The notes under the pieces were generated by a model. The model saw only the letters and a program-made list of their open reading frames with translations. It searched no databases and was not told the DNA's origin. Below are positions 1 through 64,000 of a DNA stretch of 64,000 nucleotides, in pieces (the stretch's first letter is position 1; the number at the start of each line of letters is the position of its first letter). Origin of the DNA: Methanohalobium evestigatum Z-7303. Its GTDB lineage: Archaea > Halobacteriota > Methanosarcinia > Methanosarcinales > Methanosarcinaceae. Position numbers and translations under genes: made by a program. The stretch lies in NCBI RefSeq assembly GCF_000196655.1, contig NC_014253.1, forward strand, positions 248,001-312,000, given 5' to 3'.

Positions 1-91
1 TTAGTGAATCTACTTGAAACCAAGTTTTATTCATGAGGGTAGTTATATTATCAAACCTAACATTTCATAGGTTAATCTAAAAAATTTTTTA

Positions 92-163
92 TGGACTCGG
101 CGGGATTCGAACCCGCGGCCTTTACGTTGCGAACGTAACGATCTTCCGCTGATCTACGAGCCC
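92..163 (-). tRNA. tRNA-Ala (CGC)
   Basis: On the minus strand a full cloverleaf folds: a 7-bp acceptor stem, a seven-base anticodon loop with anticodon CGC (plus-strand 129-131), and a T arm with the usual TTCGAATC. The acceptor carries a G3-U70 wobble pair, the classic identity mark for alanyl-tRNA synthetase, which agrees with the anticodon. No CCA is encoded; a T-rich run follows the discriminator A and may end transcription. It lies 55 bases after aEF-1beta on the same strand. Positions 1-91, before it on the plus strand, hold nothing I recognise. Confidence 0.97.
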
Positions 164-218
164 ACTTTATTTTAAAAACAAATTAAAAAAAGCAATTCAA
201 TTTTAAAAGCTTAGGGGT

Positions 219-488
219 TTAAAGACCCCTGCCAAGCCCAACTACCTGAACGTTGTCCACGCCGGGAACGTTCATAAAGGCTTCTTCAACTTCTTCGGTT
301 CCGCCTTCTTTGTCACTTACAGAAATATCAAGCATAAGTGCTTTTAACCCGAAGGCTATTGGTTCTTCAGATGTACCGTGTAATTCAGTCTCTTCTGGTA
401 ACGCTTCTTCAATCTTCTTTTTAAGCTCTTCAAGGTCGGTATCTACACTTTCAGGCATTACTTTAATTTTTGCGGCGACTTGTCCCAT
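219..488 (-). CDS. ef1b: Translation elongation factor aEF-1beta
   Basis: This 89-residue protein is the archaeal guanine nucleotide exchange factor that reloads EF-1alpha with GTP. It has the family length and typical blocks: MGQVAAKIKVMP at the start, the helix LEELKKKIEEAL, the central IAFGLKALMLDISVSD strand and the end block VPGVDNVQVVGLGRGL. It sits 28 bases after a small zinc ribbon gene, and that pairing is common in archaea. The ATG at 488 is preceded by AGAGGTG, a good ribosome binding site. Nothing is unusual. Confidence 0.96.
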   Translation of the reverse strand: MGQVAAKIKVMPESVDTDLEELKKKIEEALPEETELHGTSEEPIAFGLKALMLDISVSDKEGGTEEVEEAFMNVPGVDNVQVVGLGRGL

Positions 489-516
489 TATTTACACCTC
501 TGAATATAAAAATACT

Positions 517-687
517 TCATGGTCCCTCAAACCCACAATTAGGACATGTATATGGGTTACTTTGCTGTCTACAGTTTATACATCTACCAAGTTCAGTAGA
601 GCACGAAGGACACGGAAAACGTACAAACCCACGTTCTGCCAGATGTACTCCGCATGTTGTACAGTATTTGACTTCTGGTTTTGCCAT
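517..687 (-). CDS. Small zinc ribbon protein (HVO_2753-like)
   Basis: A 56-residue protein, too short for most gene finders, with four metal-binding knuckles: CTTCG (residues 9-13), CPSC (26-29), CINC (36-39) and CPNC (48-51). The layout fits two zinc fingers, as in the archaeal family that includes haloarchaeal HVO_2753 and is often encoded next to aEF-1beta. Its exact role is unknown; a link to RNA or translation is inferred from the neighbour. The ATG is at 687 and the stop is TGA at 517. It is 28 bases upstream of aEF-1beta, so the two are probably co-transcribed. Confidence 0.85.
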
Positions 688-801
688 TAGATCTCTCCTA
701 TGTTATTTTTTAGTTTGGGATCAATATGAGATTATAGTATATCAATCTGAATTATTTTTTAATATATTATGCAGTTTTCAATTAAATAAGCGGTATATAA
801 T

Positions 802-1437
802 TTAAATATTCCCCTTGATGTAAGTTCCAGTCACCGGTTTATTCCTTAGTGCGGCAGTGATTCTTTCTGGATGGTAACCGTTTACAATATAACAATTCAT
901 ACGGTTATCTTTTAAAAATTCTGGCATGTACTTATCTGTACAGGACAGACCTGATTTGTCAATATCTGATGCATTAATTTCTGATACAAGAGATTGTTCT
1001 TTAAATATCCCGTCTACATCAGTGATCTTTACGAATGAAGCATCAAGTTTTTTTGCTATCCATGCTCCAATAGTGTCAGAAGTAACATTCCATCCGTGTG
1101 GAAGTTCATCGTTATTTTTTAAATACTGATACGGCTTTAATACCATTATTCCAGAATATAATTCTGATAATGTATCTATACTTTCCAATCCTGTTTTATC
1201 AATAATGTAATAGGCATACTGTTCCATACTTGCGATTGCTATCCAATGAGAGGCATCATTGCTTATATGGTATTTTTTACTGATATCCCTGACACAATCA
1301 GCAAAAATACCTCCTCCGGGAACAATAACAACAGATTTCATCTCTTCGGAGGTAGTGTTGATGTATTCAATCACATGATTTACAATTTCAGTGATGTTGT
1401 CCATCAAACTGCCGCCTAATTTTAAAACAATATTCAT
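802..1437 (-). CDS. mfnE: MfnE, furan phosphate kinase of methanofuran synthesis
   Basis: A 211-residue amino acid kinase-fold protein. MfnE phosphorylates [5-(aminomethyl)furan-3-yl]methyl phosphate to the diphosphate with ATP. The fold marks are MNIVLKLGGSL at the start, VVIVPGGG near residue 37 and KITDVDGIF near residue 140. The reading frame stays open to 1518, but that would overlap mfnF; the ATG at 1437 starts exactly at the conserved kinase N-terminus and lies 17 bases after the mfnF stop. The mfnD and mfnF neighbours make the assignment much safer than the fold alone, since other kinases share this fold. Confidence 0.85.
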   Translation of the reverse strand: MNIVLKLGGSLMDNITEIVNHVIEYINTTSEEMKSVVIVPGGGIFADCVRDISKKYHISNDASHWIAIASMEQYAYYIIDKTGLESIDTLSELYSGIMVLKPYQYLKNNDELPHGWNVTSDTIGAWIAKKLDASFVKITDVDGIFKEQSLVSEINASDIDKSGLSCTDKYMPEFLKDNRMNCYIVNGYHPERITAALRNKPVTGTYIKGNI

Positions 1438-1454
1438 CTTTAAAATCCATCCGT

Positions 1455-2426
1455 TTATAAGTCGTAAATGTTTGCTGCAGCATAGGCTGGGAAAACTTTT
1501 GACACATTTGGTCCCCATATATCAGTAACAGAAAGACACTCAAATCCAAGCTGTTCTACAGCGTTTTTGATTATATATTCACCTATTCCTGCAGTGACTA
1601 TTTTATCCAGATTGTACTGTTTTGAAACTGATGAAATGGCTTCTCTTATAAGGGATATTTGTTTTTCTTTAACACTTTGTGCAATCTTTTCTATGTCATC
1701 ATTTGATATTTCATTAAGATCTGAACAAACCACACGTGCCAATCGGCGCAATGCATCGTTTTTCTCAACACCTGCATTGTCGGCAGGTTCACAGGTGTAC
1801 ATATCACTGCTTATATCGCCTAACATTAGATAGGCATCAGCAGTTGTGGCAAAAAGTTCCGATGAAGGTCTGCAGGAACCTTCATTTAAATCCATTTTAT
1901 CTACTACTGTAGCAATGTTTGTTCTCAAAAGTCCTGTATATAACAGTTCATCATGTAACAACCGTTTGAAATCGGTATATTGTGCTTTATGTTTTCCGTC
2001 AATGATGGGTATGATATCTGTAGTTGTACTCCCCATATCCACAAATATACAATTTCCTATTTCATTACCAATAATACGGGCAGAAGCAGCCCAGTTGGCA
2101 GCAGCCAGATGATTTATATTGTTGGAATCGTTGATAAACTGACCGTCAACATTGACAAAATTCACCTCGCAATTGAATGCATTGTCAACACTATCCATTA
2201 TGAATTTGATACCATTGTGTTTATTATCAAAACAATCGGCAAGTTCGCCTGTCATAACAACAGCTACTCTGTAGGGTTCAATTTTTCTGGCAATTTCCTG
2301 TAAAATATTTGGTAAAACGGTATTTTTCCACAACGGAACATAATGAAGTTCTGTAAAATTTCCATCATTTGATGAAACTTTTGTGTTCGCTCCTCCTATA
2401 TCAATACCAATAGTACTATTTCTCAT
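1455..2426 (-). CDS. mfnF: MfnF, glutamyltyramine-furan condensing enzyme
   Basis: A 323-residue protein of the hydantoinase/oxoprolinase-like ASKHA fold once called H4MPT-linked C1 transfer pathway protein. MfnF joins the furan diphosphate made by MfnE to gamma-glutamyltyramine, giving the core of methanofuran. The phosphate-binding loop IGIDIGGANTK lies at residues 6-16 and a second ASKHA loop, FVDMGSTTTDIIP, at 128-140. The start ATG overlaps the mfnD stop by four bases (ATGA), so the genes are translationally coupled. Length is normal for the family. Confidence 0.87.
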   Translation of the reverse strand: MRNSTIGIDIGGANTKVSSNDGNFTELHYVPLWKNTVLPNILQEIARKIEPYRVAVVMTGELADCFDNKHNGIKFIMDSVDNAFNCEVNFVNVDGQFINDSNNINHLAAANWAASARIIGNEIGNCIFVDMGSTTTDIIPIIDGKHKAQYTDFKRLLHDELLYTGLLRTNIATVVDKMDLNEGSCRPSSELFATTADAYLMLGDISSDMYTCEPADNAGVEKNDALRRLARVVCSDLNEISNDDIEKIAQSVKEKQISLIREAISSVSKQYNLDKIVTAGIGEYIIKNAVEQLGFECLSVTDIWGPNVSKVFPAYAAANIYDL

Positions 2427-3340
2427 TTTAAATCCTCTTTTAAAAACGAATGCTGCCCATGAATTTCTACTGAATTGGGTAATTTTTCAAAGCGGTTTTT
2501 AATTAGCAGTTCTGCAATCTCCTCTTTCATAACATTACATATACTAACAAGGGATGTGGTTGGTCTTGGGTTCACATCAACTATGTAAGGAGTATCATTA
2601 TTTAGTATAAAATCAATACCTACGTATCCGCGACAATCAAGTAATCTGGAAGCAGATACTGCAATGTTGTATAATTTCTGTTTTTTTGATGTACTATATG
2701 GTGTTAAATTTCCGTTGTACTTAATTTCTGAATCGTTTATTTGTGGTATATCTATCAGTTGTTTGTTCACTGTTAACGGGAGTTGATTGTCACCGGATAT
2801 GAGGCTGACACTAACATGTTCTCCATCTATATATTCAGTAGCAATATAGTTGTTTTCAGGTTTGTAACCTTTAATGGAAGTTACAAATGTATTCTCTGAT
2901 GCAGAGCCGTACCGGGGTTTTATGACCCACCATCCGTTTTTTATTTCTCTGGTGGTTTTTGGTATGGGGATATTTGATTTTGAAAGAAATTCACTGCATT
3001 TAATCTTATCCACACACTTATCAACGGCTTCAGGAGGGCATCCAAGGTTTATTGTATTGTTTTCTATAATTCGGGTTAATACTGGAAGGAGCTCATCAGG
3101 AGCGATAACAAGTCCTGCATCACATTTTTTTGCCAACATTTCTATTATGTATTCAAAATTGCTGCTATCTGATTCAACTGGAAATCCTGACGATATGACA
3201 GTATCTGATGAGGGATAAATAACTTCATGCCCCACTCTTGTGAAGCTATTTGCAATAGTTTCCAACATACACTTTCCTTCAAGAAGATATGTACCACCAA
3301 GACCAGCACCGACTGAATATTCTGCCAGTAATATTTTCAT
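2423..3340 (-). CDS. mfnD: MfnD, tyramine-L-glutamate ligase
   Basis: A 305-residue ATP-grasp ligase that forms gamma-glutamyltyramine from tyramine, glutamate and ATP in methanofuran synthesis. ATP-grasp features visible are the lysine-bearing strand WWVIKPRYGSASEN, the EYIDGEHVSVSLISG strand, and the magnesium-binding end block IVDVNPRPTTS. The frame is open up to 3391, but the ATG at 3340 begins the family N-terminus (MKILLAEYSVGAGLGG) and has GAGGT about ten bases before it. First gene of mfnD-mfnF-mfnE; the divergent membrane gene at 3456 shares the promoter region. Confidence 0.87.
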   Translation of the reverse strand: MKILLAEYSVGAGLGGTYLLEGKCMLETIANSFTRVGHEVIYPSSDTVISSGFPVESDSSNFEYIIEMLAKKCDAGLVIAPDELLPVLTRIIENNTINLGCPPEAVDKCVDKIKCSEFLSKSNIPIPKTTREIKNGWWVIKPRYGSASENTFVTSIKGYKPENNYIATEYIDGEHVSVSLISGDNQLPLTVNKQLIDIPQINDSEIKYNGNLTPYSTSKKQKLYNIAVSASRLLDCRGYVGIDFILNNDTPYIVDVNPRPTTSLVSICNVMKEEIAELLIKNRFEKLPNSVEIHGQHSFLKEDLK

Positions 3341-3455
3341 AATAGCTGTGACCTCATTATCGGATATAGGGTTTATCGTATCTTTTATCAATTTTTATAA
3401 TTCTGTAAAAATAGATATATATAAGTCTGATAATATCTTTTTGGTGATGAGAGAC

Positions 3456-3872
3456 ATGAATACTGAATTTATATCTGAAAACCCATTTCTTAAAGCATTA
3501 ACAATATCCACTACAATGGCAGTATTTATTATAGGAATAGCACTCGGTTTAAAATATATGTTTTCCGAAGGAACGATACCTATGCCACTATGGACTCTAC
3601 TACTTATCTTTGCAATTATTTTTATTATAGGGTCGGTTTTTTTTGAACAACGTGGAGCTGACCAAATGGGTTCGTTGATTGGCGGCAGTATTGTAGCGGT
3701 AAGTACTACTTTTGCAAGTGTGTCGTTTTTTGGTGGTATGGTTTATGCTTTTTCAGGTGGTATCGAAGCACTGGGTGTGGAACCAATTATATCTGCACTT
3801 GCCATCTGTATGATAGCCAGTATGTTGCTCATAAAACTGCTTTCACATAAATTGCAAGTTCAGGGTTTTTAA
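3456..3872 (+). CDS. Unknown four-helix membrane protein
   Basis: A 138-residue hydrophobic protein with about four membrane segments (residues 15-35, 45-65, 75-105 and 115-132) and no motif I recognise. I prefer the ATG at 3456 because GGTGAT lies seven bases before it; an ATG at 3447 is also possible. A TATA-like ATATATATAA at 3411-3420 fits a promoter. The longer open frame from 3240 runs through mfnD on the other strand and is not credible. It precedes the heat-shock genes, but a separate promoter follows it, so no functional link is implied. Confidence 0.72.
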   Translation: MNTEFISENPFLKALTISTTMAVFIIGIALGLKYMFSEGTIPMPLWTLLLIFAIIFIIGSVFFEQRGADQMGSLIGGSIVAVSTTFASVSFFGGMVYAFSGGIEALGVEPIISALAICMIASMLLIKLLSHKLQVQGF

Positions 3873-3893
3873 ATATATTTTACTTTACATAAT

Positions 3894-4021
3894 TTTTATA
3901 TAGAACTTCTAACAACAATAACCCGCTATCGAATCTGATTGTAATATATATCGTTATTTTCATTTTTAAACGCACCTGTGACAAGGGAAACTTTTATATA
4001 GAACCTTAAACAATCAGATTC
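3894..4021 (+). promoter_or_regulatory. Duplicated promoter region of the grpE-dnaK-dnaJ genes
   Basis: The 13-base string TTTTATATAGAAC occurs twice, at 3894-3906 and 3992-4004, each looking like an archaeal TATA box. The perfect inverted pair GAATCTGATTGT (3931-3942) and ACAATCAGATTC (4010-4021) accompanies them; the right arm lies between the second TATA and the expected start near 4025. This suggests tandem promoters with an operator or a foldable leader. No heat-shock repressor gene is nearby. The control role is inferred from placement only. Confidence 0.6.
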
Positions 4022-4062
4022 ATAGTAACCTTATAGCGCATAAACTTTTTGGAGATATAAAA

Positions 4063-4677
4063 ATGGCAGAGGAATCAGATAAATATGAAGCAGAAAATTC
4101 TGAAGTAGCAGAAAATAATGCAGAGGGTGCTGAGTCCCAGAATCTGAATGAAGAATCTGAGATGTCATCAAAAGATGAGGAAATCGAAAGATTAAATCAG
4201 CAAATAGAGGATTTAAACCAGAAATATAGACGTCTTGCAGCAGAATATGATAATTTCAGAAAACGGGCATCACGTGAAAAAGAAGAACTCCGTAAATACG
4301 GCATTGAAAATGTTGTAATTGATTTACTTGAGGTTCTTGACAACTTTGAACGTGCATTGGAATCTGCCAGAAACACCAATGACACCAATTCCATAATTGA
4401 AGGAATTGAGATGGTATATAACCAGTTCTACTCAACACTTAACAAATATGGACTTGAAAAGCTTATCTGTGAGGGAGAAGAATTCGACCCCTACAAGCAT
4501 GAAGCACTCTCACACGTTGAAAAAAGTGAAAATCCAGAAGATACAGTTGTTGATGTGTGCAAACCCGGTTATGCGCTAAATTCAAAGGTTATAAGACCTG
4601 CAATGGTCACTGTTTCAAAAAAAAGTGAATCTGAAACAGAAGATGAAAATGAAGATAACAACAAAGATCAGGAATAA
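4063..4677 (+). CDS. grpE: GrpE, DnaK nucleotide exchange factor
   Basis: A 204-residue protein that releases ADP from DnaK. A long acidic, disordered N-terminus (about residues 1-45) leads into a coiled coil (about 45-95) containing YRRLAAEYDNFRKRASREKE, the GrpE dimer helix. The C-terminal beta domain includes EEFDPYKHEALSHVE and ends GYALNSKVIRPAMVTVSK, the family signature region. The acidic tail is repeated at the C-terminus (EDENEDNNKDQE). First gene of the Hsp70 cluster. This chaperone set is held to have entered archaea from bacteria. Confidence 0.96.
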   Translation: MAEESDKYEAENSEVAENNAEGAESQNLNEESEMSSKDEEIERLNQQIEDLNQKYRRLAAEYDNFRKRASREKEELRKYGIENVVIDLLEVLDNFERALESARNTNDTNSIIEGIEMVYNQFYSTLNKYGLEKLICEGEEFDPYKHEALSHVEKSENPEDTVVDVCKPGYALNSKVIRPAMVTVSKKSESETEDENEDNNKDQE

Positions 4678-4749
4678 TTGATGTATCAATTTAACATAGA
4701 ATTATTACTCATCTATAAGGATAATAACATAAATTGGAGGTAATGTATT

Positions 4750-6600
4750 ATGGGAAAAATAATAGGAATTGATCTTGGAACAACAAACTCATGCATGGCG
4801 ATAATGGAAGGTGGAGAACCCAATGTAATACCAAATGCTGAAGGTTCACGTATAACACCTTCGGTTGTAGGTTTCTCCAAAAAGGGAGAATTACTTGTTG
4901 GACAGGTGGCAAAAAGACAGTTAATTGCAAACCCTGACAACACAGTATACTCAATCAAAAGACACATGGGTGAGCAGGATTACAAGGTAACTCTCCAGGA
5001 TAAAGAATATACACCACAGGAAATATCCGCAAAAATCCTTCGTAAAATGAAAGACGATACAGAAGATTACCTCGGTGAGGAACTTCAAGATGCGGTGATT
5101 ACTGTACCTGCATACTTTAATGATGCACAGAGACAGGCAACTAAAGATGCAGGTAGAATTGCAGGGTTCAATGTAAAACGTATCATCAACGAACCGACAG
5201 CAGCAGCTCTTGCATATGGAATTGACAAAGAAGAAGAGCAAAAGATTCTTGTGTATGACCTTGGTGGTGGAACATTCGATGTATCCATCCTTGACATCGG
5301 AGATGGAGTTTATGAAGTAGTTTCAACAACAGGAGACTCTCATCTAGGAGGAGACGATTTCGATCAGAGGCTTGTAAACCATCTTGTTAAAAAATTCAAA
5401 GAAGAAGAAGGACTCGACCTTTCACAGGACAGGTCAGCTCTCCAGCGTTTAACAGATGCAGCTGAAAAAGCAAAGATAGAGCTTTCCAGTGTCACTACAA
5501 CAAATGTAAATCTGCCGTTTATTACAGCCGATGCTAATGGTCAGCCAAAACACCTTGATATTGATGTTTCAAGGTCACAGTTCCAGCAGTTAACTGAAGA
5601 TTTGGTTGAAGAAACCGTAGACCTGATGCAGCAGGCATTAAAAGATGCAAACCTTACAGCCAACGACATCAACAAAGTTCTCCTTGTTGGTGGTTCTACC
5701 AGAATGCCTGCAGTAACTGATGCAATCAACAAGGTAGTCGGTAAAGAACCATACAAGAACATCAACCCTGATGAAGCAGTTGCAGTAGGTGCAGCAATCC
5801 AGGGCGGAGTACTTAGTGGTGAAACAGAAGAACTTCTGTTGCTCGATGTAACACCTCTGACACTTGGTATTGAAACAGAAGGCGGAGTGATGACTCCACT
5901 TATTGAAAGAAATACTACAATACCTACTAAAAAGACTCAGGTATTCTCAACGGCTGAAGATAACCAGACTGCAGTGGACGTCCATGTGCTTCAGGGTGAA
6001 CGTCCAATGGCAAAAGATAATCAGTCACTTGGTCGATTCAGGCTTGAAGGAATCCCAGCAGCACCAAGAGGTGTCCCACAGATCGAAGTTACATTCGATA
6101 TCGATGCCAATGGTATCCTTAATGTAAGTGCCAAGGATCTTGGAACCAATAAAGAGCAATCCATTACTATCGAGAAACCAGGTGCACTTTCCGAAGACGA
6201 AATCAACCAGATGGTAAAAGAAGCAGAGGAACACGCAGAAGAAGACAAGAAACGCAAGGAAGAAGTCGAAACCAGAAACAGAGCCGACACACTTGTAAAC
6301 TCTGCAGATAAGACCCTTGAAGAAGCAAAAGATGTCATAACCGAAGATGAAAAATCCAAGATTGAAAATGCCAAATCCGAACTTCAGGAAGCACTCAAAG
6401 GCGATGACATCGAGGATATAAAATCCAAGACAGAGACACTGCAAAACGCTATATATGAAGTATCCCAGAAGATGTACCAACAGGCTCAGGAACAGGCACA
6501 ACAGCAGGCTGAAACTGAAGGTGCAGAATCTGCTGGTGGTTCATCTGAAGAAGATGTTGTCGATGCAGATTATGAAGACAGCGATGAAAAGAAACAGTAA
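4750..6600 (+). CDS. dnaK: DnaK, Hsp70 chaperone
   Basis: A 616-residue Hsp70. The ATPase domain shows [13 protein letters not shown] at residues 5-17, the [15 protein letters not shown] loop near 172 and [12 protein letters not shown] near 311. The substrate-binding domain follows from about 370 ([17 protein letters not shown]), then a charged helical lid and an acidic tail ending in [12 protein letters not shown]. Like bacterial and other archaeal DnaK of Gram-positive type it lacks the roughly 25-residue insert of proteobacterial forms. A GGAGG site lies close before the ATG. It is 72 bases after grpE and is followed by a strong hairpin. Confidence 0.98.
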
Positions 6601-6614
6601 ACTAAAAACATTTT

Positions 6615-6645
6615 AAAACAACTGTCTTTTTCTGACAGTTGTTTT
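6615..6645 (+). terminator. Hairpin after dnaK
   Basis: A perfect 12-bp stem (AAAACAACTGTC with GACAGTTGTTTT) with a 7-base T-rich loop lies between dnaK and dnaJ, 14 bases after the stop. It could weaken read-through into dnaJ or protect the dnaK end of the message from decay. Hairpins are not the standard archaeal terminator, so processing is as likely as termination. Confidence 0.6.
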
Positions 6646-6678
6646 ATCTATTTTATAACATAATATGAGGGATGCAGC

Positions 6679-7812
6679 ATGACCACCACGCGCGATTATT
6701 ATGAAATACTTGGGGTATCAAAAGATGCTTCACAGGATGAAATAAAAAAAGCATACAGAAAACTTGCAATGAAATATCATCCTGACAAGAGTGATGACCC
6801 AGATGCAGAAGAAAAATTCAAGGAGATTTCAGAAGCATATGGTGTGTTATCTGACCCTGATAAAAGAGCTCAATACGATAAGTTCGGTCATTCAGGAATA
6901 GATAGCAGATACACTGAAGAAGATATATTCGGTTCAGCAGATTTCGGTGACTTTGGATTCGGCGATATTTTTGACATGTTCTTCGGCGGTGGTGGCAGAC
7001 GCAGAAGCGGACCATCCAGAGGGTCTGACCTTCGCTATGATTTAAGCATTACTCTTGAAGATGCTGCCTTTGGGCTTAATACAGAAATTGATGTGCCAAG
7101 AGCAGAAAAATGCGGTGAATGTGAAGGAACAGGTGCCAAAGATGGTAAAGTAAAAAACTGTCCAACCTGTCATGGACGAGGACAGATAACACAAACCCGA
7201 AGCACACCACTTGGGCGTTTCATGACAACGTCTATATGCAGTACCTGCTATGGTCAGGGACAGGTGGCAGAGACTCCATGTCCTTCATGTAGTGGTACTG
7301 GTAAAGTTAAAAGAACGGCAAAAGTACCGGTCAAAGTACCGCCGGGTTCTTATGATGGACTGCGTTTGAAAGTAAGCGGTGAAGGAGAACAGGGATCTCC
7401 GGGAGCACCACCTGGAGACCTTTATATAGTGCTCCATGTCAAACCACATGATACATTTGAACGTGTTGGTGATGACATAGCATGTGAAATACCGATTACT
7501 ATTACACAGGCAGCATTGGGAACAACAATAACTGTTCCGACTTTGTATGGCAATGTCAATATGAAGGTTCCATCCGAGACCCAGACAAATACCATATTCA
7601 GATTGAAAGATAAAGGAATGCCACATCTTAACGGTCGAGGTCATGGCGACCAGCATGTAAAAGTCATCGTCAAAACGCCGACAAATCTTACATCAGAGCA
7701 GAAGCGTATTCTACAAGAACTTGATGAAACTCTGGCTGGTGAAAATGAATCAAAGGCAAGGAAGGGCGACAAAAGCATCTTTGACAAAGTAAAAGGTGCA
7801 TTTGAAGTCTGA
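6679..7812 (+). CDS. dnaJ: DnaJ, Hsp40 co-chaperone
   Basis: A 377-residue type I Hsp40 that stimulates the DnaK ATPase and delivers substrates. The J domain (residues about 5-70) holds YHPDKS with the HPD triad. A Gly/Phe-rich stretch follows ([15 protein letters not shown]). The zinc domain has four repeats: [24 protein letters not shown] and CPSCSGTG. The C-terminal domains run to residue 377. Length is normal. It ends the heat-shock cluster, separated from dnaK by 78 bases that contain a hairpin. Confidence 0.97.
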
Positions 7813-7894
7813 TTTGTGATTTTTGCTAAAACCACAACTCTTCCTTTTTCTCTTGCCAATACTCATTAATTTTCCAACAAATTAGTAAATTTTA

Positions 7895-7941
7895 TACCTA
7901 TTTTGATTATAGGTAGAATTGTTATCCCTTAATTTTATATA
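7895..7941 (+). promoter_or_regulatory. Inverted repeat and TATA box before trkA
   Basis: TACCTAT (7895-7901) and ATAGGTA (7909-7915) form a perfect 7-bp inverted repeat with a 7-base spacer. TTTTATATA follows at 7933-7941, the right distance before the trkA ATG at 7974 for a short leader. The repeat sits just upstream of the TATA box, where an archaeal activator or repressor could bind. A T-rich run at 7843-7855 probably ends the dnaJ message. Confidence 0.5.
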
Positions 7942-7973
7942 CCTCTATTTCTTGCTTATTTGAGGGTATATTC

Positions 7974-9308
7974 ATGAAAATTGTAATAATTGGAGCAGGT
8001 GAAGTAGGGTATCATATTGCAAATTCTCTCTATGAAAACAATGATGTTATCATTATAGACAGGGATGATGAAGCATGTGAACGAGCAGATGAGTTGGATT
8101 TACAGGTAATACAGGGCAATGGTGCCAATGTCAGACTACTCACCCAGGTTCTTACCAATGCAGACCTTTTGGTAGCGGTAACAGGTTCTGATGAAGTTAA
8201 TATTGTTTCCTGTATGGCTGCAAAATTGGTTTCTAAAAGTAAAAAGCCGTTAAAAACAATGGCAAGAGTAAGCAACCCTGATTATATAGATAAACCTGTA
8301 GCAAGACGTACACAAATCGGTATTGACACCATGATTTGTCCTGAACTTGCAATGGCTTCTGAAGTAGCGGAAGTGCTTTCTATACCTTCTGCAATTGATG
8401 CTGAATTTTTTGCCGACGGCAAAGTTGAAATGATTGAATTTGTCGCAAAAGACAACACCGAAATTGTGGGAAAACAGGTTAAAAACCTGCAACTTAGTGA
8501 ATCCTGTATTATAAGTGCTCTTTTTAGAGGAGGAGAGGTGATAATACCTCATGGTGACGATGCTATAAATTCTGGAGACCACGTGGTTATTATTGGTAAA
8601 ACAGATGAAATGAAGAGTATACGCGGGATATTTGGTGAAATAGGTCAAAATGTTAATAAAGTTATGATTATAGGTGGAGGCAAAGTTGGATTTCATCTTG
8701 CACAAATTGCACAAAAAAGTGGTATAAAAATAAAAATAATCGAACATGATAAGAAAAGATGTGAATATATAGCAGATGTTCTGCCAGAAGTGCTGGTGAT
8801 TAATGGCGATGGAACTGATGTAAACCTTCTTAAAGAAGAAGAAGTAAGTAACATGGACACAGTTTTTTCGGTTATGGACAGCGATGAAAAAAACTTGCTG
8901 TCAGCACTTCTTGCAAAACAATTTGGTGTAGGTAAAGTTATTGCAAGAGTGGAGCGTTCTGGGTATAGCCCATTGTTTGAAATGGTAGGAGTGGATCTTG
9001 CCGCAAGTCCGAAACAAGCAACAATTAATGAAGTTATGAAATTATCAATGGGCACAGGTATAGAAGCACTTACAACAATTGAAGGTGAAAGAGCCGAAAT
9101 CATAGAATATATCGCATATAAAAACTCTAAAATCACAGGAAAACCTTTAAAAGACATCAAGTTCCCAAGCGGAGCGATTGTGAGTATGGTCATACATGGT
9201 AATGAACCATTTATACCACGCGGTGATCATGTAATCGAAGATGGAGATCGTGTACTTATATTCTCGTTGCCATCGGCAGTAACAGATGTGGAAAAGCTAT
9301 TCAAATAA
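7974..9308 (+). CDS. trkA: TrkA, potassium uptake regulatory subunit
   Basis: A 444-residue cytoplasmic protein that binds NAD(H) or other nucleotides and gates the TrkH channel. It is a tandem of two RCK units: Rossmann motifs VIIGAGEVGYHIA at residues 4-16 and VMIIGGGKVGFHLA near 226, each followed by a TrkA-C domain (about 135-215 and 355-444). It is the full double-length form. The stop is one base before an in-frame ATG of trkH and 19 bases before the preferred trkH start, so the two are surely one operon. It fits potassium accumulation as an osmolyte. Confidence 0.96.
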   Translation: MKIVIIGAGEVGYHIANSLYENNDVIIIDRDDEACERADELDLQVIQGNGANVRLLTQVLTNADLLVAVTGSDEVNIVSCMAAKLVSKSKKPLKTMARVSNPDYIDKPVARRTQIGIDTMICPELAMASEVAEVLSIPSAIDAEFFADGKVEMIEFVAKDNTEIVGKQVKNLQLSESCIISALFRGGEVIIPHGDDAINSGDHVVIIGKTDEMKSIRGIFGEIGQNVNKVMIIGGGKVGFHLAQIAQKSGIKIKIIEHDKKRCEYIADVLPEVLVINGDGTDVNLLKEEEVSNMDTVFSVMDSDEKNLLSALLAKQFGVGKVIARVERSGYSPLFEMVGVDLAASPKQATINEVMKLSMGTGIEALTTIEGERAEIIEYIAYKNSKITGKPLKDIKFPSGAIVSMVIHGNEPFIPRGDHVIEDGDRVLIFSLPSAVTDVEKLFK

Positions 9309-9327
9309 GATGTTTTATAGGGATAAC

Positions 9328-10767
9328 ATGAATGTTCATATAATTTTTAATATTATAGGACGATTGCTTTTACTTCTTGGATTTATTATGATTATTCCTC
9401 TATTTGTGGCTTTATATTATGGGGAACCCATCGAGCCATTTACAGTGGCTATCACAATGACCATACTTGTTGGAACAGTTTTTTTATTTTTGTTCAGGTC
9501 TACAGAAGATGAATGGCATCATAGGGAAGGATTTGCGATTGTTGCATTGGGGTGGTTGTTTGCTGCAATTTTTGGTTCGATTCCTTATATGTTGGATGGC
9601 GTAACTCCATTGAATGCTTTTTTTGAATCCATGTCTGGATTTACAACTACAGGTTCTACAGTTTTTGTTAATATTGAAGCTCATCCCAAAGGAATCCTTT
9701 TCTGGAGAAATATGACTGAATGGCTTGGAGGCATGGGGATTATTGTATTGTTCATTGCCATACTTCCAAAACTTGGTGTTGCAGGCAGGCAGATGTTTAG
9801 AGCAGAGGTTCCAGGACCTCAGGAAGATAAACTTAAACCCAGAATAAGAGAAACCTCTAAAATATTGTGGATGGTATATTTAGTGGTATCAATTGCCGAG
9901 GCAATAGCCTTAAAACTTGCAGGACTATCAGTTTATGATGCTGTAACCCATACTTTTACTACTGTTTCGTGTGGTGGTTTCTCTCCTTATGCACGAAGTA
10001 TTGAAGCATTTGGTAGTCCTCTCGTAGAAACAATAATAATGGTTTTTATCTTTATTTCGGGAGCAAACTTTGCACTTCATTATAAAACACTATATGCAAG
10101 CAGAAAGAGTTTGATAAAAGATGATGAGTTTAAGTTCTATTCATTTGTTATTTTTTCTGCAATAGCATTGCTGACTCTTATACTCTGGAGAGATATTAAT
10201 ATACCGATTATTGAATCATTGAGGTATGCAGCTTTTCAGGTTCTTACTATTATAACAACTACTGGATATGCGACAACAGATTTTATTGCCTGGCCTCATT
10301 CTGCACAGATGATATTGCTAATTCTTATGTTTGCTGGGGGATGTGCAGGTTCAACAGCCGGAGGTCCTAAAATGGTTCGATGGCTATTAATGTTAAAATA
10401 TAGCCGCAGAGAAATATTCAAAGTAATCCACAGGAGAGCAGTTACAAGAATAAAATTTAATAAGAAAAGTGTTCCGGAAGATATTATGCAATCAGTTATA
10501 TCCTTTATTGCGATATATTTTTTAATATTTGCAGCAAGTTCGGTTCTACTGGGTTTACTTGGAATGGACCTTGTAAGTTCTATAACTGCATCGATAGCAA
10601 CACTTGGCAATATTGGTCCCGGATTGGGGGCTGTTGGACCAATGGATAACTTTGATGTTGTTCCTGCATTGGGTAAAGTAGCCCTTATAGGGAATATGTG
10701 GATGGGGAGGCTTGAAATCTTCACCGTGTTTGTAATGCTAACACCTGAATACTGGAAAAAATGGTAA
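9328..10767 (+). CDS. trkH: TrkH, potassium channel-transporter subunit
   Basis: A 479-residue integral membrane protein of the Trk/Ktr/HKT family. Four pore-loop repeats are visible: SGFTTTGSTVF, TVSCGGFSPYA, TITTTGYATTDF and LGNIGPGLGAVGP, each with the selectivity-filter glycine. About ten membrane helices are predictable. I place the start at the ATG at 9328 (MNVHIIFNIIGRLLLLLG), which matches the family N-terminus and has AGGGAT before it; an ATG at 9310 is also possible. It works with TrkA, encoded immediately upstream. The gene converges on ggr, eight bases away. Confidence 0.95.
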   Translation: MNVHIIFNIIGRLLLLLGFIMIIPLFVALYYGEPIEPFTVAITMTILVGTVFLFLFRSTEDEWHHREGFAIVALGWLFAAIFGSIPYMLDGVTPLNAFFESMSGFTTTGSTVFVNIEAHPKGILFWRNMTEWLGGMGIIVLFIAILPKLGVAGRQMFRAEVPGPQEDKLKPRIRETSKILWMVYLVVSIAEAIALKLAGLSVYDAVTHTFTTVSCGGFSPYARSIEAFGSPLVETIIMVFIFISGANFALHYKTLYASRKSLIKDDEFKFYSFVIFSAIALLTLILWRDINIPIIESLRYAAFQVLTIITTTGYATTDFIAWPHSAQMILLILMFAGGCAGSTAGGPKMVRWLLMLKYSRREIFKVIHRRAVTRIKFNKKSVPEDIMQSVISFIAIYFLIFAASSVLLGLLGMDLVSSITASIATLGNIGPGLGAVGPMDNFDVVPALGKVALIGNMWMGRLEIFTVFVMLTPEYWKKW

Positions 10768-10775
10768 CTAGAAAA

Positions 10776-12008
10776 TTAAGATTTTATTTCTGATTCCCAT
10801 TGAGATTTTTTGTTATACTTTGTATATTCTTTAAACAGCACTCTCAAGTCCCAAAGAAGCCTTTTATTAGCCTTGAATAATACATATAAAAGTTCTTTTA
10901 GGTTCATGGTGTTGAAATTAACATTTTGAAGTGAGTGTGCAAAAGTATTTAGTTGCTCGTCTGTAAATTCGACAAATTTATTTTTCACAATCAAATCATT
11001 GTCAATATCTTGACCAATTGTTTTACGCCATCGTGATTCATATCTCTGCAGCATTTTTGTGGATACATCGTTTGCAGAAATCGCCTCATAGGCAACATTT
11101 CCTGCAATTTCACCAGCATCCATTGCATTAACCAGTCCTCCACCTGTGATCGGATCGGATTGACGTGCAGCATCGCCTACAAGCATAAGTCCATCAGCAA
11201 TGGTTTGGTCTATTGTACCGCTTACTGGTACGCCGCCCACATCAAGCTCAAGTATTTTTCCTTCGGGGAATTTCTGCTTGACAAAATCCGAAAGCAAATC
11301 TATAGCTCTGTATTTACCAGAACGGCTCCCCAGTATTCCTATTCCTACATTTGCCAGTTTTTCGCCTTTTGGGAATACCCATATATAACCTGAAGGTGCG
11401 ATTTCATTTCCAAGATAGAAATGACAGAAATTAAGGTCTGTATCAATATTTCCAATCAGATACTGTGCACAGACTTCTATATCGGATGGTTTTAGTGAGG
11501 TATCAATACCTCCCCATCTGCCTATTTTTGATTCAACTCCGTCAGCGCCGATTACAATATTTGAATAAAAATTATATTCTTCACCAAGATAAATGGCTTT
11601 TATTCCGCGGACATATCCATTTTCACTTATAAGCCCGGTTGCTCTTGTCTTGACCATGACATCTACACCATATGAAGCAGCCTGGTTTACAAGTTCTCTG
11701 TCAAAGATTTTCCTTTCCAGTACATATCCAACTTCTCCGCCGGAAAGTTCTTCAGACATTTCAACAACTGTTTCGTTTGGTGAATATATCCTTGAACCTT
11801 TAACATCAGCACATATCCATTTTGGGTCTGGTTCAATATGATGCTTCAATCCTTCTTTACCTATCCCTTCAGCACATCTAACAGGGTCACCGATTTCCTG
11901 GCGTTTTTCAATCAGCAGTACATCAAGACCGTTTTTTGCAGCGGTTTTTGCTGCTATAGACCCACCTGGACCTGCTCCTACAACAATAACATCATATTGG
12001 TTTTTCAT
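10776..12008 (-). CDS. Geranylgeranyl reductase (archaeal lipid saturation)
   Basis: A 410-residue FAD protein that saturates the geranylgeranyl chains of archaeal membrane lipids. The dinucleotide-binding fold is [20 protein letters not shown] (residues 5-24), followed by the GGR mark [13 protein letters not shown], and the second FAD motif [15 protein letters not shown] lies near 290. Its ATG overlaps the stop of the ferredoxin gene by four bases. In Methanosarcina acetivorans a ferredoxin encoded next to GGR is reported to supply its electrons, so the pair here very likely works the same way. Confidence 0.93.
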
Positions 12009-12178
12009 CTGACCACCTCAATAGCGCCGACAGGGCATATTTTGGCGCAGAGTCCGCATCCAGTGCATTTGTTGTCTGCTTCAATAAATGTTTCTACAAG
12101 TTCAAGTGCACCTTCAGGGCATACTCCTACACATGCACCGCAATAACCGCATTTGTATCTGTTAACATTGATACTCAA
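12005..12178 (-). CDS. Two-cluster ferredoxin paired with geranylgeranyl reductase
   Basis: A 57-residue ferredoxin with two [4Fe-4S] motifs, [12 protein letters not shown] (residues 10-21) and [12 protein letters not shown] (38-49). It starts with TTG at 12178, seven bases after GGTGA; no ATG is available before the first cysteine. The stop overlaps the ggr start (ATGA), so the two proteins are made together, and ferredoxin is the probable electron donor for lipid reduction. It was easy to miss because of its size and TTG start. The 207 bases upstream (12179-12385) hold only an A+T-rich promoter region with a TATTATAAAA element. Confidence 0.92.
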
Positions 12179-12385
12179 TGATAATTCACCTGTTTATCTA
12201 AATTTTATAATATTTAAAAGCTCAATTTGTAATATAATTTTTGTTACTTTCTATTGTCCAGTATGAGCAAATAATTTTATCGGTATGTTGTATCCTGTAC
12301 ACAGTTTTGACATATAAATTAATTGATGTTACAAAGCAGTAAAATAATTATTTATTTTATACATTTAAGGAAAGATGTTTTGTTA

Positions 12386-13009
12386 TTAACATTTAAGTTT
12401 TAACCTGCCTCTGGAATCATCGATTTCAAATTTTTTTTCTATATATTTTCTGGATAATCCCTGACCATGCAATAAAATTTCTACAAGGTCATGCGGTTCG
12501 TCTATGTCAGTACTTGCCAGAAATGAATCGTATATTTCCACTGCATTCAGGTTTTTCTTTGCGATGTTACAGTGGGTAAGAAAACTTGAACCATAGTATT
12601 TAACAGTAAACTTTTCGGGTTTTTTCAGATAAAGTATATTTGTACCTCCTCCTTTTCCCGGAACAATAACTACATCCTTTTTTGTATTGATAATATCTGT
12701 TATATGGTTTGATTTAACAAGCGGCAAGTCAGCCATAATAATAAGTACTGGTTCTTGTATGTTTTTCAAATAAGAATTAATAGCTTCATTTAATCCGTGT
12801 TCGCTTGTAATAACCTTAACATCAAGGTTATCAGGTATACTGTTTGAAGTTGTGGTCAACACATCTATATTTTTTATTTGAGCATCTGAAAGTGTGTTAA
12901 CAACATCTTTTAACATGCTTTCTACAAATTCTTCACGCTCTTTGAGTGTTAAAACAGATGAAAGCCTTGATTTTGCCTTCGTTTTTTTGTATGGGATAAC
13001 GGCTCTCAT
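12386..13009 (-). CDS. cofC: CofC, 2-phospho-L-lactate guanylyltransferase
   Basis: A 207-residue nucleotidyltransferase that activates 2-phospholactate (or phosphoenolpyruvate in some species) with GTP for coenzyme F420. The N-terminus MRAVIPYKKTKAKSRLSSVL is the family nucleotide-binding start, and VLIIMADLPLVKSNHI near residue 90 holds the metal-binding aspartate. It follows cofH by 28 bases and ends the run ferredoxin-flavoprotein-cofG-cofH-cofC. CofD and CofE, needed for later steps, are not in the window. Confidence 0.93.
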   Translation of the reverse strand: MRAVIPYKKTKAKSRLSSVLTLKEREEFVESMLKDVVNTLSDAQIKNIDVLTTTSNSIPDNLDVKVITSEHGLNEAINSYLKNIQEPVLIIMADLPLVKSNHITDIINTKKDVVIVPGKGGGTNILYLKKPEKFTVKYYGSSFLTHCNIAKKNLNAVEIYDSFLASTDIDEPHDLVEILLHGQGLSRKYIEKKFEIDDSRGRLKLKC

Positions 13010-13037
13010 TTGTAATCAGGATATTTTTTTTTGGTAA

Positions 13038-14129
13038 TTATACAATCTGGTATAAAGTGTCTCTTTGTTTTGGATTCTTTCCTGCACTTTCAATAAGCCA
13101 TCTAAATTCATCAGGAGAAACAAATTCACCTTCTTTGGAACCCGCGGATTTAGAAATACTTTCTTCTATCAAAGTGCCTCCGAGGTCATTGGCACCATGA
13201 TATAGTGCAACCTGGGCAAGTTTTTTACCGAGTTTCACCCAGCTTGCCTGTATATTATTAACATATCCATGAAGAAGTATTCGTGCAATAGCATGGATTT
13301 TTAAATCTTCTATACCTGTTGTACCAAATCTGCCTTCTGTTTTTATCTGTTCTCCAATCGGATTGTTTGAAAGCATGAAAGGAAGAGGCACGAATTCAGT
13401 AATTCCATTTGTTTCTTCCTGGATTTTTCTGATTGTTAATATGTGGTCTATACGTTCTTCAAGAGTTTCGATGTGTCCATACATCATGGTGGAAGTAGTT
13501 GGTATGCCTGTTTTGTGGGCAAGTTTTACAACGTTTATCCATTCATCAGTAGTCAGTTTATCCGGACATATTATTTCACGCACTCTATCAGAAAGTATTT
13601 CTGCAGCAGTACCGGGCATTGAATCAAGACCACTGTTTTTTAATTCTTGCAGTGTTTTTTTAACACTAAGGTTGTTTATTTTAGATAGATGGTATATTTC
13701 CATTGGTGAAAATGCATGTATGTGTATATCTGGAGCTTCTTTTTTTACAGATTCGAGTATGTTTTTGTAAAAATCAATGTCAACATCCTGAAGCAATCCG
13801 CCCTGTATACATATCTCGGTCAGATACAACCCGGTTTCATCTTTAACCTTTTCCGTAATTTCATTTATTGAATAGATATACCCAGATTCGCTGCTGTTTC
13901 TGAATGCACAGAACCCACAAGTACCTTCACACTGGTTGGTAAAGTTGATATTTCGGTTGATAATATAGGTGACATCATTTCCTACGGATTCATAACGCAG
14001 TCTGTCAGCAAGTGAAAAGAGTTCAAACGGTTCTACATTGAACAGATAAATTCCGTCCTCTCTTGTACATTCACCTTTTCTGGCTCTATGTACAATATCA
14101 TTAGGAATACAGGAATATTCGATTACCAT
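13038..14129 (-). CDS. cofH: CofH, FO synthase subunit 2
   Basis: A 363-residue radical SAM enzyme that attaches the tyrosine-derived hydroxybenzyl part to 5-amino-6-ribitylaminouracil. The cluster motif is CEGTCGFC (Cys 67, 71 and 74). The stretch DLGGTLIEESISKSAG near residue 310 is typical of the CofH/MqnC group. ATG at 14129 has GATGG close before it. It lies 51 bases after cofG; together they make the deazaflavin FO. Related MqnC-like enzymes are excluded by the cofG and cofC neighbours. Confidence 0.95.
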   Translation of the reverse strand: MVIEYSCIPNDIVHRARKGECTREDGIYLFNVEPFELFSLADRLRYESVGNDVTYIINRNINFTNQCEGTCGFCAFRNSSESGYIYSINEITEKVKDETGLYLTEICIQGGLLQDVDIDFYKNILESVKKEAPDIHIHAFSPMEIYHLSKINNLSVKKTLQELKNSGLDSMPGTAAEILSDRVREIICPDKLTTDEWINVVKLAHKTGIPTTSTMMYGHIETLEERIDHILTIRKIQEETNGITEFVPLPFMLSNNPIGEQIKTEGRFGTTGIEDLKIHAIARILLHGYVNNIQASWVKLGKKLAQVALYHGANDLGGTLIEESISKSAGSKEGEFVSPDEFRWLIESAGKNPKQRDTLYQIV

Positions 14130-14180
14130 TTAACCATCTTTGTTTTTTTATTGCTTTGATTGTCAAAATAAAACCTTAAT

Positions 14181-15203
14181 TTAAGTTTTACGATAACCAT
14201 TCTCATCGGCAAGATTGTCTATAATTTTGTTCAACCGGTCACTGTACCAGCCTTTTTGTATATATTTTGGATGTATGGGAAGACGTTCCTTTAATGGAAT
14301 ATCGGGTATTATGTTTTCAAGTTCTACTATATCGGGCCATTCAGATTCTGGGTTTATCCAGTCGATGGTTGTAGGGGATATACCGCCCAAATCACTGGCA
14401 CCGTTTTTTATTAGAAGATAAGGGTCTGTTAAATTGGGAGGAACCTGTATCGTAACATCATCAGGAAGTATCTCCCGTGCATAAGAGACAGTCTCTGAGA
14501 TGGTTGATAGTGATGGTGAGGGGTAATTACTCATGGGTGTCTCGGGTTTTGGGGTGAAATTCTGAATAATGACCTCCTGTATGTGTCCATATTTTTCATG
14601 GAGTTTTTTGATTTCATTTAATGATTCAATTCTATTATTTGCTGTTTCCCCGATACCTACAAGGATACCGGTTGTGAAGGGGATTTTCAATTGGCCTGCT
14701 AATTTAATAGTTTCAATTCTTTTTTCTGGAATTTTTCCGGGACTATTTTCATGTGCATCAAGTTTGGATATTGTCTCAAGCATCAGTCCCATACTGGCGT
14801 TTAATGGTTTTAGCATTGTCAGTTGTTTTTTATCAAGAACACCAGCATTGGTATGAGGCAGCAGTCCATTATCAATAGCAGTTTCACATAGTTCCATCAC
14901 ATACTCTACAGTAGAACTATAACCCATTTCATAGAGCCAGTATCTGTATTCAGGTACTTCTTCTGCTGACTCTCCAAAAGTAAAAAGGGCTTCAGTACAT
15001 CCGGATTCATATCCTTTTTTTAATATTGGGATGATTTCATCCACAGACATGAGCTGTGCCTGAGGATCATCGGGGTCACGTCTAAAACCACAGTATCCAC
15101 ACCTGTTTCTACAAATATTGGTCACCGGAATAAATACATTCCTGCAGTAGGTAACAAATTCAGGTATAGGCATAGTTAAAGAATGATTGAACATCAGATA
15201 CAT
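14181..15203 (-). CDS. cofG: CofG, FO synthase subunit 1
   Basis: A 340-residue radical SAM enzyme that closes the deazaflavin ring of FO, the chromophore of F420. The cluster motif is CRNRCGYC (Cys 31, 35 and 38), followed by GFRRDPDDPQAQLMS, a clear CofG signature, and NGASDLGGISPTTIDWINPE towards the end. The ATG at 15203 lacks a strong ribosome binding site; ATGs 9 and 30 bases later are alternatives. It is 18 bases after the flavoprotein gene at 15222, hence one operon. Confidence 0.95.
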   Translation of the reverse strand: MYLMFNHSLTMPIPEFVTYCRNVFIPVTNICRNRCGYCGFRRDPDDPQAQLMSVDEIIPILKKGYESGCTEALFTFGESAEEVPEYRYWLYEMGYSSTVEYVMELCETAIDNGLLPHTNAGVLDKKQLTMLKPLNASMGLMLETISKLDAHENSPGKIPEKRIETIKLAGQLKIPFTTGILVGIGETANNRIESLNEIKKLHEKYGHIQEVIIQNFTPKPETPMSNYPSPSLSTISETVSYAREILPDDVTIQVPPNLTDPYLLIKNGASDLGGISPTTIDWINPESEWPDIVELENIIPDIPLKERLPIHPKYIQKGWYSDRLNKIIDNLADENGYRKT

Positions 15204-15221
15204 AAGTTTAATTACAACTGT

Positions 15222-16502
15222 TCAGGATAAAACCATATCCATTGTATTTAAAACACCCAGTGTAATACCTTCTATTTCTATACCACCTTCTCCTTTAGCA
15301 CCATCGCCCACTACATAGAGGTTGGATATAGGTGTTTTGTTGGATAAATCTTGGCTGGATGCCGACCTGTTGACAGGCCACCCGTCATGATAGGACTGCA
15401 CCATTAAAACTTCATAATCTTTGTTTAAAAATATGTCTCTTATATCTTGCAGGCCAAGTTCAATTTCCTCTTCTATATCATCAAGTCTGTCCCACCGCAA
15501 ACATTGATGCGTCATAACAAGATGTTTTCCTTCAGGAGCAAGGGTTTTGTCCACATTAGTTACTTCATTCATTCCATCTATTCGTTTTGAATATGGAGTA
15601 AGAACCACTCCACCGTGACCTATTAAAGGTTCATCACATGCTAATGATATTTTAATACCTGCAGATGATTTTATATTCTGTAACTGGTTTTTATATTGGA
15701 CATATTCTTCAGTTTCTGTAACGTTTTTACATAGTCTGTTGGTCTCTATATGTCCAATATCGCTTATAATTAGGTCTGAATAATATTTATCTCCGTCAGC
15801 GACAACACCTTTAGCATGATTATTAGATGTGATTATTTCAGTAACTTCTTTACCGGTATATATTTTCCCACCATTTTCTTGGATTATCTCTACAAGAGCA
15901 TTTGTAATACCTTTACACCCGCCCGTTGGAACACCGGGTCCTGAATAGCGGTACAAATTTGAAATGATTTCAAAAACTTCTTTTGCTGATACATCCGAGC
16001 TTTTAAGACTTATAGACCACCCACAGAATGAGTTGGCGATTCTTGTAGCCCATTTTTCATTAATATGATGTTTAATCCAGTCATCAAATGTTCCTTTTTT
16101 TGGGGGAAAGTATTTGGTTGTAAAAGCAAGGAAAGCAATTTTTATTCTGTTTATTAATGAAAATGGTACTTTAAAGTCATGAAAAGCCATGTCCCTGAAC
16201 CCATTTTTATAGTCGGTATCATTATCATTTGCAGGCATGCGTATAACAGAGGATGGATTGGAAGTAACAATATTGACATCAGCATTCAGTTTTTTTAACA
16301 TCTGGGAAAGCGGTCCTGAATCACCGTGTGGAACCATGTGCAGTGCACCTGTTGAAAGTTTGAAACCTTTATAATCGATATTTGTGAACCGCCCTCCTGT
16401 AAAGGGTAAAGCTTCAAAAACTTCAACATCGTGTCCACTTTTTGCAAGATATGCTGCACTAAGCAAACCACCAAGACCTGAACCTACAACAATAGTCTTC
16501 AT
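15222..16502 (-). CDS. Phytoene desaturase-like FAD oxidoreductase in the cof operon
   Basis: A 426-residue flavoprotein of the carotenoid desaturase/isomerase type. The FAD-binding start is MKTIVVGSGLGGLLSAAYLA, then EVFEALPFTGGRFTN; a second motif NLYVVGDGAKGEGGIEIEG lies near the end. The ATG at 16502 overlaps the preceding ferredoxin stop by one base (TAATG), so the two are coupled. Ferredoxin pairing suggests electron transfer to or from an isoprenoid or polycyclic substrate. The substrate is unknown; methanophenazine, whose prenyl chain is partly reduced, is one candidate but only a guess. Confidence 0.8.
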   Translation of the reverse strand: MKTIVVGSGLGGLLSAAYLAKSGHDVEVFEALPFTGGRFTNIDYKGFKLSTGALHMVPHGDSGPLSQMLKKLNADVNIVTSNPSSVIRMPANDNDTDYKNGFRDMAFHDFKVPFSLINRIKIAFLAFTTKYFPPKKGTFDDWIKHHINEKWATRIANSFCGWSISLKSSDVSAKEVFEIISNLYRYSGPGVPTGGCKGITNALVEIIQENGGKIYTGKEVTEIITSNNHAKGVVADGDKYYSDLIISDIGHIETNRLCKNVTETEEYVQYKNQLQNIKSSAGIKISLACDEPLIGHGGVVLTPYSKRIDGMNEVTNVDKTLAPEGKHLVMTHQCLRWDRLDDIEEEIELGLQDIRDIFLNKDYEVLMVQSYHDGWPVNRSASSQDLSNKTPISNLYVVGDGAKGEGGIEIEGITLGVLNTMDMVLS

Positions 16503-16660
16503 TATGTCACCTCTATGGCATTTAACGGGCAGTAATAGGAACAAATTTTACAATTTGTGCAATTCTGTGTTATTTTTGCTTTTCCCCATACTTGAATTGC
16601 ATCATTTTTACAAATAGCTGCGCATTGTCCACATCCGACACACTTATCGTTTATTTTCAT
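16502..16660 (-). CDS. Two-cluster ferredoxin paired with the flavoprotein
   Basis: A 52-residue ferredoxin with motifs CVGCGQCAAICK and CTNCKICSYYCP for two [4Fe-4S] clusters; the residue after the first motif's last cysteine is Lys rather than Pro, a small departure. The frame is open to 16717, but the ATG at 16660 has GGTGA seven bases before it and opens directly on the ferredoxin fold. Its TAA overlaps the flavoprotein ATG. It mirrors the ferredoxin-GGR pair at 12005-12178. Position 16718-16857 is a divergent promoter region with TATATATAA before the DUF22 gene. Confidence 0.88.
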   Translation of the reverse strand: MKINDKCVGCGQCAAICKNDAIQVWGKAKITQNCTNCKICSYYCPLNAIEVT

Positions 16661-16857
16661 GGCAAATTCACCAGTAACATCTTCCAAATTGTCGTTGATT
16701 AAAATTATATCAACCAATAATTGACTATGCTTCTAATATAAAAGGAGTTATTTATATTTGCATAAAATTTAGTTTATTTTTTGATATCATGATAATTCAT
16801 GATAAATTACAGTAAACTATATATAATAGCGAAGTCCCAACCTAATTTGGTGATAGA

Positions 16858-17277
16858 ATGTCAACACAGGTTATACAGGTTGTATCTCGTAAAAATGGTG
16901 AACTAAATTCCACCAAAGTGAAAGCATCATCATATGAATTCACAATGGCTACCCGTGCAAAATGGGAAATGATAATAGCAAATGAAGATATGAGTATAAG
17001 ATCGGGGGAATTTAAAAAAATCGATGTAAAGGATATTAATGTAGAACCTGATATGGTAGCAATGCCGTGTATTTTTTCACAGCATGCAGTAGCTTCCGTT
17101 CTAAAAATTGGTGCAAAAGAGGGGAATGTACCAGTAGATAAAGAACGGGTTATTGATAGTGCCTATGTAATCGGACAGGAAACGGGACATATAAGAGAAG
17201 GAGACCTTTTGGGGGTATTGAATCTGTTTCCGATAATGTTTACACGCGAGGCTACAAAACCGGAAAAAGTTGATTAA
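16858..17277 (+). CDS. DUF22 family protein
   Basis: A 139-residue soluble protein that I recognise as the archaeal DUF22 family, of unknown function. Visible blocks are VVSRKNGELNSTKVKASSYE at the N-terminus and SAYVIGQETGHIREGDLLGVL near residue 100. GGTGAT lies just before the ATG, and ACTATATATAATAG about 30 bases further up gives a promoter. It is 14 bases from the next gene, so the two are likely co-transcribed. Confidence 0.75.
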   Translation: MSTQVIQVVSRKNGELNSTKVKASSYEFTMATRAKWEMIIANEDMSIRSGEFKKIDVKDINVEPDMVAMPCIFSQHAVASVLKIGAKEGNVPVDKERVIDSAYVIGQETGHIREGDLLGVLNLFPIMFTREATKPEKVD

Positions 17278-17291
17278 CGGGGGTTTATTAA

Positions 17292-17795
17292 ATGGAGAAT
17301 TGCATCATATGTGGTCAGGAACAGGATTCAAAGCAGTATGAAGGTTACAATATATGTACTGCATGTGTTGACATTCTGGAAGATGTAATGACAGAATATT
17401 TTCTAAAAACTATATATAATAACACACCCAAAGCCTATGATAACTTTCTTAATTATTTATATAGGACTACCAGATATATATCTGATTACAAGAGATTAAC
17501 AAATAATTCAGTAGATTATACCAAAAAAATAGATGCAAGGGCAAAGGATGCATTAGAATATACAACTCATCCTTCAAAGCAGCGTTATTTTGAACACATG
17601 CATGTAGTTCTTGAGTGGCTGAAAAACAATCCGGAATTCTATCATTACTATTTTAAAGAATATTATGTATGTCCAAATTGCTGTGCCTCACTGTTTGAAA
17701 AATATACAACTAACTCAATAGGGGAGTGGTTTGTCATAACCTGTTCAAATTGTGAAGCACTTATAAAAAAATTCTATTCTCCCAAATTGGTTTGA
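17292..17795 (+). CDS. Unknown protein with two zinc knuckles
   Basis: A 167-residue protein with CIICGQ and CTACVD near the N-terminus and CPNCCAS and CSNCEAL near the C-terminus, so two zinc sites separated by a helical, tyrosine-rich middle (about residues 40-130). I do not recognise the family. A run of G (GGGGG) 10 bases before the ATG is the ribosome binding site. It directly follows the DUF22 gene and precedes fpo, but 266 bases with separate TATA boxes lie between it and fpoA. Confidence 0.72.
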   Translation: MENCIICGQEQDSKQYEGYNICTACVDILEDVMTEYFLKTIYNNTPKAYDNFLNYLYRTTRYISDYKRLTNNSVDYTKKIDARAKDALEYTTHPSKQRYFEHMHVVLEWLKNNPEFYHYYFKEYYVCPNCCASLFEKYTTNSIGEWFVITCSNCEALIKKFYSPKLV

Positions 17796-17945
17796 TACTT
17801 TTATTTCAATTTTTTCTGTTTTATTCCATTTTTTAGAATCATTTGTATCCAGATATAGAAAAATCTTTAAATTAGTTATCCTTTGGATACTAAACAATAG
17901 GTCATGTGCTAATCATAATAATTAATTTAAATAATGTTTAAAAGC

Positions 17946-18021
17946 CTTATATATCCCTATTATAATTTGAGTTAAACGAATTTTAAAGATATAGAGATTA
18001 ATATTGGAAATAATTATATAC
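17946..18021 (+). promoter_or_regulatory. Promoter region of the fpo operon
   Basis: The 266-base gap before fpoA is A+T-rich. It has two TATA-like boxes, CTTATATATC (17946-17955) and TTATATA (18014-18020); the first would give a leader of about 85 bases and the second a short leader. AGGTGAG precedes the ATG. Upstream, TATCC and GGATA (about 17878-17890) form a small inverted repeat. Which box is used cannot be told from sequence. Confidence 0.5.
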
Positions 18022-18061
18022 AAACAACTTGTCAAGAATGAATATCATCAGGTGAGTTACT

Positions 18062-18457
18062 ATGCCAGAGATAATAGACACCAGTAGCATAATCAACAGT
18101 TACGTCCCAGTTGCAATCTTTCTGATTGTAGGTGTTGTAATGCCACCGATAACAATGCTTATTGTTAAACTTCTGAGTCCCAGAAGTAAATCAAAACAAA
18201 AGTTTACAACCTATGAATCAGGATCAGATCCAACTGGTGATGCAAGAATACAATTCAATGTTGAATACTATATTTATGCAATTGCGTTCGTTCTTTTTGA
18301 TGTAGAAATACTGTTTTTATACCCATGGGCTACGGTTTATAGGGGTCATGGAATAACATCAATAGCAACAACAGCAATTTTGGCATTCATAGTAATCATG
18401 GTTATTGGATTTATTTATGAATGGAAGAAGGGGGCCCTACAATGGTCAACGAAATGA
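18062..18457 (+). CDS. fpoA: FpoA, F420H2 dehydrogenase membrane subunit
   Basis: A 131-residue NuoA-like subunit of the F420H2:methanophenazine oxidoreductase, the archaeal relative of complex I. Three membrane helices are visible (about residues 13-38, 70-92 and 100-122). The loop KFTTYESGSDPTGDARIQFNVEYYIYA is the family hallmark. Its stop lies inside the start of fpoB, a 16-base overlap. First gene of the operon. Confidence 0.95.
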   Translation: MPEIIDTSSIINSYVPVAIFLIVGVVMPPITMLIVKLLSPRSKSKQKFTTYESGSDPTGDARIQFNVEYYIYAIAFVLFDVEILFLYPWATVYRGHGITSIATTAILAFIVIMVIGFIYEWKKGALQWSTK

Positions 18458-19011
18458 ATACCAACACAAATAATGATGCTGGAAAACCTTCGGGTGAACT
18501 TGAAATACCCGGAGTAATAACAACTAACAGTAATGCAATCAGCGAATTCCTGAAAAAAACAAAAGTTCAGGATATTATTAATTGGGGACGTAAAAATTCA
18601 CTTTGGTTTATGACCCAGCCAATGGGTTGTTGTGGTGTGGAAATGATTGCCACAGGATGTGCACACTACGACACTGATAGGTTTGGGATAATACCCCGAA
18701 ACTCTCCAAGACAAGCTGATGTTATGATTATCAGTGGTTATGTGACTAAGAAGTATTTCCCCGCTCTCAAAAAAGTATACGAACAGATGCCATCACCCAA
18801 ATGGGTAATTGCAATGGGTGATTGTGCAATTAGCGGTGGTCCTTTTTATGAATCCTACAGCACTGTACAAAACATCGATGAAATATTCCCTATCGATGTC
18901 TATATACCGGGTTGCCCACCCAGACCAGAAGCATTAATACAGGGTTTTGTAGAGTTGCAGAAAAAAATCACTGCTAAGAAAGATAACGCCGCAATGTACG
19001 GGGAGGCTTAA
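18442..19011 (+). CDS. fpoB: FpoB, [4Fe-4S] subunit of F420H2 dehydrogenase
   Basis: A NuoB-like subunit of about 189 residues that carries the terminal N2-type cluster. Cysteine ligands appear in QPMGCCGVEMIATG, AMGDCAISGG and YIPGCPPRPEAL, giving the tandem CC plus two further cysteines. I choose the ATG at 18442, preceded by a G-rich ribosome binding site, over 18421, which lacks one; either way it overlaps fpoA. The first 30 residues are polar and asparagine-rich. Confidence 0.96.
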   Translation: MVNEMNTNTNNDAGKPSGELEIPGVITTNSNAISEFLKKTKVQDIINWGRKNSLWFMTQPMGCCGVEMIATGCAHYDTDRFGIIPRNSPRQADVMIISGYVTKKYFPALKKVYEQMPSPKWVIAMGDCAISGGPFYESYSTVQNIDEIFPIDVYIPGCPPRPEALIQGFVELQKKITAKKDNAAMYGEA

Positions 19012-19014
19012 CCA

Positions 19015-19491
19015 ATGGATGCAAAAACAATTGTCGATTCATTATCCCGCACATTTCCTGAAGCTATATCTGATGCCACTGTTAAATCAGATATCCGGGT
19101 AACAGCATATGTAGACAAAGACCATGTAAAAGAAGTTTGTGAATATCTTAAAAATGACCTTGATTTCAACCACCTATGTTGTGAATCAGGAGTAGATTAT
19201 ATATTAAGGAATGAATTCGAAGTGGTCTATCATATAGCATCCTATGAGCATCCAGTAATACTGGCTTTAAAAGCAAGATTAAACAGGGATGACCCTGTGA
19301 TTGAATCCATTGTCGATGTTTACTGGAATGCTAACTGGTATGAAAGAGAAACCTATGAATTATTTGGAATCATGTTCAAGTATCATCCTAATCTTAAACC
19401 GCTTGTTCTTCCAGAAGATTTGCTTGGAGATTGGCCTCTAAGAAAGGATTATGAAGGATTTCCACAAAAAACAGCCAAAAATCTGGTGTAA
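19015..19491 (+). CDS. fpoC: FpoC, NuoC-like subunit
   Basis: A 158-residue peripheral-arm subunit homologous to complex I NuoC. The conserved end WYERETYELFGIMFKYHPNL...DWPLRKDYEGFP is clear. It starts three bases after the fpoB stop with GGGGAGG before the ATG. It has no cofactor; it helps form the quinone-like site for methanophenazine with FpoD and FpoB. Confidence 0.96.
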   Translation: MDAKTIVDSLSRTFPEAISDATVKSDIRVTAYVDKDHVKEVCEYLKNDLDFNHLCCESGVDYILRNEFEVVYHIASYEHPVILALKARLNRDDPVIESIVDVYWNANWYERETYELFGIMFKYHPNLKPLVLPEDLLGDWPLRKDYEGFPQKTAKNLV

Positions 19492-19499
19492 GGGATAAT

Positions 19500-20633
19500 A
19501 TGGACGAATTAGAAGAATTAGAATCAACAGAAATGTTAATTCATATAGGTCCTCAGCATCCGGCACAACCTGGACCATTCAGACTTAATCTGAAAGTCAA
19601 AGGAGAAACTGTAACAGATGCTCAGGTTGAACTTGGTTTTATTCATAAAGGTATAGAAAAAATACTTGAAAGTAAAACCTATTTACAGGGTATACCGATT
19701 GTAGACAGAATGTGCTATCTGGGTGCGTTGAGTAATGAAGAAGCATTTTGCGGATGTGTTGAACAACTTGCAGGGATTGAAGTTCCTGAAAGGGCTCAAT
19801 ACATCAGAGTAATAACAGAGGAATTATCAAGGATTCAGAGTCATTTATTAGGATTTGGTGAATTTTCTGAATTTATCGGATACCAATCAATGTTTATGTA
19901 CACCATCAAGGAAAGAGAAAATGTACTTTCGTTGCTTGATAGTATAACAGGAGCAAGAATAACACATACTTTCCTGAAATTTGGGGGTGTGCGCGAGGAC
20001 TTGCCGCCCGGTTTCAAGGATAAGTTTACAAGGACAATGGAACAACTCAAATCAACTGTTCTTGATGAATATGAAAGACTTTTAAAGTCGGATACTATTT
20101 ACAAAGACCGCACAGTTGGTGTAGGTGTTTTAAGCCCAGAAGTTGCTAAAGAAGTTGGAGTAGCAGGACCTGTACTCCGTGCAACGGGAGTACCATTTGA
20201 TATCAGAAAAGATGAACCTTACCTTGTTTATGATGACCTTGATTTCAAGGTATGTACACAAAAGGAAGGGGACTCTTATGCACGTATTATGGTGCGTCTT
20301 AATGAAATCCGTGAAAGTATCTATATAATCGAACAGGCACTGGACCAGATTCCAGATGGTCCTATATTCCCTGAAAATACACCCTATGGAAAAAGAACAC
20401 CTACAATGAGAGTACCAGAAGGTGAAGTCTTCAACAGAGTAGAAAATCCACGCGGGGAAATGGGAATTTATATGGTTTCAGATGGTTCTGATAAACCTTA
20501 TCGTGTAAAAGTTAGAGGTCCAGCATATCCTACATTACAGGCTCTTCCGCCGGTTTTGAGAGGAGTTTATGTGGCAGATGTTAACACTATTGCTGGAAGT
20601 ATGGATGGATGTACAAGTGAAGTGGACAGGTGA
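19500..20633 (+). CDS. fpoD: FpoD, NuoD-like subunit
   Basis: A 377-residue subunit homologous to NuoD and to the large subunit of NiFe hydrogenases, without the nickel ligands. Family blocks: IHIGPQHPAQPGPFRLNLKV near residue 15, GFIHKGIEKILESKTY, and the end block VYVADVNTIAGSMDGCTSEVDR. It shapes the methanophenazine site. The stop overlaps possible starts of fpoH. Confidence 0.97.
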   Translation: MDELEELESTEMLIHIGPQHPAQPGPFRLNLKVKGETVTDAQVELGFIHKGIEKILESKTYLQGIPIVDRMCYLGALSNEEAFCGCVEQLAGIEVPERAQYIRVITEELSRIQSHLLGFGEFSEFIGYQSMFMYTIKERENVLSLLDSITGARITHTFLKFGGVREDLPPGFKDKFTRTMEQLKSTVLDEYERLLKSDTIYKDRTVGVGVLSPEVAKEVGVAGPVLRATGVPFDIRKDEPYLVYDDLDFKVCTQKEGDSYARIMVRLNEIRESIYIIEQALDQIPDGPIFPENTPYGKRTPTMRVPEGEVFNRVENPRGEMGIYMVSDGSDKPYRVKVRGPAYPTLQALPPVLRGVYVADVNTIAGSMDGCTSEVDR

Positions 20634-20638
20634 AAACT

Positions 20639-21700
20639 ATGGTGATGGATATTATAGCAGGTTCATATGACCTTTTACTGGAATATTTAACCAATCCCTG
20701 GATAAGGGGATATTTAGGACTGTCTTTGATAGGTTTTATATTCGTCAGTGCAATGGCTGCTGTATGGCTTGAAAGAAAAATATCAGCTGATGTTCAATTC
20801 AGAATCGGACCATGTCGAGTAGGCCCTATAGGAATTTTCCAGTTGATAGCGGATGCCATCAAATTGTTTACAAAAGAAGACATAGTACCCAGAAAAGCTG
20901 ACAGTATTATGTTCAGGTCAGCACCCATATTCCTGATGGTATCTGTTTTTTTAATGCTTGTAGCAATACCTATTGGAGCGATTGTCATAAATGGTGTTGC
21001 ATATCCACTTGTTGTGACTGATATGGATATCAGTATACTCTATGTAGAAGCAGTTTCATCGATATCAATTATCGGTGTATTCATGGTTGCATACAGTTCA
21101 AACAACAAGTATGCATTGCTCGGTGCATTCCGTAATTTTGCAAGAATGGTTGGTTATGAAATACCGTTTGGTATTAGTATAATAGCCGTTGCAATAACCA
21201 CAGGGTCGTTAAATATTATAGAAATCGTCGAAAATCAGACAATATGGAACGTTATCTTACAACCGATTGGATTTTTCGTGTTTTTCGTGGCTCTAATGGG
21301 TGACCTTGGTAGACTTCCGTTTGACCAGACAGAAGCAGAGCAGGAAGTTGTTGCAGGATGGATAACCGAATATAGTGGTATGAGGTTTGGTCTCGGTTTC
21401 TTTGCTGAATATATACATATGGTACTGGGTTCATTTCTGGTTGTATTGCTCTTTTTGGGAGGATGGAACCTTCCAGGTCTTGGACTACTGACATCCATTC
21501 CTGTAATAGGATTTATTATGCCGACGCTGGTATTTTTGGGTAAAAGCGCTATAGTTCTGGCTTTTATCATACTGTTAAGATGGGCAGTTCCAAGATTCAG
21601 AATCGATCAGGTAGTAGACCTGGGATGGAAGAGGATTATACCATTATCAATTGTAAACCTAATATGGGCAATAGCACTTGGCCTGTTCCTTGGAGCGTGA
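20639..21700 (+). CDS. fpoH: FpoH, NuoH-like membrane subunit
   Basis: A subunit of about 353 residues with eight membrane helices, homologous to NuoH, which links the peripheral arm to the ion pumps. AVWLERKISADVQFRIGPCRVGP and DLGRLPFDQTEAEQEVVAGWITEYSG (quoted in part) are unmistakable family blocks. The ATG at 20639 follows AGGTGA by five bases; a GTG at 20630 and an ATG at 20645 are alternatives. It overlaps or abuts fpoD. Confidence 0.94.
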   Translation: MVMDIIAGSYDLLLEYLTNPWIRGYLGLSLIGFIFVSAMAAVWLERKISADVQFRIGPCRVGPIGIFQLIADAIKLFTKEDIVPRKADSIMFRSAPIFLMVSVFLMLVAIPIGAIVINGVAYPLVVTDMDISILYVEAVSSISIIGVFMVAYSSNNKYALLGAFRNFARMVGYEIPFGISIIAVAITTGSLNIIEIVENQTIWNVILQPIGFFVFFVALMGDLGRLPFDQTEAEQEVVAGWITEYSGMRFGLGFFAEYIHMVLGSFLVVLLFLGGWNLPGLGLLTSIPVIGFIMPTLVFLGKSAIVLAFIILLRWAVPRFRIDQVVDLGWKRIIPLSIVNLIWAIALGLFLGA

Positions 21701-21706
21701 AATAGT

Positions 21707-22138
21707 ATGGTATTAGAAAATATTGTAAAGGCAATCAAAAGTATATACCAACCTCCTGTAACCATAATGTGTCCTGAAGAAAAATCAAGAGGTATCCCTG
21801 AGAGGTTCAAAGGGCTTCAGGTACTTGATAAAAGCAAATGTATAGGTTGTGGTATTTGTGCCAATACGTGTCCCAATAACGCAATCAAGATTGTAAGATC
21901 AAGAGTAAGTAAAACAAGCGATAAACAGAGATGGTTCCCTGAAATTGATATTGGACACTGTATGTTTTGTGGATTATGTATTGATCAATGTCCTCAGGAT
22001 GCTCTCTCAAGTTCTAAAATTTACACTTCCGGTGTAGTAAAGTGGAATCATGAAGATTTACTTTTTACACCTGATGAACTTGCACGGGAAGTAGATATTG
22101 GAGAAGATGAATATAACGAAGAAGAATTGGAGAAATAA
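21707..22138 (+). CDS. fpoI: FpoI, two-cluster ferredoxin subunit
   Basis: A 143-residue NuoI-like subunit with two [4Fe-4S] motifs, CIGCGICANTCP (about residue 46) and CMFCGLCIDQCP (about 85). It passes electrons from FpoF through the peripheral arm to FpoB. The acidic tail (EVDIGEDEYNEEELEK) is a variable region. It starts six bases after fpoH. Confidence 0.96.
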   Translation: MVLENIVKAIKSIYQPPVTIMCPEEKSRGIPERFKGLQVLDKSKCIGCGICANTCPNNAIKIVRSRVSKTSDKQRWFPEIDIGHCMFCGLCIDQCPQDALSSSKIYTSGVVKWNHEDLLFTPDELAREVDIGEDEYNEEELEK

Positions 22139-22157
22139 TTAAAAGGGCGGTGAAAAA

Positions 22158-22475
22158 ATGGTAGCAATTTTAGATTATTTAACGTCTTTTACTTTCGATG
22201 ACCTGACTACCATTGCAAGGTTTGGAGCATTCGCTTTGCTTTCCCTAATTATTATACTATTTTCACTACTGACGATAGTATCAAGGGATGTAGTCAGAGC
22301 TGCAATTTCACTTATTGTTTCATTGTTTAGTGTAGCTGGATTATATATCCTGCTTAATGCCCAGTTCCTTGGTGTAGTCCAGGTGCTTGTGTATGTAGGA
22401 GCAGTAGGTGTATTGATATTATTTGGTGTTATGTTGACAAAAACAGAATCAGGAAGGGGTCCATATGTTAGGTAA
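22158..22475 (+). CDS. fpoJ1: FpoJ N-terminal half
   Basis: A 105-residue membrane protein matching the N-terminal part of NuoJ, with three helices and the motif QFLGVVQVLVYVGAVGVLILFGVML, where the conserved pi-bulge helix lies. In Methanosarcina too, FpoJ is split into two genes. The stop overlaps the start of the second half by 11 bases. AGGGCGGTGA lies before the ATG. Confidence 0.93.
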   Translation: MVAILDYLTSFTFDDLTTIARFGAFALLSLIIILFSLLTIVSRDVVRAAISLIVSLFSVAGLYILLNAQFLGVVQVLVYVGAVGVLILFGVMLTKTESGRGPYVR

Positions 22476-22725
22476 AATTATAAACGTTATAGTAGCACTT
22501 CTGGTAGTTCTATTATTCCTGGGCATGATTGGTGTTTCAGTAATTGGAACAGGTTGGGACACAGTAGAAGAGCTCCCCCAAACCCCAGAAGACCAGAGTA
22601 ATATAGAACGGATAGGTGTATCGGTTTTTACCAAATATGTAGTACCCTTTGAAATCATGGCTATAGTATTGTTATCGGCACTTATAGGTGCTTTTTATAT
22701 GGGCAGAGGAGCTGATAGTAAATGA
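22465..22725 (+). CDS. fpoJ2: FpoJ C-terminal half
   Basis: An 86-residue protein with two membrane helices (about residues 5-26 and 58-80), matching the C-terminal part of NuoJ, including [27 protein letters not shown]. It is in a different frame from fpoJ1 and overlaps it, so it is a genuine split rather than a sequencing error, and the same split is known in the genus Methanosarcina. Its TGA overlaps the fpoK ATG. Confidence 0.92.
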
Positions 22726-23036
22726 TATTGCCAGCAATTCCGTTGCCATTCTACCTAATCCTTTCAGCGGTAGTGTTTTCTATCGGTCTGTTGGGTGTAA
22801 TGACCAAACAAAACGGTGTACGCCTTTTGATGTGTGTGGAACTCATGCTCAATTCGGCGAACATCAATCTTGTAGCGTTTTCCAGTTATAACAATGATAT
22901 TACAGGACAGGTATTTGTACTGTTTACTATAGCACTGGCAGCAGCTGAAGCAGCGATAGGATTTGGAATATTTATGGCTGTTTATAGAATGAAAAACCGG
23001 ATAGATCTTAATGACTTTAATATATTGAGGTGGTAA
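22722..23036 (+). CDS. fpoK: FpoK, NuoK-like antiporter-like subunit
   Basis: A 104-residue subunit with three membrane helices, homologous to NuoK/MrpC. The block [19 protein letters not shown] with its membrane glutamate, and a second glutamate in [13 protein letters not shown], are the conserved proton-path residues. It overlaps fpoJ2 by four bases (ATGA). Confidence 0.95.
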
Positions 23037-23040
23037 TGAT

Positions 23041-25041
23041 ATGCCTATAGGTGATTTTGCTTTTTTAATACCACTATTACCGGCACTGGCTTTTGTGATA
23101 ACATTCTTTTTAGGTAAGAAGATGTATGCAGGCGGTGCATTGGTTCCGATAGGAGCAATAGCGTTATCATTTGTTATATCTTTGCTAATAACATTAAATC
23201 TGCTTCAAAATCCGGATCAGATTGTAGCTCAATCTGTTGACTGGTTCGGAGCTTTCAATCTGGGTATTCTAATTGACCCACTGGCGGCAGTAATGCTGAC
23301 GATGGTATCCTTTGTGAGTTTACTGATTCATATTTATTCAGTAGGCTATATGGAACATGACAAATCCAAACCCAGATATTTTGCAGAGACTGCATTATTT
23401 ACATGTTCTATGCTTGGTCTGATACTATCGGACAATATTTTGCAGCTGTTTGTATTCTGGGAACTTGTAGGTTTAAGCTCATATTTGCTTATTGGATTCT
23501 GGTATGGGAAACCATCGGCTGCATCAGCAGCAAAGAAAGCCTTCTTGACCACCAGAATAGGAGACGTAATGTTTCTGGCAGGTATCATAATCCTGTTTTC
23601 GGATTTGTTTGCAATCTTTAACGGATTCCCTGATAATGCCTATATGCTCCAGTTTACTGAAATGTTTAACCATATCCCTGAAATAGCAGGGATGAGCGCT
23701 CAAATCTTTGGATTTGAAGTTAGTCATCTTACACTGATAACCTTGTTGTTTTTCGGTGGAGCAGTAGGTAAATCCGGACAGTTTCCGCTCCATGTCTGGC
23801 TTCCGGATGCTATGGAAGGTCCTACCACAGTTTCTGCACTGATTCACGCAGCAACCATGGTAACTGCTGGTGTTTACCTTGTTGCAAGAACCTTCCCGAT
23901 GTTTATCTCTGCACCGGATACACTAATAGTCATTGCTTATCTTGGTGGATTTACCGCATTGTTTGCAGCAACCATGGCTATAGTTATGAACGACCTGAAA
24001 CGTGTGCTTGCCTATTCCACCATCAGTCAACTGGGATACATGATGCTTGGACTTGGAATGGGTGCAGTTATCGGAATGGAGGCAGTAGGTCTTTCAATAT
24101 TCCATCTAATCAACCATGCATTCTTTAAGGCACTGCTTTTCCTGAGTGCTGGAAGTGTGATTCATGCAGTAGGAACACATGATATGAGAGAACTCGGCGG
24201 TGTAGGAAAAGTAATGCCTATTACTGCAATAACAATGCTTATTGCTGGACTTTCACTTGCAGGGTTTGGTATACCCGGTACGATTATAGGTACCAGTGGA
24301 TTTTTAAGTAAAGATGCTATAATCGAGGCAGCATTCCTTTTCGGAGAACACAGCCATAATTGGCTTCCATACATATTTGCCATAGTTGGGGCGTTCCTGA
24401 CATCAGCTTATATATTCAGATTACTGTTTATGACCTTTACAGGTAAACCAAGAACTGATTATGATGGACACGAATCACCGTCATCCATGACTGTGCCTAT
24501 GGTTATTCTTGCAGCATTTTCGCTATTCTTTGGAATGTTTACAACAGGAACGTTTTCCAGATTCCTAGGAGATACGTTCAATTTCATAAACATGAATCTG
24601 AATGAACTTGCTGCAAGTCTTGGTAACTATGAGCTACTACATGAAGCGGGTCATGAACCACTAATAATTCTGTGGTTGCCTCTTATACTCGCAGTAGCGG
24701 GTCTTTTGATTACGTATCTAATATATTACCTCAGAGTTCTGGATTTCAGTGTGTCCAGAAACAATCCAATTTACAAACTGGTATACAACAGATATTATCA
24801 GAACGAGATACTTACTGAAGGTTTTGCAATAAAAGTGGTCTACGAAGGAGTATCACTTGCATTGTATCATATAGACAGAGGTATTAACTGGATTGTAAAT
24901 GCAATAGGTTCAGCTCTTACTGAAGCAGGACATATGTTCAGACATGTCCAGACAGGAGTTGTCCAGAACTACGCAACAGCGATAATTGCAGGTGTAAGTC
25001 TTCTGGCAATACTGGTTAAAATAATCATGGAGGTAATCTAA
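23041..25041 (+). CDS. fpoL: FpoL, NuoL-like ion pump subunit
   Basis: A 666-residue antiporter-like subunit with about 16 helices, including a long C-terminal lateral region. Conserved blocks are FWELVGLSSYLLIGFWY near residue 140, GKSGQFPLHVWLPDAMEGPTTVSALIHAATMV near 245, and YSTISQLGYMMLGLG near 322. It pumps protons together with FpoM and FpoN. The stop overlaps the fpoM ATG by one base. Confidence 0.97.
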   Translation: MPIGDFAFLIPLLPALAFVITFFLGKKMYAGGALVPIGAIALSFVISLLITLNLLQNPDQIVAQSVDWFGAFNLGILIDPLAAVMLTMVSFVSLLIHIYSVGYMEHDKSKPRYFAETALFTCSMLGLILSDNILQLFVFWELVGLSSYLLIGFWYGKPSAASAAKKAFLTTRIGDVMFLAGIIILFSDLFAIFNGFPDNAYMLQFTEMFNHIPEIAGMSAQIFGFEVSHLTLITLLFFGGAVGKSGQFPLHVWLPDAMEGPTTVSALIHAATMVTAGVYLVARTFPMFISAPDTLIVIAYLGGFTALFAATMAIVMNDLKRVLAYSTISQLGYMMLGLGMGAVIGMEAVGLSIFHLINHAFFKALLFLSAGSVIHAVGTHDMRELGGVGKVMPITAITMLIAGLSLAGFGIPGTIIGTSGFLSKDAIIEAAFLFGEHSHNWLPYIFAIVGAFLTSAYIFRLLFMTFTGKPRTDYDGHESPSSMTVPMVILAAFSLFFGMFTTGTFSRFLGDTFNFINMNLNELAASLGNYELLHEAGHEPLIILWLPLILAVAGLLITYLIYYLRVLDFSVSRNNPIYKLVYNRYYQNEILTEGFAIKVVYEGVSLALYHIDRGINWIVNAIGSALTEAGHMFRHVQTGVVQNYATAIIAGVSLLAILVKIIMEVI

Positions 25042-26528
25042 TGTTGCCTGTTTTATCAATGTTGATATTGATACCGTTAATATTTGCAGTAATAACATTT
25101 TTCACGAAAACGAAAGAACAGGCAAGAACAACTGCACTGACTGGCTCAGTTATATCTCTGGTTCTTGCGCTGTATATGTACATGAATTTCGACAGCAGTA
25201 TAGCCAGTTTACAATTTGTGGAAATATCAAAATGGGTACCTTCACTGGGAATAACCTACTCGGTAGGTGTTGATGGTGTATCAATGCCATTGATACTGCT
25301 CAATGCAATTGTAATTCCATTTTTGATAATCTATTCATGGAATGAAGAAAAATCCTATCCAAACAGATTCTTTGGTTTGATTCTTGCAATGCAGGGAGCA
25401 GTCATAGGTGTATTTGCAGCTCTTGATTTCTTCCTGTTTTACGTATTCTGGGAACTGACCCTTATACCTCTCTACTTTATGGTAAGCCAGTGGGGAGGTC
25501 CAAACAAAGAATTTGCAGCTATCAAATTCTTCATTTATACACATGTGGCATCACTGGTAATGCTGCTGGGAATATTTGCCCTGTATTTTACTGCATGGAG
25601 CCAGACAGGAAGTCCAACGTTTAATATACAGGAATTGTTAACCCAGTTCCAGTCTTTTGAAGCTCCACTGGTAAAAGATGCAATATTTATCGCGCTCCTG
25701 TTCGGGTTTATAGTAAAAATACCGACATTCCCGTTCCATTCATGGCTTCCGGATGCATATACTGAATCACCGATAGCAGGCAATGTATTGTTCATACTCT
25801 TAAAAATCGGAGGCTATGGACTTTTCAGAATTATGCTTCCAATACTTCCGTTTACAGGAACACCTAACCTGATGATTTCTATCATGGCATTGCTTGGGAC
25901 TGCAAGTATTATCTACGGAGCATTTGTGGCACTTGCCCAGAGAGATTTCAAACGGATGATTGCCTTTGCCAGTGTAAGTCATATGGGATTTGTAGTTCTT
26001 GGTTCAGCAGGTCTTGTTTCGCTTTCTGTATCAGGAGCAATGTTCCAGCAGTTTTCACACGGACTGATTTTAAGTGTGATGTTTATGTCGGTTGGAGTGA
26101 TTCAGACCAATGCTGGAACCAGAATAATCAATCAACTGGGCGGTCTTTCAAAGAAGATGCCAAAACTTGCATTAATAATGGTGGTTGTCTTTATGGCATC
26201 ACTCGGACTTCCGGGCCTTACCGGATTTGTTGCGGAGTTTCTGGTATTGACCTCCAGTTATGTGAATCTCCCCGGTTATGTGCTGGCGGTTATGATAGGA
26301 ATTGTTATAACAGCAGCCTATCATCTTTGGGCTATGCAAAGGTCGATGTTTGGATTATATAACGAAAAACTTGGAGATGTAAAAGATCTTACCAATTACC
26401 AGAGTTTGTCAATGGCAGTGATTTCATTGCTTGTGATATACTTTGGATTGAACCCTAACCCGGTGCTTGATATGATGATAACGAACTCAGAACATATTGT
26501 CAGTCTATTATCTGTTGCGGGGGTGTAA
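25041..26528 (+). CDS. fpoM: FpoM, NuoM-like ion pump subunit
   Basis: A 495-residue antiporter-like subunit with about 14 helices. Family blocks are FYVFWELTLIPLYFMVSQWGG near residue 130, PTFPFHSWLPDAYTESPIAG near 230, and FASVSHMGFVVLGSAGL near 312. It forms the proton-pumping membrane arm with FpoL and FpoN. Confidence 0.97.
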   Translation: MLPVLSMLILIPLIFAVITFFTKTKEQARTTALTGSVISLVLALYMYMNFDSSIASLQFVEISKWVPSLGITYSVGVDGVSMPLILLNAIVIPFLIIYSWNEEKSYPNRFFGLILAMQGAVIGVFAALDFFLFYVFWELTLIPLYFMVSQWGGPNKEFAAIKFFIYTHVASLVMLLGIFALYFTAWSQTGSPTFNIQELLTQFQSFEAPLVKDAIFIALLFGFIVKIPTFPFHSWLPDAYTESPIAGNVLFILLKIGGYGLFRIMLPILPFTGTPNLMISIMALLGTASIIYGAFVALAQRDFKRMIAFASVSHMGFVVLGSAGLVSLSVSGAMFQQFSHGLILSVMFMSVGVIQTNAGTRIINQLGGLSKKMPKLALIMVVVFMASLGLPGLTGFVAEFLVLTSSYVNLPGYVLAVMIGIVITAAYHLWAMQRSMFGLYNEKLGDVKDLTNYQSLSMAVISLLVIYFGLNPNPVLDMMITNSEHIVSLLSVAGV

Positions 26529-26530
26529 TA

Positions 26531-27979
26531 TTGAATGGTATAACGTTATTTGCACCCGAGTTAACAGTAGTTGCGACTGCGTTGGTTGTATTGATGATTG
26601 GAGTATTCCTCAATACTGAATCAAAGAAGGTACTGGGATACCTTGCATCAGCAGGGCTTGCTGCATCTTTGATTTTAACGCTAATGAATCTGGATGCAAA
26701 TGCAGTAATGTATTCAGGAACACTGACAGTTGATGCGCTTTCCCAGTTTTTTAAAATCGTATTCTTGATAGTAGCATTACTGGTTTCAGTTGCATCCATC
26801 AAATATACAGAAAACAATGAACATGTAGAGGAATTCTTTACACTGGTCTTGCTGGCAGTAGTAGGTATGATGATGGTAGCATCATCCAACGACTTGCTGG
26901 TGTTGTTCGTTTCCTTTGAACTTGCGAGTATATCCACCTATGCACTTGCAGGATTTGAAAGAAGAAACCTTAAGTCACTTGAATCCGCAATGAAATACTT
27001 TATAATCGGAGCATTGTCTTCTGCGCTAATGCTTTTTGGTATTTCCTTTGTTTATGGATTGGCAGGAACTACAAACATTCCGGAAATAGCCCAGAACAGT
27101 GCAATGCTTGTATCATCCCCGCTTGGAATTGTATCAATTGTTTTACTGGTTGCAGGATTTGGTTTCAAGATAGCACTTGTTCCATTCCATATGTGGGCAC
27201 CGGATACATACGAGGGTTCGCCTTCGGTAGTATCTTCACTACTGGCAGCAGGTTCCAAGAAAATGGGATTTGTGGCGGCTTTCAAGGTTTTCATGATCGC
27301 GCTTGTGGCTCTTAAGACCGAGTGGACTATGGCATTTGCAATACTGTCTGTAATTACCATGACGCTTGGTAATGTGATAGCTCTTTCACAAAACAGTGTC
27401 AAACGAATGCTTGCCTATTCATCAGTTGCTCAGGCAGGATATATTTCCATGGCTTTTGTTGTAATGAGTCCAATGGCAGTAACCGGTGGGTTGTTTTACA
27501 TACTATCTCACGGCTTTATGAAAGCAGGAGCATTCCTTGTTACAGCAGTAGTAGGTTACATGATTCTTTCAGAAAATAGGGAAGCAGAAAATGTTGACCA
27601 TCTGGAGAATTTCAAGGGGCTTGCCAAAAGAATGCCGATATCAGCATTTTCCATGATGATATTTGTATTTGCACTGGCAGGAATACCACTGACAGCCGGC
27701 TATATGAGTAAATTTGTCCTCTTCTCCTCTACTATTGAAGCAGGGCTTGTATGGCTCGCAGTAATAGCAATCCTTAATAGTGCAATATCTCTTTACTACT
27801 ATGCAAGGGTTGTAAAGTACATGTATTTCTATCCTGCAGAAGGGGAAAGAGTTTCAGAGCCTCTTCCATATGCACTGACACTGGTAGCCGCAGTAGTAGG
27901 TGTTCTTATACTGGGATTCTGGCCAGAACCCTTTATACAGTGGGCTATGGAAGCAGCAAAAGTGTTAATCGCAACATAA
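26531..27979 (+). CDS. fpoN: FpoN, NuoN-like ion pump subunit
   Basis: A 482-residue antiporter-like subunit. Family blocks are FVSFELASISTYALAGFERR near residue 125, LVPFHMWAPDTYEGSPSVVSSLLAAGSKK near 218, and LAYSSVAQAGYISMAFV near 295. The start is TTG at 26531, two bases after the fpoM stop; no ATG fits better. It completes the pumping arm. Confidence 0.96.
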   Translation: MNGITLFAPELTVVATALVVLMIGVFLNTESKKVLGYLASAGLAASLILTLMNLDANAVMYSGTLTVDALSQFFKIVFLIVALLVSVASIKYTENNEHVEEFFTLVLLAVVGMMMVASSNDLLVLFVSFELASISTYALAGFERRNLKSLESAMKYFIIGALSSALMLFGISFVYGLAGTTNIPEIAQNSAMLVSSPLGIVSIVLLVAGFGFKIALVPFHMWAPDTYEGSPSVVSSLLAAGSKKMGFVAAFKVFMIALVALKTEWTMAFAILSVITMTLGNVIALSQNSVKRMLAYSSVAQAGYISMAFVVMSPMAVTGGLFYILSHGFMKAGAFLVTAVVGYMILSENREAENVDHLENFKGLAKRMPISAFSMMIFVFALAGIPLTAGYMSKFVLFSSTIEAGLVWLAVIAILNSAISLYYYARVVKYMYFYPAEGERVSEPLPYALTLVAAVVGVLILGFWPEPFIQWAMEAAKVLIAT

Positions 27980-27992
27980 TGGAGGTAAATAA

Positions 27993-28346
27993 ATGGCAGA
28001 TTGTGAACTATGTGGAGAAAGCCTTCCTACACTGTGTCCGGTAAGAGTTTATGCTCCCAGATTAATAATAACATATCCTGAGGGAGTATGTAAAGGTCTA
28101 TGTCCGACATGTGTCAAGGCTGCAGAAGATACATATTCAAAACTGGACCAATCCATCCTAAGTGTATCCAGTGGGAAATGTAATCTGTGTGGTAAGCCAA
28201 CAAGGTTGTACCCTGTAGAGGTGCAGATTCCATCTTTCAAGCAAGGTGTCGAGAAAGTAGATATGAATCTCTGCAGAACATGTCTTGAAGCCTGCCATGA
28301 AACCCATGAAAAATATCATGAGAAATTCGAGGAAGCTTACCACTAA
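27993..28346 (+). CDS. fpoO: FpoO, cysteine-rich last gene of the fpo operon
   Basis: A 117-residue soluble protein with two paired cysteine sets: CELCGESLPTLCP with CKGLCPTC, and CNLCGKPTRLYP with CRTCLEACHETH. FpoO of Methanosarcina is thought to bind a [2Fe-2S] cluster; its role is not settled. GGAGG lies before the ATG, 13 bases after fpoN. A hairpin follows its stop. FpoF, the F420H2-oxidising subunit, is not in the operon and is encoded elsewhere in Methanosarcina. Confidence 0.93.
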   Translation: MADCELCGESLPTLCPVRVYAPRLIITYPEGVCKGLCPTCVKAAEDTYSKLDQSILSVSSGKCNLCGKPTRLYPVEVQIPSFKQGVEKVDMNLCRTCLEACHETHEKYHEKFEEAYH

Positions 28347-28355
28347 AAGTGGTAT

Positions 28356-28378
28356 CAGGGGTTGTTAATCAATCCCTG
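28356..28378. terminator. Hairpin between convergent fpoO and the gene at 28402
   Basis: CAGGGGTTG and CAATCCCTG form a 9-bp stem (one G-U pair) with loop TTAAT, followed on the plus strand by a run of seven T. A second small hairpin (TACCACT/AGTGGTA) spans the fpoO stop. The place between convergent genes fits a two-way terminator. Confidence 0.6.
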
Positions 28379-28401
28379 TAACTATTTTTTTAATTAAGTT
28401 T

Positions 28402-29349
28402 TTAGCCTGCGATTGCTAGTAATATAAGAAGAAGTATAAACCTTATCATTACACTGATTGACATTGACAGGGTAACGATACCCAGACCAAGACGGAATCC
28501 AAAAATAGAAACATATCTTGGAGCCATATTTTTTATACCCAGTAGTGGTAGCATAAACATACTCCCTACCATGAGAACAATCATCGCCTGCAGATATGTT
28601 ATACTTCCACTGTGTATCATGGGTCCAAGAATGGATGCACCCAGTATTGGGCTTGCTATATAAGATGTCAAAGGTACTATACTCTCAGATGGCAGTCCAA
28701 AAATTTCGGCAAGGGGCAAAACGCTAAAAACTTCAAATGCTCCTTGGTCTCTGAGTGCAAATACAAGAGTGGTCATTACCAAATAAATAACTGCAATTTT
28801 TAAGAACAATTTTTTCTCTCTTTTTAAAGACCTCAATAAGGCGGTTTTTAAAGATACTTTTTCGGTTTCAGGAGTATCAGAAACCTTACAGGGGTTTTCT
28901 ACAAGAAATAACCTACTTGCAACCACGACGACTATAATTTTTATTATTGCTGTTATGATAAATACAAAAGCGTAAAAACTTCCAACCACGGCACCAAGTG
29001 CAGGTAGCATTATAGGTATTTGATAGGTAAAAATCGACCTGATGTATGCGGGAGTACTATTCATGAGAGAACAGAGTAATACCTCTCTTCTGTTCAAGCA
29101 TCCATCGTCCTGGCGTTTTACAATCATGGTATTTGCAGCAACTGAAGAACCGAGAGCTACCAGAAACGATGAGGCACAGGTTTCTGGAAGATAGGTGTAT
29201 TTGAATATTGGTCGTGCAAAACGAGATAACTTTTGCATCAGTCCCTTTTCAATAAGCACCCCACTGCCAAATATTCCTATAAATATAATTACAAGTACAG
29301 GTACTGCAAAATCAAGAACTCGGACGAACAGGTCCAGATAATAATTCAT
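28402..29349 (-). CDS. Nucleoside recognition (Gate) domain membrane protein
   Basis: A 315-residue membrane protein with about eight helices. The stretches GIFGSGVLIEKGLMQKLSRF and ATYLPETCASSFLVALGSSVAANTM-like blocks resemble the Gate/nucleoside recognition family found in concentrative transporters and related archaeal proteins. The substrate is unknown. It stands alone between the fpo operon and the FBP aldolase/phosphatase, transcribed in the minus direction. The family call rests on pattern, so confidence is moderate. Confidence 0.68.
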   Translation of the reverse strand: MNYYLDLFVRVLDFAVPVLVIIFIGIFGSGVLIEKGLMQKLSRFARPIFKYTYLPETCASSFLVALGSSVAANTMIVKRQDDGCLNRREVLLCSLMNSTPAYIRSIFTYQIPIMLPALGAVVGSFYAFVFIITAIIKIIVVVVASRLFLVENPCKVSDTPETEKVSLKTALLRSLKREKKLFLKIAVIYLVMTTLVFALRDQGAFEVFSVLPLAEIFGLPSESIVPLTSYIASPILGASILGPMIHSGSITYLQAMIVLMVGSMFMLPLLGIKNMAPRYVSIFGFRLGLGIVTLSMSISVMIRFILLLILLAIAG

Positions 29350-29429
29350 ACAGTAATCTTATTGATAGAAGAATAAATTAAATTAACTGGTTTGTAATAT
29401 GAAAAAAGGATAAGATATGGGAATAAGTA

Positions 29430-30542
29430 TTAATCCATATCTTCAAAACGGTGATTGATTTTTTCCATGACATCAGGTAGTGTAGTATATTCCATTTCTT
29501 CTTCAGGGAGGCGGTGTGGTTCGAATGGACCATGTGCCCGCATATAATCAGATACTTGATGTGCTTTTTCTCTGGTTTTATCAAATGCCGGGTCTGCAAA
29601 TGAATCAACCGGACCTATCAGCATACCGTCTTTGACCTGGAATCCAAGACATATAGCTCTTGGCGGTCCATCAAATCTTGTAGGTGTAGCATCTTCCACC
29701 GGTACAGGCATCAGTGGTCCGTTGTGAGAGCCTTTCATCCATCCACTGACAAGTTCTGGGTGAGTAAACGGTTCAAGTATTTCACCGGCAGCAGGCAGTC
29801 CTGATTGACCTCTGACAACTGCAACAGGGTCATCTTTACCAACATATTCTCCTGCTATATGTGATAGTTTTTCGGTTGATATTACAGCAGCAGGTTCTTG
29901 AGAAGTTGCTTTTGGATTATCTTCTTTTGGATATACTCTTTTGATTACATATCTGCTTTTGGCACCTATAAGAGCAAGCATGTCGTAGAGGTCATTCGGG
30001 CAGTAGAAATTAATTTTTTTACTTTCTTTGATGTCCCACACTTCAAAAACAAATCCAGAGTGCATATTCGGGTCAAGCACCAGGCCAGCGGTGTTGAACG
30101 GGTCAGCAAATATCTTATACATTGGCAGATTGAATGCACCTGGTTCAGTTTTGTCCATCATGAAAGTAAATACAGGATTACTTTTTCTTTCTTTAAACTC
30201 CATTTCTGCAATACCAGGGCCCATACCTTTGATGTTTCCTGAAAAAGCGTCACTTAAAAGGTCCTGTCCAGCACCATACAATCCGAGTTCTTTTGCCTTT
30301 TCAGTAGCCTTTAAAAATGCGTTCCAAGCGATTTCATAGACCTCTTCACTATCTTCACCCTTGTCATGGGTTATGATAAGTTCAAGGTCATCACCGCAGT
30401 GGGTAACAAAGTAATCAAATATATCTTTTCCTTTTGCCTCTTCAAGAACTGATATAGCACTTTCTTCAAGTTCTTCGGGCACAACGTGATGTCCGGCTAC
30501 ACTGCCTACATCTGCTTTAATTGCACTAAAAGTTGTTTCCAT
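29430..30542 (-). CDS. fbp: Fructose-1,6-bisphosphate aldolase/phosphatase
   Basis: A 370-residue bifunctional enzyme of archaeal gluconeogenesis: it condenses triose phosphates and then hydrolyses fructose 1,6-bisphosphate to fructose 6-phosphate. The N-terminus METTFSAIKADVGSVAGHHV has the metal-binding Asp and His, and FVTHCGDDLELIITHDKG and LYGAGQDLLSDAFSGN follow. The start is the ATG at 30542 with GGAGGTGA five bases before it; the open frame to 30557 only covers that site. It belongs to class V FBPases. Confidence 0.96.
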   Translation of the reverse strand: METTFSAIKADVGSVAGHHVVPEELEESAISVLEEAKGKDIFDYFVTHCGDDLELIITHDKGEDSEEVYEIAWNAFLKATEKAKELGLYGAGQDLLSDAFSGNIKGMGPGIAEMEFKERKSNPVFTFMMDKTEPGAFNLPMYKIFADPFNTAGLVLDPNMHSGFVFEVWDIKESKKINFYCPNDLYDMLALIGAKSRYVIKRVYPKEDNPKATSQEPAAVISTEKLSHIAGEYVGKDDPVAVVRGQSGLPAAGEILEPFTHPELVSGWMKGSHNGPLMPVPVEDATPTRFDGPPRAICLGFQVKDGMLIGPVDSFADPAFDKTREKAHQVSDYMRAHGPFEPHRLPEEEMEYTTLPDVMEKINHRFEDMD

Positions 30543-30716
30543 AACCTTCACCTCCAATAAGGTATTAATTGCAAAATTTATCCTAAACTAAAGTATGGAT
30601 GTTATTTGAAACTCTCGGAACTGATTAAATATTTTCTGGTGTTATGTTTTTATATATGTTTTTAGTTTACCAAAAGGTTGATATGATTGATGATGTATCC
30701 AGTGTTAGGTGAGCAG

Positions 30717-30899
30717 TTGAAAAAAGAATTAATGGACATACTGGCATGCCCTATCTGTAAAGGGGATTTGGTTTTAAATATTATCGAAGAAGATGAAGTT
30801 GAAATAAAATCAGGTACACTTTATTGTTCACAATGCAGGGAATACTACCCTGTAGAAGACGGTATTCCTAATCTGCTCCCGCCAGATATTAGAGAATAA
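30717..30899 (+). CDS. Trm112-like methyltransferase partner
   Basis: A 60-residue zinc protein resembling Trm112, the small activator that binds several tRNA, rRNA and protein methyltransferases. Cysteines are in LACPICKGD and YCSQCREYYPVEDGIPNLLP, with the typical ending. I place the start at TTG 30717, giving the family N-terminus (M)KKELMDILACP, with AGGTGA just before it; an upstream open stretch to 30687 is unlikely. It may be co-transcribed with the next gene, 27 bases on. Confidence 0.85.
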   Translation: MKKELMDILACPICKGDLVLNIIEEDEVEIKSGTLYCSQCREYYPVEDGIPNLLPPDIRE

Positions 30900-30926
30900 G
30901 TATTAATTTTATATTCAAGAATATAT

Positions 30927-31580
30927 ATGTTATTGCAACAGGTACATATTAACAGGTTGGAAATTAATTCAATTGAATTTGAAGATGATATTGTAGAAAT
31001 ACCTTTATCACCTGGTGGAGAACATTCGTTTGAAATAGCTGTGATTAATTATGGTTCACCTACAAATGTTTATTTTTCAACCAGTGATAATCTCAAAGAT
31101 CATATAACTTTCCTTGAAGATAATCCATACGTCCGGCACGAGGAGTACGTGCCTGTAATATCTCATCTTCCAATAGGAGGAGAGGAATTTGTAAAAGGAG
31201 AAATTTATGTAACAGTTGGATACGGTTCAAGGACCTCTGGTTTTTCGATAAAAATTGGTAGTGAAAAATCAGCAAATATTTCAGTAGAAGTAGATGTTGA
31301 TGATCACATAACAGTGGATAATAAATTTGAAATGAATCGAAACAGTAATAAAGGGGATTCTGGTAGTACAGCGTATTCAATAAAATCCAGTTTGGATGTA
31401 TCACCAAGAATTGCCCTGTTAATAGCAGGTGTATTGATTGCATCCTTTATGATATACTTCCTGTCAACCCAAGCTACAGGAATAGAATATGAAATGGGAT
31501 TTTACCCGGCAGTAATACTGGCGATATTGTTTACAGCATTGATAATGTATTTGTTTTTAAAACTCCCGATTAATAAATAA
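30927..31580 (+). CDS. Unknown protein with C-terminal membrane anchor
   Basis: A 217-residue protein. Residues 1-130 are mostly beta strands ([20 protein letters not shown] suggests an immunoglobulin-like fold), then a serine/asparagine-rich linker, then two membrane helices (about 160-180 and 190-212). There is no signal peptide, so the beta domain may be cytosolic. I do not recognise the family with certainty. It lies between the Trm112-like gene and pyrG, 20 bases before pyrG. Confidence 0.7.
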
Positions 31581-31600
31581 AAAAGGTAGTTGGATTCAAT

Positions 31601-33190
31601 ATGAAGTACATCGTAGTTACCGGTGGAGTAATGAGCGGACTGGGAAAAGGCATTACAACCGCATCGATAGGACGGAATTTGAAAAATAAGGGTTATAGGG
31701 TAACAGCTATCAAAATAGACCCATATATAAATATAGATGCTGGAACAATGAGCCCTTACCAGCATGGTGAAGTTTATGTTTTAAAGGATGGGGGGGAAGT
31801 AGACCTCGACCTTGGTAATTATGAACGGTTTCTGGATACGGAGCTAACTCATGACCATAATATCACCACCGGCAAATTCTACAATTCCGTAATATCAAAA
31901 GAAAGACGTGGAGAATATCTGGGAAAAACTGTCCAGATTATACCTCATGTGACAAATGAAATAAAAGACTGGATAAGAGATGTAGCATCTGATAGTGGTG
32001 CAGACATTTGTCTGATAGAGGTAGGGGGTACAATCGGTGATATTGAAAGTATGCCTTTCCTGGAAGCACTAAGGCAGATGCACAGGGAGGAACCAGAGGA
32101 AAATACTATTTTTGTACATGTGACGCTTGTTCCACTTGATGCACAGGGTGAACAAAAGACCAAACCTACCCAGCACTCTACAAGAGACATGAGAGAACTT
32201 GGGCTTACACCAAATGTAGTTGTAGCCAGATGTGAAGAACCGCTACTGGAAAGTACAATTTCGAAAATCTCGTTGTTTAGTGATGTTCCTGAAGAGGCTG
32301 TTATAAGTGCAAACGATGTTGAAGATATTTATGAAGTCCCCCTAATGTTGGAGAAGGAAGGGCTTACCAATTATCTAATGAAAATGCTCGATCTTAAGAA
32401 AATAACCGAGGATACTTCATGGAATGAAATGGTTTCAAAAATGAAATCCATTACCGGAGAAGTTAAGTTTGCAATAATCGGTAAGTATACACATCTTGGT
32501 GATTCTTATATAAGCATCCGTGAAGCTCTAAAACATGCTGCGATTGAAAGCGGATGTAATTTTAAATCAACATGGATTGATGCTGAATTGATTAATAGAG
32601 ATTCTGATGCACTGGAAAATCTTTCCGAATACGATGGAATACTTGTACCCGGTGGATTTGGTGAAAGAGGTATAGAAGGAAAAATTAAAGCCATCCAGTA
32701 TGCAAGAGAGCATGATATTCCGTATCTGGGACTATGTCTGGGTATGCAGCTTAGTGTGATTGAGTTTGCAAGAAATGTGGCAGGGTTGGAAAATGCCAAC
32801 AGTACTGAGTTCGATCCATCTACTCCTCATCCGGTTATTGATATCCTCCCTGAACAAAAAGACCTTGTTAACATGGGAGCGACAATGCGCCTTGGAACTT
32901 ATAAGGCATGTTTAAAACAGGGTACACTGGCACAGCAAATCTATTCAGCTGATGAGATAGTGGAAAGACACAGACACAGATACGAAGTAAATCCCGAATA
33001 CATTGAAAAAATTGAAAAACACGGAATGATATTTTCGGCAATGAATAATGGAAAACGTATGGAAATTGCAGAAATACCCGAGAAAAAATTCTTCTTCACA
33101 TCACAGTTCCATCCGGAATTCACATCCAGACCCGGACATCCATCCCCGCCTTTCAAAGCGTTTATTGAAGCAATGATGGATAACAAATGA
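31601..33190 (+). CDS. pyrG: PyrG, CTP synthase
   Basis: A 529-residue enzyme that aminates UTP to CTP with glutamine and ATP. The synthase domain starts [20 protein letters not shown] and includes [20 protein letters not shown]. The class I glutaminase domain has the nucleophile in YLGLCLGMQ and the end block [18 protein letters not shown] with the catalytic His and Glu. Length and order are standard. It converges with truD, five bases away. Confidence 0.98.
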
Positions 33191-33195
33191 TACAA

Positions 33196-34512
33196 TTAGC
33201 TCATTTTAAGAGGGTTTACTTTCATATACTCTCTTAAAAGTGTTGTAGCATAGCTCCCTTTTGGAAGTGTAAATTCCAGTACAGCTTTTGATTTGCCGGG
33301 ATTTAACTCATCTTCATCTGCTTTAAATGAGGGTTCAGTGTGGAGTAAAATTTCTCTTCTTACACCTTTGGATGCCAACTCCGGAGTTGAAGGGACTTTA
33401 AAATCTTCTAAGGTCAATCCAGTCTCGTCAAATATCTTTTTTTCTATTTCACCGGGTTTCCCGGAAGAAAATTCTGTCTGATATCCTATCAATGGGGCAG
33501 TTACAAAGGCGCGCTTTCGTTTGATAAGGTTGTTCATCCCATCAATATTTGTCGATGTTACCTCCTGAATACGGGAGGTGTCCGGTAAACCAGCTTTATT
33601 TCTAAAACAGACAATATCTCCTTCTACAGCTCTGTTAAGTGGCAGTCCTTCCTTTATTCGCTGGCACAAAATTTTGTTAAACAGATAGGATTGATAAGCG
33701 TGCACAAAAATTCTTTGTATGTTTCTTGGAAGCACATTAAATGCACCACTATAATCATCCGGATTTTTAATCAGATAATCCATCATCGAACGTTCATATC
33801 TAAGCCTTAAAGGATAGAGTTTTAATCCCTCAATATAGTCCCTTGTTTCATAGACATATTTCCTTGCTGATTTTGTATCTTCGGGTTCTTCTGGAAACGC
33901 AAAGGCAATGTATTTAAGCGCGGCATCTTCTGGATCGCCTCTTACAAGTGATTCACCAACTATATGTGTGACTGGGCGTGTAGAACCAAACCTCTGGACA
34001 CCGAAAAAGTTTGGAATGCCTTCCATTTGTTTAATGTCTTTGGTAATAATCTCAAGCTGGTTATACAACTCATCTATACTATGGTCGGTGTTTCTTACTG
34101 TAATATAGAATTCATTTCCTATTAGGTCACCGAGTTCTATAGATTTATCTGACCTTCCTATATAATTCATCTCGGAATCTTTTAAAGTAACATTATTTAT
34201 GTCTTCAAGGCTTAAATCGTAAATGCTTATTTTCTGGGTTGTAACAGCTCGCTTGTCTTTTGTTCCTGCAAATCCAATTCGTTTCTGACTGATTCCCAAT
34301 TTGCGGGTAAGGTCTCTTATAAGATGATGTGTCTCCCAGTTACTTTTTTTAAGTTCAAGAACAAGGTATTTACCAGTGTCGCCTTCTTCACGATTTGTAA
34401 TTTCTTTTACAATAAAATCATCAATTTCCTGCCTCAAAGTACCACCAATTCCATTGGTGGATGTTGTATACAGATCAATGCCAATTTCTTTTTCAATATC
34501 ATGAACTTTCAT
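33196..34512 (-). CDS. truD: TruD, tRNA pseudouridine synthase
   Basis: A 438-residue TruD enzyme, which in archaea and bacteria makes pseudouridine 13 in tRNA. The catalytic aspartate is in IGFAGTKDKRAVTTQ near residue 90, and NFFGVQRFGSTRPVTHIVGE near 172 is the family signature. The insert domain typical of TruD follows. The nearby peptidyl-tRNA hydrolase also concerns tRNA, but 164 bases separate the genes. Confidence 0.96.
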   Translation of the reverse strand: MKVHDIEKEIGIDLYTTSTNGIGGTLRQEIDDFIVKEITNREEGDTGKYLVLELKKSNWETHHLIRDLTRKLGISQKRIGFAGTKDKRAVTTQKISIYDLSLEDINNVTLKDSEMNYIGRSDKSIELGDLIGNEFYITVRNTDHSIDELYNQLEIITKDIKQMEGIPNFFGVQRFGSTRPVTHIVGESLVRGDPEDAALKYIAFAFPEEPEDTKSARKYVYETRDYIEGLKLYPLRLRYERSMMDYLIKNPDDYSGAFNVLPRNIQRIFVHAYQSYLFNKILCQRIKEGLPLNRAVEGDIVCFRNKAGLPDTSRIQEVTSTNIDGMNNLIKRKRAFVTAPLIGYQTEFSSGKPGEIEKKIFDETGLTLEDFKVPSTPELASKGVRREILLHTEPSFKADEDELNPGKSKAVLEFTLPKGSYATTLLREYMKVNPLKMS

Positions 34513-34560
34513 AAATCTTCACTCTTATATTAAATGTAATCAAAAATTAATATCAGGCTT

Positions 34561-34653
34561 TTAGATGAACCAGATTTTTTGAGTTAATATATTGCTGAAT
34601 ACCCATCCAAAAACAAAAACCAATAAAAAAACCTGTTTAATTATCTTTTTCAT
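34561..34653 (-). CDS. Possible 30-residue membrane peptide
   Basis: Between pth2 and truD an ATG at 34653 opens a 30-residue frame ending with TAA at 34561: a basic start (MKKIIKQ), then one hydrophobic helix (VFLLVFVFGWVFSNIL). A TATA-like run (TTATATAATATAA) lies about 15-25 bases before the ATG, fitting a leaderless transcript, and there is no ribosome binding site. I recognise no family. It may be real or chance; only conservation would tell. Confidence 0.3.
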   Translation of the reverse strand: MKKIIKQVFLLVFVFGWVFSNILTQKIWFI

Positions 34654-34676
34654 TTAACACAAATTATATTATATAA

Positions 34677-35024
34677 TTATACAAGTTTCAGGTTGCCGGT
34701 GAAACTGTCAAGTTCTTCTACTTTTGCAGGTCCTATTCCCAGAGCTGTAACAGTACCTGCTGGTATTTGTGTATGTCCAGCATCACTTATCAGTGCAGTG
34801 GGTATCTCTTTTTTTTCTGCTATTTCTTTTAATTCATACAAATCCTGTAAGCTGGGGACTTTAAGAACCACCTTTTTTTGTCCACCATTTTTCCAGTTTT
34901 CAATGGTGGATTTACTTGCTTTTTCTACTGAAGAAACAGCTGCATGTGCTGCCTGAGTTGCAAGTTTTCCTTTTGAAAGTTTAAGGTCTTCTCTTATTAT
35001 AATACACTGTTTGTAATCTATCAT
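34677..35024 (-). CDS. pth2: Pth2, archaeal peptidyl-tRNA hydrolase
   Basis: A 115-residue enzyme that frees tRNA from stalled peptidyl-tRNA. It has the Pth2/Bit1 fold: YKQCIIIREDLKLSKGKLATQAAHAA at the start and LISDAGHTQIPAGTVTALGIGPA with the conserved Asp and Thr. It starts one base after the stop of the ATP-grasp gene, so they share a transcript. Confidence 0.97.
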   Translation of the reverse strand: MIDYKQCIIIREDLKLSKGKLATQAAHAAVSSVEKASKSTIENWKNGGQKKVVLKVPSLQDLYELKEIAEKKEIPTALISDAGHTQIPAGTVTALGIGPAKVEELDSFTGNLKLV

Positions 35025-35025
35025 T

Positions 35026-35940
35026 TCAGTCCCTCACTTGTTTTTGAATGTAGTCCATTATATAATCAGCAGGGTTAATTCCCAATGATTTGTATATTCC
35101 TGCACCTGATGGTGTACCATTGACTTCAAGTAGCATGGTTTTATTGTTACCTTCAATCAGGTCAACACCAGCAAATACAGTACCGATGGTTTTGGCAGCT
35201 TTTATGGATATTTCTTTCTGGCTGGGGGTAAGTGAACACCGTTGGCAAGAACCTCCCTGGCTTAAATTGTTTAACCATTTTCCATCAGGAGCGGTTCGAT
35301 ATATGGCACCAATCACCTTGCCATCAACTACATAAGCACGGATGTCTCTTCCCATGTTGGGGATATATTCCTGGATATAAAGCATTCCTTTATTATCAAT
35401 TTCATTTTTAACCATTTCTTCAATCTGTTTTGGGTTAGTTGTATTATCTGGTTCAATAATTGAATAGTTTTTAATTCTTATAATGCCTATGCCCTTGAAT
35501 CCGAACACGGGTTTTATGATTGCATCCCTGAAATCATCCAGTGTTTTTAACGCACTTTCAACGCTTTGAACAACCCTTGTACAGGGTACAGGCAGGTTTG
35601 CTTTTGCCATAAGGTATGTGGAATAATATTTGTTAGCCGCGTTTTGTATTGATTCAGGAGTATTTACAATAAGTATCCCTAATTCATACAGCTGTCGCAG
35701 AACATCAAAACGAAAACTTACGCTTTCTATTGAACCAGCCCCTACATCCCTAACTACCACAGCATCCAGTTCGGATAAACTGTTTTCCCTTAAAGAATAA
35801 CGGATTGTGGAGCCTATAGATACTTCTATATTTTCCAGATTTATAAAAACAGGGTTAAAATTTCGTTCTTTTGCAGCATTGTACAGAGCTCTGGCGGTCC
35901 AGTCGTTGTTATCTGTTACTATTATCCCTATTTTGGCCAT
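35026..35940 (-). CDS. mptN: RimK-type ATP-grasp ligase, probably MptN
   Basis: A 304-residue ATP-grasp enzyme of the RimK group, which add glutamate to substrates. Motifs: AIIKPVFGFKGIGIIRI (ATP-binding lysine), LYIQEYIPNMGRDIRAYVV, and the magnesium-binding TMLLEVNGTPSGAGIYKS. The length suits MptN, which adds glutamate to tetrahydromethanopterin to give tetrahydrosarcinapterin, expected in this lineage; CofF (F420 gamma-glutamyl ligase) is the main alternative. The start is uncertain between ATGs at 35955, 35952 and 35940; I chose the one that opens on the conserved MAKIGIIVTD. Confidence 0.7.
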   Translation of the reverse strand: MAKIGIIVTDNNDWTARALYNAAKERNFNPVFINLENIEVSIGSTIRYSLRENSLSELDAVVVRDVGAGSIESVSFRFDVLRQLYELGILIVNTPESIQNAANKYYSTYLMAKANLPVPCTRVVQSVESALKTLDDFRDAIIKPVFGFKGIGIIRIKNYSIIEPDNTTNPKQIEEMVKNEIDNKGMLYIQEYIPNMGRDIRAYVVDGKVIGAIYRTAPDGKWLNNLSQGGSCQRCSLTPSQKEISIKAAKTIGTVFAGVDLIEGNNKTMLLEVNGTPSGAGIYKSLGINPADYIMDYIQKQVRD

Positions 35941-36005
35941 TATATTTTCCATCAATATGGAAGTATTTATTTATATCCTTTAAAAACGGTAAATTAAAAA
36001 TTTAT

Positions 36006-36317
36006 TCATGTTTTTGAATCTGTTTCTAGGTCTATTTCCAAACCGCCGATAAAACCTGCAATCAGGTTGTATATTACAGCGATAATAAGCCCTAATACAA
36101 AACCCATGATACCATAAAAGACCGGCATGGTTATTATGGCAGCAGCACCAAATAGGTAAGCAGGACCACCAATTGCATTCCCCATACCTATATTTCCTGC
36201 AATAAGCGTTACAAAGCTTACAATAACACCGATTATCAAACCTATGACTGCATATATGATTCCTAGAATTTTTCCAAGAGATAATTCACCTATTCTTTTT
36301 ATAATAGTATTTGCCAT
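36006..36317 (-). CDS. Small membrane protein with three or four helices
   Basis: A 103-residue, glycine-rich membrane protein: a basic start (MANTIIKRIGELSLGKILG), then helices at about 18-40, 45-68 and 70-95, and an acidic tail. A GGGGG stretch before the ATG is the ribosome binding site. I have no function to offer; similar short glycine-rich membrane proteins are common in methanogens. Confidence 0.7.
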   Translation of the reverse strand: MANTIIKRIGELSLGKILGIIYAVIGLIIGVIVSFVTLIAGNIGMGNAIGGPAYLFGAAAIITMPVFYGIMGFVLGLIIAVIYNLIAGFIGGLEIDLETDSKT

Positions 36318-36402
36318 TTTATCCCCCTATTGATGAGTGCAATAATTAATTTGTAATCTGGGCTGGAAAAACTTTATTGTACTCTTATAAAATAACTATA
36401 TA

Positions 36403-36657
36403 TCAGACGTGCTCTATAGCCTTTAAAAGCAAAAAAGCCATTACAAGTATAATCAGCATCAAAACAGGGTCAACAAGTTTTAATGTAGAGGCATCATCTT
36501 CTATTCCTGCATCGTGATTCCAGTTTGTGACTTTTTTGATGTTGTTTATTAGATGGTTTTTCTCAATCGGATTACTGTCAGATTTAAACTTTTTGTATTC
36601 AAAAGAGTGAGGTGTTATATGGATTGATAGTGTCAGTATCAAAACAAATAAAACCAA
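36403..36657 (-). CDS. Possible small envelope protein
   Basis: An 84-residue frame with a hydrophobic start (LFVLILTLSIHI), a polar middle and a C-terminal membrane helix (LVDPVLMLIILVMAFLLLKAI). This layout could be a signal-anchored protein with a tail anchor. The only start is TTG at 36657, without a ribosome binding site, so coding is not secure. It is the last frame before the insertion element. Confidence 0.4.
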   Translation of the reverse strand: MVLFVLILTLSIHITPHSFEYKKFKSDSNPIEKNHLINNIKKVTNWNHDAGIEDDASTLKLVDPVLMLIILVMAFLLLKAIEHV

Positions 36658-36813
36658 ACTTCTTATTTTTATAATTCTATTTTCAATTCAAACTCTTCAT
36701 ATGAATTATATTTAGTGGGAAATATTATAATTCATTTTTTGACTCTAAATTTAATATAAAAGTTTTTAATGTATATATTGGTTAATTGTTGATTTTTATA
36801 AAGTTAAATAAAA

Positions 36814-36836
36814 CCCCGATGTCTTTAGCATCGGGG
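36814..36836 (+). repeat. Left-end hairpin of the IS element
   Basis: Perfect 8-bp stem CCCCGATG with CATCGGGG and loop TCTTTAG. In IS200/IS605 elements the end hairpins are recognised as single strands by TnpA. The shared loop sequence with the right end shows that the two belong to one element. Confidence 0.8.
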
Positions 36837-36890
36837 TAAAGCAAATGGTCAAAAAAAATATAAGTATTTTGCTAAATGATTGTATAATGC

Positions 36891-38125
36891 ATGTATCTGA
36901 CCCAGAAGAACCATCTCCGTACTGATAAGCAGACGTATGAGAGACCTTGAAGAGGTTGACCAAACTGTCCAAGAACCTGTACAATTTCACATTGTACACT
37001 ATCAGGCAGTACTTCTTCAACTATGGAAAATACCTTAATAAGAATACCGCTTATTATACGGTCAAAGAGAACGAAAATTACAGATTAATGCCATCTCAGG
37101 TTGCTCAGAATACTGTGGAAACTGTAGATGGCAGTATGAGATCGTTTTTCAAACTTCTGGATAAGGAAAGAAAAGGTGAATATGAAAAGCCAGTTTCCCT
37201 TCCAAAGTATCTGGATAAAGACGGTAACTTCATATGTACTTTCAAGAAATATCAACTGAAGGTTATCGATGATAAGATAAGGTTATCATTGGGTTTGGAT
37301 TATTACAGAACTTATGGAACCAAGTATCTATACTTCAAGATACCTGACAACATAATAGGTCAATACATCAATCAGGTCAGGATCGTCCCGAAATACAAGG
37401 GTAGATGGTTCGAGATAGAATACGTATATCATGAAGACGGGGAGATTGCTGAACTTGATTATAATAACCATCTATCGATAGACCTTGGAGTGGACAACTT
37501 TGCAACCTGTGTAACGACCAGTGGGACTGCATTCATATTAGACGGCAGGGGTATCAAATCATACAACCGCTGGTGGAACAAGGAGAAGAGCAGGTTACAG
37601 TCAGTCTACGATAAACAGGATGTAGATGATGGTATCAAGCTGGATAGATTCTCTAATAAAAGGTTCTGGAAGATAAATGATCTCATGAACCAGTGTGTCA
37701 ACCACATCGTTAAACATTGTCTGGAAAATCGGATTGGTAATGTTGTGATTGGAGAGATGAAAGAAATCAAACAGGAACAAAACATCGGAAAGCAGAATAC
37801 CCAGAACTTCCAGACAATACCATTTGCTAGGTTTAAATATAAATTAGCTTCTAAGTGTGAATATCATGGTATAAAGTATAACGAAGTAAACGAAGCTTAC
37901 ACTAGCAAGGTAGATGCACTGGCGTTGGAACCCATCAGAAAACATAATAAATACCTTGGTAAAAGAACTAAGAGAGGAATCTTCCAGTCATCTACAGGTA
38001 GACTGATCAATGCCGATATCAACGGTGCATTGAACATCTTGAGAAAGGTAATCGGTGATTCCCTTGCAGGGATAACCGATAGTGGGGACGTGAACTCCCC
38101 GGGAAGAATAAGGCTTTCCTGGTAA
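36891..38125 (+). pseudogene. tnpB: tnpB (RuvC-type RNA-guided nuclease), frameshifted near its start
   Basis: The main frame (TTG 36947 to 38125, 392 residues) has all three RuvC residues: D179 in LSIDLGVDN, E270 in VIGEMKEIK and D357 in NADINGALN. The usual zinc ribbon between E and D is replaced by a cysteine-free stretch, a known variant. In the other frame, ATG 36891 reads MYLTQKNHLRTDKQTYER, the expected TnpB N-terminus, and then hits a stop; it joins the main frame only by a shift at about 36945 (two extra or one missing base). The main frame itself has a TGA at 36938. So the gene is broken unless the TTG rescues a shortened protein. Confidence 0.75.
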
Positions 38126-38139
38126 CCTTCTTCCGAAGT

Positions 38140-38160
38140 CGCTGAGTCTTTAGCTCAGCG
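38140..38160 (+). repeat. Right-end hairpin of the IS element, likely end of the guide RNA scaffold
   Basis: Seven-bp stem CGCTGAG with CTCAGCG and loop TCTTTAG. In TnpB elements the guide (omega) RNA runs from the end of tnpB through the right end, so the guide here would begin in the flanking DUF434 gene just after about 38165. That is known for the family; expression here is not shown. Confidence 0.7.
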
Positions 38161-38165
38161 GTAGT

Positions 38166-38846
38166 TCACAGTGTAAACGCCCTGTAGCCTTTATTTTTTG
38201 CTATGCATTCTGGAATGTCTATAACCTGTTTTGAATTATCTATTACCGCTCCATCAGAGGTTGCGATGATATAATCAGAACTATTATTTTTCAAATCAAA
38301 GTCCACATGTCTTGAGGTTCTAGCGTATCCTTTAATTGAATAGTTTTTAAGCTTTTCACTTACAAATCTGGCAAGTTCGCCACTTTTACTAATCTGCTTA
38401 TCAAATAGTATAATAACTGAATTTATCTGATATTTTAAAAGAAACGTTATTATCTCATCGATTGCTTTATAGGTCACATCTGTAATTTTGAATTTATTAA
38501 AAATACCTCTTGTATCCCTGAAAAATCCATCATCACTTTTCCAGAGTATGTAATTTTTCAGTAAACTCTCAACTGTGATGAATACGTTGTAACCATCAAT
38601 AATGAGGTTCATATTGTTGATTTGGTTGCATTCTATTTTTATTTGTTTTCTCAGTTTTGATCTATTGGATGATACAACCACTCTTGTGAGTATATGCCTT
38701 TCTTCCTCATTTAAACGGTAATGATTTCCGACAAATTGTATTGTACTGGTTCTTGGATACCCTCTATTGAATAAATATCTAACATCAACAGCAGGTTCTG
38801 ACAGCTTTTGTCTGAGATATTCAATTGAATGGGGATTATTTTGCAT
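38166..38846 (-). CDS. DUF434 protein with PIN-like C-terminal domain
   Basis: A 226-residue protein. The N-terminal DUF434 part is DVRYLFNRGYPRTSTIQFVGNHYRLNEEERHIL; the C-terminal part, from about MNLIIDGYNVFITVESLL, looks PIN-like, with an early Asp and later acidic residues (IILFDKQ, DYIIATSDGAVID). Function unknown; a nuclease is possible. The frame is open to TTG 38897, but the ATG at 38846 is about 28 bases after a TATA box, fitting a leaderless message. The TGA stop lies at the edge of the IS right end, which may have replaced the original C-terminus. Confidence 0.75.
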   Translation of the reverse strand: MQNNPHSIEYLRQKLSEPAVDVRYLFNRGYPRTSTIQFVGNHYRLNEEERHILTRVVVSSNRSKLRKQIKIECNQINNMNLIIDGYNVFITVESLLKNYILWKSDDGFFRDTRGIFNKFKITDVTYKAIDEIITFLLKYQINSVIILFDKQISKSGELARFVSEKLKNYSIKGYARTSRHVDFDLKNNSSDYIIATSDGAVIDNSKQVIDIPECIAKNKGYRAFTL

Positions 38847-38870
38847 CGTAATCGTTTTTATGTCGGCAAG

Positions 38871-38880
38871 ATTTATAGGT
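38871..38880. promoter_or_regulatory. TATA box shared by divergent genes
   Basis: ATTTATAGGT reads as a TATA box on the plus strand and as ACCTATAAAT on the minus strand. It lies about 25-30 bases before the DUF434 ATG (38846) and about 40 before the alanine dehydrogenase ATG (38919). One box may therefore serve both directions. Confidence 0.45.
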
Positions 38881-38918
38881 GTTGTAATCTTAAACAATTT
38901 ATTAAGAGGTAACAGTAC

Positions 38919-39896
38919 ATGGATGTGTTGTGGCTAAACCAGAGTGATGTTAAAAATGTCCTTGATATGAAATCCACGATAGATGTGGTTGAAAAAGCAT
39001 TTGAACAGCATGGTTTGAAAAGGGTACAGATGCCGTCGAAACTGTATCTTTATTTCAATAAATACAATGGCGACCTTAGAACGATGCCTACCTATCTGGA
39101 AGATATGGATATTAGTGGTGTAAAAATTGTAAATGTTCATCCTGATAACCCATCCAGAGATTTGCCGACTGTGATGGCGACAGTAATCCTTAACTCAACT
39201 GAAACGGGTGCACCTATTTCAATAATGGATGGAACATATCTTACGGATATGCGAACCGGCGCAGGCGGAGGGGTGGCTGCAAAATATCTTGCAAGACCAG
39301 ATTCAAAAATTATAGGTATAATTGGCACCGGTAATCAGGCACGTTCGCAGTTGCTTGCACTGTCTCATATATTCAATATTGAGCAGGTTAAAATTACAAG
39401 CAAAAGCAGTAAGCATTGTGATGAATTTGAAAAAAGGATGAAACCAGTTGTTGGTGGGGATTTTACAAAGACTGACATAAAAGATGTATGCGATTGCGAT
39501 ATTTTAGTAACCACTACACCTGTAAGGGATCCAATAGTAAAATTTGAATGGATAAATGAGGGTACACATATTAATGCTATCGGTGCGGATGCCAGGGGAA
39601 AGCAAGAACTTGAATCTGAAATTCTTAAAAGTTCAAAGGTAATAGTTGATGATACGGAACAGGCATCACATTCAGGTGAAATCAATGTACCCCTGTCAAA
39701 TAATATAATCTCAACAACCGATATTTATGGGGAACTTGGAGAAATAATAACCGGTCATCTTACAGGAAGGGAATCCAGAAAAGAAATAACAATATTTGAT
39801 TCTACAGGGCTTGCGATTCAGGATATATCGACAGCAGACTTTGTTTATAGAAAAGCAGTTGAGAATGGTCTGGGCAATAAACTGAAAATGTTTTAA
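38919..39896 (+). CDS. ala: Alanine dehydrogenase, ornithine cyclodeaminase family
   Basis: A 325-residue NAD enzyme. Archaeal members of this family interconvert alanine and pyruvate; bacterial ones deaminate ornithine to proline. Features: substrate-binding MPSKLYLYF and TGAGGGVAAKYLARPD, the Rossmann motif IIGIIGTGNQARSQ near residue 130, and NAIGADARGKQELES near 225. AGAGGTAAC precedes the ATG. The archaeal setting favours alanine dehydrogenase, but substrate cannot be read from sequence. Confidence 0.85.
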   Translation: MDVLWLNQSDVKNVLDMKSTIDVVEKAFEQHGLKRVQMPSKLYLYFNKYNGDLRTMPTYLEDMDISGVKIVNVHPDNPSRDLPTVMATVILNSTETGAPISIMDGTYLTDMRTGAGGGVAAKYLARPDSKIIGIIGTGNQARSQLLALSHIFNIEQVKITSKSSKHCDEFEKRMKPVVGGDFTKTDIKDVCDCDILVTTTPVRDPIVKFEWINEGTHINAIGADARGKQELESEILKSSKVIVDDTEQASHSGEINVPLSNNIISTTDIYGELGEIITGHLTGRESRKEITIFDSTGLAIQDISTADFVYRKAVENGLGNKLKMF

Positions 39897-39902
39897 AATG
39901 GA

Positions 39903-39923
39903 AACCACATCAGGGATGTGGTT
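39903..39923. terminator. Hairpin between convergent ala and the gene at 39922
   Basis: AACCACATC and GATGTGGTT form a perfect 9-bp stem with a 3-base loop, seven bases after the ala stop and touching the stop of the opposing gene. Probably ends or protects both messages. Confidence 0.55.
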
Positions 39924-40137
39924 ATTTCGATGCCATCATCATAGTAGATCTTGCAGTGCTGCTAAAATCTTCACGGATAATTTCAGCCCTGCATTTTTCG
40001 TTTACACATTTTTGTGGTTCGTCTCCTACCTTTTGATAGGTTCCACATTTTGGACATCTCTGCATAGTTTTTTTGGTTATTGACTTTGTGGAGTGCGGAT
40101 CCATTCCCAGCATGCCATATAACATTCTTTCCCTCAT
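39922..40137 (-). CDS. Small zinc ribbon protein of unknown function
   Basis: A 71-residue protein with metal ligands CPKC (residues 28-31) and C44/C49 in KCVNEKC, enough for one zinc site. The ATG at 40137 has AGGTGATT six bases before it. I know of no function. The 334 bases up to the next gene (40138-40471) hold promoter elements for both neighbours, for example ATATATAA near 40345 and CTTATATACC near 40400; an 83-residue frame overlapping here on the minus strand looks accidental. Confidence 0.65.
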   Translation of the reverse strand: MRERMLYGMLGMDPHSTKSITKKTMQRCPKCGTYQKVGDEPQKCVNEKCRAEIIREDFSSTARSTMMMASK

Positions 40138-40471
40138 TTTTAATCACCTTTTGCTGTATTTGGGCAGACATTTTTTTGTCTATTGTTTCTACACCCATGA
40201 AACCAAGTTTGCTTGATTTTTTGTGGGACTGCATACTGTATAACGAACCACTGCAACGTCTTAATAAATTTTTGAGACATGCTGTTCAGACATACCACAG
40301 TATACAATTTTGTAGAAACAGCAACATTGTGGGAATGCTATTATATATAACTGTTGGTCGGAATCAGGTGGATAAAATAATATCTATATGCAACAAATAA
40401 CTTATATACCTGATAAAAATCATCTGTATTATGTCTACAAATAAAATTGATTATATAAAATCACTGGGGAG

Positions 40472-41032
40472 ATGGGATTGAATAAAATCAATATGTATAT
40501 AACATTGCTGTTATTTTGTACAATATTTCTGGGTATTGGATGTACAGGTCAGGATGGCAACAAACTGGATAATGGTGCAGAAAACTCTCAAATTGCACAG
40601 TTCGATGTATCCAGCAGTGTATTTGAAAACAATGAATCCATACCGGTAGCCTACACCTGTGATGGTGAAAATATAAATCCTCCACTACAGTTTTCCGGAA
40701 TTCCGGATGATGCAAAGAGTCTGGTTCTAATAGTTGAAGATTCGGATGCACCAGATGGAGTATTTACACATTGGATAGTTTGGAACATAAATCCTGAATC
40801 AAATATAATGGAAAACAGTGTACCCGGGATAGAAGGGGAAAACAGTTTTGGTGAAGTTTCTTATGGAGGTCCATGCCCACCATCTGATACTACACACAGA
40901 TACATTTTCGGGGTTTATGCACTTGATACAGAATTAAACCTTGATGGTGGAGCAAACAGACAAAATCTTGAAAATGCAATGGATGGTCATATATTGGCTA
41001 AAGGCGAACTCATCGGATTATATGGCAGATAA
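40472..41032 (+). CDS. PEBP-family (YbhB/YbcL-like) lipoprotein
   Basis: A 186-residue protein of the phosphatidylethanolamine-binding/RKIP-like family. The N-terminus is a signal with lipobox LGIGC (Cys 24), so it should be lipid-anchored outside the membrane. The fold signatures are IPVAYTCDGENINPPLQFSG, LVLIVEDSDAPDGVFTHWIVWN and YGGPCPPSDTTHRYIFGVYAL. Archaeal roles are unknown. A TTG at 40478 and a later ATG are alternative starts. It converges on mscS, two bases away. Confidence 0.9.
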   Translation: MGLNKINMYITLLLFCTIFLGIGCTGQDGNKLDNGAENSQIAQFDVSSSVFENNESIPVAYTCDGENINPPLQFSGIPDDAKSLVLIVEDSDAPDGVFTHWIVWNINPESNIMENSVPGIEGENSFGEVSYGGPCPPSDTTHRYIFGVYALDTELNLDGGANRQNLENAMDGHILAKGELIGLYGR

Positions 41033-41034
41033 AT

Positions 41035-41880
41035 TTACATTTCATTTTTTTTGTAGTATTCTTCACCCTGCGTTTGATTTGCAAACCATACTGTTCTTTG
41101 TGGGAAAGCAATCTCAATTCCGTTATCTTCAAGAGTTGTCTTTATTTTCCAGAGGAATGAGGTTCTCAGAGAGAACCATTCAGTTGCAGGTGCCCAGATT
41201 CTAACACTAAGATTCACTGCATTATTACCAAGATTGTCAACAAATACCAGTGACTCAGGATGTTTAAGGGCAAGTGGTTCTTTTTCAATAAGGTCTTTAA
41301 TTATATCTATAGCCTGTTCAGCATCATCACTATACCTTATTCCTACAATATACTCAAAACGTCTGGCAACATTTGCTACATAGTTAGTTATGTTGTTTGT
41401 GAAAACTTTTTCATTAGGAATCCGTATGTACAAACCATCAAAGGTTCTGATGATGGTTGAAATCAGGTTGATGTCCTCTACAATTCCTATATTGTTATCG
41501 ATATTGACCTGATTTCCTATTTTAATGGGTCTTTCCACAATCAGGAATATACCTGATATAAGATTGCCTACAATACTTTGACTGGCAAAACCAATAACAA
41601 TACCTACAATACCCCCTGCGACAAGTAAACTGGACGGTTGTATACCTACAATAGGTAGTATAAATATTCCAATAGTAACCGTTATAATGCTGTAATATAT
41701 TAATTTCAGGAATACGTTCAAACGGGATGGAGCAATTTTATCCTTAAAATATCTTCTTAGGTATACAGTAATAATTTTGCTTATAAAAAGAGCTATAAGA
41801 ATAAATATAACTACACTGAAAATTTTTATTAAAATTTCACCGCTCTGGAATATGTAGTTGTAGAGTTCTTCAAGGTTCAT
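41035..41880 (-). CDS. MscS-type mechanosensitive channel
   Basis: A 281-residue small-conductance channel that releases solutes on osmotic down-shock. Three membrane helices (about 15-38, 58-80 and 85-110) are followed by the pore helix and GFASQSIVGNLISGIFLIVERPIKIGNQV, the MscS core signature, then the beta and alpha/beta domains. Its ATG overlaps the stop of the DUF432 gene by four bases, so they are coupled. Relevant for an organism facing salt changes. Confidence 0.93.
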   Translation of the reverse strand: MNLEELYNYIFQSGEILIKIFSVVIFILIALFISKIITVYLRRYFKDKIAPSRLNVFLKLIYYSIITVTIGIFILPIVGIQPSSLLVAGGIVGIVIGFASQSIVGNLISGIFLIVERPIKIGNQVNIDNNIGIVEDINLISTIIRTFDGLYIRIPNEKVFTNNITNYVANVARRFEYIVGIRYSDDAEQAIDIIKDLIEKEPLALKHPESLVFVDNLGNNAVNLSVRIWAPATEWFSLRTSFLWKIKTTLEDNGIEIAFPQRTVWFANQTQGEEYYKKNEM

Positions 41881-42605
41881 ATTCCGTTTTCCATAATGTA
41901 TTTTGTAATATTTACAAACTTCACTTTACCAACATTATAGAGTTCTGTAGAGTTTGTCATGTTTTCCAGTATTGGTTGGCTAATGAAATCTGTTTCAGCC
42001 ATATATTGTCCGGTAATTTTCATATTAACTTTCATAGATACTATTTCACTGTCGTAATATAATTTCATCCCGTACGCATTTAATACAGTTTTAGATACTT
42101 CCATCCATCTAACTGTTGAATTTGTTATCTGAAGCTCAAGGATACCTTCATAAAGCGGGTTTGTTTCAGGTATTGATAAATGGGTATCACTACTCCAGTA
42201 TTTACAGATGGTACCGTTGCTTGGAGTACCGTATATTGAATATTTTTTCTTAGCAAGAGTAAAAAAATCAAGCACTTCATAATTATCTTTATTATCCGAT
42301 ATGAAAACACCGATTTCTATAGGGAAGGTAAGGTATATTTTTTTAATAGAACTGGGGCTGATAAAAATAGATTTTGTAAATTCGATAAGTAATAAAGAGG
42401 TTATTTTTTTGGGCAAATTTACAGGTTCAATAGGGTTGATAAGCAGATTACAATCTTCCTTGTGTATAATCTTTTCAATGTTGTCATTATTGTCATTATC
42501 ATTTGTATTATCTCTTTTATAAAGAAAAACCCCATCAAGATTTGTACATGATAGGATAAACTCGTTATATTCAAATTTTAAAGGAGCGTTATGGTAACCA
42601 TACAT
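41877..42605 (-). CDS. DUF432 protein coupled to MscS
   Basis: A 242-residue soluble-looking protein that I recognise as DUF432, an archaeal family of unknown function. The middle has SSIKKIYLTFPIEIGVFISD and the end VGKVKFVNITKYIMENG. No signal or membrane helix is seen. I prefer the ATG at 42605; TTG 42617 is possible. A TATATATAAG box near 42637-42648 suggests a nearly leaderless transcript. Overlap with mscS suggests a role with the channel, which is inference. Confidence 0.75.
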   Translation of the reverse strand: MYGYHNAPLKFEYNEFILSCTNLDGVFLYKRDNTNDNDNNDNIEKIIHKEDCNLLINPIEPVNLPKKITSLLLIEFTKSIFISPSSIKKIYLTFPIEIGVFISDNKDNYEVLDFFTLAKKKYSIYGTPSNGTICKYWSSDTHLSIPETNPLYEGILELQITNSTVRWMEVSKTVLNAYGMKLYYDSEIVSMKVNMKITGQYMAETDFISQPILENMTNSTELYNVGKVKFVNITKYIMENGI

Positions 42606-42649
42606 AGGTATCGTCAATATATATTGTTATTATTTACCTTATATATAGA

Positions 42650-43090
42650 TTAAGAGGGCACAATCAATACTTCCGTATTTGAGTGTTTTACAACTTTATC
42701 GGCTACACTGCCAACCATGAAACGCTGTATTCCAGATAATCCTCTGGTGCCCATGACAATAAGGTCAACGTCATTTTTGTCAGCAAATTTAACAATTTCA
42801 TCCCCTGGGTCGCCTTCAAGTATTACTGATTCTACTTCCAAATTTTCTTCATCACCCATCTTTTTAATGTAATTAGTTGCTTTTTCTCCTTCATCTCTCA
42901 TCATTTCTCTGGCAGCCTCTACCCAATCAGGACCTTTGCGACCTGTAGTAACACTTACTGGATGTATTACATAAACTGCATATACTTTTGCACCTGTTTT
43001 ACTGGCAAGATTTATCCCTGATTGTATCGCATTTTTAGAATTTTCTGAACCATCAGTAGCAATTAATATATTGTTGTATTTATCAACCAT
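42650..43090 (-). CDS. Universal stress protein (UspA family) A
   Basis: A 146-residue UspA-fold protein. NILIATDGSENSKNAIQSG at the start and GTRGLSGIQRFMVGSVADKVVKHS at the end contain the ATP-binding G-2x-G-9x-G(S/T) motif, so it should bind ATP. A second, very similar gene lies 24 bases upstream. Both have G-rich ribosome sites and similar leaders, marking a tandem duplication. Confidence 0.94.
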   Translation of the reverse strand: MVDKYNNILIATDGSENSKNAIQSGINLASKTGAKVYAVYVIHPVSVTTGRKGPDWVEAAREMMRDEGEKATNYIKKMGDEENLEVESVILEGDPGDEIVKFADKNDVDLIVMGTRGLSGIQRFMVGSVADKVVKHSNTEVLIVPS

Positions 43091-43114
43091 TTTATACTCC
43101 CCCTTATCAAATAT

Positions 43115-43555
43115 TCAAGGTACAATCAATACCTGTTTATTAGCATTCATGACCACTTTTTCAGCTACACTGCCAATCAGGAATTTCTCAATGCCTGATT
43201 TACCCAGTGAACCCAAAACAATCAGGTCCATATCATTTTTCTCGGCAAAATTGATTATCTCCTCACTTGGGTTGCCCTCAAGCAAAATTGTTTCAACATT
43301 TACTCCGGTTTCTTTTGCGGCATCTTCTACATCTTTTGTTGCCTTTTTTCCGTCTTCGGTTAAATCCTGCCTGATAGATTCAGCCCAACTTCTTCCTCTT
43401 TGTGCGGCTGGTGCACTTACAGGTGGAATAACATATACTGCATATACATCGGCATTATTTATCTTTGCAATTTCTATACCTGAATTTACTGCATTTTTAG
43501 AGTTATCTGAACCATCGGTAGCAATAAGGATTTTTTTAAACTGGTCTTCTGTCAT
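43115..43555 (-). CDS. Universal stress protein (UspA family) B
   Basis: A 146-residue paralogue of the next gene, with KILIATDGSDNSKNAVNSG and GSLGKSGIEKFLIGSVAEKVVMNA, again with the ATP-binding motif. The two match over their full length with no gaps apparent by eye. The 217 bases upstream to cobA (43556-43772) form a divergent, A+T-rich promoter region; I see nothing else in it. Confidence 0.94.
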   Translation of the reverse strand: MTEDQFKKILIATDGSDNSKNAVNSGIEIAKINNADVYAVYVIPPVSAPAAQRGRSWAESIRQDLTEDGKKATKDVEDAAKETGVNVETILLEGNPSEEIINFAEKNDMDLIVLGSLGKSGIEKFLIGSVAEKVVMNANKQVLIVP

Positions 43556-43772
43556 TGTATAATTCCCCCGTGTAAAAAGTATATGTTTGTGTATAATATA
43601 GTTTTTGGGGTTTTGGTAAAATTAATCGGTGTGGGAAAAGATGATAATTTTTCTATATTTTGATGTATATCTTTTTTATAGCAGTTATTATTTGAATTTA
43701 ACAATCTGTAAACTATTTATTTCAGGAAATTATTCAGATGTTTCAACTAATATAAAGAGGGCTAATAATAAT

Positions 43773-44525
43773 ATGAACCAGAAAAATGGTAAGGTGTTCC
43801 TTGTTGGTTCAGGACCGGGTGACCCTGAATTATTGACTTTGAAAGCTGATAGGTTAATAAAATCAGCTGATGTCATGGTCTGCGACCAGTTACCGGGAAA
43901 AAAGATTCTTGAATCAATACCTGAAAGTGTTGAAAAAATAGATGCAGGAAAATCTGCAGGTGACCACAAATTATCCCAAAATGAAATCAATCAGGTACTT
44001 GTAAATAAAGCAAGAGAAGGTAAAACAGTCGTTCGTCTTAAAGGAGGCGACCCATATATATTTGGCCGCGGCGGAGAAGAAGCAGAGGAACTTATAAAAG
44101 AAGGTATAAATTTTGAAGTGGTACCTGGTATTACATCAGCTATAGCAGTACCAGCCTATGCAGGTATCCCTTTAACTCACAGAGACCACGCTTCAATGGT
44201 AACATTTATTACTGGACATGAAGACCCTACAAAGGATGAAAGTTCCCTTGACTGGGAATCACTTGCAAATTTTGAAGGTACTATTGTTATACTTATGGGA
44301 GTTAAAAGGCTTAAACAAAATGCACAACAGCTTATCAAACACGGTAAAAACCCAAAAACACCAGTGGCAATAATTGAAAATGGAACACATTCAGACCAAA
44401 GGGTGACGGTAGGTAGTATTGAATCGATAGCAGATATTGCAGAAGATAGAGGTGTTAAACCGCCAGCTATAACAGTAATAGGTGATGTTGTAAAACTTAG
44501 AAACAAACTTGGTTTTAATGACTAA
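43773..44525 (+). CDS. cobA: Uroporphyrinogen-III C-methyltransferase
   Basis: A 250-residue SAM enzyme making precorrin-2, the branch point to siroheme, cobalamin, F430 and archaeal heme. Signatures: VFLVGSGPGDPELLTLKA, the VVRLKGGDPYIFGRGGEEAE stretch and VVPGITSAIAVPAYAGIPLTHR. The frame stays open back to 43629, but the ATG at 43773 begins the family N-terminus and has AGAGGG 12 bases before it. Followed by hemD and ahbC. Confidence 0.96.
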   Translation: MNQKNGKVFLVGSGPGDPELLTLKADRLIKSADVMVCDQLPGKKILESIPESVEKIDAGKSAGDHKLSQNEINQVLVNKAREGKTVVRLKGGDPYIFGRGGEEAEELIKEGINFEVVPGITSAIAVPAYAGIPLTHRDHASMVTFITGHEDPTKDESSLDWESLANFEGTIVILMGVKRLKQNAQQLIKHGKNPKTPVAIIENGTHSDQRVTVGSIESIADIAEDRGVKPPAITVIGDVVKLRNKLGFND

Positions 44526-44560
44526 CAGAGGACTATGATGTTGTTAAAGAGGAATTTAAT

Positions 44561-45388
44561 ATGACTTCTAATATAAATCAAGATACTGGTCAAACACCAG
44601 TTATAGCCATCATGCGTCCGGAAATGTATCTTAACAAATCAGTAATATTGGCACAGGAGTATGGTTTTGAGACCTTTTCTGCACCCATGATTGAAATTGT
44701 AGATAAAAAAGATGCCTGTTTCGATGATTTTGTATACCGGGTGTTAAACGGTAAATCCGATTATGTAATCTTTACCAGTGCAAATGGTATCGATTTTACA
44801 CTAAACAAAATTTCTGATGAAATCAAGCAGGAATTTTTGGTAGCTTTGAACAATACCAATGTATTGGCAATAGGTCCAAACACACAGAAAGCTCTTGAAG
44901 ATACTGGTATAGAATGTATAGATTTGCCTGATTCATATAGTTCCGAGGGTGTTGTGGATTACCTCAGCCTTTATGTAGAAGGTAAAACGATTGATATAGC
45001 CAGAAGTTCACATGGTTCAAAATATTTGATATCTGGTCTCATTAACAACGGAGCAACGGTATTTGAAACCCAGGTTTATACACTGAATACCCCGGACAAC
45101 ATCACACAGAAAAACCTTATACGTTGTGCACTCGCGGGAAACATATCCGTGTTTGCATTTACAAGTTCTATGATTGTGCACAATTTCTTTACCAAAGCAA
45201 ATGATGTTGAAGCAGAAGATAGGATTATAGAAATCTTAAACAGCAATGATACAACTGTGGCAGCTATCGGAACACCTACAGCCAGCACTTTAAAAAATTA
45301 TGGGGTAAAAGTAGATATTGTACCGGAAAAATATCTTTTTGAAAATATGCTTGCTGATATCCATGATTTTATTTACGGTACTCAATAA
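44561..45388 (+). CDS. hemD: Uroporphyrinogen-III synthase
   Basis: A 275-residue HemD-like protein that closes hydroxymethylbilane to uroporphyrinogen III. The family is very divergent; visible blocks are YVIFTSANGIDFTL near residue 67, VLAIGPNTQKALEDTG near 103 and VFAFTSSMIVHNFFTKA near 197, the usual repeated alpha/beta pattern. The position directly after cobA makes the call firm. GAGG precedes the ATG. Confidence 0.9.
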   Translation: MTSNINQDTGQTPVIAIMRPEMYLNKSVILAQEYGFETFSAPMIEIVDKKDACFDDFVYRVLNGKSDYVIFTSANGIDFTLNKISDEIKQEFLVALNNTNVLAIGPNTQKALEDTGIECIDLPDSYSSEGVVDYLSLYVEGKTIDIARSSHGSKYLISGLINNGATVFETQVYTLNTPDNITQKNLIRCALAGNISVFAFTSSMIVHNFFTKANDVEAEDRIIEILNSNDTTVAAIGTPTASTLKNYGVKVDIVPEKYLFENMLADIHDFIYGTQ

Positions 45389-45412
45389 ATGTAATTTTAT
45401 ACAGGAATTAAA

Positions 45413-46612
45413 ATGATAGGAATTTCAAAACTTTACTGTGGTACGGTAGAATCCTCAGATGCTTTAAGGTATGGATGTCTATCCAGTAAACTCCCATCTC
45501 ACCTTCTGCAATTTTCCAAAGATAAAAAACCGGTAGTCGTCTGGAATGTGACCAGGCGGTGCAATCTTAAATGTGCACATTGCTATGCCCAGTCTCAGGA
45601 TATTGATTACAGTGACGAGCTGACCACGAATGAGGGTAAAGAATTAATCGATGACCTTGCAGAGTTTGGCTCACCTGTTATCCTTTTCTCTGGTGGAGAA
45701 CCACTTATGCGCCATGACCTTTTTGAACTTGTAAGATATGCAAGGTCAAAAGGAATACGTGCTGTTATTTCTACCAACGGAACACTGATTGATAGCGATA
45801 TGGCAACGACATTAAAAGGTATAGGTTTGTCGTACGTAGGAATATCCCTTGATGGTGTGAAAGATACAAATGACAGATTCAGAGGTGTACGGGGTGCATT
45901 CAACGCAGCTCTTGAAGGCTTGCAAAATTGTCAGAAAGAAGGGATTAAAGTGGGTTTACGTTTTACCATGAATAAGGAAAACGTAGCAGATATTCCCGCA
46001 TTATTTGACCTTATCGATGAGATGGATATTCCAAGAATCTGTTTCTACCATCTTGTCTATTCAGGAAGAGGTTCAGGTCTGATGGACAAAGACCTTTCAC
46101 CAGAGGAAACGCGAAAAACACTTGATCTTATAATGGATCGTACAAAACAGCTTCATGACAAGGGTAAACAGGTTGAAGTACTTACAGTGGATAACCATTG
46201 TGATGGACCATATGTATATCTCCGTCTTCTTGAGGAAGACCCGGAACGTGCTGAAGATGTCTATCAGTTGTTGTCGATGAATAAAGGCAATTCATCAGGT
46301 ATTGGAATAGGATGTGTGTCATGGGACGGTTCAGTTCATCCCGACCAGTTCTGGAGACATTATACACTCGGAAATGTGAAAGAACGAAAGTTTAGTGATA
46401 TATGGACGGATACCAGTGATGATTTGATGGCTGGACTTAAAAATCGGAAGCCTCTTATTATATCCAATGCTGATCGATGTGCCAGTTGTAAATGGTTTGA
46501 TATCTGTAATGGAAATTTCCGTGTCCGTGCAGAAGCAGTGCATAATAATGTCTGGGCAGATGACCCTGCGTGTTATCTAACAGAAGAAGAAATCGGTTAT
46601 TATGAGGGATAA
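45413..46612 (+). CDS. ahbC: AhbC-like radical SAM enzyme of archaeal heme synthesis
   Basis: A 399-residue radical SAM protein. The N-terminus MIGISKLYCGTVESSDALRY and motif CNLKCAHCYAQ (Cys 59, 63 and 66 approximately) match the NirJ1/AhbC group, which removes acetate side chains from 12,18-didecarboxysiroheme to give Fe-coproporphyrin. Further cysteines near the end (CASCKWFDIC) suggest an extra iron-sulfur site. AhbA, AhbB and AhbD are not in the window. Position after cobA-hemD supports a tetrapyrrole role. Confidence 0.87.
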   Translation: MIGISKLYCGTVESSDALRYGCLSSKLPSHLLQFSKDKKPVVVWNVTRRCNLKCAHCYAQSQDIDYSDELTTNEGKELIDDLAEFGSPVILFSGGEPLMRHDLFELVRYARSKGIRAVISTNGTLIDSDMATTLKGIGLSYVGISLDGVKDTNDRFRGVRGAFNAALEGLQNCQKEGIKVGLRFTMNKENVADIPALFDLIDEMDIPRICFYHLVYSGRGSGLMDKDLSPEETRKTLDLIMDRTKQLHDKGKQVEVLTVDNHCDGPYVYLRLLEEDPERAEDVYQLLSMNKGNSSGIGIGCVSWDGSVHPDQFWRHYTLGNVKERKFSDIWTDTSDDLMAGLKNRKPLIISNADRCASCKWFDICNGNFRVRAEAVHNNVWADDPACYLTEEEIGYYEG

Positions 46613-46623
46613 ATAAAGAAACT

Positions 46624-46648
46624 AAAAGTTGAAATGTATTCAACTTTT
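46624..46648. terminator. Hairpin between convergent ahbC and superoxide reductase
   Basis: AAAAGTTGAA and TTCAACTTTT form a perfect 10-bp stem with a 5-base loop ATGTA, 12 bases after the ahbC stop and nine before the opposing gene's end. The A- and T-rich flanks give T runs on both strands, as in a two-way terminator. Confidence 0.65.
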
Positions 46649-46656
46649 TGACCGCA

Positions 46657-47016
46657 TTACATTTCAACACTGTTTTCCCAGAGTCCGTGTATGTTGCAGT
46701 ATTCAACAGCGTAGAAAGATTTGAAATCATCGATACTGTTTACTTCAAATTTTGCGTTTGGTTCTACATAAACAGGAGCAAAATCCATTTTTCCGAGATT
46801 TACCACCTGTCCATTATTCCTTACACCGTGCAATTCCACCCATGCTATATGGTGTTCCACTTTGTTTGGGTGGGGAGTTTCTTTTCCAACAGCAACTTCT
46901 ATGAAATCACCTCCTTGTTTACCCTGTCCTTTCATTATTTCAATTGATGGAATATGTTTCTCTTTTAATTTACTTTCTGCTTCTTCTTCTTTTCCTTTAA
47001 CTATATTTTCTATCAT
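46657..47016 (-). CDS. Superoxide reductase (neelaredoxin type)
   Basis: A 119-residue iron protein that reduces superoxide to peroxide without making oxygen. The iron site is intact: the glutamate/lysine EKHIP near residue 19, the histidines in PHPNKVEHHIAW, and CNIHGLW with Cys and His near the end. It lacks the extra rubredoxin-like domain of desulfoferrodoxin. It lies 25 bases after ferritin, and both serve oxygen and iron defence in an anaerobe. Confidence 0.95.
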   Translation of the reverse strand: MIENIVKGKEEEAESKLKEKHIPSIEIMKGQGKQGGDFIEVAVGKETPHPNKVEHHIAWVELHGVRNNGQVVNLGKMDFAPVYVEPNAKFEVNSIDDFKSFYAVEYCNIHGLWENSVEM

Positions 47017-47041
47017 TTATATCATCCTGTAAATTTAGTTA

Positions 47042-47602
47042 TTATTGTCCTTTATCCTCTGCTTGGGTCTGTGTCTGTGCACCTGACAATGCTTTGGATG
47101 TATATTCTGGAACAAACACCCTCTGGCTAAGTTCTTTATCCAGCATATACATTCCGCTACCATCTTCGCCCATAAGTTTAAGTTTGGAAATTATTTCGTT
47201 ATCGTTTGCTTCTTCTTCAATCTGTTCGGAAACGTACCATTGGAGGAATGTATATGTAGCATGGTCTTTTTCCTCAACTGCAAGGTCGACAAGTTCATTA
47301 ATGGATTTTGTGACAAATTTTTCATGTTTAAGTGTTTTCTCGAACATGTCCAGTGCTGAATCAAATGCAGTAGGTGGTTGTGGTATCTCCATTAATTTTA
47401 CCTGAGCACCATGGTCATTAATATAATCATAAAACTTCATGGCATGGGTCATCTCTTCCTGGTACTGCACCATAAACCAGTTGGCAAACCCATTCAGTCC
47501 GATATATGTACTATAAGCGGACATGGACATGTATAAATATGCAGAATACATCTCCTTGTTGAGCTGTACATTTAATGCTTCGGTCATTTTTTCGCTTAAC
47601 AT
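47042..47602 (-). CDS. Ferritin
   Basis: A 186-residue non-heme ferritin that stores iron. The four-helix bundle has ferroxidase residues in LNKEMYSAYLYMSMSAY (Glu 17 region), YQEEMTHAMKFYDYIN and VEEKDHATYTFLQWYVSEQIEEE. Lipid- or heme-binding features of bacterioferritin are absent. AGGTAG precedes the ATG at 47602; a TATA (TTTATAA near 47636) lies inside the decayed DsrE-like gene upstream. Confidence 0.95.
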   Translation of the reverse strand: MLSEKMTEALNVQLNKEMYSAYLYMSMSAYSTYIGLNGFANWFMVQYQEEMTHAMKFYDYINDHGAQVKLMEIPQPPTAFDSALDMFEKTLKHEKFVTKSINELVDLAVEEKDHATYTFLQWYVSEQIEEEANDNEIISKLKLMGEDGSGMYMLDKELSQRVFVPEYTSKALSGAQTQTQAEDKGQ

Positions 47603-47623
47603 TTTAATCTACCTTATCCAAAT

Positions 47624-47875
47624 TCAGAAGGTTATAAATCCATAACCATTTTTCAATATATTTCGACATGCTGGGAATGGGTATGTTTTGCATACGCGGT
47701 TAATAACTCCTGGTTATTTGATACTCTGATATAATGGGTGAAAGGAAATACCAGATTTAATTTGACCTCTTTTTTATGCAATATCCTCTTCATGCATATC
47801 CAGTGAATTCAACAGGACATGTGCAAAACACATGGATTTACCGCCAAATGCAAATACAGTTATTTTATTAACCAC
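47624..47875 (-). pseudogene. Decayed DsrE-family gene
   Basis: One frame reads through from a GTG at 47875, preceded by AGGGGTTAAA, to a TGA at 47624, broken by two TAA codons (47774-47776 and 47714-47716). It starts ITVFAFGGKSMCFAHVLLNS, then LDMHEED; after the first stop comes FHPLYQSIK, then GVINRVCKTY and finally ILKNGYGFITF. These match, in order, the start, middle and end of archaeal DsrE-like proteins (about 115 residues), with internal sequence missing. The stops are TAA, so pyrrolysine cannot rescue it. The rest of the gap (47876-48142) is promoter sequence for valS, with GATATATTTAAAT near 48064. Confidence 0.6.
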
Positions 47876-48142
47876 TTTAACCCCTACTTTCAGGTTAAAA
47901 ATAAACCCTATAAGAAATATAATCCGATAGATATAAATCAGTTTTGGTATTTTTTAAGTGTTTAAATATATACAGTGGGTTAAATTTGTGTGAAACCATA
48001 TTCTGACCATTAACAATTATTAATTATTGGTGTCATTTTTTAACCATATTTTTATTGATTTACGAGATATATTTAAATAATCTCAAATTACTGTAAAATA
48101 TCACAAACAAGATTACTAAGTAATAATCATTGGAGAGTTGCA

Positions 48143-50758
48143 ATGACGGTTCCAAAAGAATATATTCCTCATGAAGTAGAGCCCAAATGGCAGAGTTCGT
48201 GGGATATGTCCAAATATCATTTTGACTGGGAAGACCAGAGCCGACCCCAGTACATTATAGATACTCCCCCTCCATATCCAACAGGCAATTTCCATATCGG
48301 TAATGCATTAAACTGGTGTTACATCGATTTTATAGCCAGATATAAACGAATGCGCGGGTATAATGTAATGTTTCCCCAGGGATGGGACTGCCATGGTCTT
48401 CCTACAGAGGTAAAAGTTGAAGAATTACACGGGATTACCAAAAACGAGGTATCAAGAGCAGAATTTCGTAAAATGTGTAAAGACCTTACCAGTCAGAATA
48501 TTGAGAAAATGCGCGAGACCATGATGCGTCTTGGTTTTTCCATTGACTGGAATAATGAATTTGTCACAATGGAACCTGAATATTTTGTTAAAACTCAAAA
48601 GTCCTTTGTCCAGATGTATGACATAAACCGCATTTATCAGTCCGATTACCCTGTCAACTGGTGTCCCAGATGTGAAACCGCCATTGCACTTGCAGAAGTG
48701 GAATATGATTCAAGAGACACCAGTTTGAATTATCTGTATTTTGATGATCTTGAAATAGCAACCACAAGACCTGAATTACTTCCTGCATGTGTCGCAGTAG
48801 CTGTTAATCCAGAAGATGAGCGCTATAGGGAACACATAAACGATGAAGTGGAAGTTCCTATCTTTGGACAGAAAGTACCAGTACTGGCGGATGAGGCTGT
48901 GGATACATCCTTTGGAACCGGAGTTGTAATGATTTGTACATTTGGTGATAAACAGGATGTCCGCTGGTGTGTAAAATATGACCTGCCGGTTCGAAAAGCA
49001 ATCAATAAAAACGGTAGAATGACCGATGTGGCTGGTAAGTATTCCGGTATGACCATTTCAGAATGTAAAGATGCCATAACTCAAGAACTTAGTGATAAAG
49101 GTCACCTCTATCAGCAGGAAACACTGGAACAGAATGTAGGGTTATGCTGGAGGTGTAAAACTCCCATTGAAATTTTGTCAGAACCTCAATGGTTTGTGTC
49201 GGTAAATGATGATGAAATCCACAATACAGCTGATGAAGTCAACTGGCATCCTGAGTATATGAAAACCCGACTAAAAAACTGGACCGATGTTATGGAATGG
49301 GACTGGTGTATTTCACGTCAGAGAGTATTTGCAACTCCCATTCCGGTGTGGTACTGCAATAAATGCGGGGAGACAATGGTAGCCAAAGAGGAATGGTTAC
49401 CACTTGACCCCATACAGACTGAACCGCCTGAGCCGTGCAATTGTGGGTCAACAGATTTTGAACCAGAAAATGATGTACTGGATACATGGATGGATTCATC
49501 TCTTACAGCACTCCATGTATCAGGCTGGTTAAGTGAACATGAATTGCGTCTCCCCACCCAGATACGTCCGCAAGGTCATGATATTCTGCGTACATGGGCT
49601 TTTTATACAATACTTCGTACCAAAGCAATAAAAGGGATAAAACCGTGGGAATTTATCCTTGTTAATGGGATGGTTCTCGGTGAAGACGGTCATAAAATGA
49701 GCAAATCTCAGGGTAATATAATATCTCCAGATGAAGTAGTCGGTCAATATGGTGCTGACGCTTTTAGACAATGGGGAGCAGTCGGTGGAACTCCCGGTTC
49801 AGATGTAATGTTTAGATGGAAAGATGTAGTTTCTGCCTCACGTTTTATGCAGAAGGTTTGGAGTATCTACAGGTTCTCCATGACCCATCTGGAAGAGTTT
49901 GTACCTGACAGCAGTGATATGGCTCAGATATCTCAGGAAAATCTGTCACTGGTTGATAAATGGTTGCTTAGTAAATTGAACAAATTAATAGAATCTGTAA
50001 CAACCAGTATGGACAAACTGTTATTTGATGAAGCCTACAAATCAATGCGTACTTTTGCATGGGAAGTTCTTGCTGACAATTATCTTGAATTGGTCAAATC
50101 AAGGCTTTATGGTAAAGACCCTGAATCAAGAAAAGCTGCACAAACTACATTATATTATGCAATTGATACACTTATACATGTCCTTGCTCCAATTACACCG
50201 TTTTTTGCAGAGGAGATGTATTCAAGGTTCAAAGAAGGAAGTGTCCATGAACAGTCATGGCCTGAAGTTAATGAATTACTGATTGACAATGATGTTGAAA
50301 GTAAGGGAGAAGTTATAAAGGATATTGCAAGCAATATTCGAAGATATAAATCTGATAACGGCATGGCATTAAATGCACCACTGGAAAAAGTGGAAATCTA
50401 TTCTGACGTAATAGGAAACAATGATATTGAGGAAATTAAAGGTGCAACCAATTCAGAAGTAGAGGTCCTATCCGGCCATCCGCAAATAGATTACAAACCA
50501 GTAGAAATTAAACCCAACATGGGTATGATAGGTCCCAAATTCAGAGATAAAGCAGGTTCTATCGTAAAAACACTGAAGTCTGAAGACCCTGAAAAAATAT
50601 CTAAACAAGCCGACGAAGGTAAAATTGTAGTATCTGTAGACGGTGAAACCATTGAACTTGATCCGGATTCAGTTGAAATAGAAAAAGAAGCAATGTCTTC
50701 AGGTAGGGCAGTAGATGTAATGGATGTCGATGGTACAGTGGTGGTTGTAATAAGGTAA
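48143..50758 (+). CDS. valS: Valyl-tRNA synthetase
   Basis: An 871-residue class I synthetase. The HIGH motif is in [16 protein letters not shown] near residue 50, and the KMSKS loop in [14 protein letters not shown] near 518. The editing domain lies between ([15 protein letters not shown] near 214). Zinc knuckles CPRC and CWRC and CNKC are visible. Sequence and length match the archaeal ValS rather than IleS or LeuS. GGAGAG precedes the ATG. It converges on pylS. Confidence 0.96.
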
Positions 50759-50776
50759 CTTTTACAGTTACCTTAT
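50750..50776. terminator. Hairpin between convergent valS and pylS
   Basis: ATAAGGTAAC and GTTACCTTAT form a perfect 10-bp stem with loop TTTTACA; the left arm contains the valS stop codon. It ends 12 bases before the pylS stop. Probable two-way terminator or end-protection element. Confidence 0.6.
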
Positions 50777-50788
50777 ATTTTCAAACAA

Positions 50789-52111
<1,323 letters not shown>

Positions 52112-52256
52112 TTAAAACAAGTTTAAATATTGTATATGTATTAAGAATAAAACCTGTATTATTAATATATTGATACTTATTGCCAGTTTGTCAAATCGAT
52201 GAATGTCAAGCTCTTATAAATATATTTACATATACGAAATATTTATAGCAAAAAAG

Positions 52257-52328
52257 TGGCGGAAACCCCGGGAATCTAACCCGGCTGAATGGATTTAGAG
52301 TCCATTCGATCTACCTGATCGGGTTTCC
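52257..52328 (-). tRNA. pylT: tRNA-Pyl (CUA)
   Basis: A 72-base tRNA with CCA encoded at 52257-52259. Anticodon CTA at 52296-52298 reads UAG. The unusual features of tRNA-Pyl are present: a long anticodon stem (GAATGGA with TCCATTC), a very short D loop, and one base between acceptor and D stems. It matches the Methanosarcina gene almost throughout. A T run follows. It lies 223 bases before pylS on the same strand; TAAATATACA about 20 bases upstream may be its TATA box. Confidence 0.98.
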
Positions 52329-52458
52329 TTTGTGCATTTGTTGTATATTTATGTCATACGTATTGGCTACTTATAATTATTGGTAGTAAATCAAATATAA
52401 AATATATGGGATAATTGGGCTTGATGTGTATTGTAATATTTATCATTTGATATAAAAA

Positions 52459-52470
52459 GTTATATATACG
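52459..52470 (+). promoter_or_regulatory. TATA box of mtbA
   Basis: GTTATATATACG lies 70 bases before the mtbA ATG, giving a leader of about 45 bases that contains AAAGGAG. The rest of 52329-52539 is A+T-rich promoter DNA serving pylT on one side and mtbA on the other. Confidence 0.5.
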
Positions 52471-52539
52471 CGAAAAGACCATTAAAGCATACCATTCATA
52501 AACTATATAAAAACTATTTAAAAAAGGAGTTTGATTTTA

Positions 52540-53562
52540 ATGGCTGAAGAATATACCCCAAAAGAAAGATTTGCAAAAGCACTTAAAGGAGAATCCGTAG
52601 ACAGGATGCCAGCCATCTGTGCTACCCAGACCGGAACAGTCGAACAGATGGAAGCAAGTGGAGCATACTGGCCAGATGCTCACTATGACGCTGACAAAAT
52701 GACAACACTTGCAGAAGCCGCTCACACAGCTGTTGGTTTTGAAATGGTACGTGTACCATTCGATATTACAGCAGAAGCTGAATTTTTCGGATGTGAACTC
52801 AAAGAAGGTACTCAGAAACAGCAGCCATCTGTTGTAGGTCATGTAGTAAAAACCGAAGACGATATCAAGTCACTTGAAGGCTATGACTTAAGCCAGAAGA
52901 GAATAGGTACAATCTGTGAATCAATCAAACAACTGGCAGACAAATACGGAGATGAGCTCCCAATATTTGGAAGTATGATTGGTCCTTTCTCACTTGCCCA
53001 GCACCTCAATGGTGATGACTGGTTTACCAATGTAATGATAAATGAAGAATTTGGCAAAAAGCTCCTTGACTTTACCACAGAATTCTGTGTTGCTTACGCC
53101 AAAAAACAGGTAGAAAATGGTGCAGACACCGTTGTAATCATTGATCCAACAGCAAGTTATGAATTGCTTGGTCCTGATTTCTTCAGAAAATTTGTACTTC
53201 CATACCACAAACAGGTAGTTGACGCCTGCAAGGATATGGGTGTAGGTACAATCGTTCATATTTGTGGAGATACAACAAAAGGTCTTCCAATAATGGATGA
53301 ATCTGGAACAGATGCTATAAGTGTCGACCAGAAGGTTGATGTTGCAACAGCCAAAGAAAACGTCCAGAATGCAAAGATTGTCGGTAATCTCGACCCAGTT
53401 GAGACACTCTGGAACGGTAATCCAGATGTGATTAAAGAAAAATCACAGGAATCACTGGATAAAGGTGTAGACTTTTTGGCACCTGGTTGTGGAATTGTAA
53501 GTGCTACATCCAATGAAAACCTCCAGACAATGGTAGAGTGTGCAAAAAGCTGGAAATACTAA
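52540..53562 (+). CDS. mtbA: MtbA, methylcobamide:CoM methyltransferase (methylamine type)
   Basis: A 340-residue zinc enzyme that moves the methyl group from methylamine corrinoid proteins to coenzyme M. The start [22 protein letters not shown] and the block [24 protein letters not shown] match MtbA of Methanosarcina more closely than MtaA (the methanol enzyme). Zinc ligands His and Cys lie in IVHICGDTT near residue 240 and Cys in [10 protein letters not shown] near 318. ATG 52540 is preferred over TTG 52531, which sits on the ribosome site. Neighbouring pylT/pylS fits methylamine use. Confidence 0.9.
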
Positions 53563-53600
53563 ACAATAAATTTCCAGTTATTCTTTTTCTTTTTTCTTTT
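53550..53600 (+). terminator. Hairpin and T tract after mtbA
   Basis: CTGGAAAT (53550-53557) and ATTTCCAG (53570-53577) form an 8-bp stem enclosing the mtbA stop, followed by a pyrimidine tract with 19 T in 23 bases (53578-53600). T tracts are the best-known archaeal termination signal. The 150 bases onward to serA hold only promoter-like A+T-rich DNA. Confidence 0.7.
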
Positions 53601-53754
53601 AGAATATCACTGTATAATCAGTTATACACATTCGGATTATTTTATATGTTAAGATAATACTTAAATTGGATTAGTTATATCCATAAAATAACAAACAATA
53701 ACTAATTAACTACAAATCCTAACCAATTTTTGGGGTTGTACGGAGTATTTAAAA

Positions 53755-55332
53755 ATGAAAGTATTAGTAAGCGATTCATTAGCAGAAGAAGGTATAAACA
53801 AACTTAAAGAACAATTCACAGTTGATGTAATAACAGGACTATCTGAAGATGAACTGGTGGAGAAAATCAAGGATTATGATGCACTTGTTGTTCGAAGCGG
53901 AACCAATGTAACAGAAAAAGTAATCAATGCAGCAGATAACCTGAAAATTATAGGTAGAGCAGGAGTGGGTGTTGACAACATAGACGTTGATGCTGCAACT
54001 AATAAAGGTATCATTGTAGTAAACACTCCAGAAGGTAATATGATATCTGCCGCAGAACATACCATTTCCATGATGATGGCAATGTGCCGCAATATACCTC
54101 AGGCGCATGCATCGTTAAAATCCAGAAAGTGGGAACGCAAAAAATTCATGGGTGTTGAAGTAAATGGTAAATATCTTGGAGTTATCGGGCTTGGACGTAT
54201 CGGCTCATATGTTGCACAAAGAGGACAAGCTCTTCATATGAAAGTACTGGGATATGATCCCTATGTATCACAGGAGCAGGCAGATGAAATGGGAGTAGAA
54301 CTAACATCTGTAGAAGATATATGCAAACGAGCCGATTTTATAACTGTACACACACCACTTACCAAGGGAACTGAGAATCTTATCAACGCTGATAAATTCG
54401 CTTTAATGAAAGATGGTGTAAGGGTATTAAACTGTGCTCGTGGTGGTATTATTAATGAAGATGCACTTGCAGAGGCACTCAGAAGTGGTAAAGTTGCAGG
54501 TGCAGCAATTGATGTTTTTGTAGAAGAACCTCCTTTTGAAAGTCCTTTACTCGATTTTGATAATGTGATAACTACTCCTCACCTTGGAGCTTCTACAGAA
54601 GAGGCACAGGTAAATGTTGCAGAAGCAGCAGCAGATGAAGTTATATCAGCATTAACAGGTGGACCCGTTAACAATGCAATCAATATACCTACGGTTAAAC
54701 CCGAAATGATGCCTGCACTTACTCCATATCTAAAACTTGCTGAGACTATGGGTAAATTTGCAGGACAATTAATGACTGGAAATTATAAACGGGTTGAACT
54801 AGAATACAGCGGTGATATACTTGATAAAGATATCAAACCGGTAACAGTTGCAGCATTGAAGGGAATACTGGAAAATGCACTTGGTCCGGGTGTTAATTTT
54901 GTTAATGCGAATTCACTTGCAAAATCCAGAAAAATTAAGGTAATAGAGAGTAAATCTGAAACAACCAATAAGTTCCCTTCAACTATAACACTGGAACTTA
55001 CAAGAGGCTCTGATACAAAATCCATTACAGGTACTGTATCAGGTAATGGTAAAATTGGACGAATAATCCAGATAGACGGTTACCACTTTGATATAGTACC
55101 AACCGAAAATATGCTGGTTGTTGATCATATGAACCGGCCAAATGTTATAGGTCCTTGTGCTATTATGCTTGGTAAAAATGATATAAACATTTCTGGAATG
55201 CAGGTGGGTCAGGTTGGTCTTGGAGAAAAAACAATAATGGTGCTTAATGTAGATTCAGAAGTTCCTGAATCAATTTTAAATGAAATGAAGTCCATTGAAG
55301 GTATACTGGATGCAAAACCAGTCACACTTTAA
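53755..55332 (+). CDS. serA: D-3-phosphoglycerate dehydrogenase
   Basis: A 525-residue enzyme, the first step of serine synthesis from 3-phosphoglycerate. The NAD-binding motif LGVIGLGRIGSYVAQRG is near residue 142; catalytic residues are in NCARGGIINEDAL (Arg), EEPP (Glu) and TTPHLGASTEEAQ (His). The long C-terminal part (about 315-525) holds the intervening substrate-binding domain and the regulatory ACT domain (MLVVDHMNRPNVIGPCAIML), so serine feedback is likely. A hairpin follows the stop. Confidence 0.97.
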   Translation: MKVLVSDSLAEEGINKLKEQFTVDVITGLSEDELVEKIKDYDALVVRSGTNVTEKVINAADNLKIIGRAGVGVDNIDVDAATNKGIIVVNTPEGNMISAAEHTISMMMAMCRNIPQAHASLKSRKWERKKFMGVEVNGKYLGVIGLGRIGSYVAQRGQALHMKVLGYDPYVSQEQADEMGVELTSVEDICKRADFITVHTPLTKGTENLINADKFALMKDGVRVLNCARGGIINEDALAEALRSGKVAGAAIDVFVEEPPFESPLLDFDNVITTPHLGASTEEAQVNVAEAAADEVISALTGGPVNNAINIPTVKPEMMPALTPYLKLAETMGKFAGQLMTGNYKRVELEYSGDILDKDIKPVTVAALKGILENALGPGVNFVNANSLAKSRKIKVIESKSETTNKFPSTITLELTRGSDTKSITGTVSGNGKIGRIIQIDGYHFDIVPTENMLVVDHMNRPNVIGPCAIMLGKNDINISGMQVGQVGLGEKTIMVLNVDSEVPESILNEMKSIEGILDAKPVTL

Positions 55333-55335
55333 AGG

Positions 55336-55354
55336 GGATGGTTTTTTACCATCT
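55336..55354 (+). terminator. Hairpin after serA
   Basis: GATGGT and ACCATC form a 6-bp stem, extended by G-U and G-C pairs, around a loop of five T. It begins within five bases of the serA stop and precedes the next gene by about 20 bases. Confidence 0.5.
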
Positions 55355-55375
55355 CCATTATATTAACAGGCTTAT

Positions 55376-55861
55376 ATGATGAGAAAACGGATTTACCACC
55401 GGCCACCAGGACTGGAAACACATTTTGAACAACAGTATCGCTATTACTCGGATTTGCAGTATCTTCTAAAAATACTTGCAGGTATGACCGGTAAATTCGG
55501 TATGTTTGAATCGCAGGGTACCCATGAACAAAAAAATTTTCAACTGAAACGTGAAATAGGTGTTGAAATTGTGACAAATGGGGTGGATTTTGAACCGATA
55601 AATAATAAAAATATAAACCGAACACTATCAACTATTGAACCAGAGGGAGCTATAGATATTAGAATCAATCTGTCTTATAGCTATCTTGATGACAATTACA
55701 GCAGGGTACCCTTTAGAAATGATTCATATATTGTTCGTGTAGATTTGCGGGATGGTTTGTTAACGCTTAAAATAAGCCATCATGAGGGACCCGGATATAC
55801 AGAAGCAAGAAGAATTGCTGATACAATATTTGATGAAATACGGCGTGGTTCATGTGGATGA
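55376..55861 (+). CDS. Unknown protein, methanogen type
   Basis: A 161-residue basic-to-neutral soluble protein without motifs I recognise. It begins MMRKRIYHRPPGLETHFEQQ, has a beta-rich middle (IDIRINLSYSYLDDN, YIVRVDLRDGLLTLKISHHEG) and ends in a helix with IFDEIRRGSCG. The start may be either of two adjacent ATGs. It overlaps the DUF2240 gene by about 29 bases, so they are coupled. No ribosome binding site is evident. Confidence 0.65.
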   Translation: MMRKRIYHRPPGLETHFEQQYRYYSDLQYLLKILAGMTGKFGMFESQGTHEQKNFQLKREIGVEIVTNGVDFEPINNKNINRTLSTIEPEGAIDIRINLSYSYLDDNYSRVPFRNDSYIVRVDLRDGLLTLKISHHEGPGYTEARRIADTIFDEIRRGSCG

Positions 55862-56318
55862 GCTAACAAAAGTAGTGGCATCAGTATACAAGAAAAAATC
55901 TTCATCAGAATTATCTTTGAAAGAATTTGAATTTGCATTATCTTTTGATTTTAAATGGATGTCTCCTGATGAGGCGTCCAGAGTGTCTGATATGGCAATT
56001 GAATCAAATATTGTTTATGAACAGGACGGATACATCAACCTTAATATCAACCTTGATAACGTATCTATACCCCATGATTTTAAACCATCAGATGAGCTTT
56101 TTAAAGAAAAATCAATTATAGAACAGATAATGGAATATATAACAGTTACAATGAATATGGACAAGCAAAAAGTAGCATCCCTAATAAATGAAAAACAAGA
56201 AGAATATTCACAACTTCTTTATCCGGAAATTTCGGCAATCCTTGTGGCAAAAGAATTAGGATGTGATATAACTCCTTTTTATCAAAAGATATATAAAAAA
56301 ATCCTACAATATGATTGA
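55833..56318 (+). CDS. DUF2240 family protein
   Basis: About 161 residues. VDELTKVVASVYKKKSSSELSLKEF, KWMSPDEASRVSDMAIESN and a helical C-terminus fit the archaeal DUF2240 family; part of the N-terminus looks like a winged-helix unit, so a DNA- or RNA-related role is possible. The start is uncertain: ATG 55833, GTG 55845 or GTG 55854. It overlaps the upstream unknown gene. Positions 56319-56487 are the promoter region of the ribosomal protein cluster, with a long A+T-rich leader. Confidence 0.68.
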   Translation: MKYGVVHVDELTKVVASVYKKKSSSELSLKEFEFALSFDFKWMSPDEASRVSDMAIESNIVYEQDGYINLNINLDNVSIPHDFKPSDELFKEKSIIEQIMEYITVTMNMDKQKVASLINEKQEEYSQLLYPEISAILVAKELGCDITPFYQKIYKKILQYD

Positions 56319-56487
56319 ATTCGCATAATCTTTATGTATTAGTAACGTTATTGAAGATTAAAATCCGCTTAAAATAGTATATACTAACTCTATTGACAGG
56401 AAGTATATTCTTGCGTAATTGTTTGAATTAACAATGTTCGAACGCAGAATTGCGTGAGTAAGATTTAGTCTTGCGGAGGAACATAAA

Positions 56488-56868
56488 ATGAGTAAAAAAT
56501 CCCAGAAAAGAGTAGCTAAAAAAACAAATCCAAGAATTGTTGAATTGATTGGGTTGCTTAAAGAAACATCACATACAGAAAATGCACCTATTTGGAAAGA
56601 CCTTGCTAAAAGGCTTGAAAAGCCGAATAGAACCCATGCAGAAATAAATCTTAGCAAGATTGATAGAAATACCGATGAAAATGAAATTGTGCTTGTGCCA
56701 GGAAAAGTACTCGGAGCTGGTGACCTGGGTCATGGAGTAACAGTTGCAGCTTTAAAGATTAGCAACACAGCAAAGGACAAAATAGAAAGCGTCGGTGGAA
56801 AAATTTTAACTATTGAAGATATCCTGGAAGAAAATCCGAGTGGGTCTGGTATTAAGATATTACAGTAA
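56488..56868 (+). CDS. rpl18e: Ribosomal protein L18e
   Basis: A 126-residue large-subunit protein of archaea and eukaryotes. Blocks: [44 protein letters not shown] (quoted in part) and [26 protein letters not shown] lies eight bases before the ATG. It opens the conserved order L18e-L13-S9-rpoN-rpoK-S2. Confidence 0.97.
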
Positions 56869-56892
56869 GATGATGTAGGGTAGGTGTTAGAA

Positions 56893-57312
56893 ATGAAAAT
56901 TATAGATGCAAATGATCTTATCATAGGACGGCTTGCAAGCACAGTTGCAAAAGAATTGTTAGCTGGGGAAGAAATCGCCATTGTTAATGCAGAAAACGCA
57001 GTTATATCTGGTTCTAAGGTAAGGACGTTAACAGATTATAATGAAAAAAGAGAGATTGGTTCAATCGAACATGGACCACATTTCCCCAAAAGACCAGACC
57101 GTATTATAACAAGGACTGTAAGAGGAATGCTTCCGTACAAAAGGGAGAAAGGCAAAAAAGCAATGTCCCGTCTGAAAGTACATGTAGGAGTTCCATCCCA
57201 GTTTGAAAATTCAAAGTTTACTACAATAGAAGGTGCAGAATTGAGTAGACTAAGCAGAAACAAATTTGTAAAACTTGGTGAAGTCAGTAGTAGACTGGGT
57301 GCAAAATTCTAA
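56893..57312 (+). CDS. rpl13: Ribosomal protein L13
   Basis: A 139-residue universal ribosomal protein. Blocks: MKIIDANDLIIGRLASTVAK and RTVRGMLPYKREKGKKAMSRLKVHVG. The GTG at 56884 is inside the ribosome site AGGTG; the ATG at 56893 is the better start. It is 24 bases after L18e. Confidence 0.97.
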   Translation: MKIIDANDLIIGRLASTVAKELLAGEEIAIVNAENAVISGSKVRTLTDYNEKREIGSIEHGPHFPKRPDRIITRTVRGMLPYKREKGKKAMSRLKVHVGVPSQFENSKFTTIEGAELSRLSRNKFVKLGEVSSRLGAKF

Positions 57313-57341
57313 TATAATAAATCATCAGGAGAATATTAATC

Positions 57342-57746
57342 ATGGTAGATAAAGTAGTAACTTCCTCAGGTAAAAATAAGGCTGCAATAGCACGTGCAAC
57401 TATTAGCAAGGGTACAGGTAAGGTAAGGGTTAACAAGGTACCCATTGAGATATATGAGCCTAAATTCGGAAGGCTTAAGATGCAGGAAGCTCTCAAATTA
57501 GCAGGTGATGTAGTCTCTGAAATGGATATTGATGTAAATGTCCGTGGCGGCGGATTGATGGGACAGGCTAATGCAGTAAGGACTGCAATAGCAAGAGGTA
57601 TTGTTGACTGGACTAATGATACAAACATCAGAGACACATATATGGCATATGACCGTAACCTGATTGTAAACAACTCCAGACAAAAAGAGTCCAAGAAATT
57701 TGGCGGTCCTGGAGCACGCGCAAAATACCAGAAATCGTACCGATAA
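57342..57746 (+). CDS. rps9: Ribosomal protein S9
   Basis: A 134-residue small-subunit protein whose basic tail reaches the tRNA P site. Blocks: [24 protein letters not shown] at the start and the end [15 protein letters not shown], the universal S9 tail. It is 29 bases after L13. Confidence 0.98.
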
Positions 57747-57768
57747 ATTATTTATTAAGGTGTAAAAT

Positions 57769-57957
57769 ATGATTCCAATTAGATGTTTTACCTGTGGTAA
57801 AGTAATTGCCAACCAGTGGCACGAATACAAAAATCGTGTAGAAGAAGGAGAAAATTCAGGAGCAGTACTCGATGACCTTGGTATTAAAAGGTATTGCTGC
57901 AGAAGAATGTTTTTGACACATGTTGAACTTGTAGATACATTAGCACCATACCAGTAA
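57769..57957 (+). CDS. rpoN: RNA polymerase subunit N (Rpb10)
   Basis: A 62-residue zinc subunit of archaeal RNA polymerase. Zinc ligands are in [10 protein letters not shown] and [15 protein letters not shown], the family signature. It is 22 bases after S9. Its TAA is followed at once by the first base of a tRNA gene. Confidence 0.98.
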
Positions 57958-58056
57958 GGGACCATGAGGTAGCCTGGACTATCCTTCGGCGTTCGGGACA
58001 CAGCATAACACTGTGCGAAACACGCCGATACCTGAGTTCGAATCTCAGTGGTCCCA
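57958..58056 (+). tRNA. tRNA-Pro (CGG) with a 24-base intron
   Basis: The exons give a 75-base tRNA: acceptor GGGACCA/TGGTCCC, anticodon stem CGGCG/CGCCG, anticodon CGG at 57994-57996, discriminator A at 58056, no CCA, then a T run. The intron is 57998-58021, after position 37. It folds as a textbook bulge-helix-bulge: a 4-bp helix TTCG/CGAA between 3-base bulges GGA and ACA, with an inner CACAG/CTGTG stem. The gene starts on the base after the rpoN stop, so it is likely cut from the ribosomal transcript or uses a promoter inside rpoN. Confidence 0.94.
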
Positions 58057-58210
58057 TTCTTTTTGTTTAAGTACTGGGGTGTTAGATGACAATCAAAATT
58101 TAATCAGAATAACACTATAATGCAAAAAAATCTGGTAAAATGCAATAATCCTTATGATTGGACTATTTTACACCTGGAGTTTACAATTAAACAATATACA
58201 GGGTGATTAA

Positions 58211-58408
58211 TTGAATATACAGACCAAAAAACAGACTTTTACAAGGTATGAGCGTGCAAGGATTATTGGTGCAAGGGCATTACAAATATCAATGGATGCT
58301 CCTATATTAATTGAAAACGTAGAGAATTTGGACCCATTACAGGTTGCAATAGAGGAACTAAAACATGGTGTAATCCCTGTCACAGTTAAAAGAGAATTAC
58401 GAAAATGA
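58211..58408 (+). CDS. rpoK: RNA polymerase subunit K (Rpb6)
   Basis: A 65-residue omega-like subunit that helps assemble RNA polymerase. The family core is [22 protein letters not shown], then [21 protein letters not shown]. It starts with TTG at 58211 after AGGGTGATTAA; no ATG is available. It is separated from rpoN by the tRNA gene and a 154-base stretch with its own promoter-like sequence. Confidence 0.96.
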
Positions 58409-58417
58409 GGTGAACCA

Positions 58418-59128
58418 ATGGAAGACCAACAGGATATAGAAGATAATTCAGAAAAGAATCTTGAAACCGAAGAAACAGAAGAAACAGCGACAGTGTCACA
58501 GTCAGCGACACCACAACCATCAGAAGAATCCACTGAAAGTGAAGAAGAATCAACATCATTGATTCCGATTGATGAATACTTGGCGTCAGGAGTACATATA
58601 GGAACTCAGCAAAAGACCAAAGATATGATCAATTTTATCTACCGTGTCAGGACAGACGGTCTTTATGTACTTGACATACAATCAACAGAAGAAAGAATAA
58701 AACTTGCAGCAAGTTTTCTTTCCAAATATAACCCATCAACAATACTGGTAACCTCAGCACGTCAGTACGGTCAGCATCCTGCAACCATGTTTGCTAAAGC
58801 GATAGGTGCAAAATCAATGGTGGGCAGGTTTATACCGGGAACGCTTACAAATCCACAGATGGAAGGATTTTTTGAACCGGAAGTAACCCTTGTAACAGAC
58901 CCAACTGGGGATGCACAGGTTATAAAAGAATCAGTGAATGTCGGAGTGCCGGTAGTAGCCTTCTGTGATACCAATAACCAGACATCAAGTGTGGACCTTG
59001 TGATACCGACAAACAACAAAGGTAGAAAAGCGCTATCTCTTGTTTACTGGTTACTGGCAAAAGAAGTTGCAAAGAACATGGGAATCCCGTTCAATTATGA
59101 GTTCAGTGACTTCGAAACTGAAATCTGA
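58418..59128 (+). CDS. rps2: Ribosomal protein S2 with acidic N-terminal extension
   Basis: A 236-residue protein. The S2 core starts near residue 48 with [19 protein letters not shown] and includes [21 protein letters not shown] and [19 protein letters not shown]. Before it lies a stretch of about 45 residues rich in Glu, Ser and Thr ([23 protein letters not shown]). Archaeal S2 is usually close to 200 residues, so this is an added tail. It is nine bases after rpoK with AGGTGA before the ATG. Confidence 0.96.
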
Positions 59129-59216
59129 TGCTTATAAACATAAACAATATTACCACCTGATACATACACTATTAAAAGGGGTAACAATCCCTTAACAATC
59201 AGGGGTGATAGGTAGT

Positions 59217-60014
59217 ATGAGAAATCCAACAGTTGCTGGACAGTTCTATGCACTGGATCCCAGTGGACTTGAAAAAGAAATCAGCAGATGTTTTGGCGAT
59301 ATTGACATATCGCAACAAAACATTCACGGTGCAGTCATTCCACATGCGGGGTATATGTTTTCAGGACCTGTGGCAGCCTATGCTTTTGCACAACTGCCGG
59401 AAGCTGATACTTATATAATACTGGGTCCCAATCATACCGGACTTGGTTCAGCAGTAGCAATTTCACAGGATACATGGTCTACTCCGCTTGGAAATGTTGA
59501 AACTGATAAAGAACTGGGCAAATCACTTGCTGGAAGTATCCTGGATGTAGATGAAATGGCTCATATGTATGAGCATTCAATAGAAGTACAGATTCCATTC
59601 CTACAGTACAGATTCAGTCATGGTTTTAAGGTATTACCTATATGCATGGGTCTGCAGGATGAGGAAACAGCACTGGAAGTGGGAAATCAGATATCCAGTG
59701 CAATTACAGAATCCAATAAAAAGATATTTGTTATTGCTTCCAGTGATTTGACCCATTTTGAACCAGAAAATGTAGCCAATGATACAGACAAGTATCTGAT
59801 AGAATCAATAGAAAATATGGATGTTCATGAATTCTACAGGCGTATATCTGAAAGGTCTGCTACTGCGTGTGGATATGGTCCGATTTCTGCAATGTTAACA
59901 GTAGCAAAATCCCTTGGAGGTAGAACAGGTAAACTCCTAAAATATGGTACCAGTGCTGATGTAACAGGTGATAGTTCATCAGTTGTAGGGTATGCCGCAG
60001 TTGTTATAGAATGA
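59217..60014 (+). CDS. MEMO family protein
   Basis: A 265-residue protein of the MEMO1 family, related to extradiol dioxygenases. MRNPTVAGQFYALDP opens the family; putative metal-site residues lie in VIPHAGYMFSGPVAAYAF, YEHSIEVQIPFLQY and VIASSDLTHFEP. Its function in archaea is unknown, but it is very often encoded next to mvk, as here. The ATG at 59217 is preferred over GTG 59205, which lies in the ribosome site. Confidence 0.93.
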   Translation: MRNPTVAGQFYALDPSGLEKEISRCFGDIDISQQNIHGAVIPHAGYMFSGPVAAYAFAQLPEADTYIILGPNHTGLGSAVAISQDTWSTPLGNVETDKELGKSLAGSILDVDEMAHMYEHSIEVQIPFLQYRFSHGFKVLPICMGLQDEETALEVGNQISSAITESNKKIFVIASSDLTHFEPENVANDTDKYLIESIENMDVHEFYRRISERSATACGYGPISAMLTVAKSLGGRTGKLLKYGTSADVTGDSSSVVGYAAVVIE

Positions 60015-60063
60015 TGAAATTATGCATCAATAAATTAAAAAGTGATATATAAAAGGAGCGTAG

Positions 60064-60978
60064 ATGATAACCTCTTCTGCACCAGGAAAGATATATTTGT
60101 TTGGTGAGCATGCAGTGGTTTATGGTGAAAATGCCATATGTTGTGCTATAGAGCTCAGGACGCATGTCCAGGCAGAGTTCAACGACCATATAGAAATAAA
60201 TTCTGTTCTGGGCAGAAGTGGTCTTAATTTTGAAAAACATCCCTATGTATCAGCTGCGATTGAGCGAATGAAGGAATTTGCACCTGTGGATGGTGTAAAA
60301 ATCAATATAAATTCAGAACTTCCAGTAGGTTCAGGACTGGGTTCATCTGCAGCATTAACTGTCTCGACAATACAAGCTTTAAACCACCTTTTTCATTGTG
60401 GTTTATCTCTTGAGCAGATAGCTGATCTGGGTTATAATGTAGAATGGGATGTCCAAGGCAATGCAAGCCCAACGGATACATATGTGAGTACAATGGGCGG
60501 AGTATTTATGCTCCCCTCTCGCAGAAAGCTTGAATTGAATGACTGCGGTATAGTTATTGGCGATACAAAAAAAAATTCTTCTACAAAAAAATTGGTGACA
60601 AATGTAGCTGAACTAAAAAACCGGTTTCCTGAAATAGTTACGTCCATTCTTTCAACCATTGGTAAAATAACCTATTGTGGTGAATATTCAGTTTGTAATG
60701 GTGACTATGAATCCATTGGTAAACTTATGAACATTAATCAGGGATTACTGGATTCAATTGGAGTTGGGAGTCTTGAACTTTCACAATTAATCTATTCAGC
60801 AAGGTCTAAAGGGGCGTATGGAGCAAAGCTTACAGGTGCAGGAGGAGGTGGATGCATGATAGCCCTGGCAGACGCCAGCAAAACTGTGGATGTATCAGAT
60901 GCAATAAAATCTGCAGGTGGTGTGCCGATAACCACAAATATAACTGATAAAGGGGTAGTAGTAGAAACAAAGAGGTAA
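60064..60978 (+). CDS. mvk: Mevalonate kinase
   Basis: A 304-residue GHMP kinase that makes mevalonate 5-phosphate. SAPGKIYLFGEHAVVYGENA is the N-terminal motif; the ATP loop is PVGSGLGSSAALTVS near residue 81; GAYGAKLTGAGGGGCMIAL is the third GHMP motif near 255. It feeds the archaeal isoprenoid route completed by IPK and Fni downstream. Ends five bases before ipk. Confidence 0.97.
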   Translation: MITSSAPGKIYLFGEHAVVYGENAICCAIELRTHVQAEFNDHIEINSVLGRSGLNFEKHPYVSAAIERMKEFAPVDGVKININSELPVGSGLGSSAALTVSTIQALNHLFHCGLSLEQIADLGYNVEWDVQGNASPTDTYVSTMGGVFMLPSRRKLELNDCGIVIGDTKKNSSTKKLVTNVAELKNRFPEIVTSILSTIGKITYCGEYSVCNGDYESIGKLMNINQGLLDSIGVGSLELSQLIYSARSKGAYGAKLTGAGGGGCMIALADASKTVDVSDAIKSAGGVPITTNITDKGVVVETKR

Positions 60979-60983
60979 CAGAC

Positions 60984-61775
60984 ATGAGCACAAATTCATC
61001 CGGTGGACAAAATATAACCATTTTAAAAATAGGTGGAAGTGTTATAACTGACAAAAATGCAGACGAAAATTTTGCAAAGCATGATGAAATTGACCGGATT
61101 TCTAAAGAAATTTCAGAATTTGATGGTAAACTTGTAATTGTCCATGGTGCAGGCTCATTTGGTCATCCGCAGGCTAAAAAATATCAAATAACAGATAAGT
61201 TTGATGCAAAAGGTTCAATAATCACGCATAAATCAGTAAATCTATTAAATCAGCTTTTTATTGATTCACTTATTGATAACAATGTTAATGCAGTTTCTGT
61301 GCATCCGATGAATAATACTATATCAAAAAACGGGCGGATACAGGATATGTTCCTTGATAACCTATACTACATGCTTGATAATAAAATAGTTCCTGTTTTG
61401 CATGGTGATGTGGTAATGGATAAAAACACAGGAACATCAATTATTTCAGGGGATCAAATAGTTCCATATCTTGCAACTCAAATGGGAGCCATTAGGATAG
61501 GGATAGGTAGTATTAAGGAAGGGGTTCTGGATGAAAATGGAAAAACATTAAAGCTTATAACACATGACAATTTTGCAAATGTGAAAAACAATATTGGTTC
61601 ATCAGAAGGTACTGATGTGACTGGCGGGATGCTTGGAAAAGTAACTGAACTTTTAAAACTTAATGAACTTACAGGTTCAACGTCTTATATATTCAATGCC
61701 GGTAAACCAGGGAATGTGTCGATGTTTTTACAAGGAAATGATATAGGTACATCGATTACAGGTTCAGGGCAATAG
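60984..61775 (+). CDS. ipk: Isopentenyl phosphate kinase, stop codon TAG
   Basis: A 263-residue amino acid kinase-fold enzyme converting isopentenyl phosphate to IPP, the hallmark of the archaeal mevalonate route. Motifs: ILKIGGSVITDK near residue 12, IVHGAGSFGHPQAKKY near 52 with the substrate-binding histidine, and HGDVVMDKNTGTSIISGDQIV near 145. The frame ends at TAG (61773-61775), the pyrrolysine codon; ATG ATG AAA and then TAA follow in frame. The core is complete at the TAG, so normal termination is likely. Confidence 0.96.
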   Translation: MSTNSSGGQNITILKIGGSVITDKNADENFAKHDEIDRISKEISEFDGKLVIVHGAGSFGHPQAKKYQITDKFDAKGSIITHKSVNLLNQLFIDSLIDNNVNAVSVHPMNNTISKNGRIQDMFLDNLYYMLDNKIVPVLHGDVVMDKNTGTSIISGDQIVPYLATQMGAIRIGIGSIKEGVLDENGKTLKLITHDNFANVKNNIGSSEGTDVTGGMLGKVTELLKLNELTGSTSYIFNAGKPGNVSMFLQGNDIGTSITGSGQ

Positions 61776-61799
61776 ATGATGAAATAACGGGATTTTATT

Positions 61800-62876
61800 A
61801 TGAGTACATCCAGACGAAAAATAGAACATTTAAATTTTTGTGCCCATAGTCCGGTAGAATCCAGAAAAAAGGGTTCAGGATTTGATGATATAACTTTAAT
61901 ACATCGTGCACTTCCAGAAGTTAATATGGATGAAATAGACCTTTCTACACGGTTTCTGGGGAAAGATTTCAGTGCACCATTCATGATAGCCTCCATCACA
62001 GGAGGACATGAAGATACAATACCTGTAAACAGAGCTCTTGCAAAAGCAGTTGAAGAAATGGGAGTAGGTATTGGTGTTGGAAGTCAGAGAGCAGCCATCG
62101 AAGATCCAGCCCAAGAAGAATCATTCAGGGTAGTTCGTGATGAAGCTCCTAATGCTTTTATTTACGGTAATGTGGGAGCGGCACAGATAAAGGAATACGG
62201 TGTAGAGGTTGTTGAAAAACTCGTGGACATGATAGACGCAGATGCCATGGCAGTTCATCTGAATTTTTTGCAGGAAGCAGTTCAACCTGAAGGAGATCGT
62301 GATGCATCCGGAACACTGGAAGCAATCTCTGAAATAACTTCTCTTAATATACCGGTTATAGCAAAAGAGACTGGTGCAGGTATATCTCATGAAGATGCAG
62401 TTCTTCTAAAAAATGCAGGAGTTTCAGCAATTGATGTTGGTGGTGTTGGTGGAACCAGTTGGTCGGGTGTGGAATTTTATCGTGCAAAGGACAGGAATGA
62501 TTTAAGGTCACAGCTTCTTGGTGAAATATTCTGGGACCATGGGATACCTACAGCATCGGATTTAATCGAGTGTGATGTATCCCTGCCTCTTATTGCTACA
62601 GGAGGTATAAGATCTGGGTTGGATATAGCCAAATCAGTTACAATGGGTGCAGATGTTGCCAGTGCCGCGTTACCATTTGTTGAACCAGCGTTAAAAAATG
62701 AGCAGGAAGTAATTAATACATTATCAAATTTCATCTATCAATTAAAAGTATCCATGTTTCTCTGTGGATGTAAAACAGTAAGCGATTTACGTGATGTTCC
62801 GGCAGTAGTAACCGGCTGGACTCGGGAATATCTTTTACAAAGAGGATTTGAAATCGATAAATTATCCATGCGGTAA
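61800..62876 (+). CDS. fni: Isopentenyl-diphosphate isomerase, type 2
   Basis: A 358-residue FMN- and NADPH-dependent enzyme interconverting IPP and DMAPP. Blocks: SSRRKIEHLNFCAH-like start, APFMIASITGGHEDTIPVNRALA, GIGVGSQRAAIEDP, AVHLNFLQEAVQPEGDRD and DVGGVGGTSWSGVEFYRAKD. It is typical of archaea, which lack the type 1 enzyme. It lies 24 bases after the TAG of ipk. Positions 62877-62985 are a short promoter-like spacer. Confidence 0.96.
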   Translation: MSTSRRKIEHLNFCAHSPVESRKKGSGFDDITLIHRALPEVNMDEIDLSTRFLGKDFSAPFMIASITGGHEDTIPVNRALAKAVEEMGVGIGVGSQRAAIEDPAQEESFRVVRDEAPNAFIYGNVGAAQIKEYGVEVVEKLVDMIDADAMAVHLNFLQEAVQPEGDRDASGTLEAISEITSLNIPVIAKETGAGISHEDAVLLKNAGVSAIDVGGVGGTSWSGVEFYRAKDRNDLRSQLLGEIFWDHGIPTASDLIECDVSLPLIATGGIRSGLDIAKSVTMGADVASAALPFVEPALKNEQEVINTLSNFIYQLKVSMFLCGCKTVSDLRDVPAVVTGWTREYLLQRGFEIDKLSMR

Positions 62877-62985
62877 TATGTATTCATTCATTATCAAGGT
62901 CATTTGTATTATCAAGAATTAAAAGAAAGTTGGATTACAGTATAAAATAAGAATTTAAAGAGATTAAAAATGAGTAGAGGATAAT

Positions 62986-64000
62986 ATGACAGATATAGGT
63001 ATAATTGCAGTTGGTGGATACAACGAGATGGGTCGCAATATGACTGCGATTCGAGTAGGTGAGGACATAATCATTCTTGATATGGGACTCAGACTTGACA
63101 GAGTGCAGATTCACGAAGATGTTGAAATCAACAAGATGCACTCTCTTGAACTAATAGAAATGGGCGCGATACCTGATGACACTATCATGAAAGAGATCAA
63201 TGGCACAGTACGTGCGATTGTTTGTACACACGGTCATCTTGATCATATAGGGGCAATACCCAAATTGGCCCATAGGTACGCTGCACCCATAATAAGCACA
63301 CCTTATACTACATCACTTATCAAACAACAGATTGAGTCTGAAGTAAAATTTGGTGTCAAAAACAAAATCGTTACACTAAATGCTGGAGGAATTTATCAGG
63401 TAACTGAAGACATTTCTATAGAATTTATCAGAGCACAGCACAGCATAATTGATTGCGTTTTTGCAGTCATACATACTCCAGATGGGGCTATATTGTATGC
63501 ATGTGATTATAAACTGGACCGCATGCCTACAATGGGCGAACAACCAGATTTTGACCGTTTGAAATCACTTGGTGAAGAAGGCGTACTTGCAATGATTACT
63601 GAAAGTACCAATTCAGGGGTGCCCGGTAAAACTCCATCAGAACGTATAGCACATGACCTTGTCCGGGATGTACTTCTTGGAACAGAAGAATCAGATGTAG
63701 GAATGATAGTAACTACGTTTGCATCTCATATTGCACGTATAAATTCGATAATCAAATTTGCAGCTGAGATGGGAAGGACACCAGTGTTGATTGGTCGGGC
63801 AATGGATAACTATGTTTTAACCGCCAAAAAACTGGGGTATATAGAACTTCCAGATAACATAGAGGTTTATGGTGCGCGTAAAGACGTCGATAAAGCACTT
63901 AAAAAGATTGTAAATAAAGGCAAGGATAAATATCTTCCAATTGTTACAGGTCATCAGGGAGAACCGGGTGCAATACTTCCAAGAATTGCAAATGGAGAAA
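62986..64000 (+). CDS. rnj: RNase J family ribonuclease (cut by window end)
   Basis: The gene opens at ATG 62986 with AGAGG five bases before it and reads without a stop to the window end, 338 codons so far; the full family length is about 440-450. It is a beta-CASP metallo-lactamase ribonuclease with 5'-3' exonuclease activity in archaea. The metal site HGHLDH is at residues 82-87, and further blocks include YACDYKLDR (Asp), TESTNSGVPGKTPSE and TGHQGEPGAILPRIA near the end. Downstream of fni, as in other Methanosarcinaceae. Confidence 0.94.
   Translation, partial: MTDIGIIAVGGYNEMGRNMTAIRVGEDIIILDMGLRLDRVQIHEDVEINKMHSLELIEMGAIPDDTIMKEINGTVRAIVCTHGHLDHIGAIPKLAHRYAAPIISTPYTTSLIKQQIESEVKFGVKNKIVTLNAGGIYQVTEDISIEFIRAQHSIIDCVFAVIHTPDGAILYACDYKLDRMPTMGEQPDFDRLKSLGEEGVLAMITESTNSGVPGKTPSERIAHDLVRDVLLGTEESDVGMIVTTFASHIARINSIIKFAAEMGRTPVLIGRAMDNYVLTAKKLGYIELPDNIEVYGARKDVDKALKKIVNKGKDKYLPIVTGHQGEPGAILPRIANGE

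Follow-up and report, generated by a model that had tools for sequence, protein, structure and literature searches.

The TAG stop codon of ipk and the scarcity of TAG terminators in Methanohalobium evestigatum Z-7303

The ipk gene of M. evestigatum ends with TAG and is followed in frame by a TAA, in a genome that encodes a pyrrolysine (Pyl) system. This locus raises the question of whether such a TAG acts as a stop or as a pyrrolysine codon, and of how it came to lie next to a second stop. We examined the locus in a window of 64,000 nucleotides, which is the whole stretch analyzed here (C1:248001-312000 of the M. evestigatum genome, G000), and compared it with the rest of the genome and with related genomes. 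The features of the window are listed in Table 1.

An earlier note, made from the letters of the window, had described ipk as its only TAG-ended gene, with a TAA four codons past the TAG, and had stated that the genome encodes tRNA-Pyl and PylS. All three observations were borne out. The stops of the 58 window genes called by codon usage were TAA in 41, TGA in 16 and TAG in one, ipk. When read directly in the frame of its start, the 3' end of ipk is GGT TCA GGG CAA TAG ATG ATG AAA TAA, and pylT and pylS were both found in the same window. The profile score of ipk exceeded the curated equivalog cut-off of 120, identifying the product as isopentenyl phosphate kinase (IPK). The other long TAG-ended ORF of the window, at 253-690 (+), was not called by the gene caller and had no NCBIfam match, and was therefore taken as spurious.

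The conserved IPK domain, as delimited by the family profile, finishes at residue 258, and the C-termini differ between relatives. Thus, whether the TAG is a stop or is read through, the IPK products differ by at most four residues, which lie past the conserved domain. Further, at approximately four TAG terminators per 1056 genes (see below), the probability of at least one terminal TAG in a window of this size is approximately 0.21, so that the single TAG is unremarkable by itself. The informative fact is the rarity of TAG across the genome rather than the count in the window.

Table 1. Features of the window around ipk and the pyrrolysine genes (positions are those of the window).
Feature	Position	Strand	Basis
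ipk, isopentenyl phosphate kinase, TAG after 263 codons	60984..61775	+	NF040647, 216 bits, residues 12-258 of 263
TAG, end of ipk, derived from TAA	61773..61775	+	direct read; TAA aligned in the sister species and in two next-genus genomes
ATG ATG AAA TAA, three codons and in-frame back-up TAA at 61785-61787	61776..61787	+	same letters in the sister species, lacking in the next genus
fni, type 2 isopentenyl-diphosphate isomerase, next downstream of ipk	61800..62876	+	TIGR02151
mevalonate kinase, upstream of ipk, stop TAA	60064..60978	+	NF003036
pylT, tRNA-Pyl, CUA anticodon	52257..52328	-	ARAGORN
pylS, pyrrolysyl-tRNA synthetase	50789..52108	-	NF007083, 698 bits

TAG as a terminator across the genome

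The genome comprises 2,406,232 bases in two contigs, of which C1 has 2,242,317 bases. The survey covered the window and 20 kb stretches across C1, amounting to 1.264 Mb (52% of the genome), and genes were called by codon usage. The comparison counts covered the sister species, a Methanolobus-like genome and an M. burtonii-like genome. Among the 1056 genes called in M. evestigatum, 709 ended with TAA, 337 with TGA and 10 with TAG. The TAG share of called ORF ends was approximately 0.8-0.95% and remained steady at stricter thresholds. TAG accounted for 17.5% of the stop triplets in non-coding DNA, at which rate approximately 185 TAG ends are expected in 1056 genes (binomial p = 5e-72 for 10 or fewer).

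Genes were also called with TAG as a sense codon. Many TAGs then fell before the true starts, and a TAG was kept only if the upstream coding score was positive. A count of in-frame coding extensions after TAA or TGA was dropped because it was confounded by same-frame neighboring genes. When ipk and one case from this second calling method were included, the apparent TAG terminators numbered approximately four per 1056 genes (approximately 0.4%). The genome-wide shortage that the earlier note had expected was therefore found in this 52% sample: the terminators of M. evestigatum show a strong depletion of TAG, which is almost purged.

Three of the 10 TAG-ended ORFs, encoding a DUF2148 protein, a transglutaminase-like protein and IPK, had the next TAA or TGA only 1, 3 or 4 codons on. 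A fourth short case, a DUF5371 gene (TAG ATG GGT TAA), surfaced when TAG was called as sense. The excess of near back-up stops that the earlier note had likewise anticipated was present, with a TAA or TGA within four codons of the stop in 4/4 TAG terminators and in 24.5% of TAA-ended genes (p = 0.0036), but it is suggestive only, because n = 4 and because extension length was one of the grounds for taking a TAG as terminal or sense, so that the 4/4 figure is in part circular.

No TAG ORF sampled in this 52% of the genome had a tail of 5-57 codons; all extensions were either at most 4 or at least 58 codons long. In contrast, the extension lengths after TAG formed a continuum in a Methanolobus-like genome (G041), in which 8% of genes were TAG-ended and a stop within four codons was found in 6/25 short-tail cases (Fisher p = 0.009 versus 4/4 in M. 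evestigatum). The probable M. burtonii-like genome (G018) came near the M. evestigatum pattern, with seven TAG ORFs having extensions of at least 48 codons and one having a near stop.

In the sample of the sister genome (G001), 5/103 genes were TAG-ended. Nearly all of these came from one contig (L072; G001:C1, 10.8 kb), and the value was set aside. This contig carries four clustered TAG-ended genes, one of which encodes 1460 aa with carboxypeptidase-regulatory-like repeats, and five of its proteins had no match when compared with PHROG. A mobile element is one possible origin of this contig and faulty binning another; it contrasts with the TAG-poor remainder of G001.

Order of changes at the ipk stop

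The sister species, whose IPK is 97% identical (L002), has CAA TAA ATG ATG AAA TAA at the corresponding position. In two genomes of the next genus (L005 and L012), the aligned ipk stop is TAA, and there is no stop at +4. The TAG of ipk is therefore derived. By parsimony, the back-up TAA would be a gain of the Methanohalobium lineage, and TAA would have turned into TAG later, in M. evestigatum. We considered whether ATG ATG AAA TAA was a selected read-through tail and rejected this, because the same codons stand behind TAA in the sister species and are not conserved in the next genus.

The DUF2148 gene ends with TAG TGA in M. evestigatum versus TAA TAA in the sister species, and the position of its TAG is occupied by AAA, followed by a stop, in two relatives from other genera. 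The DUF5371 gene ends with TAG in both Methanohalobium species. Its next TAA or TGA is at +3 in M. evestigatum and at +9 in the sister species, and thus a near second stop is not always retained. A DUF5371 relative that is 99% identical is present in a public Methanohalobium MAG (L190), which is probably the sister species G001. In Methanolobus and its relatives (L205-L219), DUF5371 is often TAG-ended, with tails that are unlike each other and unconserved; TAG is probably a plain stop in these genes.

We consider it likely that, in a pyrrolysine-using genome nearly purged of TAG terminators, the change of the ipk stop from TAA to TAG was tolerated through a pre-existing downstream TAA. The comparison with the sister species shows that a single A-to-G substitution turned the ancestral TAA into TAG once the two species had split. 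The change was probably tolerated since a TAA already stood four codons downstream in the genus, so that read-through would cost little; it would add only Pyl-Met-Met-Lys, at a C-terminus that is variable between relatives. Judging from published work on UAG, aRF1 and Pyl-tRNA would compete at this codon, and the product would be IPK, IPK-Pyl-Met-Met-Lys or a mixture set by the pyrrolysine supply. The rarity of TAG stops and their near back-ups would then come mainly from the loss of unbacked TAG stops, and not from back-ups evolving for TAG.

In-frame TAGs with coding extensions

Seven of the 10 TAG-ended ORFs had in-frame extensions of 58-864 codons, which were mostly homologous coding sequence. 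These included the known pyrrolysine enzymes MtmB (PF05369) and MttB (TIGR02369). An in-frame TAG with a homologous downstream part was also found outside the methylamine methyltransferases, at loci L051, L105 and L096. The first of these is a flavin reductase-like gene (L051:10847-11545, +; C1:2138847-2139545) whose codon 175 is an in-frame TAG; this codon is CAG in the sister species and CAG, AAA, CCC or GCA in other relatives. Apart from the TAG, the gene is intact: it is full length and 96% identical to that of the sister species, the 57 downstream codons are homologous, and the NAD-binding domain of the protein spans the TAG. This suggests that TAG is readable outside the methylamine methyltransferases in M. 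evestigatum. The product is a candidate non-methyltransferase pyrrolysine protein.

Further, a SAM methyltransferase gene (L105:12732-13535, +) has one in-frame TAG that is spanned by orthologues in two other genera, and two genes for PAS histidine/sensor kinases (L096:3849-7040 and L071:12875-14290, both +) each have a single in-frame TAG followed by a long coding extension. These three are further candidates for pyrrolysine proteins, or are broken genes. No homologues were found for the last of the seven, an orphan ORF with an extension of 88 codons (L094), whose TAG could be a terminator that has no back-up. Two weaker internal-TAG ORFs (L059:19339-19845 and L107:674-1213) had no Pfam match and were left out of the counts.

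These genes bear on an alternative to which we give somewhat less than an even chance, namely that TAG has been completely reassigned in M. evestigatum, has no stop function, and is always pyrrolysine, so that IPK would always carry a Pyl-Met-Met-Lys tail. The lack of 5-57 codon tails among the sampled called TAG genes and the mostly homologous coding in the long extensions argue for this reading, as do genes that are intact although TAG stands at a variable site, the alignment of the DUF2148 TAG with AAA-then-stop in two relatives of other genera, and the near two-class TAG pattern of the M. burtonii-like genome, as opposed to the continuum in the Methanolobus-like one. Kivenson and others reportedly described in Science in 2025 an archaeal code in which all TAGs are pyrrolysine, which would favor the same reading. 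The two-class patterns of M. evestigatum and the M. burtonii-like genome fit such a code.

However, the sole aRF1 found with both NIKS and GGQ (L032:7352-8593) looks normal and would probably recognize UAG; in a paralogue (L059:5112-6263, -; C1:957112-958263), GGQ is replaced with GGW. The tails that would follow the conserved DUF5371 TAG are OMG and OMVNRRONI in the two Methanohalobium species, so the tail seems unconstrained. Further, a UAG reporter in M. acetivorans mostly terminates, with 20-30% read-through (PMC2933860). If the stop function of TAG were nevertheless wholly lost, which we hold to be a little short of an even bet, the normal product of this extremely halophilic methanogen would be an IPK, a core enzyme of the lipid pathway, with pyrrolysine as the fourth residue from its end, acquired since the two Methanohalobium species diverged, and the flavin reductase, the sensor kinases and the SAM methyltransferase would also contain it.

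Back-up stops and known pyrrolysine systems

It is unlikely that back-ups were selected as such, with TAG-ended genes gaining and keeping a near TAA or TGA because read-through is harmful. The near stops in all four short-tail TAG genes (p = 0.0036) are consistent with this possibility, and so is the statement, attributed in PMC9499178 to Zhang et al. (2005), that close downstream UAA or UGA codons hold unintended UAG read-through in check in pyrrolysine-using archaea. However, the back-ups of ipk and DUF2148 stand beside a TAA stop in the sister species and so preceded the TAG or are independent of it, and DUF5371 of the sister species has no TAA or TGA inside four codons. The earlier note had proposed that selection against read-through produced the back-up. 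The depletion of TAG and the four near stops agree with such selection, but the claim that the back-up was made because of the TAG is not supported, since in ipk and DUF2148 the sister species already has it behind TAA. These two genes and the +9 stop of DUF5371 favor a filter over selection building back-ups: we infer that selection removes TAGs without a back-up and that TAG survives where a back-up happens to exist.

That chance alone explains the data, with TAG the least common stop because the genome is rich in A+T, and with another stop close behind the first in a quarter of genes, is very improbable: the 24.5% of TAA-ended genes with TAA or TGA inside four codons and the approximately 21% of such windows that hold a terminal TAG accord with it, but chance is refuted as the cause of the TAG shortage by the difference between a TAG share of 17.5% among non-coding stop triplets and one of no more than 0.95% among ORF ends (p = 5e-72), and the related Methanolobus-like genome has 8%.

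The loss of unbacked TAGs, which we prefer, can be set beside published systems. UAG avoidance with nearby UAA or UGA stops has already been described in pyrrolysine-using archaea (PMC9499178; PMC3941956), in which UAG stops make up <6% (PMC9723677). M. evestigatum resembles them in having pylT and pylS, in the depletion of TAG as a terminator, and in the enrichment, at small n, of TAA or TGA just past its few TAG terminators. It differs in that its value of approximately 0.4% in the sample is well below the published <6%, and in that the order of events can be read at ipk, with the back-up first and the TAG second. Thus, the general idea of TAG avoidance with back-ups is sound and already in the literature, whereas the cause proposed in the earlier note has to be turned around; of greater interest is how extremely scarce TAG terminators are in M. 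evestigatum.

In M. acetivorans, tRNA-His guanylyltransferase acquired pyrrolysine by neutral evolution, according to the account of Heinemann et al. (2009) in PMC2933860. As related there, that case is similar to ours in having a species-specific TAG, readable as pyrrolysine, in an ordinary gene and at a site that is not essential, and its closest parallel here is the flavin reductase-like gene (CAG to TAG). In contrast, the ipk TAG replaces a stop and not an amino acid codon, and therefore read-through would lengthen the protein. The stop of pylB is TAA in M. barkeri and TAG in M. mazei, M. acetivorans and M. burtonii (PMC2933860), which is likewise an exchange of TAA and TAG at one stop position between close pyrrolysine-using relatives; for ipk, unlike pylB, the downstream back-up and the polarity of the change were examined. 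The ipk gene is a clear polarized case of a reassigned stop codon returning at a gene end, in which the second stop arose earlier than the TAG. M. evestigatum also adds a genome in which TAG looks almost wholly converted from a stop to an amino acid.

Within the same family, two g14 genomes that are >90% complete (G105 and G107) had no PylS above the curated cut-off, and two others of the same genus (G110 and G111) have PylS. The g14 genomes offer a natural experiment on the return of TAG stops once pyrrolysine has been lost.
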